DNA of 44,322 bases from a virus. Position 1 is the first letter of the stretch. Each line of letters begins with the position of its first letter. The notes under the pieces are model-generated. The model was not told where the DNA came from. It worked only from the letters and a program-made list of their open reading frames with translations, and did no database searches. Both the position numbers and the translations under genes were made by a program. The stretch lies in IMG/VR virus record IMGVR_UViG_3300042465_005715, positions 1 to 44,322 of that record; one strand, given 5' to 3'. Of this stretch, positions 1-44,322 are shown in pieces.

Positions 1-98
1 TGTCTTTTCATTACATCAGGCTTTGAATCTGAATCAAAACGCTCCTGAAATTTAGCCGTATACGCTAAAATTGTGTTAATTAAATCTTGTTTTTGCAT
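1..98 (-). CDS. MazG-like pyrophosphohydrolase, N-terminal fragment cut by the window start
   Basis: The first 32 codons of a leftward gene that runs off the left edge. The visible residues (MQKQDLINTIL..., ending at MKR) match the N-terminus of the 181-residue MazG-like protein at 42763-43308 with only two substitutions. The start codon shares its A with the stop of the upstream 66-residue gene (TAATG overlap). Because the window ends look like two versions of one locus, this is best read as the strain variant of that gene, not as a second gene in the genome. Confidence 0.8.
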   Translation of the reverse strand, partial: MQKQDLINTILAYTAKFQERFDSDSKPDVMKR

Positions 99-298
99 TA
101 CTTTACTTTGTTTAAGGTTTCAATTTCTTTAAATAGTCGTTGTGGTAAATAAAACATTAATGATTGATGCATATTGTTAGTTTCATTATTAACATCATAC
201 ATAAAATCGTCATCATTATATAATTTTTCCAATTCTTCTACTGTCATTACGTTAAATAATTTGCAATGAGTATTATATTTTTCTACTGAGATATTCAT
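98..298 (-). CDS. small hypothetical protein, 66 aa (variant of the 43310 gene)
   Basis: Unrecognised small acidic protein. Its last 15 or so residues (LPQRLFKEIETLNK) match the C-terminus of the 76-residue protein at 43310-43540 (LPLVLFDKIETLNK), and a VEELE/VEELK stretch lies near the middle of both, while the rest differs. It sits in the same position between a MazG-like gene and a small HTH-like gene in both copies. Starts and stops overlap by a few bases with its neighbours, typical of a tightly packed phage operon. No function can be given. Confidence 0.7.
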   Translation of the reverse strand: MNISVEKYNTHCKLFNVMTVEELEKLYNDDDFMYDVNNETNNMHQSLMFYLPQRLFKEIETLNKVK

Positions 299-474
299 AA
301 CTTCAATTCTTTAATTAATGATTCTAAATACTTTGTGGGGATTTTACGAGTTCCTAATTTTGCTTGTTCTAAAGTGTTTTTAGGTATTCCTAAATCAATT
401 TCAATTTTTGGTAATGAATACCAACCACTCCGTAGAGCGGTTAGTATTTTTTCTTGTTTTATTCTGTTATCCAT
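295..474 (-). CDS. small helix-turn-helix-like protein, 59 aa
   Basis: A short frame (MDNRIKQEKILTALR..., ending KELKL) whose stop overlaps the next start as ATGA. The central part, LPKIEIDLGIPKNTLEQAKLG, reads as a helix-turn-helix in which a first helix is followed by GIPKNTL, and the tail KIPTKYLESLIKEL resembles the last helix of XRE-type folds. The right-end copy at 43537-43707 keeps this pattern (NIPRNTLFEAI, KIPSKYLDLLIKELKL), which supports a real gene. It may be a small DNA-binding regulator. That is an inference from pattern only. Confidence 0.65.
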   Translation of the reverse strand: MDNRIKQEKILTALRSGWYSLPKIEIDLGIPKNTLEQAKLGTRKIPTKYLESLIKELKL

Positions 475-641
475 TTAGGTAATTTATTGTTTTTAGTATT
501 TGTTGTAATATAATAAGCTTTTGTTTCTCCTATTACTATAAAAACATCTCCAACATTTCCACTTATATATGTTTTTGGGAAAGAACCAAAACTGTAACCT
601 TTAGTTGCTTTTATTTCGATTGGTGCTGAGTAATTTTTCAT
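459..641 (-). CDS. small hypothetical protein, 60 aa
   Basis: Unrecognised protein beginning MKNYSAPIEIKATKGYSFG, with a beta-rich character and Gly/Thr/Tyr content. It overlaps the HTH-like gene downstream by 16 bases. It is the first gene after the putative promoter at 672-679, so it would be the leader of this small operon. The gene at the same place in the right-end copy (43704-43889) has little clear similarity, so this is the position where the two versions differ most. Confidence 0.6.
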   Translation of the reverse strand: MKNYSAPIEIKATKGYSFGSFPKTYISGNVGDVFIVIGETKAYYITTNTKNNKLPKWITE

Positions 642-671
642 ATCTTTATTTCTTTATCGTTTAACTTGAAA

Positions 672-679
672 CAAATATA
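672..679 (-). promoter_or_regulatory. Bacteroidota-type -7 box (TATATTTG) for 641-leftward genes
   Basis: On the minus strand the sequence TATATTTG fits the -7 consensus TAnnTTTG exactly and lies about 30 bases before the start at 641. The -33 TTTG element is not recognisable at the expected 19-base spacing, so the call rests on the -7 box alone. The same box is kept in the right-end copy at 43920-43927. Confidence 0.5.
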
Positions 680-727
680 CGGAGTTTATTTTAATATGTT
701 ACTATATAATAACAATTATTTTCACAA

Positions 728-761
728 AAAAAGCAAGATATTTTTTAAGTACTTGCTTTTT
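728..761. terminator. bidirectional rho-independent terminator
   Basis: A stem of about 10 bp (728-737 with 752-761, sequence AAAAAGCAAG / CTTGCTTTTT) with a 14-base A/T loop and T runs on both sides. It lies just after the stop of the leftward 75-residue gene and just before the promoter of the next leftward unit. The right-end copy keeps it (43974-44008). Confidence 0.7.
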
Positions 762-773
762 AGTTGGTTATGA

Positions 774-1001
774 TTATAGTTTTACACCGTATTTTTTAAA
801 CATTACATACTTATAAAGCCTTAATTTTGCTTTGTATCTGGTATCAATATACGCTATTTTTGTTTGCTTTAACATTAATTGACCTTCAATTTCAGTAGGC
901 TCGTATGTTTGTAATTCGTAAAGTAATGGTGTTTGATTAGTTTGATATTTTACTGTTTGTGTTTTAGTGCAAACAATAGTATATTTAAAAGGCTTATTCA
1001 T
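774..1001 (-). CDS. small hypothetical protein, 75 aa (allele of the 44021 gene)
   Basis: Unrecognised basic protein. The last 27 or so residues (YIDTRYKAKLRLYKYV..., ending KKYGVKL) are almost identical to those of the 59-residue protein at 44021-44200, whereas the N-terminal parts are unrelated, so the two versions look like a shared C-terminal module with swapped fronts. The start overlaps the upstream stop as ATGA. A terminator follows directly. Confidence 0.7.
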   Translation of the reverse strand: MNKPFKYTIVCTKTQTVKYQTNQTPLLYELQTYEPTEIEGQLMLKQTKIAYIDTRYKAKLRLYKYVMFKKYGVKL

Positions 1002-1123
1002 TTATCCAATATTTTAACCAAACTTTCGAACTCTTCAAAACTTTCAATTGCTATTTCTGAATAGTTGTTTTCAATAGATATTGCAAACGTATGGCTGTGA
1101 TATTCTAAATCAGAATTGTGAGT
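997..1123. repeat. 127-base exact direct repeat, left copy (partner 44196-44322)
   Basis: This stretch is identical base for base to the last 127 bases of the window, at an offset of 43199. The match stops at the base before 997 and the window ends at the other side, so its length is exactly 127. It lies within the C-terminal coding part of the 88-residue gene. It is best explained as the k-mer overlap left by an assembler when a circular graph re-enters itself. Confidence 0.95.
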
Positions 1124-1264
1124 AATTGTCATTTCTATTTTAATTCCGTTATTTAATCGCTTAAATATTTCAGTAAAATACAATCCTTCACTTTGCCATT
1201 TCTCTAATTCAAAGTTTCTATTTAAAAGAAAGTCTTTGAACTGAATTATATGTTTTTGCATCAT
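998..1264 (-). CDS. hypothetical protein, 88 aa
   Basis: Unrecognised small protein (MMQKHIIQFKDFLLN... ending VKILDK), acidic with a mixed alpha/beta look. The start is either of two adjacent ATGs. The first overlaps the stop of the upstream 53-residue gene, so translational coupling is likely. Its last 41 codons are repeated exactly at the right end of the window, where the second copy is cut off by the window edge. Confidence 0.75.
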   Translation of the reverse strand: MMQKHIIQFKDFLLNRNFELEKWQSEGLYFTEIFKRLNNGIKIEMTITHNSDLEYHSHTFAISIENNYSEIAIESFEEFESLVKILDK

Positions 1265-1422
1265 TTTATTTTATTATTAAGACGTTCACTAAATTTCAAA
1301 GCTAACTCCTGCCCCCTTTTCAATTCAAAATGATTTTCAATCCTTTCAAAAAGTTTTTCACCGTTATTTATTCTAGTTAAATAATGGTGAAGTTGGTTCG
1401 TTGTAAGCTTTGGTTTGTTCAT
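1261..1422 (-). CDS. small hypothetical protein, 53 aa
   Basis: A short basic helical protein, MNKPKLTTNQLHHYLTRINN at the N-terminus and ALKFSERLNNKIK at the C-terminus. It fills the space between the 88- and 150-residue genes exactly: its start shares a base with the upstream stop (TAATG) and its stop overlaps the downstream start. This perfect packing, with coding-like sequence, supports a real gene although it is short. Confidence 0.65.
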   Translation of the reverse strand: MNKPKLTTNQLHHYLTRINNGEKLFERIENHFELKRGQELALKFSERLNNKIK

Positions 1423-1874
1423 TATTTTTTAAACGTGTAACTAACAGAATCTTTAGTATAACCTTTTACGCTTACTTTTGGTATTACTTCTCCCTCATCG
1501 GTTACAATATTGTGAGTACTTTTAAAAGCAGAATCAAGTAACTCTTTTCTTTCAGCTAATAATGTTTTTAAACGCAAGTACTCAATATCATCATCATAAT
1601 TTAATTGAGCGTAACCCTCTTTGCGTGATACTTTGCAACCGTTTAATATTAATCCTTTTTCTATGTTTGAACTTGTAACATAGCTATTAATATTAACCCT
1701 TGCTTCTTTTATTGTTTCTTCAATAAATTTTAATTGCATATCCATTTCAATAGCTGTTTTTTCGCCATTTTCAAATGGTTCTATCAACTTATTGGCAAGT
1801 GTTGATATATTTGACTTACTAAGCTCATTCGAGCCTAATAAGTCTATGTTAGTTTGATTATTCATTTGGTTCAA
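1422..1874 (-). CDS. hypothetical protein, 150 aa, recombination operon
   Basis: Helical, lysine/glutamate-rich protein with a likely coiled coil over roughly residues 30-60 and 95-115. The middle contains GLILNGCKVSRKEGYAQLNY followed by an acidic stretch. It is not assigned. Its start lies within the end of the RecT-like gene (17-base overlap), so the two are probably co-translated and it may act with the annealing protein. It has no nuclease motif that I can see. Confidence 0.75.
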   Translation of the reverse strand: MNQMNNQTNIDLLGSNELSKSNISTLANKLIEPFENGEKTAIEMDMQLKFIEETIKEARVNINSYVTSSNIEKGLILNGCKVSRKEGYAQLNYDDDIEYLRLKTLLAERKELLDSAFKSTHNIVTDEGEVIPKVSVKGYTKDSVSYTFKK

Positions 1875-2541
1875 CGCAAGCGTTTAAGGTTTGTAAATCA
1901 CTTTCAGATAACGTAAAATGTAATTTAGCTTTTTCAATTACATCATTTTTATTACTTGCACCTGAAAGTATTTTATCGCAAAGTTTATCTAATTGAGCCT
2001 TATTTGGAGCTTTTAATTCTACTACTTTAGGTTCTTCAATTACTTCATGTTTTACATCAACTGTTAAGTGGTCCATTTCTTCGGGTACATAAACAGGACC
2101 AGCAAACACATCAGGGCAATACCATTTTACACCATTTGAAATTGAACGTGCAAAAAGCATATTTTTAGGAAACTTATCTATGTTTTTTGTTCCTGCTTTT
2201 TTTGCGTCTTCAATAGTAAATTCAGAATTACCAATAAACTCTTTACCTTGAAAGAAATCAATTGAACAAATCTTTTCGCTCATTTCTTTCACTTTGTAAT
2301 CATATTTGCCACTCCCTTTGATACAAGATGCAATAATACCAGCTCCAATTGTTGGCTTACCTTGTATGATGTGAATACCGCTCATGCTTGCGAATGCTGG
2401 TATTCCAACTTCTTTTCCTGCAATTATCTTAACAAATGCTTGAGCTTGTTGTTTTGCATCTAAAAACATTCCACTTTCAGCAAATAGTTTAGCCATTTGC
2501 ATTGACTCGTCTATACTAATTCTTTCTAATTCACTTCTCAT
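1858..2541 (-). CDS. RecT-like single-strand annealing protein
   Basis: A 227-residue protein resembling phage proteins commonly annotated RecT: MAKLFAESGMF, then AFVKIIAGKEVGIPAFASMS, GIHIIQGKPTIGAGIIAS, a YDYKV segment, a FTIEDAKKAG segment, and FPKNMLFARSISNGVKWYCP followed by DVFAGPVYVPEEM. In these systems the protein binds single-stranded DNA and anneals complementary strands for phage recombination and genome circularisation or repair. The C-terminal 60 residues form a separate helical tail. The family assignment is from recalled motifs. An SSB-like gene at 41349 lies in the same transcription unit after closing the circle. Confidence 0.7.
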   Translation of the reverse strand: MRSELERISIDESMQMAKLFAESGMFLDAKQQAQAFVKIIAGKEVGIPAFASMSGIHIIQGKPTIGAGIIASCIKGSGKYDYKVKEMSEKICSIDFFQGKEFIGNSEFTIEDAKKAGTKNIDKFPKNMLFARSISNGVKWYCPDVFAGPVYVPEEMDHLTVDVKHEVIEEPKVVELKAPNKAQLDKLCDKILSGASNKNDVIEKAKLHFTLSESDLQTLNACVEPNE

Positions 2542-3128
2542 AATTTTACTATTTTATAATTGTTAATTTGTAATAATTCGATAGCCCATTTTATTTGGTC
2601 TTCTAATCTTTGCCCTGATTGATGGTTGCTTGACCACAACTCTAAATTTTCTATTCTATTATCATCTCTAATTCCATTAATATGATGTACCGTTTCATTT
2701 TTCAATAAAACCCTATTAATTTTATTAGCCATAACTAATCTATGCTCTGCTACATAATTAGTACCAATTCCTTTTGCACACATAGAAATAAACTTACTGT
2801 CATTTTCTAAGTAAACATAAACATATCCACTTTTTGTAGTTTTCTTACCACCTTTCCACATATGATTATTTTTACCTTTTAAACAACCTTTACCTATTTT
2901 ACATCTTTGGCATTTGCAATCCTCTAAATGTATATAAGAATTCATTTTTTTATCATTAATTGTATTTCTTGATTTACAATTACGACACTCAAAATTTAAA
3001 ACATAACTTTTTCTTACCCATTTATTTTGATTACAAGTTTTACAAATACAATAATGTAAATAATCTCTACCTGTTAATCCTAATTTATCAGCTCTTACTA
3101 TATCTCCTATTTTATATATTTTTTCCAT
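2538..3128 (-). CDS. HNH endonuclease, free-standing homing type
   Basis: About 196 residues. Two CxxC zinc-knuckle pairs lie in the N-terminal half (CICKTCNQ, CRNCKSRN), a second cysteine group (CKCQRCKIGKGC) follows, and near the C-terminus stands the HNH core: VHHINGIRDDNRIENLELW. These enzymes nick or cut DNA and often mobilise themselves between phages. I chose the ATG at 3128. A TTG two codons upstream also keeps the frame open. It overlaps the RecT-like start as ATGA. A short frame just upstream at 3168-3233 may be a leftover of the gene it interrupted. Confidence 0.85.
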   Translation of the reverse strand: MEKIYKIGDIVRADKLGLTGRDYLHYCICKTCNQNKWVRKSYVLNFECRNCKSRNTINDKKMNSYIHLEDCKCQRCKIGKGCLKGKNNHMWKGGKKTTKSGYVYVYLENDSKFISMCAKGIGTNYVAEHRLVMANKINRVLLKNETVHHINGIRDDNRIENLELWSSNHQSGQRLEDQIKWAIELLQINNYKIVKL

Positions 3129-3167
3129 ACACAAATATAGGTATATATACTTTACTAGCCTATTTTT

Positions 3168-3233
3168 TTACAGTATTTTTTTTGTAATAATTTCATTTAA
3201 TGGCATTGCTTGTTTTACTAATTCGTTACTCAT
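3168..3233 (-). other. 21-codon ORF, possible displaced N-terminus of the RecT-like gene
   Basis: A short frame reading MSNELVKQAMPLNEIITKKIL and then a stop. It starts like many RecT-type proteins (MSNEL), and the present RecT-like gene begins MRSELERISI at a similar nucleotide pattern (ATGAG..., GAATTAG). It lies directly before the HNH gene. It may be an abandoned start left when the endonuclease gene entered, or a leader peptide. The evidence is thin. Confidence 0.3.
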
Positions 3234-3237
3234 AACC

Positions 3238-3459
3238 TTATTTATTTAAATTGTTTAACTCTAATATTAAATTCTCTACTTCTCTAACTGGTGTAGTACC
3301 ATAAATACACGTTTCTATTATTACAGGCTCACCTTGATAGCGTATAACTACTAATAAACTTTCATTTGTAATTAAATGAGCCATTCCGTTATAACCTTTA
3401 GCTTTTAAATCAAAAACTAGGTTTATTATCTTTTTGATTAGTGGGTTGTTAGTTGTCAT
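3238..3459 (-). CDS. hypothetical protein, 73 aa, first gene of leftward operon
   Basis: Unrecognised alpha/beta protein (MTTNNPLIKKIINLVFDLKA..., ending ILELNNLNK). It is the first gene behind the perfect promoter at 3481-3511, with a short leader of about 20 bases, so it should be among the earliest and strongest products of the leftward block. First genes in such blocks are often host-takeover proteins, but nothing in the sequence shows a function. Confidence 0.75.
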   Translation of the reverse strand: MTTNNPLIKKIINLVFDLKAKGYNGMAHLITNESLLVVIRYQGEPVIIETCIYGTTPVREVENLILELNNLNK

Positions 3460-3480
3460 TTTTTAATTGTTTAACTTTTA

Positions 3481-3511
3481 CAAAAGTACAACTTATTTTT
3501 AATAAAACAAA
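3481..3511 (-). promoter_or_regulatory. perfect Bacteroidota-type promoter, leftward
   Basis: On the minus strand TTTG (3511-3508), exactly 19 bases, then TACTTTTG (3488-3481), which fits the TTTG-N19-TAnnTTTG consensus of the Bacteroidota housekeeping sigma factor. Transcription would start near 3475 and read into the 73-residue gene, HNH, RecT-like and the small genes to the left. Confidence 0.8.
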
Positions 3512-3536
3512 TAGTTAAAATATTTTTATGAATTAT

Positions 3537-3567
3537 TTTTTATTTCTACAAAACTGTATTATATTTG
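3537..3567 (+). promoter_or_regulatory. Bacteroidota-type promoter, rightward early block
   Basis: TATATTTG at 3560-3567 fits the -7 consensus. The -33 position 19 bases upstream holds TTTT, three of four matches to TTTG. The start codon of the first rightward gene is 21 bases downstream. Together with the promoter at 3481-3511 this makes a divergent control region of about 130 bases. Confidence 0.65.
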
Positions 3568-3587
3568 CAAAACAAAATTTATAAATC

Positions 3588-3773
3588 ATGGCAGACTTAG
3601 GACGCAAAAAATTACCATTAGACCAAAAAATTATAGCTATACCTTGTAATTGTTACCTTACAAGCGTACAAATCGAAAAACTTGGAGGACGTTCGGCAGT
3701 TCGTTCATTATTCCAAATAGCAGGTAACAAAGAAATTGAAAACTTGTTGTTTATCAAATCTAAAATTCAATGA
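3588..3773 (+). CDS. hypothetical protein, 61 aa, first rightward early gene
   Basis: Small basic protein beginning MADLGRKKLPLDQKIIAIPC. The segment YLTSVQIEKLGGRSAVRSLF has the rhythm of a short DNA-binding helix pair, but no family is recognised. It is the first gene behind the rightward promoter. Its stop overlaps the start of a 22-codon frame (ATGA), linking it by translational coupling to the following genes. Confidence 0.7.
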   Translation: MADLGRKKLPLDQKIIAIPCNCYLTSVQIEKLGGRSAVRSLFQIAGNKEIENLLFIKSKIQ

Positions 3774-3838
3774 TTAATTTTATTTACTTCACACTATGCA
3801 TCTCAATGGTGCTATTAATTCAGTATTTATTATGTTGA
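3770..3838 (+). CDS. 22-aa hydrophobic micro-ORF
   Basis: A tiny frame, MINFIYFTLCISMVLLIQYL plus two residues, almost all hydrophobic, so it would be a single membrane helix. Its ATG overlaps the upstream stop as ATGA, and its stop lies a few bases after an ATG that starts the next gene at 3832, so it bridges the two genes. It could be a real membrane micropeptide or only a coupling device for ribosomes. Confidence 0.4.
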   Translation: MINFIYFTLCISMVLLIQYLLC

Positions 3839-3996
3839 AAGTAAAAGTATTCACTAGAAGTATTGAATCTTGTATGCAAGACACACCCGATAAACCTTTA
3901 ATGAAAAAGTTTTACAAAGATAAAACATTGCATATAACTGAAGGTTTTACAAAAACAGATTTACAAAAAAACTATTTCTACGACTTAAGATGTTAA
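3832..3996 (+). CDS. hypothetical protein, 54 aa
   Basis: Small basic protein (MLKVKVFTRSIESCMQDTPD..., ending YFYDLRC). An in-frame ATG exists 36 bases upstream at 3796, giving 66 residues. I prefer 3832 because it overlaps the end of the bridging micro-ORF in the way seen through this operon and avoids placing the start inside that micro-ORF. Unknown function. Confidence 0.6.
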   Translation: MLKVKVFTRSIESCMQDTPDKPLMKKFYKDKTLHITEGFTKTDLQKNYFYDLRC

Positions 3997-4271
3997 CTAT
4001 TCAAGAATTTCAAGAAAAAGGATATAAACAGTATTATGGTTCAAGTAAAAAAGTTTATAGGCATAGTCATATTGAAAAGCTTTTAGAAATGCATCGAGAT
4101 ATGCAATATTTAATTGAAACTTTTACTAGAACTAAATTAGTACCTTGTAATCAAGAGTTTCGATTAAAAAAAGCTATACCAGCTTATAATAGTACAGTTA
4201 TAAGATTAAAATTAAAATACCCAAACATTGAAAACTTTCATAGGTTTAAATTAATTGAATCATGCAACTAA
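3990..4271 (+). CDS. hypothetical protein, 93 aa
   Basis: Basic, Tyr/Lys-rich protein (MLTIQEFQEKGYKQYYGSSK...). Its start overlaps the upstream stop by 7 bases and its end overlaps the next start by 10. The predicted content is mostly helical with no recognisable motif. One of a run of orphan genes in the rightward early block. Confidence 0.7.
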   Translation: MLTIQEFQEKGYKQYYGSSKKVYRHSHIEKLLEMHRDMQYLIETFTRTKLVPCNQEFRLKKAIPAYNSTVIRLKLKYPNIENFHRFKLIESCN

Positions 4272-4885
4272 CAAAACAACAATTAATTGATGCACATGAG
4301 CAAGGCTCGGTTATCAATACTAAAAACGGTAATATAAAGATAGTAGCTATTTTAAATGATATTTACGGTGTTAATCATTTTAATAGTAATAAAGTACAAT
4401 GGTGGATGTTTGAAAACTTTGAACGTAATCAAGCTATAATCGAACAACATAAACAAAAATACAACAGTAGGGCGGTTAAGTGTGATACGGTTGAGCAAGC
4501 TAATTGGTTATATAAAAAAGAATATTCATGTTCTAAAAATATACATAATTCTAAACCTTTTGAATTAATTTGTATTTATTTAACACATCAAGGGTGGGAT
4601 TATGAAAAAGAAGCAATTAAAAACAACTACAAAATTATCTCATTTTCTCAATACTGTACTGAAAATAGTATAGTTGAGCCAAAATACATACAAGGATTCG
4701 AGGTAAAAGATGGGTATAATGAAATAGTTTCATGTAGTAATGATAATGTAAATTTTAGAATAGATATTTTAAAAATTGTTTATTCTGATAATTGCGAATT
4801 TCCTTTTACTTGTGTTAATGGAAGTTATAGATATGCACGTTACCCACGCAAAGAAGAAATTAACGAAATAAAATTTAGCAACTAA
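4262..4885 (+). CDS. hypothetical protein, 207 aa
   Basis: The largest orphan of the rightward block. It begins MQLTKQQLIDAHEQGSVINT. A middle part is rich in Trp/Tyr/Asn, two Cys lie near residues 74 and 91, and the C-terminal half is acidic with CVNGSYRYARYPRKEE. The last segment (GSYRYARYPRKEEINEI) resembles the ends of small phage proteins of unknown role. I do not recognise a family. Confidence 0.7.
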   Translation: MQLTKQQLIDAHEQGSVINTKNGNIKIVAILNDIYGVNHFNSNKVQWWMFENFERNQAIIEQHKQKYNSRAVKCDTVEQANWLYKKEYSCSKNIHNSKPFELICIYLTHQGWDYEKEAIKNNYKIISFSQYCTENSIVEPKYIQGFEVKDGYNEIVSCSNDNVNFRIDILKIVYSDNCEFPFTCVNGSYRYARYPRKEEINEIKFSN

Positions 4886-4889
4886 TAAT

Positions 4890-5165
4890 ATGGACGAAAT
4901 AAAATACGAAATTGCAGTTATTGACAATTTCAGCAAAGATAACCTACCAGCGTTGGTTATTAAATACAATTGGAACGGTAATAATATCAAAGATTTTACC
5001 AAGTTAATAAGAGTAATTGGTACATCAAATAAAAGCGACATAACCACTAATACGCTATTATTTGAGTTAATACCTGACTTGTTTACTTCACATCTTAAAG
5101 TTTATACCAAGTTTACCTTTGAAGAAATAAAATGTTTAATTTTAAAAGTTGCTAAGAATGATTAA
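4890..5165 (+). CDS. hypothetical protein, 91 aa
   Basis: Unrecognised protein (MDEIKYEIAVIDNFSKDNLP..., ending CLILKVAKND), mixed alpha/beta with alternating acidic and hydrophobic residues. It starts 4 bases after the previous stop and its end overlaps the start of the next gene by 8 bases. The leftward frame over 4769-5047 is a shadow and was left out. Confidence 0.65.
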   Translation: MDEIKYEIAVIDNFSKDNLPALVIKYNWNGNNIKDFTKLIRVIGTSNKSDITTNTLLFELIPDLFTSHLKVYTKFTFEEIKCLILKVAKND

Positions 5166-5565
5166 GGCTAACGATTTTAGGATAGGAAATTATGTGTATT
5201 ATAAACATCCTACAACTGATTTATTAATACATAAAATTGAATGGTTAGATTTTAAAGAAATAAATGAGTTCCCTGATATTTACAATGAATATCATAAACC
5301 AATCCAACTAACCGAAGAAATATTGATTAAGTGTGGGTTTGTGTTATATGGATATGGTAGTACAGATGATGAGTTTATAAGTTCTGTTGAGTTTACTGGA
5401 TATAGATTAAATAATTTTGATATATGTTTTGTAAATGATACTAATAAAAGTATTCGTTTTGTAAATAATATTAATGAAAAAGTTTACTGCAATATTAAAT
5501 ACTTACACCAACTACAAAATCTTTATTTTGCTTTAACAAACGAAGAAATAACAATACAACTATGA
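5158..5565 (+). CDS. conserved Bacteroidota phage protein, HQLQNLYFAL family, 135 aa
   Basis: It begins MIKANDFRIGNYVYY, has PIQLTEEILIKCGF in the middle and ends with the motif YLHQLQNLYFALTNEEI. This beginning/middle/end pattern is familiar from small proteins of unknown function in Bacteroidota phages and prophages. I chose the ATG at 5158, which overlaps the upstream stop, over the TTG three codons earlier. No biochemical role is known to me. Confidence 0.75.
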   Translation: MIKANDFRIGNYVYYKHPTTDLLIHKIEWLDFKEINEFPDIYNEYHKPIQLTEEILIKCGFVLYGYGSTDDEFISSVEFTGYRLNNFDICFVNDTNKSIRFVNNINEKVYCNIKYLHQLQNLYFALTNEEITIQL

Positions 5566-5732
5566 CTAACAAACACGCCACGCAATACGATATAGGATAT
5601 TCTGAATATCTTGATAGTGTAATTGATGCCTTAAGAATAAAAGGTTACGAGAATACACCCGAAAGAATGAAAATAGAATGGTGTTATAATTTAAATAAAA
5701 CAGTAGAGGACTGTGTAAAAATGTTTTTATGA
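5562..5732 (+). CDS. small hypothetical protein, 56 aa
   Basis: A short frame (MTNKHATQYDIGYSEYLDSV..., ending EDCVKMFL) that fills the space between two longer genes exactly, overlapping both by 4 bases (ATGA). The sequence is charged and helical with coding-like character. No family recognised. Confidence 0.65.
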   Translation: MTNKHATQYDIGYSEYLDSVIDALRIKGYENTPERMKIEWCYNLNKTVEDCVKMFL

Positions 5733-6100
5733 TATATAATTTAACCGAAAAAGACTGGAATATTATTACCTTATTTATCAATAATAAGGTAATGATTAAC
5801 AATATGGAGGCTGTAAAAGATTGCTACAAAAATGATAAGAAAAATAAAGTAGCAATCAATACGGATAATGTTACAATGGATAAAATGAATAAAACATTAT
5901 TATCTGCAAAGTTATTTCAAGCTGAAATTACTAAGAAATGGGATGCTGAATATCGTGAAAATAACGATATATTAGCTGACTTAATCAACATGATAATGTT
6001 ACAGATTATACAATTAGATAAGTTCGAACGTGAAGAAATTACGCTTATCATTGATAAGTTTTTTACTGAAAAAATGAAATTAAAAGAGTTAGCAAAATGA
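5729..6100 (+). CDS. hypothetical helical protein, 123 aa
   Basis: Lysine-rich, almost wholly helical protein (MIYNLTEKDWNIITLFINNK..., ending KMKLKELAK). A KNDKKNK basic stretch lies near residue 35, and a hydrophobic helix with Met/Ile/Leu near residues 85-95 is followed by a charged tail. Overlaps both neighbours by 4 bases. Unknown function. Confidence 0.65.
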   Translation: MIYNLTEKDWNIITLFINNKVMINNMEAVKDCYKNDKKNKVAINTDNVTMDKMNKTLLSAKLFQAEITKKWDAEYRENNDILADLINMIMLQIIQLDKFEREEITLIIDKFFTEKMKLKELAK

Positions 6101-6321
6101 GAAGTGCAGATAAAACAAAGTTAGAATGTTTAGCGATTTGGAATAAACATAAGGATGCTATTAATGAAACAATAGACAAAGCTAAGACAAAAGAAGTTGA
6201 CGGTAATACTCACGTATGCCAATTGAAACTTAATATTGATAAGCTATGGACTAATGAGCAAAAGTTGGCGTACATTGAGAAAATGATTTTAACAATTGAA
6301 AACGATAAGGATTTGCAGTAA
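6097..6321 (+). CDS. hypothetical protein, 74 aa
   Basis: Small helical protein (MRSADKTKLECLAIWNKHKD..., ending TIENDKDLQ). The last gene of the overlapping run. The next gene begins after a 72-base gap holding a G/C-richer stretch (6322-6360) in which I see no clear promoter or terminator. Unknown function. Confidence 0.65.
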   Translation: MRSADKTKLECLAIWNKHKDAINETIDKAKTKEVDGNTHVCQLKLNIDKLWTNEQKLAYIEKMILTIENDKDLQ

Positions 6322-6393
6322 TGTAGCGATGTACGGCTACGGCTATATGCAGTAGCGGATTTGAAACACAAATCTTAAAATAATAGATAAATT

Positions 6394-7212
6394 ATGATAG
6401 TAGAACAAATGTTAAAGAACGCACAAACACCGCTATTGCATATAGCCGATGTTATGTGCAGGGCGGTTGATAACCTTGAACTCCTTTTGTCGCAACCTGA
6501 TGAAAGTGTAGATTTGATTTATTGTGATATTCTTTATGGAACTGGTAGAAATTTCGGGGATTACCAAGATTTAAAACCGATTAGAAGTGAAATTGAAAGC
6601 CACTACCTACAAAGACTTATTGAAATGAAAAGAGTTTTAAAAAGTACAGGAAGTATTTATTTGCAAATGGATTATAGAATTAACCATTGGATTAGATGCT
6701 TAATGGATGAAGTTTTTGGATATGATAAATTTAGAAATGAAATAGTGTGGTGTTATACAATGCCAAATAATTACAAAAAAGCTTTTAATAGAAAGCACGA
6801 TACTATTTATTTTTATTCAAAAAGCGATAATTGGACTTTTAATTGGAAAGATGTAACTGTTGAATACTCTGAAAGTTCAAAAAATAGGGCAAAATATGCT
6901 CATTCAAAAACAAGCCAAATGGGTAAAAACGGAAGTATGCTTTTAGAAGAAGGTAAATTGCCTGAAGATTATTGGTTAATGCCTGTTGTTGCTGGAAATG
7001 AAAGAATAGGTTATAAAACTCAAAAACCTTTAAAATTACTTGAACGAATAATAAAAGCAAGTTCAAACGAAGGAGATACAGTTGCAGATTATTATTTAGG
7101 TAGTGGCACAACCGCAGTAGTTTGTAAGGAACTGAACCGAAATTTTATAGGTTGCGACATTAATCCAAAAGCGATTGAAATTACAAATGCTCGTTTAGAT
7201 GCAGTTTCGTAG
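6394..7212 (+). CDS. DNA methyltransferase (beta-class layout) with altered catalytic motif
   Basis: 272 residues with the order of beta-class N6-adenine/N4-cytosine methyltransferases: the catalytic motif IV region near residues 40-50 (DLIYCDILYGTGR), then a target-recognition stretch, then TQKPLKLLERIIKAS and the SAM-binding motif DYYLGSGTTAVV near 231-242, then FIGCDIN. The enzyme would methylate phage DNA, for example against host restriction. The oddity is the catalytic tetrapeptide: D45-I-L-Y in place of DPPY/DPPF, keeping the Asp and Tyr but not the prolines. Activity is therefore uncertain. It ends the rightward block just before a two-way terminator. Confidence 0.85.
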   Translation: MIVEQMLKNAQTPLLHIADVMCRAVDNLELLLSQPDESVDLIYCDILYGTGRNFGDYQDLKPIRSEIESHYLQRLIEMKRVLKSTGSIYLQMDYRINHWIRCLMDEVFGYDKFRNEIVWCYTMPNNYKKAFNRKHDTIYFYSKSDNWTFNWKDVTVEYSESSKNRAKYAHSKTSQMGKNGSMLLEEGKLPEDYWLMPVVAGNERIGYKTQKPLKLLERIIKASSNEGDTVADYYLGSGTTAVVCKELNRNFIGCDINPKAIEITNARLDAVS

Positions 7213-7273
7213 CCTTGCACATAACTTGCAGATAGACGAATGTTTATTATAATGTATTGATATTTAGATAAAT

Positions 7274-7307
7274 AAAAAAGCCTAACAATAAACTGTTAGG
7301 CTTTTTT
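7274..7307. terminator. bidirectional rho-independent terminator between converging blocks
   Basis: A perfect 14-bp stem, 7274-7287 with 7294-7307 (AAAAAAGCCTAACA / TGTTAGGCTTTTTT), with a 6-base loop and T runs in both directions. It separates the rightward early block from the leftward lysis genes. I see nothing more in 7308-7392. Confidence 0.85.
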
Positions 7308-7392
7308 CTTCCAATTTTATAGTCCAGCACTATTGCAAATGAATAGTTGGGGACTGTTAATATTGCGATATTCTCGCAAAATCTCTTAGTTT

Positions 7393-7959
7393 TTATTTCC
7401 TTAATAGTAAACTACCTGCAAATCCTGTAACATTGCCTGTATAGAATCCTAATTTAAAATACTTTACTTTAACTTTGCCAAATTCATAACTTAATGAATC
7501 AAATCTATATTGCCAATTAGTATCTAACTTTTGATAATTATTAATCTGTAAGCCTTGTTTTACAATTAAAATACTATCATTACTAATCATTTTCTTTTGA
7601 ACTATTGCCAAAGAATAAAGAGAATCACAAAGTACGCTATCTTTGATTATAACCTCTCTAGGAACGTAGATAATTTTATTTAGAGTATCTAATTTAGTTT
7701 TAATCTTAATACGCTCAGAAACTATATTATTAATGATTGTATCTGTAATTTTGATTGAATCCCTAACATAATTAACTTTAATAGTTGGATTTTGTTCGGT
7801 TTTAGAACATTTATTAAAGTAATGTCCGAATATCAAACAAATTGCCAAAACAAATAGAAACTTTAAAATATTTATTAATCTTTTTTCAATTTTTCTACTT
7901 TGCTCACATGATTCAATGTAGTTATCAATTTTAATTTGCAATCTATCTAAATCGTCCAT
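7393..7959 (-). CDS. membrane-anchored coiled-coil protein, possible inner-membrane spanin-like
   Basis: 188 residues: a charged N-terminus of about 26 residues, one membrane helix (LKFLFVLAICLIFGHYF, about 28-45), then a long periplasmic part with hydrophobic/charged periodicity and several Asp/Ser/Leu repeats. It is the last gene of the lysis cassette. The layout (short inside tail, one helix, long extended domain) fits an Rz-like spanin or another envelope-spanning protein. No lipoprotein partner is evident next to it, so the role is inferred. Confidence 0.7.
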   Translation of the reverse strand: MDDLDRLQIKIDNYIESCEQSRKIEKRLINILKFLFVLAICLIFGHYFNKCSKTEQNPTIKVNYVRDSIKITDTIINNIVSERIKIKTKLDTLNKIIYVPREVIIKDSVLCDSLYSLAIVQKKMISNDSILIVKQGLQINNYQKLDTNWQYRFDSLSYEFGKVKVKYFKLGFYTGNVTGFAGSLLLRK

Positions 7960-8051
7960 TATTTCGCTAAATGATAATAAAATGAGTACAACACTAAAGT
8001 ACCTAGTATAATTACTAATGCGTGGTCTATTAAGAAGTTAATTAGTTTCAT
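7959..8051 (-). CDS. 30-aa single-span membrane peptide in the lysis cassette
   Basis: MKLINFLIDHALVIILGTLV followed by LYSFYYHLAK: one hydrophobic helix with a short charged tail. The start lies 14 bases inside the end of the holin-like gene and the stop shares a base with the start of the next gene (TAATG). It begins MKLI like the holin-like protein. Such small frames in lysis cassettes can be holin partners or antiholins. Confidence 0.5.
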   Translation of the reverse strand: MKLINFLIDHALVIILGTLVLYSFYYHLAK

Positions 8052-8265
8052 CTTTTTTCGCAGTTAATTTACCCAATACTAAGCTTATAATAGTCAATAT
8101 GCCTATCCATTTCTTAACATCAATAGGTACATCTATTTGTTGAATTTCAAGTGCTTGTAATACTTCAATAGTACCAGCTACGGTAAGAACAATACTAGGT
8201 AAATAATAAGCTAGTATCTTGCCTATTTGTGTTTCTTTTGCTTTTAATCTTGTAATTAATTTCAT
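8038..8265 (-). CDS. holin-like membrane protein
   Basis: 75 residues with two hydrophobic stretches (about 18-41, YYLPSIVLTVAGTIEVL, and about 52-66, WIGILTIISLVLGKL) and a charged C-terminal tail. Size, two-helix layout and position directly after the endolysin gene fit a class II-type holin that permeabilises the inner membrane for lysis. No specific family is recognised. Overlaps the endolysin stop as ATGA. Confidence 0.7.
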   Translation of the reverse strand: MKLITRLKAKETQIGKILAYYLPSIVLTVAGTIEVLQALEIQQIDVPIDVKKWIGILTIISLVLGKLTAKKDETN

Positions 8266-8762
8266 ATCAAACCTAATTTTATATGTTCTTTATTCATTGC
8301 AGAACCGTAATAATTGTAATAACTTTTGCCATTGAATACTAATATTTCTTTTTGTGATTGTTTACGCCAACCTATATGAAGCCAATTAGGATTTTTACTA
8401 TCTCCACGCTCCCAAATCAACTCTGTAAATGGTAAATTAGATTTTAGTAACCAAAAAAATATTTTTGCAGAAATATTTACACCATTTTTAATAAATGTTT
8501 CGTCGAATGCTTCGCCTGTTACGTGCATTGATGTTGAACTACCTTTGATATCAGCGTTTAATTTAGCACTTCTATAAGCTACCGTAGGTGTAAAACTACC
8601 AAATTCAGCACGTATCTTTTCAGCTATATTTTCAGCACCAAAAAGTAAGTTTAAAATTATATTTTGTGGCGGTGTAAACTGTTCAGGATATTTATTTATA
8701 TTTTTCTTAGCTGTTTCACTATGCGTAAATTCAGCCAATGTAAAATTTTGAGATAGTTTCAT
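8262..8762 (-). CDS. endolysin, peptidase M15 family
   Basis: 166 residues of the zinc peptidase M15 (M15_3/VanY-DacC-like) type. The opening LSQNFTLAEFTHSETA is the usual start of this family, AYRSAKLN precedes the zinc motif STSMHVTGEAFDE (SxHxxGxAxD pattern, about residues 76-88), and the second zinc histidine lies in NWLHIGWR near the C-terminus. It would cut peptide stems of the cell wall. No signal peptide, so it depends on the holin-like protein encoded next to it. Confidence 0.9.
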   Translation of the reverse strand: MKLSQNFTLAEFTHSETAKKNINKYPEQFTPPQNIILNLLFGAENIAEKIRAEFGSFTPTVAYRSAKLNADIKGSSTSMHVTGEAFDETFIKNGVNISAKIFFWLLKSNLPFTELIWERGDSKNPNWLHIGWRKQSQKEILVFNGKSYYNYYGSAMNKEHIKLGLI

Positions 8763-9010
8763 TATTTAATAGCTTTAAATGATTTAACATTGTAATAAAT
8801 TGACTGATGCCAATTATTGTTTTTAGTGTACTGTAATCTACAATTATATAAGTGCAATTCAGCGTAATTTGGAAGTAAAAAAGATTCTGTAACCTTGATA
8901 TTTTTATTGGTAATTATCTCAACTTTTGAAATCTTATAATTTACTGAAAAATATAACCATGACATTAAAATAAACGCAATAGCTATTATCAATATGTGTC
9001 TTTTTTTCAT
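8762..9010 (-). CDS. small membrane-anchored protein, lysis cassette
   Basis: 82 residues: a basic start (MKKRH), one membrane helix (ILIIAIAFILMSWLYFSV), then about 55 residues outside the membrane with aromatic and Asn content. It overlaps both the endolysin start and the coiled-coil gene stop by one base. No lipobox. It may be an accessory lysis protein. Function unknown. Confidence 0.65.
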   Translation of the reverse strand: MKKRHILIIAIAFILMSWLYFSVNYKISKVEIITNKNIKVTESFLLPNYAELHLYNCRLQYTKNNNWHQSIYYNVKSFKAIK

Positions 9011-9372
9011 TAGTTATTTTGTTTTAAAAGTTGTTCTAATAATTGATGTACAGCCCCCATTGAGCCTTTAATTTGATGTATATCTGTTTGAACTTCGTTA
9101 ATAGTTTTACTTAAATTCTCGTAATTCTTTGATAGTGAATTAAGATTTAAATTTAAGTGTGAAACATCTTTTTCAATTAACTGCATTTTCGTATTCATTT
9201 CTTCAAATTTCTTTGTCGCATCTTGCGTATTCTTTAAATCAGTTTGAAGCACCTTAATATCTTTTTCAACAGATACTTTAAACATTAAGTAAGCACATAA
9301 AAAAGCTATTAATCCACTACTTATATGGTTAGGACTTAAAAGGCTCTCAATTAATTCAACTTGTAATATCAT
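9010..9372 (-). CDS. membrane-anchored coiled-coil protein, lysis cassette
   Basis: 120 residues: one N-terminal membrane helix (about 15-34, HISSGLIAFLCAYLMFKV) followed by a continuous coiled coil to the end with heptads of Leu/Ile/Val and Asn/Lys/Glu. The layout resembles XhlA-like haemolysin and spanin-type proteins in phage lysis cassettes. It is the first gene of the cassette, behind a possible promoter at 9392-9399. Confidence 0.7.
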   Translation of the reverse strand: MILQVELIESLLSPNHISSGLIAFLCAYLMFKVSVEKDIKVLQTDLKNTQDATKKFEEMNTKMQLIEKDVSHLNLNLNSLSKNYENLSKTINEVQTDIHQIKGSMGAVHQLLEQLLKQNN

Positions 9373-9391
9373 GTTATTTATTATTATTGCA

Positions 9392-9399
9392 CAAAAATA
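9392..9399 (-). promoter_or_regulatory. Bacteroidota-type -7 box (TATTTTTG) for the lysis cassette
   Basis: On the minus strand TATTTTTG fits TAnnTTTG and lies 20 bases before the first lysis gene. The -33 element is not clear. A terminator for the upstream structural operon lies about 95 bases to the right, so a new promoter here is expected. Confidence 0.5.
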
Positions 9400-9484
9400 A
9401 CAATTTTATTTGCATAAATGTAATTAAATCATTTGTAAGATAAATATTTTTAAAACTCAACCGTAAATAATTGAATATAAAAGA

Positions 9485-9520
9485 ATTAAAAAAATAACCG
9501 TACTTAATTAGTACGGTTAT
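9485..9520 (-). terminator. rho-independent terminator that contains the stop codon of the hydrolase gene
   Basis: A 10-11-bp stem, 9494-9503 with 9511-9520 (ATAACCGTAC / GTACGGTTAT), followed on the minus strand by a run of seven T. The stop codon of the 9504-9944 gene lies in the loop and its last codons (Asn-Arg-Thr-Asn) form one stem arm. It would end the long leftward structural transcript. Confidence 0.8.
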
Positions 9521-9944
9521 CAAATGTAAGTCCGTTTGCTTTCCAACTATTCTTTTTACCTACACACCATGCAGTCATTTCAAAACAAAAATATTTTTTT
9601 TCATCATTGCGATTACTAAAAAACTTTGCTGTCTTAGAGTATTTTCCAAATATACGACTTGCTACATAAAAGCATAATTCATTAACGAATATTCCTAAAT
9701 CATAACGCAATCCTACTAATTCGTTTGGGTCGTTTATTAGCTCGTAATCAATTAATTTTAATTCATAATTATGTAATTCTAACCACTCTGTATAAGGCGT
9801 TTTCTTAATACGTGGGTAAACAGCCTCATAAACGTAGCCATTTACCAAAATAGCACCATGATTCCAATATGAACCAGTAACCTCCCTAATACCTTTCGAT
9901 ATTAGGTTATTAGGACGGTGGCAAAGTATTACAAAGCATTTCAT
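9504..9944 (-). CDS. permuted NlpC/P60-like (YiiX-type) cysteine hydrolase
   Basis: About 146 residues. The histidine comes first, in SYWNHGAILVNG (about residues 25-36 from the ATG), followed by YVYEAVYPRIKK, and the presumed catalytic cysteine comes late in YFCFEMTAWCVG. This His-before-Cys order is that of the circularly permuted papain-like YiiX/DUF830 group, which cleaves amide or ester bonds, possibly peptidoglycan or lipid. I chose the ATG at 9944, which overlaps the upstream stop as ATGA. A TTG 10 codons earlier is the alternative. Its place at the end of the tail operon suggests a virion-linked or late enzyme. Confidence 0.65.
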   Translation of the reverse strand: MKCFVILCHRPNNLISKGIREVTGSYWNHGAILVNGYVYEAVYPRIKKTPYTEWLELHNYELKLIDYELINDPNELVGLRYDLGIFVNELCFYVASRIFGKYSKTAKFFSNRNDEKKYFCFEMTAWCVGKKNSWKANGLTFDNRTN

Positions 9945-10354
9945 ACTAACCAGATACTTTTTACTGTTTCGCAATCTTGAAAATCAAAGGGCAATTTACT
10001 AAGTGTGTATTCGATTTGTTGTTTAAATCCGTAAGGCTTTGCGATTGTAACCTCCCATAAGTTTTGAAGAAACTCAGTAACAAATAAACGTGGAGTAGGT
10101 AACTCTTCACTTGCAACCTCATCTTTTAATATGTAGTACATATCTTTTGTGAGTTCCTTAATTTCATTACCATTTGAATCTTCAATCCATTGCTTAAACT
10201 TTACCTTAATTAATGAATCCGATGTTAATCCGTCGTTTGTTTCGTTTGGAAAACATTGAGGGGTAAAACACGCCCCCATATCAACCTTTCTTTTCATTAT
10301 TAAACCGTTAAGCGATTCAACCGCCCCAACTGTTATTATACTAACTATTATCAT
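9941..10354 (-). CDS. hypothetical protein, 137 aa, after tail fibre
   Basis: Unrecognised protein (MIIVSIITVGAVESLNGLIM..., ending CETVKSIWLV) with a hydrophobic N-terminal stretch that could be a signal or only a strand, and a mixed alpha/beta body. It sits directly after the fibre gene, a position often used by fibre chaperones or accessory fibre parts. No direct evidence for that here. Confidence 0.65.
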   Translation of the reverse strand: MIIVSIITVGAVESLNGLIMKRKVDMGACFTPQCFPNETNDGLTSDSLIKVKFKQWIEDSNGNEIKELTKDMYYILKDEVASEELPTPRLFVTEFLQNLWEVTIAKPYGFKQQIEYTLSKLPFDFQDCETVKSIWLV

Positions 10355-10360
10355 ATTTAT

Positions 10361-12259
10361 TTATATTATAAATGTCCAACCTGTTGATTTGTAAATATAT
10401 AGTCCTTCTGTTGCATCTGTACAATATACCATCAATCCTATTGCTGGAGATGTTATGGCAGTACGTTGTGCATTGGTCATTCTTGGTGGTAAGAAGCCTT
10501 TGGTAGTACTTTGTACATCTAACTGTGCAGATGCGTTTGGTAAAGCAGTTGTATCACCTATCACTACACCAGTAGGGTATAATCCAATTATATAAGCACT
10601 TGCAGCAGCTTGATTTACACCAACATTTCTATATCTCTTACCACCATAAACAGTTCCAGCACCTTGATTCTGAATAATATACTCTTCTTGTAAATCTACA
10701 ATTTGTGGTGAAGCGTTACTATTACCTAGAAAATTAGATACAGAAAATCCAAACCCATTTGACCAAGTTGTAGATGAACTAAATAACAAATTAGCATTAT
10801 GTCTTCCTAATATACCACTACTTGTAGCAGTAGTTTTGTAATGCTGAAAACCAACTGCATTATCTCTTTGTGAAAAAGCACTATAATGTATTGGGTTAGA
10901 ACCACTTACACCAGCTTGGATGATAGAAGAATAATTGTCTGCATTTTGCGATGTTATGTGATGGACACCAGATGAACCAGCACTAACAGCACTAATCTGT
11001 GGTCTATGCATTACTGCATTTATCACAACGGAGGATGAGTTATTGTTACCATTATTAGCATTGTCCGAACTTCTATGAAATATTCTTAAAGCTTCTTTTT
11101 GAGATATTTTACTACCAATAATATCTCCACCACTATTAATATATAGTTGAGTAAATCCATTATTAGCATAAGTATTAGCACTACCATCTAAATATAACAT
11201 TCCACGCAAACTCGAACCTACACCTGGAGCATTAAATTGCATTTCGGGTGCAACTTGAACGAATGAAGCTGTAGCAACAGTATTTGCTCCGTTAAACAAG
11301 AATTTATTACTATTCGCACCTGTTCCATTATTACTACCACTAGCACCTGTAAATACTCTGTTAAGTGTTGATGTAATTGTAGTTCCATCATCTACTGTGT
11401 TAGAATCTACTAAAACACCACTAGCATTAGCTTTTACTATCCTGTTTGTAGTTAATGTTGCACTAAAAACAAAAGCACGTAAATAATTAGTCCAAAGTTC
11501 TGTAAGGGTAGTTGTTTTAGCTTCAGAACTACTTGCAGAATCATTTACAATTATTGTATCAGCTCCAATTGGTGTACTTTTTGCAGTTAATGTTTGAAAC
11601 CAAGTACCTAATAAAGCACCTGTTGCAATAACTAACTTTTTAGAACTATCAAAAAAAGCGGGTCTATTTGCAGTTGCTGTACTTACTTCTAAATCTTTTA
11701 CTAAAGTAGTACCATTATTAAAACTTGCTACATTACCGCTACCGCTAGTTTTATTTACTGTTAAAGCTTCTCCGTTTCCACCTTTAGTTATTTCAACCGC
11801 AACGCCTAAACCACTTGGCATATCGACAACTAAACCACCTACTTCTATTGAGTTTGTTGTTGTGTTTCCTACATCGGTGACTTCATCTAGTGTAGGTGTA
11901 GAAATAGTTGGAAATGTTTGCCATGTTTTATCTCCTCTCCAATATTGCGAAGTTGTGCCTGATGCTATTGTAGGCTCTTTACTATCTATTTGTGTTTGAA
12001 TACTACTTGTAGCATCATTAAATAACTTTTGATTATCTGTTTGATAGTTTTTATCAGTTGTTTCAGGTACAATAGATGTATCTAAAGTATCTAAAATTGC
12101 ATTATTAGTATTGTCCCCTATGTATATTTGTCCTTCAGGCATTGTAGGACTTAAACCAGCATCAGCAATGGCATTTACAATGTTTTCAAAATTATTATCC
12201 ATTTCGGTAGTTGTAAGCTTACGCAATACATCTCTCCAATAGGTTATACTTATAGGCAT
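10361..12259 (-). CDS. tail fibre / receptor-binding protein
   Basis: 632 residues, rich in Thr, Ser, Asn, Gly and Ala as in fibrous trimeric phage proteins. The N-terminus (MPISITYWRDVLRKLTTTEM, then DNNFENIVNAI) looks like a tail attachment part. A YWRGDKTW motif and then long repeats of short strands follow. The end, STTKGFLPPRMTNAQRTAI with GLMVYCTDATEGLYIYKSTGW, is the C-terminal pattern widely seen in Bacteroidota fibre and surface proteins. The protein should recognise the host surface. No S74 autocleavage domain is visible. The long dispersed Thr/Gly repeats are likely variable between related phages. Confidence 0.8.
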   Translation of the reverse strand: MPISITYWRDVLRKLTTTEMDNNFENIVNAIADAGLSPTMPEGQIYIGDNTNNAILDTLDTSIVPETTDKNYQTDNQKLFNDATSSIQTQIDSKEPTIASGTTSQYWRGDKTWQTFPTISTPTLDEVTDVGNTTTNSIEVGGLVVDMPSGLGVAVEITKGGNGEALTVNKTSGSGNVASFNNGTTLVKDLEVSTATANRPAFFDSSKKLVIATGALLGTWFQTLTAKSTPIGADTIIVNDSASSSEAKTTTLTELWTNYLRAFVFSATLTTNRIVKANASGVLVDSNTVDDGTTITSTLNRVFTGASGSNNGTGANSNKFLFNGANTVATASFVQVAPEMQFNAPGVGSSLRGMLYLDGSANTYANNGFTQLYINSGGDIIGSKISQKEALRIFHRSSDNANNGNNNSSSVVINAVMHRPQISAVSAGSSGVHHITSQNADNYSSIIQAGVSGSNPIHYSAFSQRDNAVGFQHYKTTATSSGILGRHNANLLFSSSTTWSNGFGFSVSNFLGNSNASPQIVDLQEEYIIQNQGAGTVYGGKRYRNVGVNQAAASAYIIGLYPTGVVIGDTTALPNASAQLDVQSTTKGFLPPRMTNAQRTAITSPAIGLMVYCTDATEGLYIYKSTGWTFII

Positions 12260-12260
12260 A

Positions 12261-12812
12261 TTAACAGATATTTATTTTATAACAATCATTAAATGTTTTA
12301 TAATCAATTTTGTAATTAACTTCAATTAAACTATCTAAATCAGATAATTTATATCTCATTTCGCCAAATTCCCTTTCAAAAATTCTTTGTTTATCAACTA
12401 CAATATTGCTAATGTTTATTTCACAAAATTGTAAACCTAAATCCCTTCTTTGTAAGCTTGTTAATTGAGTATTAAAAGCTAAATCCAAATTTGAGCAAAC
12501 TATTTCAGTTTCAAAGTTTTTAGCGTATAAAATAAAACTCAAATCCATTGACTTAGAAATAAGTTTTTTATCTCCAAAACCTTCACTAAAATCAGTATTA
12601 TTTTGTTCTATATTTAATTTATGATAAGCATCTATTTGATATTCGTCACTAAAAAAAGTAATATCATTTTTACCTAATACTTTAATTATAGGAAATGTTT
12701 TACCATCAATTATCAATACATCAACTAAACCGTTTATTCTCTTTATTTGAGAGCAAAAAACAGTATTTAAGTTGCTATTAATTATTTCAATTACATTACT
12801 TAGTAAACTCAT
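12261..12812 (-). CDS. virion-associated hypothetical protein, 183 aa
   Basis: Mixed alpha/beta protein (MSLLSNVIEIINSNLNTVFC..., ending FNDCYKINIC), with no family recognised. It overlaps the gp10-like gene by 17 bases and precedes the fibre gene, within the head-tail region. A neck or tail-completion role is possible by position. Confidence 0.65.
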   Translation of the reverse strand: MSLLSNVIEIINSNLNTVFCSQIKRINGLVDVLIIDGKTFPIIKVLGKNDITFFSDEYQIDAYHKLNIEQNNTDFSEGFGDKKLISKSMDLSFILYAKNFETEIVCSNLDLAFNTQLTSLQRRDLGLQFCEINISNIVVDKQRIFEREFGEMRYKLSDLDSLIEVNYKIDYKTFNDCYKINIC

Positions 12813-13251
12813 TTGTAAATATTTTACTGTACTGTTGTACTTCTTGATCTGTTAACTCAAAAAAACTGCCAAATCTTTTTTCAAGATATTCAGCTTTTTG
12901 TGGTGCATTTGGTTTTTTACTATTATTATTTGGCAAAGCATTAAAACCTAAACAATAATTTCCTCTACTATCCACTCCAAAGATATACTGTTTTTGCATA
13001 TCCCCTGTAAATATCATATTTATTGCTTCAATATTTTTATTTTTATTTTTAATTCTTTGCTTTTGATATTGCTCATTATAAGTTCCGAAAAGTTTACCTT
13101 TACTGTCTTTACCTCCTGCATTATTAAATATTCTTTGTGAAGATTCTGCTAACATCGTTTCCCCTGCTATACGACTAGCTTTGTCTATTTTTTTTAAAAT
13201 GTTTTTATCAACTAATCCTTTTAACGAACTAGCATCTACTACCATTTTCAT
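12796..13251 (-). CDS. head-tail connector / virion morphogenesis protein (gp10- or gpG-like)
   Basis: 151 residues. It starts with a basic helical part (VVDASSLKGLVDKNILKKID), then AGETMLAESSQRIFNNAGGK, a GTYNEQYQKQR segment, a NMIFTGDMQKQY segment and near the end a EKRFGSFFELTDQEVQQ motif. This arrangement resembles the Mu gpG-like virion morphogenesis and HK97 gp10-like tail-completion proteins, which join head and tail. The match is by pattern and position between capsid and tail genes. Confidence 0.6.
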   Translation of the reverse strand: MKMVVDASSLKGLVDKNILKKIDKASRIAGETMLAESSQRIFNNAGGKDSKGKLFGTYNEQYQKQRIKNKNKNIEAINMIFTGDMQKQYIFGVDSRGNYCLGFNALPNNNSKKPNAPQKAEYLEKRFGSFFELTDQEVQQYSKIFTNEFTK

Positions 13252-13253
13252 AA

Positions 13254-13385
13254 CTAAGCCACTTTTCTAAGTTTCTCAAAACTTTTATTTTCATCACATA
13301 CCAACTCATTAGGTATAGCAACTATTTTGCAAATAGGTAATTCAACTATTAAACAACCTTTTCTTTTTCCACAACTATTTCTCAT
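13254..13385 (-). CDS. small cysteine-containing hypothetical protein, 43 aa
   Basis: A short basic frame (MRNSCGKRKGCLIVELPICK..., ending EKLRKVA) with four cysteines at residues 5, 11, 19 and 32. It lies exactly between two structural genes, 3 bases from each, which is the spacing used across this operon. The cysteines could bind zinc. Unknown function. Confidence 0.55.
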   Translation of the reverse strand: MRNSCGKRKGCLIVELPICKIVAIPNELVCDENKSFEKLRKVA

Positions 13386-13388
13386 ATA

Positions 13389-14396
13389 TTAAGGCATTGC
13401 GTAAACTTGTTGAAATCTTTCATTTTTTTGAAAACAACAATCACTAGGTACAACCATATTTTTAAAAGCAATATCTAAGTAATTGTTTGATTTATCAATA
13501 TAATCATTATACATCTTATCCAACTCTTCATTGGTATATTGAGTAGTGAATATATTAAACCTTTCAGAATACTTAGTTTCTTGTATAATTTCAGCTAATA
13601 ATAAGTAAGCCCAAGATAACTTAAACCTATCTATTATAGGACTGATAAAATCCTCTATACTGCACGTTTGATTAAAGTTAACAATAAACCCAAATGTATC
13701 AGCGTAATTGCTAACATTAGCTTTTATGTTTAATTGCTTACCTACATTAACTGCACCAACTGCATTAATACTATATCCGTAAGGTTGATTAATTTGATTA
13801 ACTCCTAAAGTACAATCATAATTATAATATGAATAAGTGCTATTTGATTGAAATAACGATTTATCATAGCATAAGAAATAATTAGGCAAATATGTAGCAT
13901 TATTTGGTATGATTAAATCTACATTAACTGTATTAAATCCAATTACTAAACTTTGTGTAATTTCTTTTAATTTAATACCATTATTCAAATCATATACATA
14001 GAATGTCGCACTTTGTACGGCATCGCTATAAATACTAAATGAAGTAATACAAACACGCTCATATCTTTGCAATGTGCCGTAAATTTTTACACCTACAAAA
14101 TCATTTGAAGCAGTTAATATTTCTAAAGTTTGTTTTTGTTCACCAAATTGTAAACTATCTTGTATTAATGGCATTAACGCTCTTGAATTAAACCTACTTA
14201 ATATATTTTCTTGAAATATTAATTGGCTACGTTCTTGAATGTTATCCCAAGTATTTAAAAAAGTTTTGTTTTCTGAATTAGTAATATTATCAATTGACTT
14301 TACAGAAACACCTGCCATTTGATTAATATAAAATCCACACCTTGAAGTGTTTTCAAAGCATGAATTTAAGCCGATATAGTTTTTAAATATATTCAT
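13389..14396 (-). CDS. virion protein next to major capsid, 335 aa
   Basis: Beta-rich middle part (about residues 90-250, strand-like alternation with Tyr/Asn), flanked by a N-terminal part with Cys (GLNSCFENTSRCGFYINQ) and a helical C-terminus (IIQETKYSERFNIF, then MYNDYIDKSNNYLDIAF). It follows the major capsid gene, behind a terminator-like hairpin. Position suggests a head completion, decoration or neck protein. I do not recognise a named family. Confidence 0.65.
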   Translation of the reverse strand: MNIFKNYIGLNSCFENTSRCGFYINQMAGVSVKSIDNITNSENKTFLNTWDNIQERSQLIFQENILSRFNSRALMPLIQDSLQFGEQKQTLEILTASNDFVGVKIYGTLQRYERVCITSFSIYSDAVQSATFYVYDLNNGIKLKEITQSLVIGFNTVNVDLIIPNNATYLPNYFLCYDKSLFQSNSTYSYYNYDCTLGVNQINQPYGYSINAVGAVNVGKQLNIKANVSNYADTFGFIVNFNQTCSIEDFISPIIDRFKLSWAYLLLAEIIQETKYSERFNIFTTQYTNEELDKMYNDYIDKSNNYLDIAFKNMVVPSDCCFQKNERFQQVYAMP

Positions 14397-14410
14397 AGCA
14401 TAAAACTACA

Positions 14411-14437
14411 AAAGCCACCCCATTACAGAGTGGCTTT
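14411..14437 (-). terminator. hairpin after the major capsid gene
   Basis: Stem 14411-14418 with 14430-14437 (AAAGCCAC / GTGGCTTT), 11-base loop, followed on the minus strand by TTTTGTAG. It lies in the 68-base gap after the capsid gene. Partial termination here would raise capsid mRNA over downstream connector genes, which fits the need for many capsid copies. Confidence 0.6.
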
Positions 14438-14464
14438 GTGCTACCTATTTAGAACTAACTAAAA

Positions 14465-15559
14465 CTAAGCAGGAGTAACAGTAGTTGCTTCGTAACGAAG
14501 TAATCCATTTGTACCTTGTAAGTCGTCATAAGTACCGTATGCATCTGTTGGTAAGATATACACACCAGCATTAACAGATAATCTCAATAAGAAAGTATCA
14601 GAACAAGTATCGAACTCAAACTTAGCATCATACATAAGATTTGGAACTAAAGCATCAGGAATAGTGAATAATGTTGCAGCACCAAAAGTACCTGCATAAT
14701 TACCAACGTATTTATTCCATGATAAGAACTGAGCCGAACCTTCACCCATTACTACTAATTGATTTGCACCAATAATAGTATTAACAGCTTTATCAACAAA
14801 GAATTTATAGTCTTGGTCAATGTTTGAGAAGTCAACACCTGAATTTTGTAAACCGTATTTATTAGTAGCTAAATCAAATTTTTCAAAGTTACCTTTACCA
14901 ATGATAATTGGAGTACCATTTAATTCATTTTCTGAGAAATCAGAAAGAATAGTTTGAATACCTGTTAATACAGGAGCACCACCTACAATACCTGTACTTC
15001 CTAAATTTATAACAGGGATTTGTGTTGCAGTATTTACGCCTGTTGTTGCATTAACACCAAAACCGTTCAATAATTTAGTTACAACTGCATCATTAATTTT
15101 TTGTCTTAATGCATTTTGTACGTTTAAGATACGTTTTGTAACCTCTCTTAAATTGTAAGGTACAGGTAAACCAGCAACCGCACTTGATGCTTCTTCGCAG
15201 AATACTCTGATTTCATCCATACTAAGCTTAATATCAGCTTGTACGTAAATATCTAAAGTAGTTTCATCTTCGATATATTCAACAGGATCACCAGCTTCAC
15301 AATCAGCAGTAGTTTTAATTGTATCTTTAGTTGCACGAGGCATATATTTGATACGAACTTGCTTAGCTTGTCCTGTTTTGTTACCACCATAAACAGAAAG
15401 TATTTCTGCTGATTGGTTTTCAGGTTGAGAAAGTGCAACCGTAGCACCTACAGGAGTTTGTTTTAATTGAGGGTCATTAAGACCAGCAACCATTTCTAAA
15501 CCTGTTAAAATTGCAGGGCATACACCTGCTACATTGAAATCAATTCCTTGAGCTCCCAT
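14465..15559 (-). CDS. major capsid protein
   Basis: 364 residues, in the operon position right after the scaffold. Composition and codon use differ from the rest: rich in Ala, Gly, Val and Thr, G+C visibly higher than in neighbours, as expected for a highly expressed virion protein. Landmarks: DFNVAGVCPAILTGLEMVAG at the N-terminus, an acidic YIEDETTLDIYVQAD strand near 95, a helical part around NLREVTKRILNVQNALRQKI, and a C-terminal beta domain with DTFLLRLSVNAGVYILP. It should form the icosahedral shell. The HK97 fold is assumed from context, not proven by motif. Confidence 0.8.
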   Translation of the reverse strand: MGAQGIDFNVAGVCPAILTGLEMVAGLNDPQLKQTPVGATVALSQPENQSAEILSVYGGNKTGQAKQVRIKYMPRATKDTIKTTADCEAGDPVEYIEDETTLDIYVQADIKLSMDEIRVFCEEASSAVAGLPVPYNLREVTKRILNVQNALRQKINDAVVTKLLNGFGVNATTGVNTATQIPVINLGSTGIVGGAPVLTGIQTILSDFSENELNGTPIIIGKGNFEKFDLATNKYGLQNSGVDFSNIDQDYKFFVDKAVNTIIGANQLVVMGEGSAQFLSWNKYVGNYAGTFGAATLFTIPDALVPNLMYDAKFEFDTCSDTFLLRLSVNAGVYILPTDAYGTYDDLQGTNGLLRYEATTVTPA

Positions 15560-15561
15560 AA

Positions 15562-16401
15562 TTAAATATTTTGTGCTTTAGCACGTTCTAGATTTTGTTG
15601 AAATACAGTTTTTTGTTTAGAAGGCTCATTTATTACTTGTTTTTGATTTGTAGTAATTGGTTGAGTTACTTCTAAAAGTTGTTTTTCTGCTAATGCTTTA
15701 GAAATAGAAGTGTTAAAATCTAAATCAGTAACATCTAAAGACTCATCAGATAAGCGTTTTAATACAACCTTACCATCAACTAATACAGGTTTAGCATCTT
15801 TACTTTTTAGATAGTCTTTTACAGCTTGTTTAGCTAAAGGACTTCTATATTCGTCAGGAATTGCCTTACTAATATTATGTTTTGAAATAAGGTTATCAAA
15901 ATTCCAATCTAATTCACGTTCAATAGATTTATTGACAAGATTTACATTTTCATTTTTGAAAGCTTCAACTTGACTATTTAATTCATTAATTTTCAAAGAG
16001 TATTGGCTTTCAATATCTTTTAATTTAGAATCATTGCCTGTTGATTTTTTAGCATCTTCAATAAGTCGCTTAGCTTCTTCGCTTAGTTTACTTATTCTTT
16101 TAAATGTCTTAGGCTCAGTAGCTTTTAATTGCTCTAACTGTTCATCACTAAAACCTAATCCTTTGAAAGCTTGGTTTAATTCTTTATCGGTTGCATCTGC
16201 AAATTCAGAAAAGAATTTCGCTTTAATTTCAGGGTTGTTTTTAGCTTCTTTTTCAGTAAAAAGACTGCTACTCAATTTATTTGCAGTTTCATCATCTATT
16301 TCAATAGTAGAAATAGATGTAATTGCTTTTTTTAGCGATTCGTTATCGCTTTCGATTCCTACTTTCGTAGCTAGTGTTGTAATAAGTTCTCCTAATAACA
16401 T
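15562..16401 (-). CDS. capsid scaffolding protein
   Basis: 279 residues, highly charged and mostly helical, with a coiled coil over about residues 105-175 (SEEAKRLIEDAKKS, KDIESQYSLKINELNSQVEA) and a Lys/Gln-rich C-terminus ending NLERAKAQNI. It lies just before the major capsid gene. Scaffolds of tailed phages have this composition and place: they guide shell assembly and leave afterwards. No protease gene or catalytic motif is visible next to it. Confidence 0.75.
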   Translation of the reverse strand: MLLGELITTLATKVGIESDNESLKKAITSISTIEIDDETANKLSSSLFTEKEAKNNPEIKAKFFSEFADATDKELNQAFKGLGFSDEQLEQLKATEPKTFKRISKLSEEAKRLIEDAKKSTGNDSKLKDIESQYSLKINELNSQVEAFKNENVNLVNKSIERELDWNFDNLISKHNISKAIPDEYRSPLAKQAVKDYLKSKDAKPVLVDGKVVLKRLSDESLDVTDLDFNTSISKALAEKQLLEVTQPITTNQKQVINEPSKQKTVFQQNLERAKAQNI

Positions 16402-16454
16402 AAGGACTGTAAGTTAATTTTCAACAAAAGAAAAGTATTTATATATTTTTTTTG

Positions 16455-16462
16455 TATGTTTG
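16455..16462 (+). promoter_or_regulatory. Bacteroidota-type -7 box (TATGTTTG) for the moron cassette
   Basis: TATGTTTG fits TAnnTTTG and lies 25 bases before the first rightward gene of the cassette. The -33 element is weak. It gives the inserted rightward cassette its own expression inside the leftward structural module. Confidence 0.55.
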
Positions 16463-16487
16463 TGCTACCTTATAAGAATTTAAAACA

Positions 16488-16715
16488 ATGGCATATCAAA
16501 ATAAGAATTGCAATACAGGTAAATATAGAGTAGTTAGCTATGTATGTGTTGAAACTTTAGAGTTTATTGATAGTAAGAAAATAGATGAAAAACGTAGTAC
16601 TACTGTTAAAAAGATACTCAATGAAGCGAAACTATGTGAGCAATTATTTAATAAAACAGTTTGGCAAGTAATGCAAGATTATATTCAACTTAAAAAACAA
16701 TTAAAAAATGGATAG
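16488..16715 (+). CDS. hypothetical protein, 75 aa, first moron gene
   Basis: Small basic helical protein (MAYQNKNCNTGKYRVVSYVC..., ending YIQLKKQLKNG). The middle (KKIDEKRSTTVKKILNEAKL) could be a ribbon-helix-helix-like strand plus helices, so a small regulator is possible. It is the first gene of the rightward cassette and overlaps the next gene by 8 bases. Confidence 0.6.
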   Translation: MAYQNKNCNTGKYRVVSYVCVETLEFIDSKKIDEKRSTTVKKILNEAKLCEQLFNKTVWQVMQDYIQLKKQLKNG

Positions 16716-16983
16716 GAAAGAATATTATAAAGAATATAATAGAGTTAATAAAGATAAAAGATTAGCCTATAAGAAAGAATATGATAAATTAAATAAAGAT
16801 AAAATAGCTATTTATCAAAATGAATATTTAAAAAAATATCGTATTTTAAATAAAGAAAAGATTGCAAATAATAGAAAAGAATATGATAAAAAATATAGAG
16901 AATTAAATAAAGAAAAAATAAAAGAATATCATAAAAAGTATATAGAATTAAAAAAAGAAAAAAACAGTAATTCTAACCTTTAA
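16708..16983 (+). CDS. lysine/tyrosine-rich repeat protein, 91 aa
   Basis: Built from about five degenerate units of 15-19 residues, each of the form EY-(KKYR)-xLNKEKI-x-xY: EYNRVNKDK, EYDKLNKDK, EYLKKYRILNKEK, EYDKKYRELNKEK, KYIELKKEK. It is almost wholly Lys, Tyr, Glu, Asn, Asp and Ile and should form a long charged helix. Similar Lys/Tyr-rich repeats occur in front of some phage HNH domains, but no nuclease domain follows here. Could be a nucleic-acid-binding spacer or a relict. Confidence 0.6.
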   Translation: MDRKEYYKEYNRVNKDKRLAYKKEYDKLNKDKIAIYQNEYLKKYRILNKEKIANNRKEYDKKYRELNKEKIKEYHKKYIELKKEKNSNSNL

Positions 16984-16996
16984 TTATTAATAACAA

Positions 16997-17482
16997 ATGA
17001 AAAAACATATTTGGGATTCAGAAACAGAATGTGCAAAGTTTTTAAGTAACTTTTGCGAAATGTCAGGATTGTTTAAAATCCTTGAAGTTGGAGTTTGGCA
17101 AGGTGCTACATCGGTATATCTTGAAAAGGTATCGAGTGAATTTATAGGCATTGATATTGTTAATGAGCAAATAACAAGCGAATTAATTAAATCAAAAACT
17201 ATTGTTGGTGATTCTATCGAAGTAATGAAAACTTTAAAGTCAAACTACTTTGATTTAATTTTCATTGATACCACACACGAATATGAACGTACTAAGGCTG
17301 AATTTAAAGAAGCTGAAAGACTTATTAAACAAAACGGTTATATTGCTTTACACGATTCAATTAGCCACGTAGGTGTAAAGAAATGGATTAATGAAATAAA
17401 AGGAAATAAAGGACTTGAAATAATAACCTTTGAAACTCCTAATAAAAACGGTTTAACAATTGTAAAGTATTTGTATGTGTGA
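16997..17482 (+). CDS. class I SAM-dependent methyltransferase (Methyltransf_24 type)
   Basis: 161 residues with a Rossmann methyltransferase core: motif I ILEVGVWQGATSVYL (about 28-42), the acidic strand end FIGIDIV, the motif SNYFDLIFIDTTHEYE with the conserved Asp/His typical of the Methyltransf_24 family, and GYIALHDS. Members act on sugars, hydroxycinnamates and other small substrates, not on DNA. As a phage cassette gene it may change a surface glycan or metabolite. It stands with the FkbM enzyme three genes downstream. Confidence 0.8.
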   Translation: MKKHIWDSETECAKFLSNFCEMSGLFKILEVGVWQGATSVYLEKVSSEFIGIDIVNEQITSELIKSKTIVGDSIEVMKTLKSNYFDLIFIDTTHEYERTKAEFKEAERLIKQNGYIALHDSISHVGVKKWINEIKGNKGLEIITFETPNKNGLTIVKYLYV

Positions 17483-17804
17483 TTTAGAAAAAAGCCTTGA
17501 ATATGGTCAATTAATTACCCACTTATTAACTTTAGGTTTTGTTAAAACTGAAAACTTAGAAAATGGTAATACAAGGTTACAAAAGAAAAAAACTGTAATA
17601 TTAATAAATTCAATAAAAGAAAATTGTTATTTATTATGGAAAGATGGTGTTGATTATATTACATTTAAACCTTTAGCATTTGAATTTATATCTGTTATGT
17701 ATGAATTTCAAAATAATGAAAGTATTAATTTAGATACTGAATATGTATCTGAAAATGATTATAAAATATATTTAAAAGTTAAAAATAAATTAGAATATGA
17801 ATAG
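17475..17804 (+). CDS. hypothetical protein, 109 aa
   Basis: Unrecognised protein (MCDLEKSLEYGQLITHLLTL..., ending KVKNKLEYE), beginning with a helix, then a strand-rich part (VILINSIKENCYLLWKDGVD) and an acidic end. It overlaps the methyltransferase by 8 bases and the immunity-like gene by 8, so the cassette is translated as one unit. Confidence 0.65.
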   Translation: MCDLEKSLEYGQLITHLLTLGFVKTENLENGNTRLQKKKTVILINSIKENCYLLWKDGVDYITFKPLAFEFISVMYEFQNNESINLDTEYVSENDYKIYLKVKNKLEYE

Positions 17805-17964
17805 TTTCTTAGGTATATTTATTTTAATAGTTGTGTATTTTATACCTTCTGTTTGTGCATCAGAAAAGAAAAATTTCAGTTCTATATTTGCTCTAAACCT
17901 ATTTCTAGGTTGGACTTTTATCGGTTGGGTAGTGGCTTTAGTTTGGGGATTAAGTAAAGATTAA
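17797..17964 (+). CDS. superinfection immunity-like membrane protein (Imm_superinfect type)
   Basis: 55 residues: a hydrophobic helix from the start (NSFLGIFILIVVYFIPSVC), a short charged turn (ASEKKNF), then SSIFALNLFLGWTFIGWVVA and LVWGLSKD. The NLFLGWTFIGWVVALVW segment is the signature of the small membrane family PF14373, named after the T4 Imm protein that blocks DNA entry of a second phage. It would sit in the inner membrane. Found by reading the gap between two larger genes, with which it overlaps (upstream) or is 2 bases apart (downstream). The assignment is from recalled family features. Confidence 0.65.
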   Translation: MNSFLGIFILIVVYFIPSVCASEKKNFSSIFALNLFLGWTFIGWVVALVWGLSKD

Positions 17965-17966
17965 TT

Positions 17967-18620
17967 ATGAGAAAGCAAAAATTAAAAGATAATACATTTA
18001 TATACACTCACGACAAAGGAGAGTATATAAGTGATTATATTGAACAAACTAAATGGTATTACGAACCTAAAACTATTGATTACATTAAATCTTTAAATTT
18101 ATCAAATTGCTCTATACTTGATGTAGGTGCTAATATTGGTAATCATACTCATGCAATTAATAAATTTACTAAAGATTGCTATTTAATATCAATTGAACCA
18201 TTTGAGCAAAACTTAGAAATATTGAAATTAAACCATAATAATGGTCATATTTTAAATTGCTTTGTTGATAATGATATTAATGCTTATAATGAAATTGAAT
18301 TAAAAATATCTCCAATTTGGGGTAAAAATAATTTAGGTTATATTAAACAAACTAATAAAGGACAAACAGTTAAAGTTAATTGTATTGATTCAATAGTTTT
18401 AGAAAATTTATCGTTAATTAAATTAGATATTGAAGGTAATGAGTTAAATGCTTTAAAAGGTGCTTTACATACTATTGGTGTTTTTAAACCTATAATTATA
18501 GCTGAACATCATACCGAATCTGAACATTTAGAAGTATTAAATTACTTAAGTGATTTTGGTTATAGTTTAGAAACTATAATTGAAGAAGACAATAAAAATT
18601 ATGTTTATAAAGTAATTTAA
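17967..18620 (+). CDS. FkbM-family methyltransferase
   Basis: 217 residues. Motif I is ILDVGANIGNHTHAINKF (about 47-64), then LISIEPFEQNLEILKLN, and the FkbM hallmark LIKLDIEGNELNALKGA (about 155-171), followed by PIIIAEHH. FkbM enzymes O-methylate hydroxyls of sugars or small molecules and are common in surface polysaccharide loci. Here it closes the cassette. Its stop and that of the converging minor head gene share the palindrome TTAA (18617-18620). Confidence 0.85.
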   Translation: MRKQKLKDNTFIYTHDKGEYISDYIEQTKWYYEPKTIDYIKSLNLSNCSILDVGANIGNHTHAINKFTKDCYLISIEPFEQNLEILKLNHNNGHILNCFVDNDINAYNEIELKISPIWGKNNLGYIKQTNKGQTVKVNCIDSIVLENLSLIKLDIEGNELNALKGALHTIGVFKPIIIAEHHTESEHLEVLNYLSDFGYSLETIIEEDNKNYVYKVI

Positions 18621-19510
18621 CTATTCCTTTCAATAACATCTTTAGGTACAACCAATTCACTTACAGGCATTATTAAATGATTGCATTGATAACCACCCCT
18701 GTAAGTGAATATACTTTTTTTATCTGTACTTGGTATTCTTCCCCCACCTTTATGTAACTTAGTTTTACAAGTATTCCAAAGTGAAGGAGTTGCACCCCAA
18801 TGCTCTATTTCTTTTTTACTGAAATACTTACCTTCACGCTCTAAACAAAAACATCTTGAAGTAGTTTTATTTGCACCTGAATAAAGATAATATTCAAAAT
18901 CTAAATCGTCTGAAATTGATTGAGTATAGTTAGCTGAATATTGATTTATACTATCAGTTGCAATTTGTTTTACATTCTTTTGAATATACCCTAAATTAGT
19001 TTTATCTCCTTTTATTTTAATAGATAATTCATCTATTAGCTCAGTCAAATTTTGTCCTTGTGTAACCGACTTACTTAAATAATCAGTTACAGGTGTAATA
19101 ATATCATTTGTAATACCAGCACCAAGTAAACTTTCTTCTGTTACTGCAACTGAGTTACTTAATATCTCATTGAATAAAGCTTTTTTGTTATCAAAAGTAT
19201 CTACTAACTCAAAAAAATAGTCATCAATTAACTCTTTTGATTTATCAAATGTATTTATAAACTTACCTACATTACTAACATATTCAGGACTTAAAATAAT
19301 ATCACTTAATGAGCCTTTAATCTTTTGTAAACTCTTTAAATTACTTACATTAGGTTTAATATTACCTAGTGAATCAGTTTCTAATTTAGACACATCTAAA
19401 ACTAATTTATCAAAAACTTGGTTTTCAATTTTAGGTATAGATGCTTCTAATTTAGTAACCGATTCATCAAGTAACTTATGTAAATCTTGTAATGTTTTAT
19501 CAGATGCCAT
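18617..19510 (-). CDS. minor head protein / head morphogenesis protein (MuF-like C-terminus)
   Basis: 297 residues. The N-terminal two thirds is helical and charged. The C-terminal part has the cysteine/histidine pattern of Mu gpF-like head proteins: TTSRCFCLEREGKYFSKKEI, EHWG, GGGRIPSTDKKS, then YRGGYQCNHLIMPVS. It directly follows the portal gene with a shared start/stop base, the usual portal-minor head order. It likely binds the portal inside the procapsid. The family match is by pattern. Confidence 0.75.
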   Translation of the reverse strand: MASDKTLQDLHKLLDESVTKLEASIPKIENQVFDKLVLDVSKLETDSLGNIKPNVSNLKSLQKIKGSLSDIILSPEYVSNVGKFINTFDKSKELIDDYFFELVDTFDNKKALFNEILSNSVAVTEESLLGAGITNDIITPVTDYLSKSVTQGQNLTELIDELSIKIKGDKTNLGYIQKNVKQIATDSINQYSANYTQSISDDLDFEYYLYSGANKTTSRCFCLEREGKYFSKKEIEHWGATPSLWNTCKTKLHKGGGRIPSTDKKSIFTYRGGYQCNHLIMPVSELVVPKDVIERNS

Positions 19511-21498
19511 TATTTAATTTTTTCCTCTGTTTGTCTTAAGTCAATAGGATTTCCTAATAATTTACGAGCCGTTGCATCATCAAATCCATAAATCTCACCT
19601 AACATAATAATAGCACTTTCATATTGAGTTGTACCAGCACTTACAGATTGTTGTATCTCAATTAATCCTTGAACACCACCAACTGACCCTTTTAATTTTG
19701 CTTTTGCTTCTGCTTCAATATCGTTTGTATCATTATTATCAAAACCGTTTAATGGATTAATACCTTGTGTATTTGTATTTCCAATTCCCTTATACTCAGT
19801 TGCATATTGCATCATAATTTCATTTTTACGCTTTAAATCAAACGTATCAAAATCTTTATTTTCACTAAATGCACGTTCTACAAAACTATTAATAAAGTTA
19901 TGAATGATAATTGTTAGTGGATTAATAGGTGCAATTGAGTTGGCTGTCAATATGTCATCGTAACTCATTCCACGTAACCCATCTAATAAAATAACATTCT
20001 TTTGATATGCCATTTCTTTAGCGTTACCCTCGTATTTTTTACTTACGTAATCCATTTGCATACTCTCAATTATTGAACTACTAACTCCAGCAGTAGTTGC
20101 ACTTGCAATCTGTGCTTCTATATCTTGAGCAGTAAGTATATCAAAATCATTTGGTATATTAATATTTGGTAATTGTTTTTGTAATGCTTCTGTATTTAAA
20201 CCAACCAATAAACCATACCTTAAGTCATTCATACATTTAAGTATAAATGGAAATAATCTGCCGAATATGTCTTGACTTATGTTTGATAAAAATAGATGTG
20301 TTTGGTCGTAGTCATAAGCCTTTGAAACTCCACTTTCATTAGTAGGACTTTCAGCTAAAAACTCCATATTAACACTACTTAAACCACGTTTAATAAGATT
20401 ATCTATATCAGTAGATAAAAACTCAACAGGCTTTAAATCCTTTTGAATATACTTAACAGGCGCCCAATCTGGTATAGAGTTTTCCTCACTATTCATTGCA
20501 GGTCTTACCTTATGAATACCAAAAGGACTACCAACTTTATAACCCTCTCCTTTACAAGTTCCACAAGCTTGTGTTACGTGTTTATTAAATCTATTTAATA
20601 CTGATACATTACCCGTACCATTACAAACGGTACACTCATTTTGAGTAAACTCTACACGCTCAGGGTATAGATGTTGTTTGATTGTTACATTCTTATCTAT
20701 ATTTTCTAATAATGCTTGGTCAAAGTCTGCAATAATACCATTTACCCAACTTTCATAATAAATGTCATCATCCTCAGTTGTTAATACTCCTCCGTTTTCA
20801 ATTGCAGGCGTATAACCTAAATTATGAATATATAAATCAGTTGTTTTATAAATAGCTTTGATTTTATCAATCAATTCTACTTTATAATATCCGATTTCAT
20901 TTACTACAAAAAAGCAATTATCTTTATATTTGATTATAAGTAAATCATCATCATTGTACCATACTTTTTTAATATTAAAATAGTACGGTATAGGTTGTAA
21001 GTATTCAGTTGTAGGTAAGTTTCTATATTCTTCTTCGTAGTCGTCATCTAAAATATACTTTAGTGCTATTACAATAATTCCATTACTATCTGTTAAGTAG
21101 TTCTTAATTTGATAGTTAAAAAACCATTGTGTTAAAGAATTAAATTTAGGTAGTTTTTCAAAAGCATATTTATAAAGTGTTTCTGATTCTTTTACTTTAG
21201 GACTATTTACGCCCTCATTTATAATTAAATCTCTTGCACGTTGTATTTTAGCAATTGCATTTTTTACCTTATTAAATGGTGCTTTTGTTATTGGTCTGAA
21301 ATTATCTTTTTTATACTGAATTGCCCACTCTGGCTCAGAAGGTTGATAAGTTTTCATTAAGTGTTCAGCTTCATCAGCTTTACCATCGCTATGTAATTTT
21401 AGCGAATGGTATTCTCTTAACATAACTTCTTTTAAATCCTTATCATGTTCTTTTTTGAGATATTTCTCAATAAATCCTTTTGAGCCTACTTCTAACAT
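19510..21498 (-). CDS. portal protein with a zinc-ribbon insert
   Basis: 662 residues, placed upstream of the minor head gene and scaffold. A helical N-terminus is followed by a strand-rich middle (YLQPIPYYFNIKKVWYND, DNCFFVVNEIGYYKVEL) as in portal stem/wing regions. Unusual is a DnaJ-like zinc motif near residues 290-335: CTVCNGTGN and later CGTCKGEGY, two CxxCxGxG units. The C-terminal part (LKCMNDLRYGLLVG, then Gln/Asn-rich helices) fits the portal crown. Twelve copies would form the DNA entry vertex. Function by size and position, not by a specific motif. Confidence 0.7.
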   Translation of the reverse strand: MLEVGSKGFIEKYLKKEHDKDLKEVMLREYHSLKLHSDGKADEAEHLMKTYQPSEPEWAIQYKKDNFRPITKAPFNKVKNAIAKIQRARDLIINEGVNSPKVKESETLYKYAFEKLPKFNSLTQWFFNYQIKNYLTDSNGIIVIALKYILDDDYEEEYRNLPTTEYLQPIPYYFNIKKVWYNDDDLLIIKYKDNCFFVVNEIGYYKVELIDKIKAIYKTTDLYIHNLGYTPAIENGGVLTTEDDDIYYESWVNGIIADFDQALLENIDKNVTIKQHLYPERVEFTQNECTVCNGTGNVSVLNRFNKHVTQACGTCKGEGYKVGSPFGIHKVRPAMNSEENSIPDWAPVKYIQKDLKPVEFLSTDIDNLIKRGLSSVNMEFLAESPTNESGVSKAYDYDQTHLFLSNISQDIFGRLFPFILKCMNDLRYGLLVGLNTEALQKQLPNINIPNDFDILTAQDIEAQIASATTAGVSSSIIESMQMDYVSKKYEGNAKEMAYQKNVILLDGLRGMSYDDILTANSIAPINPLTIIIHNFINSFVERAFSENKDFDTFDLKRKNEIMMQYATEYKGIGNTNTQGINPLNGFDNNDTNDIEAEAKAKLKGSVGGVQGLIEIQQSVSAGTTQYESAIIMLGEIYGFDDATARKLLGNPIDLRQTEEKIK

Positions 21499-21503
21499 TT
21501 AGC

Positions 21504-22427
21504 TTAGTATTTAAATCTTTCTTTAAGATAATCTTTTTTGTCAATCCACAAATATGGATTCCTAACATTTTGATGTTGTGCGTAATTCCATTTAACATGG
21601 TCATTGTATAAATCCTTTAAAGACTTATTCATAATATGTCCAGCCATTGAAATAAAAAAGTAATTTTGTTCTATATATCCACGTTCCGAAGCTTTAACAC
21701 CTACCTTATTACCTTTGTCTAACTTTTCAGACATTGGATAATAAAATATGTCTTTGTACGGTTCTTCAAATCTCAAATTTAAATTGAGTAACGCTAAATT
21801 AAACGCAAACTCGTCCGGCATACTATCTGCCCAATCTCTAAAACCAAAGTTTCTTTTAATAAACAACTCTTTTGCTTTATTGAAAAACTTCTTAGCTATA
21901 TCAGATTTTTTGAAATACAAAAAGCTACTTTGTATGTGATAGTAATATGCATCACTTGGTAACTTTTTAAAATACTTTCTCAAATCTCGTATTGTTTCCC
22001 CTTCTTTCAACCAAAAATTTGTTTGGTCGCTATCAACAGGATAATGTGCATCTCTATGATACAAAGTAAACCCAATATCTTGTTTTTGATACAAATCAAA
22101 TAATGATTGTACTTTTTTATTCTTAACCCAAATAGAATCGCTATCTATGTAAATAGTTTCATCAAATGGACTTAAGTCATAAATCATTGTTTTAATTAAT
22201 GGATATTCACGTTTGCCATTAATTAATAAATCACTTTCTTTTACTTCAATGAAATGATTAAAATACTTATTTTCAAAGTAATTGAATCTATCTTTCATTC
22301 CTTCGCTACAAATTAAAGCAATTTGAGTACTAGGATTTGAAACCCTAATACTCAAAGCTAAATTTAAAGCCATTCTACGGTAATTATCATGCCCTAAAGC
22401 TACAATTACAATGCCTTTATTATCCAT
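21504..22427 (-). CDS. glycosyltransferase (GT-A fold, GT8-like)
   Basis: 307 residues. The opening GIVIVALGHDNYRRMALNLA, the stretch YPLIKTMIYDLSPFDETIYI and the DxD motif D95-S-D97 (IYIDSDSIW) are those of nucleotide-sugar-dependent GT-A enzymes; HIQSSFLYFKK and the late MAGHIMNKS segment fit acceptor/donor pocket positions. It lies inside the structural operon, between portal and tail tube genes, in the same direction. It may glycosylate a virion protein, or a host surface molecule. The target is not visible in the sequence. Confidence 0.75.
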   Translation of the reverse strand: MDNKGIVIVALGHDNYRRMALNLALSIRVSNPSTQIALICSEGMKDRFNYFENKYFNHFIEVKESDLLINGKREYPLIKTMIYDLSPFDETIYIDSDSIWVKNKKVQSLFDLYQKQDIGFTLYHRDAHYPVDSDQTNFWLKEGETIRDLRKYFKKLPSDAYYYHIQSSFLYFKKSDIAKKFFNKAKELFIKRNFGFRDWADSMPDEFAFNLALLNLNLRFEEPYKDIFYYPMSEKLDKGNKVGVKASERGYIEQNYFFISMAGHIMNKSLKDLYNDHVKWNYAQHQNVRNPYLWIDKKDYLKERFKY

Positions 22428-22456
22428 ATTAATAGTTAGTTTTTAAGGATAATAAG

Positions 22457-22981
22457 TTATACTGTAAAGATACCTGCAGGAATAGTATAAGGTGTAGGCA
22501 TATCAATTTCAGCCCATTTAACAGTTACATTGAAGTTAATACCTTCTTGTAAGTTGTTAGTAATTGGCAATGTAGAGTAAATTTGAATACCTTTAGTTTG
22601 TCCCCAAATTAAAGATTCAGTAGCAAAATAAACATTATAGTTATTTGATGCTTTAGCAAACTCATTATAGAAACTTACATTTGATTTTACGGTGTAATCC
22701 ATATAAGTCAATGTATGATTTCTACCTGTGAATTGGCTTGATGCATCTCCAAACCCATCATTTTCTACAATCACACCACCATCATAAGCACCTTTAATGT
22801 TTTTAATTACTAAGGCATCACCTGAAGCAATTAAAGCATCCCACTCAGAAGCGTTTGAAGGGTCTGTAATAGTTGCAGTTTTTTTCTTAAGAATAAGATG
22901 CCTTACTCTACCGTTTTCAATGTCGCCACAATCATCATTAATGTAATCTGGAATGGCTTGGCAATCTGTGTAAATACTCAT
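22457..22981 (-). CDS. probable major tail tube protein
   Basis: 174 residues, beta-rich with Gly/Asn/Thr, small enough for a tail tube subunit. Landmarks: CQAIPDYINDDCGDIENGRV at the N-terminus, KKTATITDPSNASEWDALIA, a LTYMDYTVKSNVSFYNEFA strand pair and YFATESLIWG. G+C is higher than in neighbours, as in the capsid gene, suggesting high expression. It lies two to three genes before the tape-measure module in the reverse order. No family name recalled. Confidence 0.6.
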   Translation of the reverse strand: MSIYTDCQAIPDYINDDCGDIENGRVRHLILKKKTATITDPSNASEWDALIASGDALVIKNIKGAYDGGVIVENDGFGDASSQFTGRNHTLTYMDYTVKSNVSFYNEFAKASNNYNVYFATESLIWGQTKGIQIYSTLPITNNLQEGINFNVTVKWAEIDMPTPYTIPAGIFTV

Positions 22982-23002
22982 AATATTATGATTTGTTATA
23001 GT

Positions 23003-23743
23003 TTATAAACAATTCGAATTAACGAAATTATAGATAGAGTTATTTAGTAATGTGCTACCTTGAGAAAGGGCATATCTATTTATCGGACTTACTGTGTATT
23101 CATTGTTTTTAACAAATGATTCTCCATTAATAGATATATTATCTTGCATTAAAATTAAACTCAATTTTTCATGCTCAAATTTTGGCATATAATCAGTAAG
23201 TAACTTTCTTTTATCTTTAAGCCTTGCAGATAACTTCTGAATTACTCCATTAGATTGTTCATATACTGTTGTGCTTTCTTCAAATTGATAGTCTTGTCCT
23301 AACTGTGAAGCTATGTAAGCATAACCTGTATAACCTGAATAAGAAACAGTATCAAATACTTCATTATTAGTATATTGAAACTGTAAAACTAAATCGTTAT
23401 ACTTTGAACTTACTTGTAACAATTCAGATTCAGCTATTGCATCAATTGGTAAATTATCAACTACATTTTGCTGATTAGTGTAAATGTAAGTATGTAGGCA
23501 TTTATCGTATAGGTTTGTATAAATAGATAAATCGAAACTCCATTTATATAAATTACTACCCATTGAAGTACCTAATAACTCATATATTACATTATTATCT
23601 TCATCAAAAAAACCTAAATATGGCGTACTTAATCCATCATATTGGCATTGTGTTACAAAAGTACCCCATGTAGGATACTTTTGTAAGTAAATAGGTTTTT
23701 CAACTCCTATTATTTTAGTAAATGGATATAAAGTATCAGCCAT
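23003..23743 (-). CDS. tail-associated protein, 246 aa
   Basis: Tyr/Gln/Asn-rich, strand-rich protein (MADTLYPFTKIIGVEKPIYL..., ending YNFVNSNCL). A C-terminal portion of charged helix (LSARLKDKRKLLTDYMPKFE) precedes a short domain. It lies in the tail gene run, sharing a base with the next gene. Likely a virion tail or baseplate part. No family recognised. Confidence 0.6.
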   Translation of the reverse strand: MADTLYPFTKIIGVEKPIYLQKYPTWGTFVTQCQYDGLSTPYLGFFDEDNNVIYELLGTSMGSNLYKWSFDLSIYTNLYDKCLHTYIYTNQQNVVDNLPIDAIAESELLQVSSKYNDLVLQFQYTNNEVFDTVSYSGYTGYAYIASQLGQDYQFEESTTVYEQSNGVIQKLSARLKDKRKLLTDYMPKFEHEKLSLILMQDNISINGESFVKNNEYTVSPINRYALSQGSTLLNNSIYNFVNSNCL

Positions 23744-24630
23744 TAGATTGAATAATTTGAAGCTACATAACTAATATTAAAGTAGAAATAAATATCTGTA
23801 TTTGATGCTATTGTATTATTTCCATTTAATTGTAATATTAATTGATTTTGTGTATCAAAATAAGCAAATCCACTAAGTATTTGATTTATTGTAGTTGTTG
23901 ATGTTGTATAAACTACTCCTGTAATTGGGAATATACCATTAATAGACGAAAGTTCACCTATTTGGTTAGCGTGTTGGTATTTACTTTGTAAATCAATATA
24001 AGCCTCTATTTTTTTATTAGTTAATGTTTGAGTTGAATTGAATATACCAAAACCACCATTTATAGTAACTTGTTTACTTATTTTTGATGCTTGTACTTGA
24101 AATTCTATACCACTAACGCCACTTAATCCACCTGCATCAATATTTGAAAATACATCATTTGTAGTGCTACCAAAAGTTAAAGTACCATAAGAATCATCAT
24201 TACTTAATTCATAATTATACGGTACAATTACCCAATCATTAACAGTTGCAGTTCCTGAAATAATTTCAATAATTATAGAAACTGTTAAAGAACCACTAAC
24301 GCCATAAACTAAACCAATTATATAATTTGTTGGTGTAGATGCTGAATAACACTTAAGTCTTATATTTGATTTTACATCATAAGTACAATTAGGAACATCA
24401 ATTATAAAACCACTACCTACTGATAATGTAGATAAATTTATTGAAGTAGTACTTAATTGTTTTAATTCAGGATTTGCATATTCTACATCAAAATCAGTAC
24501 TACCTGACTTGACTAGTCTTTGTCCTATTGTACCACCACCAAACTCATTTACTGCATCTATTAAATTGTCATTTTTAGTTTGAATAGCACCCCATAAATC
24601 AGTACCTAACCATTTTGTTAATAAAGCCAT
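23743..24630 (-). CDS. tail fibre-like protein, 295 aa
   Basis: Thr/Ser/Ile/Gly-rich fibrous protein. The N-terminus (MALLTKWLGTDLWGAIQTKN) is a short helix that may attach to the tail, then GGGTIGQRLVKSGSTDFDVE and long strand repeats, and STQTLTNKKIEAYIDLQSKY, a motif that recurs in phage fibre proteins. It may form a second, shorter fibre next to the 632-residue one at 10361. Confidence 0.65.
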   Translation of the reverse strand: MALLTKWLGTDLWGAIQTKNDNLIDAVNEFGGGTIGQRLVKSGSTDFDVEYANPELKQLSTTSINLSTLSVGSGFIIDVPNCTYDVKSNIRLKCYSASTPTNYIIGLVYGVSGSLTVSIIIEIISGTATVNDWVIVPYNYELSNDDSYGTLTFGSTTNDVFSNIDAGGLSGVSGIEFQVQASKISKQVTINGGFGIFNSTQTLTNKKIEAYIDLQSKYQHANQIGELSSINGIFPITGVVYTTSTTTINQILSGFAYFDTQNQLILQLNGNNTIASNTDIYFYFNISYVASNYSI

Positions 24631-24631
24631 A

Positions 24632-25006
24632 TTATATAAAGTCGTTTAAAGTACAATTATAAAATTGTCCTAATGTTTTATTTGAATCTACTATATCTTG
24701 TAATGTTGAACCTGAATAATCTCCACAAACTGCATTTTCAAATAGCTTAACACTTGCAAATCCAATTAAGCCAAAATTATCAACTACTTGAATTAAATAG
24801 TTGCCTTGTCCTAATCCTGTAAATTGGTTACTTGATTGCTGAACACCTCTATTTATTGAATATAAATAAGGCTTTGTACCACCACTTACAACTACTGTAA
24901 TAGTTCCGTTTTCTGCCGTTCCTATTGGATTAACAGAAATTAAGCTAGTATTTAAACTAGCGACTATAAACTTACAAGGGTTTGATTTACTGATATATAA
25001 AGCCAT
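24632..25006 (-). CDS. tail protein with a SprB-type repeat domain, 124 aa
   Basis: The central part, GTITVVVSGGTKPYLYSINR followed by GLGQGNYLIQVVDNFG, is the Ig-like SprB repeat (PF13573) that is specific to Bacteroidota and named after a gliding adhesin of Flavobacterium. Its N-terminal part begins MALYISKSNPCKF and the C-terminus has two Cys. Placed between the baseplate hub-like gene and the fibre-like gene, it is probably an exposed decoration of the tail tip, borrowed from a host adhesin module. Confidence 0.7.
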   Translation of the reverse strand: MALYISKSNPCKFIVASLNTSLISVNPIGTAENGTITVVVSGGTKPYLYSINRGVQQSSNQFTGLGQGNYLIQVVDNFGLIGFASVKLFENAVCGDYSGSTLQDIVDSNKTLGQFYNCTLNDFI

Positions 25007-27231
25007 TATTCAACATATTCACATTCAACATAAGGAGTTTCAACATAAATCATATCACACTCAGTATTACTTACATAAGCTTTCAATAATTCAAACTCTC
25101 CAATTCCTTCATTTGGTTTGTAAGTTATTGTTTTAATAAACCCTTTTTCGGTTAATGTGCTACTATAACCAACATTAATAACGCCTGAAGGATTTAAAGC
25201 AATAGTATTGTATAAGCTTCTTTTGAGTGGTGCTTTAAAACGAATTATAACAGGCTCGAACAATACTTGATTAGATTCGTTTTTACTGTCATCAAATGCT
25301 AAGTTTTGATTCTCTATAAGTAATTGATTATTATATCTTTCTTTACATAAACCTTCTAATTGTGATTCATATAAATAGTTAGATATACCACTTCCAAATT
25401 TAGCACTTGTACCTGCTATTTTAGAGTAAGCACCTGCAAAATATGCATTCCATTTAAGTAGCATTCTAGTAGGTGTAAGCCTTAAATTATAACCTGTTTC
25501 AGGACTTAAGCAATTATTTATTACTGTAAAGTTTTCATCTTTTTCAGGATAATTTAATTCAGTAGCTACGCCATCAACTTCTGTACGTTTTGTGCAAATA
25601 ATAAAATTATCTTCATCAAATTTCCAACTGTTTGTCGATGTTGTTAAATATTGTTGCCTACGTGTAAACTCAATTGCGTAATGGTCTGCAATAAATGTAC
25701 TTACTTTCTTTAACTCATTTTTTACCGTAGTAATTGGTAAGTTATAAACGTGTTGAGTAGCAAACCCATCTAAAGTATTGTTTTTATCCGTTCCTTCCTC
25801 AGTACCGTACTTATCAAAACCAATAGTTAAAGTATTGTAAATTAATGATTCGTTTACTTCTTTGCTTAATGGCTTAACGTAGGTAAATGATGCTAAATCT
25901 GTGGTTATATCATAGAAATAATCTAAGTCCTCAACTCTTATTTTATTGTCAACTATTCCAAGTCCTAAAGCGTGAATAGCACTTAACGAATTGAAAGTAT
26001 CTTTTAATGTTAGGTTTACAGGCTTATCAAAATCTCTAATATTAAAACCGTTGGTTATTGCCGTAAACGAACCGCACCCATTAGCATCATAGCCTAAGTC
26101 TTTACGCCCAAAATAATCACTTTCAAATACATTTACTTTATCGGTTACTACTTGTGTAACTCTTTCAAATGCTTCATGTATTAGGTATGTTTTTGCGGTG
26201 CTTGAATCGGTTTCGGTTTGTGATTTAAAATAAATATTTGCAGTTTCAAAATTTAAAGCAAATGTTGAATTAAAAACACTTGGTGTACTTGAACCTTCAT
26301 AATTTGCAATTGTAAAAAACACTTTTACTGTATCGTTTTCATTTAACGATAATGTCAATGTTATATTTTCAATATCAAAATTATCTGTAACTGTTCCACC
26401 TCCTGAAGCTGATTTACTACCTAAGTCATATAAAAAAGCATTTGCATCACTATTTTTTTTATAAGTAAAACCTATATTATAAGTCCTAGCTAATAAACTA
26501 TAATCACTCCAAAAACCTTTTGCATTAAATACTAAATCATAAGTTCCTGTGTATGGTGCTACAAAGAAATTATTAACATCTGCAATATCTGTTACAGGTG
26601 TAACCATTATTTGACCAAATCCACCCGTAGAACCTGAAATACTTAAATCATTTGACTTAACATAAACAGGTAACCCTAAGAAAAATGTTTGACTAGATAG
26701 TGGTGTTGGTACTGTTGAATTAGTTGGTACTGATAAACTTAATGTATCAAAAACAGAAGTTAATACAATAGCTTTACTATGCATTTGCATTGTGTTTTCT
26801 GTTAATGCTGGTAATTCAGTTTCTTCAACTGTTACCGATTCTGACAAATTTACAACCTTATCCTCATTATTTTTTAATAACATTGATAGGTTAATACTTT
26901 CTAAATTAACAACACAATAGCAAAAGTCATCTGCAAACTCTCTATATCCTGCTAAGTTAATTCTATACAATCCAACTTCTGAAAAGTCTTGAATATAATC
27001 GCAACTTTCTTCTATTTTCAAAGTAAGTAAACCCTCTACACCGTAAGTATTAAACTTATTTGATATAATACTTAACCCTGTACCAATAAACTTTAAATCA
27101 GTTGAAAACTCTGTAAAAATACCATGATAATTCATATCACGAATAAGCTTAAATTCGATTGTATCCCAACCTATCGGCTCATCTATTACTGTTTCAGTTG
27201 AGCCATCTATAATTGTAAATCTATACTCCAT
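25006..27231 (-). CDS. distal tail / baseplate hub protein, 741 aa
   Basis: Large beta-rich protein directly downstream of the tape-measure gene, overlapping its end by 11 bases. This is the usual place of the distal tail and tail-lysin proteins. N-terminus: MEYRFTIIDGSTETVIDEPI, then a domain with GWDTIEFKLIRDMNYHGIF, where the motif FTEFSTDLKF and a CDYIQDFSEVGLYRINLAG stretch follow. The C-terminal end (TYKPNEGIGEFELLKAYV) resembles the hub domain end of other tails. No peptidase motif identified. Confidence 0.65.
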   Translation of the reverse strand: MEYRFTIIDGSTETVIDEPIGWDTIEFKLIRDMNYHGIFTEFSTDLKFIGTGLSIISNKFNTYGVEGLLTLKIEESCDYIQDFSEVGLYRINLAGYREFADDFCYCVVNLESINLSMLLKNNEDKVVNLSESVTVEETELPALTENTMQMHSKAIVLTSVFDTLSLSVPTNSTVPTPLSSQTFFLGLPVYVKSNDLSISGSTGGFGQIMVTPVTDIADVNNFFVAPYTGTYDLVFNAKGFWSDYSLLARTYNIGFTYKKNSDANAFLYDLGSKSASGGGTVTDNFDIENITLTLSLNENDTVKVFFTIANYEGSSTPSVFNSTFALNFETANIYFKSQTETDSSTAKTYLIHEAFERVTQVVTDKVNVFESDYFGRKDLGYDANGCGSFTAITNGFNIRDFDKPVNLTLKDTFNSLSAIHALGLGIVDNKIRVEDLDYFYDITTDLASFTYVKPLSKEVNESLIYNTLTIGFDKYGTEEGTDKNNTLDGFATQHVYNLPITTVKNELKKVSTFIADHYAIEFTRRQQYLTTSTNSWKFDEDNFIICTKRTEVDGVATELNYPEKDENFTVINNCLSPETGYNLRLTPTRMLLKWNAYFAGAYSKIAGTSAKFGSGISNYLYESQLEGLCKERYNNQLLIENQNLAFDDSKNESNQVLFEPVIIRFKAPLKRSLYNTIALNPSGVINVGYSSTLTEKGFIKTITYKPNEGIGEFELLKAYVSNTECDMIYVETPYVECEYVE

Positions 27232-29992
27232 ATCGTTTATTTAAACTTTGTATTTTAGAATTTTCACTTACAATATAATGCTTAAATCCGTTTTCATCAA
27301 TAGAAATAGCGTTTTTAGGCATAGAGCGTAATTCTTTTGCTAAGTTATCATTATTTATATTAACAATCGGACTACTCATACCACTATTAAGCAATTTACT
27401 AGCTAACTCTGGTGTAATTCCTTTACGTTCTAAACTACCATCATTTATAGCTTTTAATAAACCGTTATACTTGTTTGAAGCATTTGCGTTAATTATCCAT
27501 TCATCATGCTCAACCTCAACGTGCTCTCCACCTTGTAAGTGTGTTTTACCTTTTATCTTACCACCTTTTGCAAATTTTGGAGTAGGTTGTGAAAGTACTA
27601 AACCAGCTTGTAATGCACCTGATGCAATTGCTAACCCTGTAAATAATGGTGCAGTTGGTCCTGAAACCGCCCATATTTTTGAAACTGCAACTGCTGTATT
27701 TATTGCAATTTCTGTCAATGCTTGTTGTTTTTGTAATTCAAATTGTTGTCTTTTTAAATTAGCTTGTTCAATCCTATACTTTTCTTCAATAGCTTTTTTT
27801 TGTGTTTCAGCTTTAGTATAAACCTTTGCTTTGCCATCTTCTGTTTCTTCAATTTTAGCTAATTCAGCTTCTTTATTGCGTTGTAATTCATCTAACTCAG
27901 CACTTAATACCCTACTTCTATAAGTAAAATATGTTGCAACGGCTTCTTTTCCAAATTGTCCTAAAGCTTTAATTATTTCTTTTTGATTTTCAGCCGATTT
28001 TTTATTATCTTCTTCAATTTTTTTGTTTTTTTCTTCATTAAGTTGTACTTCTGTTTTTGCTAAATCTTCTTTAACTTTTGCAGTTTCTTCAGCGTTTAAT
28101 TCTTCACTTTCTAACCTTTTATTTAAATACTCTTTGTTAGCTTCTAAAGATTTATCTTTATACCTTAGTTCGATTTCATCTTTTTGTTTTATTTTATCTT
28201 CAAATGATATTTTATCATTTTCGTATAATGCTTTTAGTTCGGTATATTTAGCAATATTAATATTCGATTGAATAATATTAGCATTGCTTTGATTATCTTT
28301 TCTTAGGTTTTGTTCATTCTTTGCCTTACGTTCTTCTTGGTCTTTAATTAACCTTAACTCTTCATCTTGGAATTTAATTAAATTAGCTAATTCTAAATCA
28401 TATCTTTCAACTCCTAAAGTTGTAGTATTTAGTATTAAATCTTTCTTAGCTGACTTATCTTGTTTGGTTAAAGTAGCATCGTATTTACTATAAATACCAA
28501 TTCTTTTTTCGTTATAATCTTGTTGTATTGCTAATTGCTTAACACTATCTTCTTTTGCGTTTTTAGATACAGTTAAGGCTCTTTTTTCTTCTGCTTGTAA
28601 TAAATCTAATTCAAGTTTAAATTGTGTTTGAATAGCTTTAATTCTTGCGTCTTTTTGTTTTGCCGTTTCAGTTTCAACTCCTGAAACTGACTTTAAAGAT
28701 TTTTTATACTCTTCATTTATAATAGAACTTTCAACTTTTAATTTATTAACTTCTGCTAATTGATTAATATACAAATCAACATAATTTTGCCCTGTTTTAC
28801 CTACTGCTGATAAATCATTTTCAGCTATTATTAATGAGGTAATATTTTTATCTCTAGGATTTATTGAAGATAAATCTGTATTATCATCTTTAACTAAAGA
28901 AAAATCTTCTTGTATTTTTTTTAATTGATTTTCTGCATTTTTTAAATTAATTAAATTACCTTGAATTAATTGATTTTTTGTATTTAATAATTCTTTAGAA
29001 ACATCTTTATTCCCTTTTTTTGAAATATTAATTACATTTTCATATATCTTTTTATATGAATCATTTTGCCCCTCTATTAATTTACTAGATTTTTCTTTTG
29101 CTACTGATTCAACAGTTTGAAAATAACTTGAAATAGTATCTAACATTCCACTAAAAGCATCTATTGTATAACTTACAAATGTGCCAGTAGAATTACCCAT
29201 ACTTATAAGTAACTTATCCCATTTATCCCCTAAATTACTAATTTGTCCTCCTAATGTTTTAGAAATTGCATCAGTACTACCCATTACACCGTTCAACTCA
29301 CCTAAACCTAACAAATAAGCTTTGATTGCTTCTTGTGTGTTTTTTACCTCAGTAGTAACCCCCTTAAAAGTATATTGTGTTGTTTCTCCTGTTTTCTTTG
29401 CAGTAATACCAAATTCTTTAAGTCTTTCATTTTCTCCTGTGAAAGCATCTAAAGTAGCTTCAGTTAATTGGTCTATTGATTTGCCTGTACTATTTGCAAT
29501 ATCAGCAAGTTTTAACATTTCTCCTGATGTCAACTTTAAACCTCTATTAGCAAATTTAATATAGGTATCGGTTAATTCCATTACTGAAAAGTTAGTCTTA
29601 ATCGCAGTATCTGAAATCATACCCATTGCAAGGTCTGCAAGGTCTTGACTACCTAATGTATTAGTTAATACTGCTCTATACTTTTGTACTTGGCTTGTAA
29701 TATCAATTACTGCTTTACCAAATGCCATAATAGCACCAATACTAAATGCACCTGCAACCATCCCACCGATACCACCAATAGAACTACCAAACTTATCAAC
29801 TGATTGTTTATTGTTATCAATTGCATCTTTAGTTTTCTTACCTTGTATCTCAGCTTGTTTGCTTGTTTCGGTTAATTCCTTACCTGTTTTGTCAATAGAT
29901 TTACTTAAGTTGTCAAACTCTTTCGAAGCTTTACTAACTTGACTACTATCAACTTCAAATACGGTTTTAACTACTTTAACGTCTTGTGCCAT
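27221..29992 (-). CDS. tape measure protein
   Basis: 923 residues, one of the longest genes. Layout: helical start with QVSKASKEFDNLSKSIDKTG, hydrophobic stretch GGIGGMVAGAFSIGAIMAF, the TP901-type domain with LTNTLGSQDLADLAMGMIS and LADIANSTGKSIDQLTEATL, a very long Lys/Glu coiled coil (about 400-710), hydrophobic helices (ALTEIAINTAVAVSKIW, GLAIASGALQAGLVL), and a C-terminal GGEHVEVEHDEWIINA segment. Using the general rule of about 0.15 nm per residue the tail would be near 140 nm. It fixes tail length and is ejected with the DNA. No sheath gene is visible, so a siphovirus tail is likely. Confidence 0.9.
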   Translation of the reverse strand: MAQDVKVVKTVFEVDSSQVSKASKEFDNLSKSIDKTGKELTETSKQAEIQGKKTKDAIDNNKQSVDKFGSSIGGIGGMVAGAFSIGAIMAFGKAVIDITSQVQKYRAVLTNTLGSQDLADLAMGMISDTAIKTNFSVMELTDTYIKFANRGLKLTSGEMLKLADIANSTGKSIDQLTEATLDAFTGENERLKEFGITAKKTGETTQYTFKGVTTEVKNTQEAIKAYLLGLGELNGVMGSTDAISKTLGGQISNLGDKWDKLLISMGNSTGTFVSYTIDAFSGMLDTISSYFQTVESVAKEKSSKLIEGQNDSYKKIYENVINISKKGNKDVSKELLNTKNQLIQGNLINLKNAENQLKKIQEDFSLVKDDNTDLSSINPRDKNITSLIIAENDLSAVGKTGQNYVDLYINQLAEVNKLKVESSIINEEYKKSLKSVSGVETETAKQKDARIKAIQTQFKLELDLLQAEEKRALTVSKNAKEDSVKQLAIQQDYNEKRIGIYSKYDATLTKQDKSAKKDLILNTTTLGVERYDLELANLIKFQDEELRLIKDQEERKAKNEQNLRKDNQSNANIIQSNINIAKYTELKALYENDKISFEDKIKQKDEIELRYKDKSLEANKEYLNKRLESEELNAEETAKVKEDLAKTEVQLNEEKNKKIEEDNKKSAENQKEIIKALGQFGKEAVATYFTYRSRVLSAELDELQRNKEAELAKIEETEDGKAKVYTKAETQKKAIEEKYRIEQANLKRQQFELQKQQALTEIAINTAVAVSKIWAVSGPTAPLFTGLAIASGALQAGLVLSQPTPKFAKGGKIKGKTHLQGGEHVEVEHDEWIINANASNKYNGLLKAINDGSLERKGITPELASKLLNSGMSSPIVNINNDNLAKELRSMPKNAISIDENGFKHYIVSENSKIQSLNKRYGV

Positions 29993-30120
29993 TCTGTATT
30001 GGGTTTATTAGAACTTTCTAAATGCTCTATTAATAAGTGATATTCGTAAATGCTTAATCTTCTAATTGCAATAATTTGGCTAGGTTCTCCCTTTGCAATT
30101 GTAAGTCGTTCCTTAAACCT
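29971..30120 (-). other. probable -1 frameshift extension of the tail assembly chaperone
   Basis: In the -1 frame relative to the 218-residue gene an open frame with no ATG runs past its stop: RLTIAKGEPSQIIAIRRL, then SIYEYHLLIEHLESSNKP and TEWHKTLK, ending at a TAG at 29973-29971, 20 bases inside the tape-measure start. The text is protein-like, and the place, between chaperone and tape measure, is where lambda-type G/GT frameshifts occur. A near-slippery TTTAAGG lies at 30117-30111, but it is not a canonical heptamer, so the exact shift site is open. Confidence 0.55.
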
Positions 30121-30710
30121 TCGCTCAATTCCCCTTGTGAAAGATTGGATATAATTCTGTCTATGTGATGTATTGTTATTTGCCTTACCTCTTGGTTCAT
30201 TTTCGTAAATGTCTCTAAATCTATTTTTGAGAAATCCAATGACGGTATTAAATTGCTTAAAGGCAAGGCTTGGAAAAAAGACTTTAATTTATGTTTTTTC
30301 CAGTTGTTAATTTTCTTTTCGTTATATCCAAAATCATATATTGTTGGGTCTTCTTTAATATCAAAAAAAACAACCGATGCAAGTTTTAATAATAAATCAG
30401 GGTCTGATATAAAACTTAATCTTTGTCTTATATCTTGTGTTAATCTTACAACCTCATTAAGTTTGCCATTGTTACAAGCGTTTTCAATCGCTTCTGTATG
30501 TGCAATTAAGAAGTTCTTATCACACTTCATTTTAAATTCCTCATAATATGCCATTGCAGTAAAAGCACGTTCACAAGGAATATTTATGTAGTCGCTCATT
30601 TGGTAATAATCAACACCATCAAATGTAAAAGCATACTCAATTACATAATCGGATTTTTTATTCCAAATAGGGTCTTTCTTTTTAAATAAGTTAGTTAGTT
30701 TTTGTAGCAT
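30054..30710 (-). CDS. tail assembly chaperone (G-like)
   Basis: 218 residues, charged and helical, placed immediately before the tape-measure gene where tailed phages encode the G/GT chaperone that coats the tape measure during tail building. It begins MLQKLTNLFKKKDPIWNKKS, then FTFDGVDYYQMSDYINIPCE, and ends REN-LAKLLQLED. Downstream its -1 frame stays open to the tape-measure start (see the separate entry). The assignment rests on position, size and the frameshift extension. Confidence 0.65.
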   Translation of the reverse strand: MLQKLTNLFKKKDPIWNKKSDYVIEYAFTFDGVDYYQMSDYINIPCERAFTAMAYYEEFKMKCDKNFLIAHTEAIENACNNGKLNEVVRLTQDIRQRLSFISDPDLLLKLASVVFFDIKEDPTIYDFGYNEKKINNWKKHKLKSFFQALPLSNLIPSLDFSKIDLETFTKMNQEVRQITIHHIDRIISNLSQGELSEGLRNDLQLQRENLAKLLQLED

Positions 30711-30711
30711 T

Positions 30712-30987
30712 TTATTTACTTGAGATTCCTAATAAACAGATATATAATTCAGCTAATAACATAGCGAATAATTGAGTTATGATAATATTTTGATTTAAAT
30801 ATATTGCCGTTGGTATGCTATACCAAAATGCCATACAAAACGGGCATGAAATAAAAGGTTTTGAAATCCAATACTTTTTATACTTAAATAAAAACTCAAA
30901 TATCATTCCTTCATTGGTACATTGATAAATAATAACAACTAACGCAAATGTTATTAATATACTATCTAAGTTCGTTATTAGTATCAT
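30712..30987 (-). CDS. small membrane protein with CPFCMAFW motif, 91 aa
   Basis: Two to three membrane helices: LDSILITFALVVIIYQC, FISCPFCMAFWYSIPTAIYL and IITQLFAMLLAELYICLLGI. The CPFCMAFW motif is a CxxC between helices, as in small proteins with DUF1360-like SCPFCxxFW signatures. It lies inside the tail/terminase operon in the same direction and overlaps the upstream gene end by 26 bases. A membrane protein here is unusual. It could act in the host membrane late in infection or during DNA entry. Function unknown. Confidence 0.65.
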   Translation of the reverse strand: MILITNLDSILITFALVVIIYQCTNEGMIFEFLFKYKKYWISKPFISCPFCMAFWYSIPTAIYLNQNIIITQLFAMLLAELYICLLGISSK

Positions 30988-31315
30988 TTGAATTAATGAA
31001 ATTAAGTAGTAAACAAGGATATATTACATCATTAAATGTAAACTCAATAGGTGTATTATAATCACTTGTTGAATATACTTTTAAAATCAAAGTAGCATCA
31101 TAAGTAATACCTTTTGTAAAATCAGATAGTAATAATTCATACTCGGTTGAAGTAGTTGTGGCTACTAAAACCTCTCTATTATTAAACTTGTCAGTAAGTT
31201 CAAATAAGTAATTAGTGTTATCTTCTAATTGTGGAATTATAATGCTTTCCAAACATTGCGATAATGGACTAGTACAATAACAGTCGCAAATATCCTGAGT
31301 AATACAGTTATTCAT
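30962..31315 (-). CDS. hypothetical protein, 117 aa, structural operon
   Basis: Acidic, strand-rich protein with a cysteine-rich start (MNNCITQDICDCYCTSPLSQ, five Cys in 20 residues) and a beta-sandwich-like body (NTNYLFELTDKFNNREVLVA, EYELLLSDFTKGITYDATLI). Such all-beta proteins near terminase in Bacteroidota phages are likely virion parts. No family recognised. Confidence 0.6.
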   Translation of the reverse strand: MNNCITQDICDCYCTSPLSQCLESIIIPQLEDNTNYLFELTDKFNNREVLVATTTSTEYELLLSDFTKGITYDATLILKVYSTSDYNTPIEFTFNDVIYPCLLLNFINSNDTNNELR

Positions 31316-31359
31316 AAATCAAAAGTAAGTTTAAAAAGTATTGTAAGGTTTACATTGTG

Positions 31360-32667
31360 CTACTCTTCATTTTCAAAAACATTTTTAGTAAAATTATAAT
31401 GAAATGTTGAATAGTAGTATCTTTGGCAATCCAGGTTATGAGTTAATTTAGAATCTGATTTATCAATACTATTATCTTCCAATACTTTAACATTTAAATT
31501 ATCTTTTATAGAATAAATACATTTTGGGTGTATAATACACTTTTTATGTTTCTCGAATATTGAATTATAAAGTATTCTTGACTTCTTATGGCTTGGGTTA
31601 GCTTTAGGCGTTTTAATCGCTTGTAATGATATATTAAGCTCTCTCTTAATAATCATATACATTGAATCTAAACTTTGCGTACTCTTTTCACGTGCCCATC
31701 CAGATGCATCTCCTGTTACAAATAAAGTACTCGATTCATTAAAATACTCTTTTGTTTTAATTAGATTAGTTACTGAATAAATACTTGCATCAGTAAGCCT
31801 TATTTCATCAATTTGATATATCCAATCACTTGTATGTTGAAAAACTGCACAAGTAGCTGGATTCACGTTAAAGTCAAATGATAGATAAACAGGTAGTCCA
31901 TATTGATAAACTGCATCTGCACTTACATTTCTTGTAGGCTCAAATCCATAAGCGAATAAGTTTTCATTTTCTCTAACTTCCCAATCCCCATTAACCATTC
32001 TTTCAAATATTAAAGAAGTAGTTGTTTTCCTAAGTTCTTCAATTGCACTTTCAGGAATATAAGGGTTATCGGTTATTTTTGATGGAATATAACTCCAATT
32101 ACTCGGTAGTGTGTTATCTTTCCAACGGTCATAGAACTGTTCTTTTACCCATCCTGTAGAAGGGTTGCACGTTGCCAATATAATTGGTTTAGGTTGGTTT
32201 GGTATTAAGTGAGAATAAGAAAATACCCTACTATTAACAACATTGAAAGTATCTTTTTGGCATTCGTTTATTTCATCAAATCCAGCACCATTTATCTCTA
32301 ACCCTCTAAATCTATTTAACTCTTTGTCGGTGTCATAAGATTCAGCCATAAACATTATCTGGCTACCATTTTTATAATAAACAATATAATCTTGTGAATT
32401 AAACTTTTCAATATAAGTATTAATTCCTAAGTGATATAATTTAAAAAAAGAAGGTATAAGAGTCTTTTTTAGTGTTGGTAAAGACTTTCTAATCATTACC
32501 CACTTACTACCCTCGTGCATCATTGCAAGGCTATGAAACATTAAACAAAGCCAAAACGACTTCCCTCCCCTGATGGCACCTCCATATAAGATAATATTCT
32601 TATTTGGGTCTGTTGCTATCTGCTTTGCTTCAATTTGTTTCGGTGTGGGTCTTATTATATTAGCCAT
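31360..32667 (-). CDS. terminase large subunit
   Basis: 435 residues with ATPase and nuclease domains. Walker A is GGAIRGGKS (about 29-37), Walker B lies near GAGFDEINEC (about 129-138), coupling motif ILATCNPSTGW. The nuclease part has the acidic motifs LSFDFNVNPAT (about 266), VTGDASGWA (about 317) and HNLDCQRYY near the C-terminus. The enzyme cuts concatemeric DNA and drives it into the procapsid through the portal. It lies behind the small-subunit candidate, 3 bases away. Confidence 0.92.
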   Translation of the reverse strand: MANIIRPTPKQIEAKQIATDPNKNIILYGGAIRGGKSFWLCLMFHSLAMMHEGSKWVMIRKSLPTLKKTLIPSFFKLYHLGINTYIEKFNSQDYIVYYKNGSQIMFMAESYDTDKELNRFRGLEINGAGFDEINECQKDTFNVVNSRVFSYSHLIPNQPKPIILATCNPSTGWVKEQFYDRWKDNTLPSNWSYIPSKITDNPYIPESAIEELRKTTTSLIFERMVNGDWEVRENENLFAYGFEPTRNVSADAVYQYGLPVYLSFDFNVNPATCAVFQHTSDWIYQIDEIRLTDASIYSVTNLIKTKEYFNESSTLFVTGDASGWAREKSTQSLDSMYMIIKRELNISLQAIKTPKANPSHKKSRILYNSIFEKHKKCIIHPKCIYSIKDNLNVKVLEDNSIDKSDSKLTHNLDCQRYYYSTFHYNFTKNVFENEE

Positions 32668-32670
32668 TAA

Positions 32671-32913
32671 TTACCAATTCAATACAGCACCTTCATTACT
32701 TAAATTAACCTCAGCTTTTGTTTCTACTGCCGTTGGTATTAACTTACTAATTAGTTTATAAAATTCAGTAGGGTTTTCTTTTGCCCAGTCAACAATATTA
32801 ACACCTTGAATACCTTGTAAGGTATCAAATGCCATTTTAAAAACCTCTTTAACTTCTTTTGTTGCTTTGTTTTCGGAACCGACTAATCGACCCCCTGTTT
32901 TTAATCCTTTCAT
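32671..32913 (-). CDS. putative terminase small subunit
   Basis: 80 residues. It opens with a basic part (MKGLKTGGRLVGSENKATKE), then helices VKEVFKMAFDTLQGIQGVNI and VDWAKENPTEFYKLISKLIP. This beginning (KTGGRxxGSxNK) and the WAxENPTEFYKLxSKLIP motif recur in small proteins directly upstream of Bacteroidota phage large terminases and are taken as the DNA-recognising small subunit. Shorter than typical small subunits, so it could be only the DNA-binding part. Confidence 0.65.
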   Translation of the reverse strand: MKGLKTGGRLVGSENKATKEVKEVFKMAFDTLQGIQGVNIVDWAKENPTEFYKLISKLIPTAVETKAEVNLSNEGAVLNW

Positions 32914-32961
32914 CTAAAACTCTCTAATTTAGATAACAATTTTACCCAAAATTAAATAAAA

Positions 32962-32989
32962 AAACCTTAACAAGCAAATGTTAAGGTTT
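32962..32989 (-). terminator. rho-independent terminator before the terminase genes
   Basis: Perfect 11-bp stem 32962-32972 with 32979-32989 (AAACCTTAACA / TGTTAAGGTTT), 6-base loop, followed on the minus strand by TTTTTTTATT. It stops leftward transcription from the replication genes before the structural operon. I see no clear promoter in the 49 bases between it and the terminase small subunit. Confidence 0.85.
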
Positions 32990-33032
32990 GAAAAGAATCA
33001 ATAGTGTGCGATAACTAAGCCTATGATTACTA

Positions 33033-33287
33033 TTACACAAATGTAATACTTTCTTTCAATATATTCATATTATAAATTGTATTTAGTGGGTATTCTTGTA
33101 AGTAACCACGCCTCCACTCGTTGTACTGAACTAACACTTTATAATTATAATCTATTATTGGTTTAATAGCTATTGCGATAGTGTGTATAGCTATTCCAAT
33201 TTCCTCAGGTGTATAATCGTTTGGTATATCTTCTAAAACATACTTAAAGTGTGCTTTACAAATGGTTTTAGCTAGGTCTAGGTTCAT
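33033..33287 (-). CDS. hypothetical protein, 84 aa
   Basis: Small helical protein (MNLDLAKTICKAHFKYVLED..., ending NILKESITFV) with a hydrophobic helix IGIAIHTIAIAIKPIIDYNY. It overlaps the upstream start as ATGA. Last gene before the terminator. Unknown function. Confidence 0.65.
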   Translation of the reverse strand: MNLDLAKTICKAHFKYVLEDIPNDYTPEEIGIAIHTIAIAIKPIIDYNYKVLVQYNEWRRGYLQEYPLNTIYNMNILKESITFV

Positions 33288-33481
33288 AATTCAGTATCGT
33301 TTAGATAGTCAAATAAAGTTGTATCTTTTTGATTCCAAGCATCTTTTACAATTGGTTCTAATTTCATATGATTAAATAATAATTTATTACTTAATTCAGT
33401 TTGTTGATTTAGTCCTAAAACTTTGATTACTTCCATTAGTAAATCTTGTTCAATCACTACGCAGTCTTTAATTTTTGCCAT
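33284..33481 (-). CDS. hypothetical protein, 65 aa
   Basis: Small acidic helical protein (MAKIKDCVVIEQDLLMEVIK..., ending LFDYLNDTEL). The first part resembles the linker helices of small DNA-binding regulators (LGLNQQTELSNKLLFNHM), but no family is recognised. Co-oriented with the VRR-NUC gene 14 bases upstream. Confidence 0.6.
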   Translation of the reverse strand: MAKIKDCVVIEQDLLMEVIKVLGLNQQTELSNKLLFNHMKLEPIVKDAWNQKDTTLFDYLNDTEL

Positions 33482-33495
33482 AATATTATTTAATT

Positions 33496-33855
33496 TTAAT
33501 TGTGCAAGTTATTGGTTGGTATTTCATTTATAAGTTGTTTAAACTGTTCTAAGCTTCTAACAATATAATATTTATATCCTTGCATTTCTAATCTACTTTT
33601 AAATTCTTTTTGATATACAGAAATAACGCCTGTAACCGTTTTAAATTCAACAAACATACAAATACCTTTGTGAATTATTATTGTGTCGCTAACACCTCTT
33701 AAAAGCCCTGTATTAACTTTTCTTTGTTGGCTACCAATATTTTCATTTGGTACACTAAACATAATACTTCTGTTTTCGTGTTTTTCTAAGCAATAATTAT
33801 TATTAAACCATACGTAACAATCTTGCTGAATTTTTGCTTCTGTTTCTAACTTCAT
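33496..33855 (-). CDS. VRR-NUC domain nuclease
   Basis: 119 residues forming a minimal VRR-NUC (PD-(D/E)xK) domain: Glu near the N-terminus in the helix ETEAKIQQDCYVWF, then VPNENIGSQQRKVNTGLLRG, then catalytic D57 in GVSDTIII and E70-x-K72 in MFVEFKT, followed by YQKEFKSRLEMQGYKYYIV. Stand-alone phage versions are regarded as Holliday-junction-type resolvases. A GGTTACC site lies only four bases upstream of the start codon, so a protein bound there would directly control this gene. Confidence 0.85.
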   Translation of the reverse strand: MKLETEAKIQQDCYVWFNNNYCLEKHENRSIMFSVPNENIGSQQRKVNTGLLRGVSDTIIIHKGICMFVEFKTVTGVISVYQKEFKSRLEMQGYKYYIVRSLEQFKQLINEIPTNNLHN

Positions 33856-33858
33856 TTT

Positions 33859-34115
33859 GGTAACCTTTTTTAACTTATTGAATACTAATTAATTAACCTT
33901 TTTTAAATTTATAACTAATTGACTACTAACAAGGTAACCTTTTTAGTCATTTTTTAAAAAATTGGAACTGTATATAAAATAATGAGTCAATGATGTGTAA
34001 CAGCTTTATATTTATATACAGAGTTTTATAATATTTTTAGGTTACTAGGTTACCAGAGTAATTATCAGCACTTTAGCAGGTTACTTTTAGGTTACTTTTA
34101 GGTTACTAGTAACCT
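33859..34115. repeat. GGTTAC iteron cluster, candidate origin or operator
   Basis: This 264-base gap has no gene. It contains the core GGTTAC (either strand) eight times: 33859-33865, 33933-33939, 34039-34045, 34047-34054, 34078-34084, 34089-34095, 34100-34106 and, inverted, 34109-34115. The last group is three AGGTTACT units spaced exactly 11 bases, ending in the 16-base palindrome AGGTTACTAGTAACCT (34100-34115). The region is A/T-rich and lies between the primase-helicase and nuclease genes. Spaced iterons plus A/T-rich DNA next to replication genes fit a replication origin. A repressor operator is the alternative. Confidence 0.7.
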
Positions 34116-34119
34116 TTTT

Positions 34120-36306
34120 TTAAACAAAAATAGGCTTTACATACAATTTAACGCCTTTTTTTGCTCCACCTCCAATAAGTTTGTGCAATTTATAAGGTAT
34201 TTTATGTTTGTCGAAAATTTCCTTAATATCGTATTTTGTAGGTTTATTTAATAGAACACTACAAAGATATTCTAAAATTTCTCCTTGATTGACTATACAT
34301 TTTTCAGGGAAAGTTTCACTATATTCAAAACTATAATGTTTAAAAAACATTTCTTCAATAGGTCTTACCATTTCATTTTCTAAAGTTTGTTCTTTTAGGT
34401 ATTCAATATCTTTATCAGTACGAACTGACCAATCAAAACCTTTTTTTAACAAATTATAAGCTGAAGCCCAAAGTTGAGTTTTATCAATTGTAATCATAGT
34501 ATTGTAATCAATTGCATCAACATTTATTGCTAAAATACGCCTGTTACCTGTAACGTCTTTTAAAATATCTTTTTCGTTAGTAGTTCCGGCTAATATTGCA
34601 CGTCTTTTAAATGATTTTGAATTTTTGGTGTATGCTTGTCTGCAATCAATAAAGTTTTTATCTGAAAGTGCTTTATAATCTTTTGAGTCCTTAAAAGCTT
34701 TACCACCAAATTCATCATCTAAAATAATTAACTTTTTGCTCATTAAAATTAAACTATCTTTATCAGATCCATCAATTCTACTTTCTGCATAGTATTCTTT
34801 TAATTCATTAGGCATTAAATTACGAATAAATGAAGTTTTACCAATACCTTGTTTATCACCACTTAAAACAAGTGTCAAAGGACATACTATTGGGTCATTT
34901 TCGTTAGCAATCCAATTATGTACAGCCCCAACAATCCATTTCTTAAAAGCCCATTTATTATAATCAGATTTTGGTAGTAAACAATCTGAATACCTATCAA
35001 TTATTGTATCGTCAATTGAATTATTATTTAAGAAAAAATCTTTAATTGGGTCAATTACTGGAATAGCTGAACTATTTAAAATTGAACGAATATCGCTAAT
35101 TTTAATTTTTTCATTTATCACCCTATGTGCTTCTAGTAAAATATCATTTTCGTGTTTATCCTCAACTTTTTGACCTTTCAATAAAACATCATGAGTTAAG
35201 GCATTAAATTTTGGGTCGTATGCTTGTAAAATAAATTCTTTTAATTCGTCAAGTTGTGTTTTTGATTCATTAACTCCATCACTATAATCAAAGTTTGATG
35301 TTATTAATTCATTTATAAGCGTTTCTTGTTCGCTTGTTAAATCAATATCATGTACTGTTTTAAGATGTTTTCTTTGTTCCTCTAAATTTGCTTTTCCTTG
35401 AGTTTTTGCAATTTTAACTGAAGAAATAATTTGTTGAGTTTCTTGACTATAAAGTTCTATACCAGCTTCTTTACAATAATAATAAAATGTATTAATTCTT
35501 ATACCTGAATTGCCACTATTACAAAAATTATTATAATCTTTTGATGCTCTACTATGTTCATATTTAGAACCGTATTGACAAACATTATGGAAAATATCCT
35601 CACCACTACGACCAAACTTTTCAGCAATTGCAAAGCCAATTCTAATATATCTAAAATAATCTTCTTGACATAAATCAATATGCCTGTGCCTTATTTGTTG
35701 TAAAATATCGTTAAAATCAGATTCTACATAAATATATTCTTTTATTTTAATTTCTTTTTTAGGCTTTGCCTTAGCTACAAATCTACTAGCTTTTTCATTT
35801 GTATATATTTGTGGGTCATAAGAAACATACCTTAAACGATTTTGATTTTTGCAACTTGCATCAATTACAATATCATAATTTGAATAATAATGTTGTGCAA
35901 GTCCTTCAAAAGATTCAATAAACTTTGAAGGGTCTATTTTTACAAAGATAACAACGCCATCACCACCAAAACTACGATGCAATATTGAACTATATTTATC
36001 ATTTTTAAGCCTTTCAAGTAAAATATTATCAATATCACAATCAATATCAATTAAGATATAACCATTCATTGACAAAATATTTGATGCTTCTTTTTTACCA
36101 GCATTCATAACTGCTGAACCTGTTATACAAGGTGCTTGTACTTTTTTTGCTTTGTAACCTGCAATATCTCCGTTTTGCTTAAAAACTCTAGCATCAATAA
36201 CTAAATCTTGCCAAGTTCCACGTCTTATATCTGAAACATAATCTGAAACTAAAATATGTTCAGGTGTAATACTTTTAACCGAACTATATAAACTAACTTT
36301 CTCCAT
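34120..36306 (-). CDS. primase-helicase, BT4734-like/VirE (VapE) type
   Basis: 728 residues. The N-terminal domain (about 1-190) matches BT4734-like/VirE_N primase-polymerase-like regions: ILIDIDCDIDNILLERL, SILHRSFGGDGVVIFVKIDP, ASCKNQNRLRYVSYDP. A middle PriCT-like part with CQEDYFRYIRIGFAIAEKFG and ASKDYNNFCNSGNSG follows. The C-terminal VapE P-loop part has Walker A SGDKQGIGKTSF (about 480-490), Walker B KKLIILDDEFGG (about 527-535), then AGTTNEKDILKDVTGNRR with an arginine finger. It likely primes and unwinds phage DNA. It overlaps the helicase gene by 14 bases. Confidence 0.88.
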   Translation of the reverse strand: MEKVSLYSSVKSITPEHILVSDYVSDIRRGTWQDLVIDARVFKQNGDIAGYKAKKVQAPCITGSAVMNAGKKEASNILSMNGYILIDIDCDIDNILLERLKNDKYSSILHRSFGGDGVVIFVKIDPSKFIESFEGLAQHYYSNYDIVIDASCKNQNRLRYVSYDPQIYTNEKASRFVAKAKPKKEIKIKEYIYVESDFNDILQQIRHRHIDLCQEDYFRYIRIGFAIAEKFGRSGEDIFHNVCQYGSKYEHSRASKDYNNFCNSGNSGIRINTFYYYCKEAGIELYSQETQQIISSVKIAKTQGKANLEEQRKHLKTVHDIDLTSEQETLINELITSNFDYSDGVNESKTQLDELKEFILQAYDPKFNALTHDVLLKGQKVEDKHENDILLEAHRVINEKIKISDIRSILNSSAIPVIDPIKDFFLNNNSIDDTIIDRYSDCLLPKSDYNKWAFKKWIVGAVHNWIANENDPIVCPLTLVLSGDKQGIGKTSFIRNLMPNELKEYYAESRIDGSDKDSLILMSKKLIILDDEFGGKAFKDSKDYKALSDKNFIDCRQAYTKNSKSFKRRAILAGTTNEKDILKDVTGNRRILAINVDAIDYNTMITIDKTQLWASAYNLLKKGFDWSVRTDKDIEYLKEQTLENEMVRPIEEMFFKHYSFEYSETFPEKCIVNQGEILEYLCSVLLNKPTKYDIKEIFDKHKIPYKLHKLIGGGAKKGVKLYVKPIFV

Positions 36307-37903
36307 AATATTTTTCTAATTTTTGATTAACTTTTGACTTTATTTGTGCAATAGTTCTATTACTATTTGCATTTAATTCTTTATAAAATTTATGATAACA
36401 ACCATTAATAAGTTGTGTTATCCTTTTGCCATTATTAGCTTTATACAATTGATAACTTACACTATGACAAATAAAAAGTCGTACAATTTGGTCAATTAAA
36501 ATGTTAATTGCAAAATGTAAATCTCCATTATTTTTTTTAGTGTAATTTATTATTTTTTCAGCATTAGGAATTGGTACATTTGCCACAATCTTAACAACTT
36601 CGTCTGACTCAGTTTTTTCTTTTTTAGGCTTTTCAGGTTCTACAAAACCACATTCAGGACATTCCAATTCTTTTGCATCATATAAAACTCCACAAGCTTT
36701 GCATTCTTTTATATTTATTGCGTCGTCTTTTTTCCGTTTTGGCTTTTTAAGTCCATGATAAAATATTTTATTCCAATCTCTCTCAGCCGACCAGCTTCTA
36801 TGCCTTTCAATATTACCACCACCATCAATACAAATAAAACTATCTTTGTATATTTTATCTGTAATTCTTGCACCACGACCTACAATTTGCAAAAATAAAG
36901 ATAGTGAAGTAGTTGCTCTATTTATTATAATTGCTTCAACATCGGTAACATCAAAACCTGTTGTGAATACTCCAACATTTAATAAAATAGCATCACGTTC
37001 ATTTTTAAACCATTTTACAACTTCGTGCCTACTTAAATCACTTTCGTTTATAGAATCAAACATTTTTACATTTAATCCTTCATTTAAAAATGATTCATAA
37101 AGCTTTAAATTGTTTTCACAACTTGAATTAAATACCATTGTTTTTTTTCCTAAACAATACTTTTTGTAATTCAATAAAACATTAAATAAAGCTTCAGGCT
37201 TATTGTATTCGCTATTTTGTGAAGCAGTAGAATATTCGCCTGTATTATCTGTTTTTAAATTTTTAACATTAATATATTGTTCTACAAAATCAATATTTTG
37301 CACTAACTTTTCATCTTGTATTAATTCTGAAATTGAACGACCAACTACAATAGTGTCATAAAATTCAGACATTGTAACATCTCTATTCCATTCTTCAGCT
37401 TCTTCATTATGACAATCAAAAACTTCATCATCAATAGTATTACAAACTTTACATTTAAAATATTTATGCCTTTTTAATAGTACTGGTGTAGCAGTTAATC
37501 CTAATATTTTACAATCATATTGATTAATAATTTTGTTAAAATCCATCCTATGGGCTTCGTCTGCAATTATTAAATCAGCTTCAATGAACTGTTTTTGTAG
37601 TCTATTATATAAAGTATCAACCATTGCAACATAAATATTTGCTTTTGGTATTGTTTTTATTTTTGCAGTTATTCCAAATGCTTTTATTCCAAAATTTGCA
37701 AAAGTATTTATAGTTTGTTCAACTAATTCTGAACGGTGTACTAAAACAATAATAGTACCTTGAAATTGCTTTACAAATTCACTCATTACAACCGTTTTTC
37801 CACCTCCTGTACTAAGTTGGTATAATACTTTTCTATACTCTAAAAAAGCGTTTTTAATTTCATCAATAGACTTCTTTTGATGCTCATATAATTTAATTTC
37901 CAT
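36293..37903 (-). CDS. superfamily 2 DEAD/DEAH-box helicase (UvsW/RadD-like)
   Basis: 536 residues. Motif I is QLSTGGGKTVVM (29-40), motif II ADEAHRMDF (about 113-121), motif III LGLTATP (about 133), and the C-terminal helicase domain has VGVFTTGFDVTDVEAIIINR and QIVGRGARI (motif VI). Two cysteine groups, CKVCNTIDDEVFDCH near 150 and CKACGVLYDAKELECPEC near 398, look like zinc ribbons. Such enzymes remodel branched DNA in phage replication and recombination. First gene of an operon behind a perfect promoter and a structured leader of about 97 bases. Confidence 0.9.
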   Translation of the reverse strand: MEIKLYEHQKKSIDEIKNAFLEYRKVLYQLSTGGGKTVVMSEFVKQFQGTIIVLVHRSELVEQTINTFANFGIKAFGITAKIKTIPKANIYVAMVDTLYNRLQKQFIEADLIIADEAHRMDFNKIINQYDCKILGLTATPVLLKRHKYFKCKVCNTIDDEVFDCHNEEAEEWNRDVTMSEFYDTIVVGRSISELIQDEKLVQNIDFVEQYINVKNLKTDNTGEYSTASQNSEYNKPEALFNVLLNYKKYCLGKKTMVFNSSCENNLKLYESFLNEGLNVKMFDSINESDLSRHEVVKWFKNERDAILLNVGVFTTGFDVTDVEAIIINRATTSLSLFLQIVGRGARITDKIYKDSFICIDGGGNIERHRSWSAERDWNKIFYHGLKKPKRKKDDAINIKECKACGVLYDAKELECPECGFVEPEKPKKEKTESDEVVKIVANVPIPNAEKIINYTKKNNGDLHFAINILIDQIVRLFICHSVSYQLYKANNGKRITQLINGCYHKFYKELNANSNRTIAQIKSKVNQKLEKYYGES

Positions 37904-37914
37904 ATAAAATAAGA

Positions 37915-37999
37915 AAACCCGAAAAAAGGAGGTGGAAGACTCCTAATTACGGGTTTCATGGTTATAATAACCAGTTTCTTTAATATTGGCTTCCACTCC
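37915..37999 (-). ncRNA. structured 5' leader with pseudoknot-like pairing
   Basis: On the minus strand, from the predicted transcription start, three pairings are visible. P1: 37999-37990 with 37938-37928 (GGAGTGGAAG / CTTCCACCTCC, 10 bp, one bulge). P2 inside it: 37972-37968 with 37964-37960 (GGTTA/TAACC). P3: 37956-37950 inside the P1 loop with 37921-37915 beyond P1 (AAACCCG / CGGGTTT, 7 bp), which makes a pseudoknot. An alternative hairpin, AGGAG/CTCCT (37944-37940 with 37931-37927) followed by TTTTTT, competes with P1 and looks like an attenuator. No known riboswitch family was recognised. Confidence 0.6.
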
Positions 38000-38006
38000 A
38001 ACACTG

Positions 38007-38037
38007 CAAATATACTATTTTATTATTACTTTACAAA
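38007..38037 (-). promoter_or_regulatory. perfect Bacteroidota-type promoter of the helicase operon
   Basis: Minus strand TTTG (38037-38034), exactly 19 bases, TATATTTG (38014-38007). The expected start, about 6-8 bases downstream, falls at 38001-37999, directly at the first base of the P1 stem of the leader RNA. Confidence 0.85.
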
Positions 38038-38040
38038 AAT

Positions 38041-38064
38041 AAAGCCTCAAATTAATGAGGCTTT
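38041..38064 (-). terminator. rho-independent terminator at the end of the methyltransferase gene
   Basis: Perfect 9-bp stem 38041-38049 with 38056-38064 (AAAGCCTCA / TGAGGCTTT), 6-base loop, then on the minus strand ATTTTTG. The methyltransferase stop (38049-38047) is inside the stem. It separates the modification genes from the helicase promoter, whose -33 box follows at once. Confidence 0.8.
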
Positions 38065-38709
38065 GGTTATTATTTGCTGTTTAGGTATAAATAAATTTTG
38101 TTGTGCAATATGGTTATTTACACGTTCTAAACCTTTTTGATAGTACTCAGCATCAAGTTCGCAACCAACCAAATCAAAACCTAAATCATGGCACGCTATC
38201 GCAATTGACATAGAACCTAAATGCGTGTCAAGTATTTTGTCGCCTTGCTTAGCGTATTTATCTAAAAGCCATTTGTAAAGTGCTGCAGGTTTTTGTGTGG
38301 GGTGGATTGTTTGTTGTTGCTTATTCCTTCCTCTTATTCCATCTGCTAAACCATTCCACGCATAATAAAAATACTTTGCGGGTTTATCAAATGACGTATA
38401 AGCTAATTCTCCAGCGGAATAACTATCAAAATTCACATCCTTATTCCAAAAAACAAAACCTTTGCATCCATTTTGCCATAAGTAAGGAAAGTAATTTGCA
38501 CCCCAAATGATTTGATTTTTAGATACTCTTTTTAGTTCGTTAAAATATTCATCTGTTGGTGTTGCATTATCCCAATTTTTAGTTTTAGCTTCTCTAATCT
38601 TATTATCAAATCCAATCCCATACGGCGGGTCACAAATACAAAGTTCAAAATACCCATCTGGATAACGAGCCATTAACTCCATATTATCCTCGTTAGTTAG
38701 TTGTATCAT
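38047..38709 (-). CDS. DNA adenine methyltransferase
   Basis: 220 residues. The catalytic motif is C-DPPYG at residues 27-31, early in the protein, and the SAM motif lies late: KILDTHLGSMSIAIACHDLG (about 163-182) followed by FDLVGCELD. This beta-type order and the DTHLGS variant are common in phage and prophage N6-adenine methyltransferases. A TIHPTQKPAALYKWLL segment precedes motif I. It likely modifies phage DNA or competes with host restriction. Its start overlaps the stop of an XRE regulator gene as ATGA. Confidence 0.9.
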   Translation of the reverse strand: MIQLTNEDNMELMARYPDGYFELCICDPPYGIGFDNKIREAKTKNWDNATPTDEYFNELKRVSKNQIIWGANYFPYLWQNGCKGFVFWNKDVNFDSYSAGELAYTSFDKPAKYFYYAWNGLADGIRGRNKQQQTIHPTQKPAALYKWLLDKYAKQGDKILDTHLGSMSIAIACHDLGFDLVGCELDAEYYQKGLERVNNHIAQQNLFIPKQQIITKASLI

Positions 38710-38906
38710 ATCTCAATTCCAAGTACTTTACAAATTTTTATTAACAACTCGTTTGAGGGTTTATTCCGTAACGATTCAATGTTGGAAATAGTAACTGTAC
38801 TTGTTCCAACCTTTTCAGCTAAATCCGACTGGCTTAACTTCATTAATTTACGTTTGTAATGAATAGATGATATTGCATCCTCTATTAATTTTTCTATTTT
38901 TGACAT
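38706..38906 (-). CDS. XRE-family helix-turn-helix regulator, 66 aa
   Basis: A single Cro/C1-type HTH: YKRKLMKLSQSDLAEKVGTS (helices 1-2), then TVTISNIESLRNKPSNELLI with the recognition helix, then CKVLGIEI. As a small stand-alone protein placed between two DNA methyltransferase genes it resembles the controller proteins of restriction-modification systems, although no restriction enzyme gene is next to it. It may instead control phage operons, for example at the GGTTAC sites. Confidence 0.85.
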   Translation of the reverse strand: MSKIEKLIEDAISSIHYKRKLMKLSQSDLAEKVGTSTVTISNIESLRNKPSNELLIKICKVLGIEI

Positions 38907-38907
38907 A

Positions 38908-39621
38908 CTAAAATAATGTTAATTGTTTTGATTGATTAATTACTTTTACTTCCTGTACTTGCACTTGTTCAGCTTCTTTCTTTTCCTCAAATAGAAATTT
39001 ACTACATTCTTGTACAGTTAATGGTTGAACTCCTAAGCCTGTCTCTGGCATCCATATTCTCCATCCACCGTATATTTTATTACTCAAGGCATCCATATAA
39101 ATAACTACTCCAGACATACCAAACATAACGAAATTTAAAACAGACATTAAACAACATCTACGGTCTAAATCCTGTCCTATGTAGAAATAATTAAACCTAT
39201 TTTGAGGATTTTTCATTGCGTGTGCAATCAAGTTTCTTGAACTTCCACAAGTAGGGTCGTTAACTGTTTGCCTTAAATCTGTATTGTTTTCATTTGTAAA
39301 ATTCGACATTAAATTACAAATAGATTCAGGTGTAAAGAATTGTCCCATTTTAGAATTATATTGTCCGAATTGTTCAAAATAATTACCTAAAAAATCCTTC
39401 CAACCGTTTTTATTTTGATATTCATGTTCTAAAATTAAAGCACCTAAAGTATCCCCAAAACCTTTTATTTCTTCTTCATTATATTTTTTGGCAATATCTA
39501 AGTAAATTTCCTCACTTCTACCCAATGAAAATGCACAAACTGCCATTTGTAAGAAGTCATCAAATAACTGGCTTGTATGGTGTCTATTTGATACGTTATT
39601 TAGTGTTTTCGCAAAAGACAT
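38908..39621 (-). CDS. N-6 DNA methylase-like protein lacking NPPY, with C-terminal clamp-binding motif
   Basis: 237 residues of the HsdM-like N6-methylase group: HEYQNKNGWKDFLGNYFEQF, the family motif GQFFTPESICNLM (about 92-104), motif I NDPTCGSSRNLIAHAM (about 119-134), then YIGQDLDRRCCLMSVLNFVMFG and a YMDALSNKIYGGWRI segment. The catalytic NPPY/F motif expected after this is absent, since the protein turns into an acidic linker and ends KQLTLF, a perfect match to the QLxLF beta-clamp-binding motif. It may be inactive as methylase or act in a complex. The function is open. Confidence 0.75.
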   Translation of the reverse strand: MSFAKTLNNVSNRHHTSQLFDDFLQMAVCAFSLGRSEEIYLDIAKKYNEEEIKGFGDTLGALILEHEYQNKNGWKDFLGNYFEQFGQYNSKMGQFFTPESICNLMSNFTNENNTDLRQTVNDPTCGSSRNLIAHAMKNPQNRFNYFYIGQDLDRRCCLMSVLNFVMFGMSGVVIYMDALSNKIYGGWRIWMPETGLGVQPLTVQECSKFLFEEKKEAEQVQVQEVKVINQSKQLTLF

Positions 39622-39710
39622 AAGGCGGATTTTCGATTAAACATTTTAATTTTTGATTATCAATATAATCAGTGATTTTTTTTGGCGTTTTATACTCAAA
39701 AAATTTGAGT

Positions 39711-39739
39711 AAAAACGCACTTAATGGTAGTGCGTTTTT
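39711..39739. terminator. bidirectional rho-independent terminator
   Basis: Perfect 11-bp stem 39711-39721 with 39729-39739 (AAAAACGCACT / AGTGCGTTTTT), 7-base loop, T runs at both ends. Next to it lies a second palindrome, ACTCAAAAAATTTGAGT (39694-39710), which is too A/T-rich for a strong terminator and could be an operator for the methylase gene at 38908. No other gene lies in 39622-39744. Confidence 0.8.
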
Positions 39740-39744
39740 GTTAC

Positions 39745-39894
39745 TCATTTATTATAATAATTATTAATAACTTGGTTTAACTTATTTTCTGAAATTGGCT
39801 GTTCTTTTTCGTAATCATCAATTTCAATTTCTTCTTCTTCAATGTCACTTTCAACGCAAGGACAATCTGAACTTTTACAACTTGAACACCACAT
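39745..39894 (-). CDS. small cysteine-rich acidic protein, 49 aa
   Basis: MWCSSCKSSDCPCVESDIEE followed by an acidic stretch and a Gln/Asn end (VINNYYNK). The first 13 residues hold four cysteines in CxxC/CxC spacing, a likely zinc knuckle. The next gene upstream ends 3 bases before its start, and a terminator follows its stop by a few bases, both supporting a real gene. Unknown function. Confidence 0.55.
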   Translation of the reverse strand: MWCSSCKSSDCPCVESDIEEEEIEIDDYEKEQPISENKLNQVINNYYNK

Positions 39895-39896
39895 AA

Positions 39897-40367
39897 CTAC
39901 TTTTTATAAAATAAATCAGATAAATTACTAAGCGTTTCAGACATTTCAGAAAATTTATTACTTATACTTTCAGATACATCTTTTTCATAATTATAATTTT
40001 CAATACAATCTTTTATTTTTGATTGTATTAATTCTTTATTAGCATTTACGGTTTCATTTAAATATTTAATAGCTAGTGATTCGTCTTTATCCCAAGCATC
40101 TTTTCTTTTAAAAATATAATAATTTAAATTATTTTCACGTAAAGTATTTTGTACATTAATTTTAATTTGTTCCTCATAATTTGGGATAAACTTTTGCACT
40201 TCATTAAATACTATTTCGTGTGAAATGTTGCTAATTATTCTAGTAATATTAGATTCTTTACTAAGTAATTCACTTACTTGTTCAGTAAATAAATCTTTAA
40301 CAATACTTCTTTTTTCTTCAAATGTTAGATAGTCATCTACATTTAATACTAATTGATTGTTTTCCAT
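39897..40367 (-). CDS. hypothetical helical protein, 156 aa
   Basis: Acidic, mostly helical protein (MENNQLVLNVDDYLTFEEKR..., ending LSDLFYKK). Charged/hydrophobic heptads are visible in SESISNKFSEMSETLSNLSD. It is the first gene behind the perfect promoter at 40394-40424. Unknown function. Confidence 0.7.
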   Translation of the reverse strand: MENNQLVLNVDDYLTFEEKRSIVKDLFTEQVSELLSKESNITRIISNISHEIVFNEVQKFIPNYEEQIKINVQNTLRENNLNYYIFKRKDAWDKDESLAIKYLNETVNANKELIQSKIKDCIENYNYEKDVSESISNKFSEMSETLSNLSDLFYKK

Positions 40368-40393
40368 AACTGCTATTGTTTAAGTTTATGACA

Positions 40394-40424
40394 CAAATAT
40401 AAAGTATTATTTTATAAAAACAAA
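40394..40424 (-). promoter_or_regulatory. perfect Bacteroidota-type promoter
   Basis: Minus strand TTTG (40424-40421), 19 bases, TATATTTG (40401-40394), 27 bases before the start at 40367. It matches the helicase promoter (38007-38037) exactly in both boxes and in spacing. Confidence 0.85.
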
Positions 40425-40453
40425 ATAAAATTTAATTATTTTAATAAAAAAAA

Positions 40454-40482
40454 CCGATACATACATTTAAGTATAGTATCGG
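40454..40482 (-). terminator. rho-independent terminator after the ThyX operon
   Basis: Stem of about 11 bp with one bulge, 40454-40464 with 40471-40482 (CCGATACATAC / GTAT-A-GTATCGG), followed on the minus strand by eight T. It ends the transcript that carries thyX and the 41-residue gene. Confidence 0.8.
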
Positions 40483-40501
40483 CTCAGTTAAACAAGTATA
40501 A

Positions 40502-40627
40502 TTACGATTTTGCAAATTTAGTTTTATTTCGATAATTTCTATTATGTTTTGATTTTATTTTTTTTCGGTATTCAATAGATTCTGAATCCATTTTACCAAG
40601 TTCAAAATAATATACGTTCTTAATCAT
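40502..40627 (-). CDS. small basic protein, 41 aa
   Basis: MIKNVYYFELGKMDSESIEY followed by a strongly basic tail (RKKIKSKHNRNYRNKTKF, then AKS). It overlaps the ThyX stop as ATGA and ends just before a terminator. The basic tail suggests nucleic-acid binding. No family recognised. Confidence 0.5.
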   Translation of the reverse strand: MIKNVYYFELGKMDSESIEYRKKIKSKHNRNYRNKTKFAKS

Positions 40628-41271
40628 AAACCAAACGCTTTTAGAGATTCTTTAAATGGGTTACCTTCGATTGATTTTAATTGCTCTAACATTTGCATAG
40701 CAACTTCTCTAGTTTCTTGCTGAGTATCACTTTTAAGCCTTAAATTGAATAAATGAAATAAAGCTAATAATGATCCAGTCCAAATAAATGTAGTATTTAA
40801 ACTCAAAGGGAGTACGGTCCTGCATTGCTCTTTGCTAATACCTAAATCAATTAAATCATTATAAGCTTTACTACACCATTCGATAACTTTATTTTGTATC
40901 TGTAAAGCGTGTAAATTATCGGCACCATTTAAATCTTCTCCACTACCTTGTTTACTACTTTTAGATTGTAATCTAAATTGTTTAATTTTAGTATAACTAT
41001 CTGAAAAATCAACGTAACGCCCTGAAATACTATTTACACTTATTCCAACTTGGTGTTTTAAAAGTTGTCTTTCAACGTAAATAGGGCATGTAATCCTAAA
41101 TTGTACTTGTGGGTGGCGGAATGGTGATGTGTGTTTATGATTAACTAAATAATTAATCAATTTTGCATTTTGTTCTTCTGAGTAATTTGATGCGTGTTTA
41201 TTATAGCTTACCCTTGCTACATCGCAAATTACATTATCATTTCCAAAGTGTGATATTAATTCTACTTGCAT
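40624..41271 (-). CDS. thyX: flavin-dependent thymidylate synthase ThyX
   Basis: 215 residues. ThyX makes dTMP from dUMP with FAD, NADPH and methylene-tetrahydrofolate. Motifs: VARVSYNKHASNYSEEQNAK, NYLVNHKHTSPFRHPQVQFR, and the signature region IYVERQLLKHQVGISVNSIS with GRYVDF (RHRx7S-like, here KHQVGISVNS, the variant usual in phage enzymes). Late in the protein CRTVLPLSLNTTFIWTGSLL and FNLRLKSDTQQETREVA bind substrate and flavin. It lets the phage make thymidylate for its A/T-rich DNA. Confidence 0.9.
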   Translation of the reverse strand: MQVELISHFGNDNVICDVARVSYNKHASNYSEEQNAKLINYLVNHKHTSPFRHPQVQFRITCPIYVERQLLKHQVGISVNSISGRYVDFSDSYTKIKQFRLQSKSSKQGSGEDLNGADNLHALQIQNKVIEWCSKAYNDLIDLGISKEQCRTVLPLSLNTTFIWTGSLLALFHLFNLRLKSDTQQETREVAMQMLEQLKSIEGNPFKESLKAFGL

Positions 41272-41294
41272 AATTTTATTTTAAATTGTTAAAA

Positions 41295-41322
41295 AAACCT
41301 ACTAATTGAGTTTAGTAGGTTT
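41295..41322 (-). terminator. rho-independent terminator after the SSB-like gene
   Basis: 10-bp stem 41295-41304 with 41313-41322 (AAACCTACTA / TAGTAGGTTT), 8-base loop, then TTTT on the minus strand. It lies in the 77-base gap between the SSB-like gene and thyX. Confidence 0.8.
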
Positions 41323-41348
41323 GTATTTATATTGTAACTTATTGATTA

Positions 41349-41642
41349 TTAAAATGGCAAGTTGTCAGAATCATCAATTATACTTTTTTCCTGTACTGGC
41401 TTACTTACATTTTGTGAGTTATCGCTCCAATTTAGCTTCCCGTTTCCTAAATACTTTTTAGGTAATTTCGCAGTACTTTCTTCTTTAGTTTGATTTTCTG
41501 CAATAGCTAAAGAGTTTCCGTATTGATCTGGTTCGTCTTTAATAAATATCGAAATATTGTAATACTTTTTACCGTTTTTTTCGGTAATTTTTGATTTATC
41601 AATTAGTGATAAGTCAATCGATGCTGAATAGATACTTGCCAT
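41349..41642 (-). CDS. SSB-like single-stranded DNA-binding protein, 97 aa
   Basis: The N-terminal half (MASIYSASIDLSLIDKSKIT, then KYYNISIFIKDEPDQYGNSL) reads as a few strands of an OB-like fold, a Gln/Lys linker follows, and the protein ends DDSDNLPF, the acidic tip by which SSB proteins bind partner enzymes (consensus DDDLPF). It probably coats single-stranded phage DNA and recruits replication or recombination enzymes such as the RecT-like protein. Confidence 0.75.
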   Translation of the reverse strand: MASIYSASIDLSLIDKSKITEKNGKKYYNISIFIKDEPDQYGNSLAIAENQTKEESTAKLPKKYLGNGKLNWSDNSQNVSKPVQEKSIIDDSDNLPF

Positions 41643-41834
41643 TTATTTAATTATTAATTTATTGGTTCTTGCTAATTCTCTTAATTGGTTATCGGTAAAG
41701 TTGTCGCTCCAGTGATACTCGCTTGTATCTTTTGCACAGTTGAAAACAACCGTATCAACGCATTTTTGTTCACTCATTATTTTAGCCTTGCAAGATAACA
41801 AAACTAAAGGTAGTATGTATTTTAATAGGTTCAT
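41643..41834 (-). CDS. small putative lipoprotein, 63 aa
   Basis: The start MNLLKYILPLVLLSCKAK is a short signal with a lipobox-like LLSC at residues 12-15, so the protein may be lipid-anchored after Cys15. The mature part (CVDTVVFNCAKDTSEYHWSD) has two more Cys. A lipoprotein among DNA genes could act at the envelope, for example in exclusion or lysis. It overlaps the upstream gene end by 4 bases. Confidence 0.6.
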   Translation of the reverse strand: MNLLKYILPLVLLSCKAKIMSEQKCVDTVVFNCAKDTSEYHWSDNFTDNQLRELARTNKLIIK

Positions 41835-42052
41835 AATTCCAATTGCGTTACGTTACTAATTTGTCTAATTTCCGTAATTGCCTTAACAATATACGCAATT
41901 TTATTCTCTTTTTGCGATAACCTATTACATTCTGCAAATGCTTGTTCGTATGTTTCGTGATGTTTACTTGGCGGTGTATTTCCGACCTCAACAACTACCA
42001 TGTAAAATGATTTATCACTTACTATTGGTTTAATTTCTCCTTCGTATTTCAT
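41831..42052 (-). CDS. hypothetical protein, 73 aa
   Basis: MKYEGEIKPIVSDKSFYMVV, then VEVGNTPPSKHHETYEQAFA and ECNRLSQKENKIAYIVKAIT: a strand, a helix with the phrase HETYEQAFAECNRLS, then a strand. This small fold resembles short phage proteins of unknown function. No family recognised. Confidence 0.65.
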   Translation of the reverse strand: MKYEGEIKPIVSDKSFYMVVVEVGNTPPSKHHETYEQAFAECNRLSQKENKIAYIVKAITEIRQISNVTQLEL

Positions 42053-42055
42053 AAC

Positions 42056-42229
42056 TTAATCATTTGTGAAACCTTTAATATTATGATTATCTAAATCATG
42101 TTTAGATAAATGTATTGTATAACGCCCATTATAAAATGCTTGTTTAACTATCTTAATTATTTCCTGCTTTACAGTTTCGCTTAAGCCAAATCTTTCAACT
42201 AAAGCGTTTATTTGTTCGGTGGTGTTCAT
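42056..42229 (-). CDS. small hypothetical protein, 57 aa
   Basis: MNTTEQINALVERFGLSETV, then KQEIIKIVKQAFYNGRYTIH, ending IKGFTND. It lies exactly in the gap between two other small genes, 3 and 2 bases from them. Helical. Unknown. Confidence 0.6.
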   Translation of the reverse strand: MNTTEQINALVERFGLSETVKQEIIKIVKQAFYNGRYTIHLSKHDLDNHNIKGFTND

Positions 42230-42231
42230 AT

Positions 42232-42426
42232 TTATTTTAATTTAACACAATCATTATCCCACGTTAATTTTATACCTACAAGTTTCTCAATAGTTCCCTT
42301 TGGTAATTTGATATGTTTAGCATTACAAACTGTGCGGTTATACCAATTGTTATATTTTAAAATCCTTACAGGCTTATAATTATACATATATTCAGAGCCA
42401 TCAATATCAACTGCCACCCATGCCAT
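42232..42426 (-). CDS. hypothetical protein, 64 aa
   Basis: MAWVAVDIDGSEYMYNYKPV, then a strand-rich body with Trp/Asn/Cys, ending TWDNDCVKLK. The beginning WVAVDxDGSEYMYNxKP is familiar from small phage proteins with unknown role. No function assigned. Confidence 0.6.
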   Translation of the reverse strand: MAWVAVDIDGSEYMYNYKPVRILKYNNWYNRTVCNAKHIKLPKGTIEKLVGIKLTWDNDCVKLK

Positions 42427-42431
42427 AACTA

Positions 42432-42779
42432 TTAATCTTTAAATTCATCAAAATTACTCCAATTATTCTCAACGCAAATTAATGTTAGATACCCAATCAA
42501 ATCAGCAATATCATTCTTTTTTAATTCATTTGAATTTTTTACCCTTGCTAATTTATCATCTAGTCTTGTTCCAACTTTGCATTTATTACCAAATATTTCA
42601 AGCGGTTCTAAAGCTGAATTACCGTACTTTTTATTTTTGTCTTTCAATAAATCAGCTAAGCTACTAAGCGTTTTGTCAAATACGTTTTGAGTATCCTTAT
42701 CCAACTCACTCAAAAATTTATTAATTGGTGGATTGTTTTTTGAAGTACCTAATATTTGATTATTAAGCGATGTATCCAT
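42432..42779 (-). CDS. DUF1599-like (nucleotide modification-associated) protein, 115 aa
   Basis: Helical protein with KDKNKKYGNSALEPLEIFGN, then RLDDKLARVKNSNELKKNDI and ADLIGYLTLICVENNW. The KYGNS...R.DDKL.R...NDIADLIGYL order is that of the DUF1599 family (also called nucleotide modification-associated domain 1), an all-alpha fold related to nucleotide pyrophosphohydrolases. It overlaps the MazG-like gene by 17 bases, so the two may act on the same nucleotide pool. Confidence 0.65.
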   Translation of the reverse strand: MDTSLNNQILGTSKNNPPINKFLSELDKDTQNVFDKTLSSLADLLKDKNKKYGNSALEPLEIFGNKCKVGTRLDDKLARVKNSNELKKNDIADLIGYLTLICVENNWSNFDEFKD

Positions 42780-43308
42780 ATTTTTCTAAGATAGGTTTAA
42801 GATTTGCTTTTGTGTAATTTTCAGGCTTAAGAAGTTTATTGATTTTATTATCATAAACTAAATATTCATTTTCAGATACTTTTTTCAATCTAAAGTCGTT
42901 TGTATCTAATTGATACTTTTTAACCGTATCAAATACGCTATGAAGGTCTTTATGAACTTTGCTCATGTTGCTTTTATGAACATCATAGAAAGCATCAAAA
43001 ATACACTCTAAACTAAAGTATTTTAAGGCTTGTTCTAATCTAACATTAATCCAATCTAAATATAAACTTGGTTGATTTTTATCATGTTTAAATTTATCAA
43101 ATGAGCCACCTAAAACATAAAGTATATCGCAATATCCATCCAATATCTCTACTAAATCATTTTCTTTTATAGCTTGTATTGTTTCGTTTACTTCGCTATC
43201 TAAGATAGATTGTCGTTTCATTGCATCTGGCTTCGAATCACTATCAAAACGCTCCTGAAATTTAGCCGTAGACGCTAATATTGTGTTAATTAAATCTTGT
43301 TTTTGCAT
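42763..43308 (-). CDS. MazG-like nucleotide pyrophosphohydrolase, 181 aa
   Basis: All-alpha NTP-pyrophosphohydrolase fold: the metal-binding acidic pairs are E39-x-x-E42 (DSEVNETIQAI) and E54-x-x-D57 with D61 (VEILDGYCDILYVLGG). The rest is a second helical part with Lys/Tyr-rich end (KLLKPENYTKANLKP). These enzymes hydrolyse dNTPs or ppGpp-like nucleotides. Phage versions may clean or shift the nucleotide pool. The other end of the window carries the first 32 codons of a close variant. Confidence 0.8.
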   Translation of the reverse strand: MQKQDLINTILASTAKFQERFDSDSKPDAMKRQSILDSEVNETIQAIKENDLVEILDGYCDILYVLGGSFDKFKHDKNQPSLYLDWINVRLEQALKYFSLECIFDAFYDVHKSNMSKVHKDLHSVFDTVKKYQLDTNDFRLKKVSENEYLVYDNKINKLLKPENYTKANLKPILEKYGYIA

Positions 43309-43309
43309 C

Positions 43310-43540
43310 TTATTTTTTGTTTAAGGTTTCAATTTTATCAAATAACACTAAGGGCAAATACATTCTGAAATAATAATCAAAACTATCAACCGCAATTAAA
43401 CTCTCACTACTTAATAACTCTTTTAAGTGGTCAATATTAACCGTTTTACTTGTAAATGGCATATCGTGCAATATCTTTAATTCTTCTACTGAAAACTTTA
43501 GTAATTCTTTGTAGAATTTTGTTGCATTGTTTGGTGTCAT
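43310..43540 (-). CDS. small hypothetical protein, 76 aa
   Basis: Counterpart of the 66-residue protein at 98-298: KFSVEELKILHDMPF in the middle and LPLVLFDKIETLNKK at the end are shared in pattern, while the N-terminal third differs. No function recognised. Confidence 0.7.
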   Translation of the reverse strand: MTPNNATKFYKELLKFSVEELKILHDMPFTSKTVNIDHLKELLSSESLIAVDSFDYYFRMYLPLVLFDKIETLNKK

Positions 43541-43707
43541 AATTTTAATTCTTTAATTAATAAATCTAAATACTTTGAGGGGATTTTTCTATTACCCGCA
43601 ATTGCTTCAAAAAGCGTATTTCTTGGAATATTTAATTTATTTTCCAAATAATTAATATAATACTTTCCGAGCCTTAACTCAGAAAGTATTTTTTCATGTT
43701 TTGTCAT
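43537..43707 (-). CDS. small helix-turn-helix-like protein, 56 aa
   Basis: MTKHEKILSELRLGKYYINY, then LNIPRNTLFEAIAGNRKIPS and KYLDLLIKELKL. It is the counterpart of the protein at 295-474 with the same helix-turn-helix-like centre and nearly the same end. The two differ mainly in the first half. The stop overlaps the downstream start as ATGA. Confidence 0.65.
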   Translation of the reverse strand: MTKHEKILSELRLGKYYINYLENKLNIPRNTLFEAIAGNRKIPSKYLDLLIKELKL

Positions 43708-43889
43708 TTTACTTTAGTGTTTGATTTGAAATTAAAATAAGAATCAATTGTTTTATTATTACCTGTGTAACATGATACTGAAACCCAATCAATACCAGTT
43801 TTTGATTTATAACTTTCAATAGTTGCAACAGTTAATAATAAACCGTTTCTTTTAAAATTGTCACCTATTGTTAATTCTGAAGCTTTCAT
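43704..43889 (-). CDS. small hypothetical protein, 61 aa
   Basis: MKASELTIGDNFKRNGLLLT, then VATIESYKSKTGIDWVSVSC, ending FKSNTKVK. Beta-rich. It takes the place of the 60-residue protein at 459-641, to which it has little visible similarity. First gene after a -7 box at 43920-43927. Unknown. Confidence 0.65.
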   Translation of the reverse strand: MKASELTIGDNFKRNGLLLTVATIESYKSKTGIDWVSVSCYTGNNKTIDSYFNFKSNTKVK

Positions 43890-43919
43890 AACCTTATTTC
43901 TTTATCGTTTAACTTGAAA

Positions 43920-43927
43920 CAAATATA
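43920..43927 (-). promoter_or_regulatory. Bacteroidota-type -7 box (TATATTTG), right-end copy
   Basis: Same box as at 672-679. The spacer and -33 region have diverged between the copies while the -7 box and the flanking leader (AACTTGAAAC on the plus strand) are kept, which supports a functional promoter. Confidence 0.5.
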
Positions 43928-43973
43928 CGAAGTTAATTTTATATTGTTGCAACAAAACAACAATTATTTTCAC

Positions 43974-44008
43974 AAAAAAAGCAAATATTTTTTAAGTACT
44001 TGCTTTTT
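43974..44008. terminator. bidirectional terminator, right-end copy
   Basis: AAAAAAAGCAA (43974-43984) with TTGCTTTTT (44000-44008), the counterpart of 728-761. Stem slightly shorter than in the left copy. Confidence 0.6.
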
Positions 44009-44020
44009 AGTGGGTTATGA

Positions 44021-44200
44021 TTATAGTTTTACACCGTATTTTTTAAAAATTACATACTTATAAATCCTTAATTTTGCTTTGTATCTGGTATCAATATAAG
44101 GAGTTACTTTTGATAAATCAATATGATTAGGTGCTACAACATATTCTTTTACTTCTTTTGTTGTATTATCAATTGTAAAAAACTCTTTTGGTGGCTTCAT
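44021..44200 (-). CDS. small hypothetical protein, 59 aa
   Basis: MKPPKEFFTIDNTTKEVKEY at the N-terminus, then YIDTRYKAKLRIYKYVIFKK and YGVKL. It shares its C-terminal half with the 75-residue protein at 774-1001 but has a different front, 16 residues shorter. Its start overlaps the upstream stop as ATGA, as in the left copy. Confidence 0.65.
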   Translation of the reverse strand: MKPPKEFFTIDNTTKEVKEYVVAPNHIDLSKVTPYIDTRYKAKLRIYKYVIFKKYGVKL

Positions 44201-44322
44201 TTATCCAATATTTTAACCAAACTTTCGAACTCTTCAAAACTTTCAATTGCTATTTCTGAATAGTTGTTTTCAATAGATATTGCAAACGTATGGCTGTGAT
44301 ATTCTAAATCAGAATTGTGAGT
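44197..44322 (-). CDS. C-terminal fragment of the 88-aa protein, cut by the window end
   Basis: Identical to the last 41 codons plus stop of the gene at 998-1264. The rest lies beyond the window. In a closed circle this would be the same gene, not a second one. Confidence 0.85.
   Translation of the reverse strand, partial: THNSDLEYHSHTFAISIENNYSEIAIESFEEFESLVKILDK

Follow-up and report, generated by a model that had tools for sequence, protein, structure and literature searches.

A family of kissing-loop leader RNAs, putative transcription attenuators, ahead of replication and endonuclease operons of Flavobacterium phages

To our knowledge, transcription control in phages of Bacteroidota is largely unexplored, and the leader RNA described here is best introduced next to elements known from elsewhere. 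The purine riboswitch fold consists of two hairpins connected through loop-loop pairing; the leaders differ from it in lacking a three-way junction and a conserved ligand-binding core, and in carrying 6–10 bp of Watson–Crick kissing of variable sequence. In the ColE1 RNAI/RNAII system with Rop, fully complementary loops of 7–8 nt form a kissing complex of about 7 bp, which is recognised by shape rather than by sequence. That contact, however, pairs two RNAs, whereas kissing in the leaders would take place in cis within one RNA. With trp-type leaders and riboswitch expression platforms the leaders share a stem followed by a U-tract, placed after the promoter and before the first gene, but in contrast to intrinsic-terminator attenuators they have neither a leader peptide nor a conserved antiterminator helix, and it is the loop-loop contact that is conserved. 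The closest known element by position and size is the putRNA of phage HK022, a two-hairpin leader of about 70 nt by an early promoter, which acts on transcription, makes sequence-specific contact with the beta' zinc-binding domain of RNA polymerase and is present in only two copies in HK022 (PMC9378689). It is like the leaders in position, size and its two hairpins, but has neither a kissing loop nor a U-tract/terminator of its own. Among the families of Rfam 15, known riboswitches included, none matched above the gathering threshold, in agreement with the initial annotation, which had recognised no known riboswitch; sub-threshold scans gave only weak matches, and no published description of such leaders was found in open-access full texts. 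The kissing leader appears to be an RNA control device not described before, and we call these elements putative attenuator leader RNAs with a new architecture.

The window, i.e. the whole 44,322-nt stretch analysed, carries its leader at the head of an operon in which a helicase gene is followed by VapE/primase. The parts, in order of transcription and with the evidence for each in brackets, are:

38041–38064, minus strand: hairpin like an intrinsic terminator, belonging to the upstream gene and directly ahead of the promoter (terminator scan)
38007–38014, minus strand: -7 promoter box TATATTTG of Bacteroidota type (sequence; TTTG 19 nt upstream)
37982–38005, minus strand: HP1, first hairpin, AGTGTTGG-AGTGGAAG-CCAATATT (MFE fold and compensatory changes)
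37990–37996, minus strand: kissing strand 1, GTGGAAG, in the HP1 loop (pairs with 37938–37932; double changes in relatives)
37959–37973, minus strand: P2, optional small hairpin TGGTTA-TTA-TAACCA, A-rich linker (MFE fold)
37950–37957, minus strand: 5' strand of P3, GAAACCCG (covariation)
37927–37944, minus strand: HP4, second hairpin, AGGAG-TCTTCCAC-CTCCT (MFE fold and compensatory changes)
37932–37938, minus strand: kissing strand 2, CTTCCAC, in the HP4 loop (evidence as for kissing strand 1)
37914–37921, minus strand: 3' strand of P3, CGGGTTTT (covariation)
37904–37913, minus strand: U-rich tract CTTATTTTAT behind P3, resembling that of a terminator (U-tract seen in 71 of 73 leaders)
36293–37903, minus strand: superfamily II DEAD/ResIII helicase, first gene of the operon (Pfam ResIII 4.5e-24, Helicase_C 8.6e-12)

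The MFE fold (-29.6 kcal/mol, z = -3.7, with none of 200 shuffles equally stable) comprises three hairpins, HP1 (38005–37982), P2 (37973–37959) and HP4 (37944–37927), and the enclosing helix P3 (37957–37950 with 37921–37914). HP1 and HP4 each have an 8-nt loop, and these loops hold GTGGAAG and CTTCCAC, respectively, which match perfectly and form a predicted 7-bp kissing interaction. For the full architecture the window reaches a score of 68, where the maximum in ten whole-window shuffles was 52. HP1, with its core written TTGG-AGTGGAAG-CCAA, begins at the predicted transcription start, and the AGGAG and CTCCT arms of HP4 lie at 37944–37940 and 37931–37927 of the minus strand. P3, formed by AAACCCG (37956–37950) and CGGGTTT (37921–37915), encloses HP4 and is followed by the U-tract and then by the helicase ATG (37903), with 103 nt of the minus strand between this codon and the box (38014–38007). 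The whole element thus spans about 38005–37904, slightly more than the 37915–37999 first given. The hairpin at 38041–38064 is strong and scores on both strands; among all leaders, terminator-like hairpins in the 75 nt ahead of the promoter box occur in a minority only (26%, or 17% when weighted by cluster, against 8% in shuffles), and a systematic upstream terminator was rejected.

The initial annotation had connected these parts differently. The promoter TTTG-N19-TATATTTG, the small inner hairpin TGGTTA/TAACCA (37973–37959) and the AAACCCG/CGGGTTT pairing are seen directly in the sequence, the last with compensatory changes in relatives. From its 10-bp stem P1, the pairing of GTGGAAG (37996–37990) with CTTCCAC (37938–37932) is real, but only these 7 of the 10 pairs are conserved, and they are loop-loop pairs; the outer pairs GGA/TCC are unconserved and would destroy HP1 and HP4. 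Since the complementary strands sit in the loops of HP1 and HP4, and since the stems of both hairpins covary, we read P1 as the kissing-loop contact and its strands as the loops of two hairpins. The H-type pseudoknot of P1 and P3 is given up, because the flanking bases make two covarying hairpins and P3 encloses the second of them. Likewise, AGGAG/CTCCT is not a competing hairpin but HP4 itself, and the T6 behind it, proposed as the U-run of an attenuator, lies in a stretch (J3') which is not U-rich among relatives; the terminator-like part is P3 with 37913–37904.

Relatives were reached by several routes. A protein search with the helicase led to two close IMG/VR contigs in which the leader architecture is kept and the letters are changed, a DNA pattern scan to a third close relative with its leader before a different gene, and in the Flavobacterium phages mumin/snusmum the design recurs with a third loop sequence. 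All loci were scanned with a structural descriptor made up of promoter box, HP1, kissing, HP4 and P3, which found about 38 distinct leaders in 372 kb at a score of at least 52, compared with 1 in 984 kb of dinucleotide shuffles. Further pattern scans brought the total to 73 distinct leaders of kissing design with a following ORF, in 36 sequence clusters, carried by IMG/VR contigs and the cultured Flavobacterium phages mumin (2 copies), lillamy (1) and 11b (1). The consensus of the promoter box over the 73 leaders is TATATTTG(C/T)A, TAnnTTTG itself having been demanded by the search, and P2 is carried by only some members. In 20 whole or nearly whole IMG/VR contigs (610 kb) we counted 35 leaders, 1–4 per contig, against 3 in 1.22 Mb of shuffles at equal threshold; the contigs were chosen for carrying the element or its helicase, so that the count per contig is descriptive. 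The kissing sequences differ among copies within one phage. The descriptor found no leader in five other Bacteroidota phages (Cellulophaga phi12:1, phi46:1, phi3ST:2 (first 50 kb); Nonlabens P12024S; Riemerella PT03) and no second copy was found in the window, and a helicase-based scan of bacterial genome contigs gave a single distant Eubacterium locus.

Compensatory changes were found in all four helices, i.e. the kissing helix, HP1, HP4 and P3. GTGGAAG/CTTCCAC of the window is replaced by GTCGAAG/CTTCGAC in relatives, a double change from G–C to C–G. Across the 12 sequences of alignment A7, 94.4% of cells are paired, against 73.5% in shuffles, with double changes in 14 pairs; in its kissing helix all cells (100%) are paired and 11 of them show double changes. 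Alignment A3 (23 sequences) is 100% paired with 44 double-change cells, in A5 (the mumin/lillamy group) AA/TT of the kissing helix changes to GG/CC, and in A4, which joins the window to its three closest relatives, HP1 has 2 double changes, the kissing helix 1, P3 2 and HP4 1. Slid structures scored far lower in all four alignments.

It should be noted that A7 and A3 include leaders first found via descriptor or loop patterns, and independent weight is therefore carried by two further tests. In the first, 30 helicase loci were picked by protein similarity only and the 160 nt before the gene were scored at a threshold of at least 54: the structure was present in 19 of the 30 upstream regions and in 0.05% of shuffles of the same sequences, and four further loci (L019, L021, L037 and L045) have it one gene upstream. 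For the second, a covariance model was built from the 12 other leaders of A7, with HP1, HP4 and P3 but without kissing pairs and with the window excluded. It matched the window at E = 7e-7, exactly at 37906–38014, and gave 29 further matches in leader-bearing phages with E up to 0.8. All 30 matches, about 20 of them not training leaders, have complementary loops (6–10 bp), compared with 9% of shuffled matches, and the single match in a control phage (E = 0.81) has loops without complementarity. Two matches, L131 and L126, are absent from the descriptor list. At the level of sequence comparison, an RNA family of kissing-loop leaders is thus well supported, and with covariation in every helix, no Rfam match and a U-tract the general proposal of an undescribed structured phage leader, starting at the promoter and with an attenuator flavour, is supported. 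In L023 (2390–2499) the kissing strands are swapped, with CTTCCAC in HP1 and GTGGAAG in HP4, as expected if complementarity alone matters.

Downstream of P3, the 73 leaders resemble intrinsic terminators. T reaches 84–88% at positions +2 to +5, U makes up 73% of the first 10 nt, and 71 of 73 leaders have at least 5 U within 8 nt, a few members such as L036 being poor in U; 16-nt stretches before other mumin genes have 49% A and 32% U. Where 18–30 nt separate P3 from the ATG, U amounts to 75% beside P3 and to 39% in the A-rich stretch before the ATG. Since U stays beside P3 when the spacing widens, the U-tract follows P3 and not the ATG, as in an intrinsic terminator. This bears on a reading without termination, in which the folded 5' end stabilises the mRNA by blocking 5'-end-dependent decay, or P3 and the U-tract serve as a ribosome standby site, Bacteroidota ribosomes rarely relying on Shine–Dalgarno pairing. 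HP1 starts no more than about 5 nt from the promoter box, so that hardly any free 5' end remains, and the element lies near the ATG. Both would suit this reading, but we consider it unlikely: a protective hairpin needs neither kissing partner nor P3 nor U-tract, and a U-tract anchored to P3 is disfavoured as a ribosome site. The kissing strand ends 14–27 nt before the end of P3 and, judged from the general footprint of RNA polymerase, should clear the enzyme before the U-tract is synthesised. In L014 (419–533, minus strand) and L037 (1781–1900), P3 and HP4 run together as a single plain terminator hairpin, and the loop of this hairpin kisses HP1.

How the kissing contact relates to P3 can be approached from the linker and the junction. 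In 30 of 33 clusters the linker (54% A, mostly 16–25 nt) has the length to bridge an extended HP1-kiss-HP4-P3 rod, which allows kissing and P3 to exist side by side. Where P3 meets HP4, 17.6 of 36 weighted clusters have as internal loop a tandem G–A or a bulged-G (AGUA/GAA, in either strand order), both of which we take to be standard non-canonical modules, while 4.9 ± 1.6 clusters are expected; because of this excess, we regard the P3-J-HP4 region as a built structure. Kissing and P3 energies show a weak negative correlation (rho -0.43, p 0.014), which points to cooperation but is thin evidence. From the coexistence geometry, the structured junction and this weak compensation, we incline to the view that kissing belongs to the terminating structure. 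A conserved, mutually exclusive antiterminator helix was not found, the 5' strand of P3 pairing in the nascent RNA to 0.369, against 0.370 with shuffled linkers; such a helix is not essential for attenuators under protein or tertiary-structure control. A compact tertiary fold of two hairpins, similar in size and placed just after the promoter of several operons per phage, would also be compatible with processive antitermination, for which HK022 putRNA sets the precedent (PMC9378689), with the leader binding RNA polymerase so that later terminators of the operon are ignored. We regard this as improbable, since put has no terminator-like U-tract and needs specific bases, whereas loops and stems vary here and pairing is kept.

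The leaders follow a TAnnTTTG box, and the next ORF begins mostly 9–30 nt, nearly always 9–50 nt, behind them. The genes encode the helicase, NUMOD4-HNH, HNH and GIY-YIG endonucleases, DUF7833 and DUF6291 proteins, and others, without a common pathway, which makes generic operon control likelier than metabolite sensing. The analysis gave no evidence for the sensing of a ligand or protein considered in the initial annotation; unrelated downstream genes and differing loop sequences favour a generic transcription-control element of phages over a metabolite riboswitch, and a riboswitch for one pathway was rejected because the downstream genes differ. A metabolite-sensing riboswitch on a kissing-loop fold, for which the resemblance of the loop-loop architecture to purine-type folds could be cited, is barely credible, as there is neither an invariant unpaired core nor an Rfam riboswitch match. 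The nearly constant spacing bears on another reading, in which a complete promoter-to-terminator unit of about 100 nt is a stand-alone gene for a trans-acting small RNA or decoy, the downstream gene being served by leakage or another promoter. This we hold to be very improbable, since gene identity varies and the distance to the ORF hardly does, and since the loops are buried in cis pairing and differ among copies of one phage. Free-standing homing-type endonuclease genes (GIY-YIG, HNH, NUMOD4-HNH) often stand directly after the leader (L019 1902–2501, L021 1825–2229, L004 178–657, L070, L072, L079, L080, L099, L107 and L147); in L019 and L021 the endonuclease gene separates the leader from the helicase, as though insertions preferred the junction of leader and gene.

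With architecture, covariation, placement and U-tract read from the sequences, we propose, at a probability of roughly 0.6, that the element attenuates transcription in cis, with a loop-loop tertiary structure that modulates a promoter-proximal terminator of replication and endonuclease operons. Transcription would begin at HP1; HP4 would then form and its loop pair with that of HP1 into the kissing complex; P3 would close around HP4 and be followed by the U-tract, completing the anatomy of an intrinsic terminator shortly before the first ORF. Kissing complex and P3 would make up one tertiary structure that sets how often polymerase stops ahead of the operon, and its completion would set read-through into the genes for replication, helicase and endonucleases; control would probably be exerted by a phage or host factor, or by the state of the polymerase. 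We infer that termination occurs and is regulated, and that kissing promotes it instead of hindering it. If kissing belongs to the terminating structure, read-through would appear to need a factor or condition; a comparison of gene content singled out no trans-acting factor shared by carriers. We give even odds to the wider view of an undescribed class of phage RNA, a kissing-loop-controlled terminator heading several operons per phage as a portable module, recognised by shape and not by sequence, possibly by a phage factor that times expression in Flavobacterium phages.

The presence of leaders in cultured mumin, lillamy and 11b makes both the steering of a terminator by a loop-loop contact and the timing of replication genes in these phages testable. 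As pairing is kept while sequence drifts, the family is a clean set of natural examples for RNA tertiary design, and the leader may be usable as an orthogonal part for expression control. The leader of L008 (10330–10433, minus strand) is nearly identical to that of L001/L002 but heads a different operon with no helicase adjoining, which suggests that the leader moves as a module. In the phage G025 (L147), two leaders lie 1.4 kb apart (2451–2551 and 3882–3979) with kissing sequences one base apart (GTGGTCG and GTAGTCG), a natural near-crosstalk pair.
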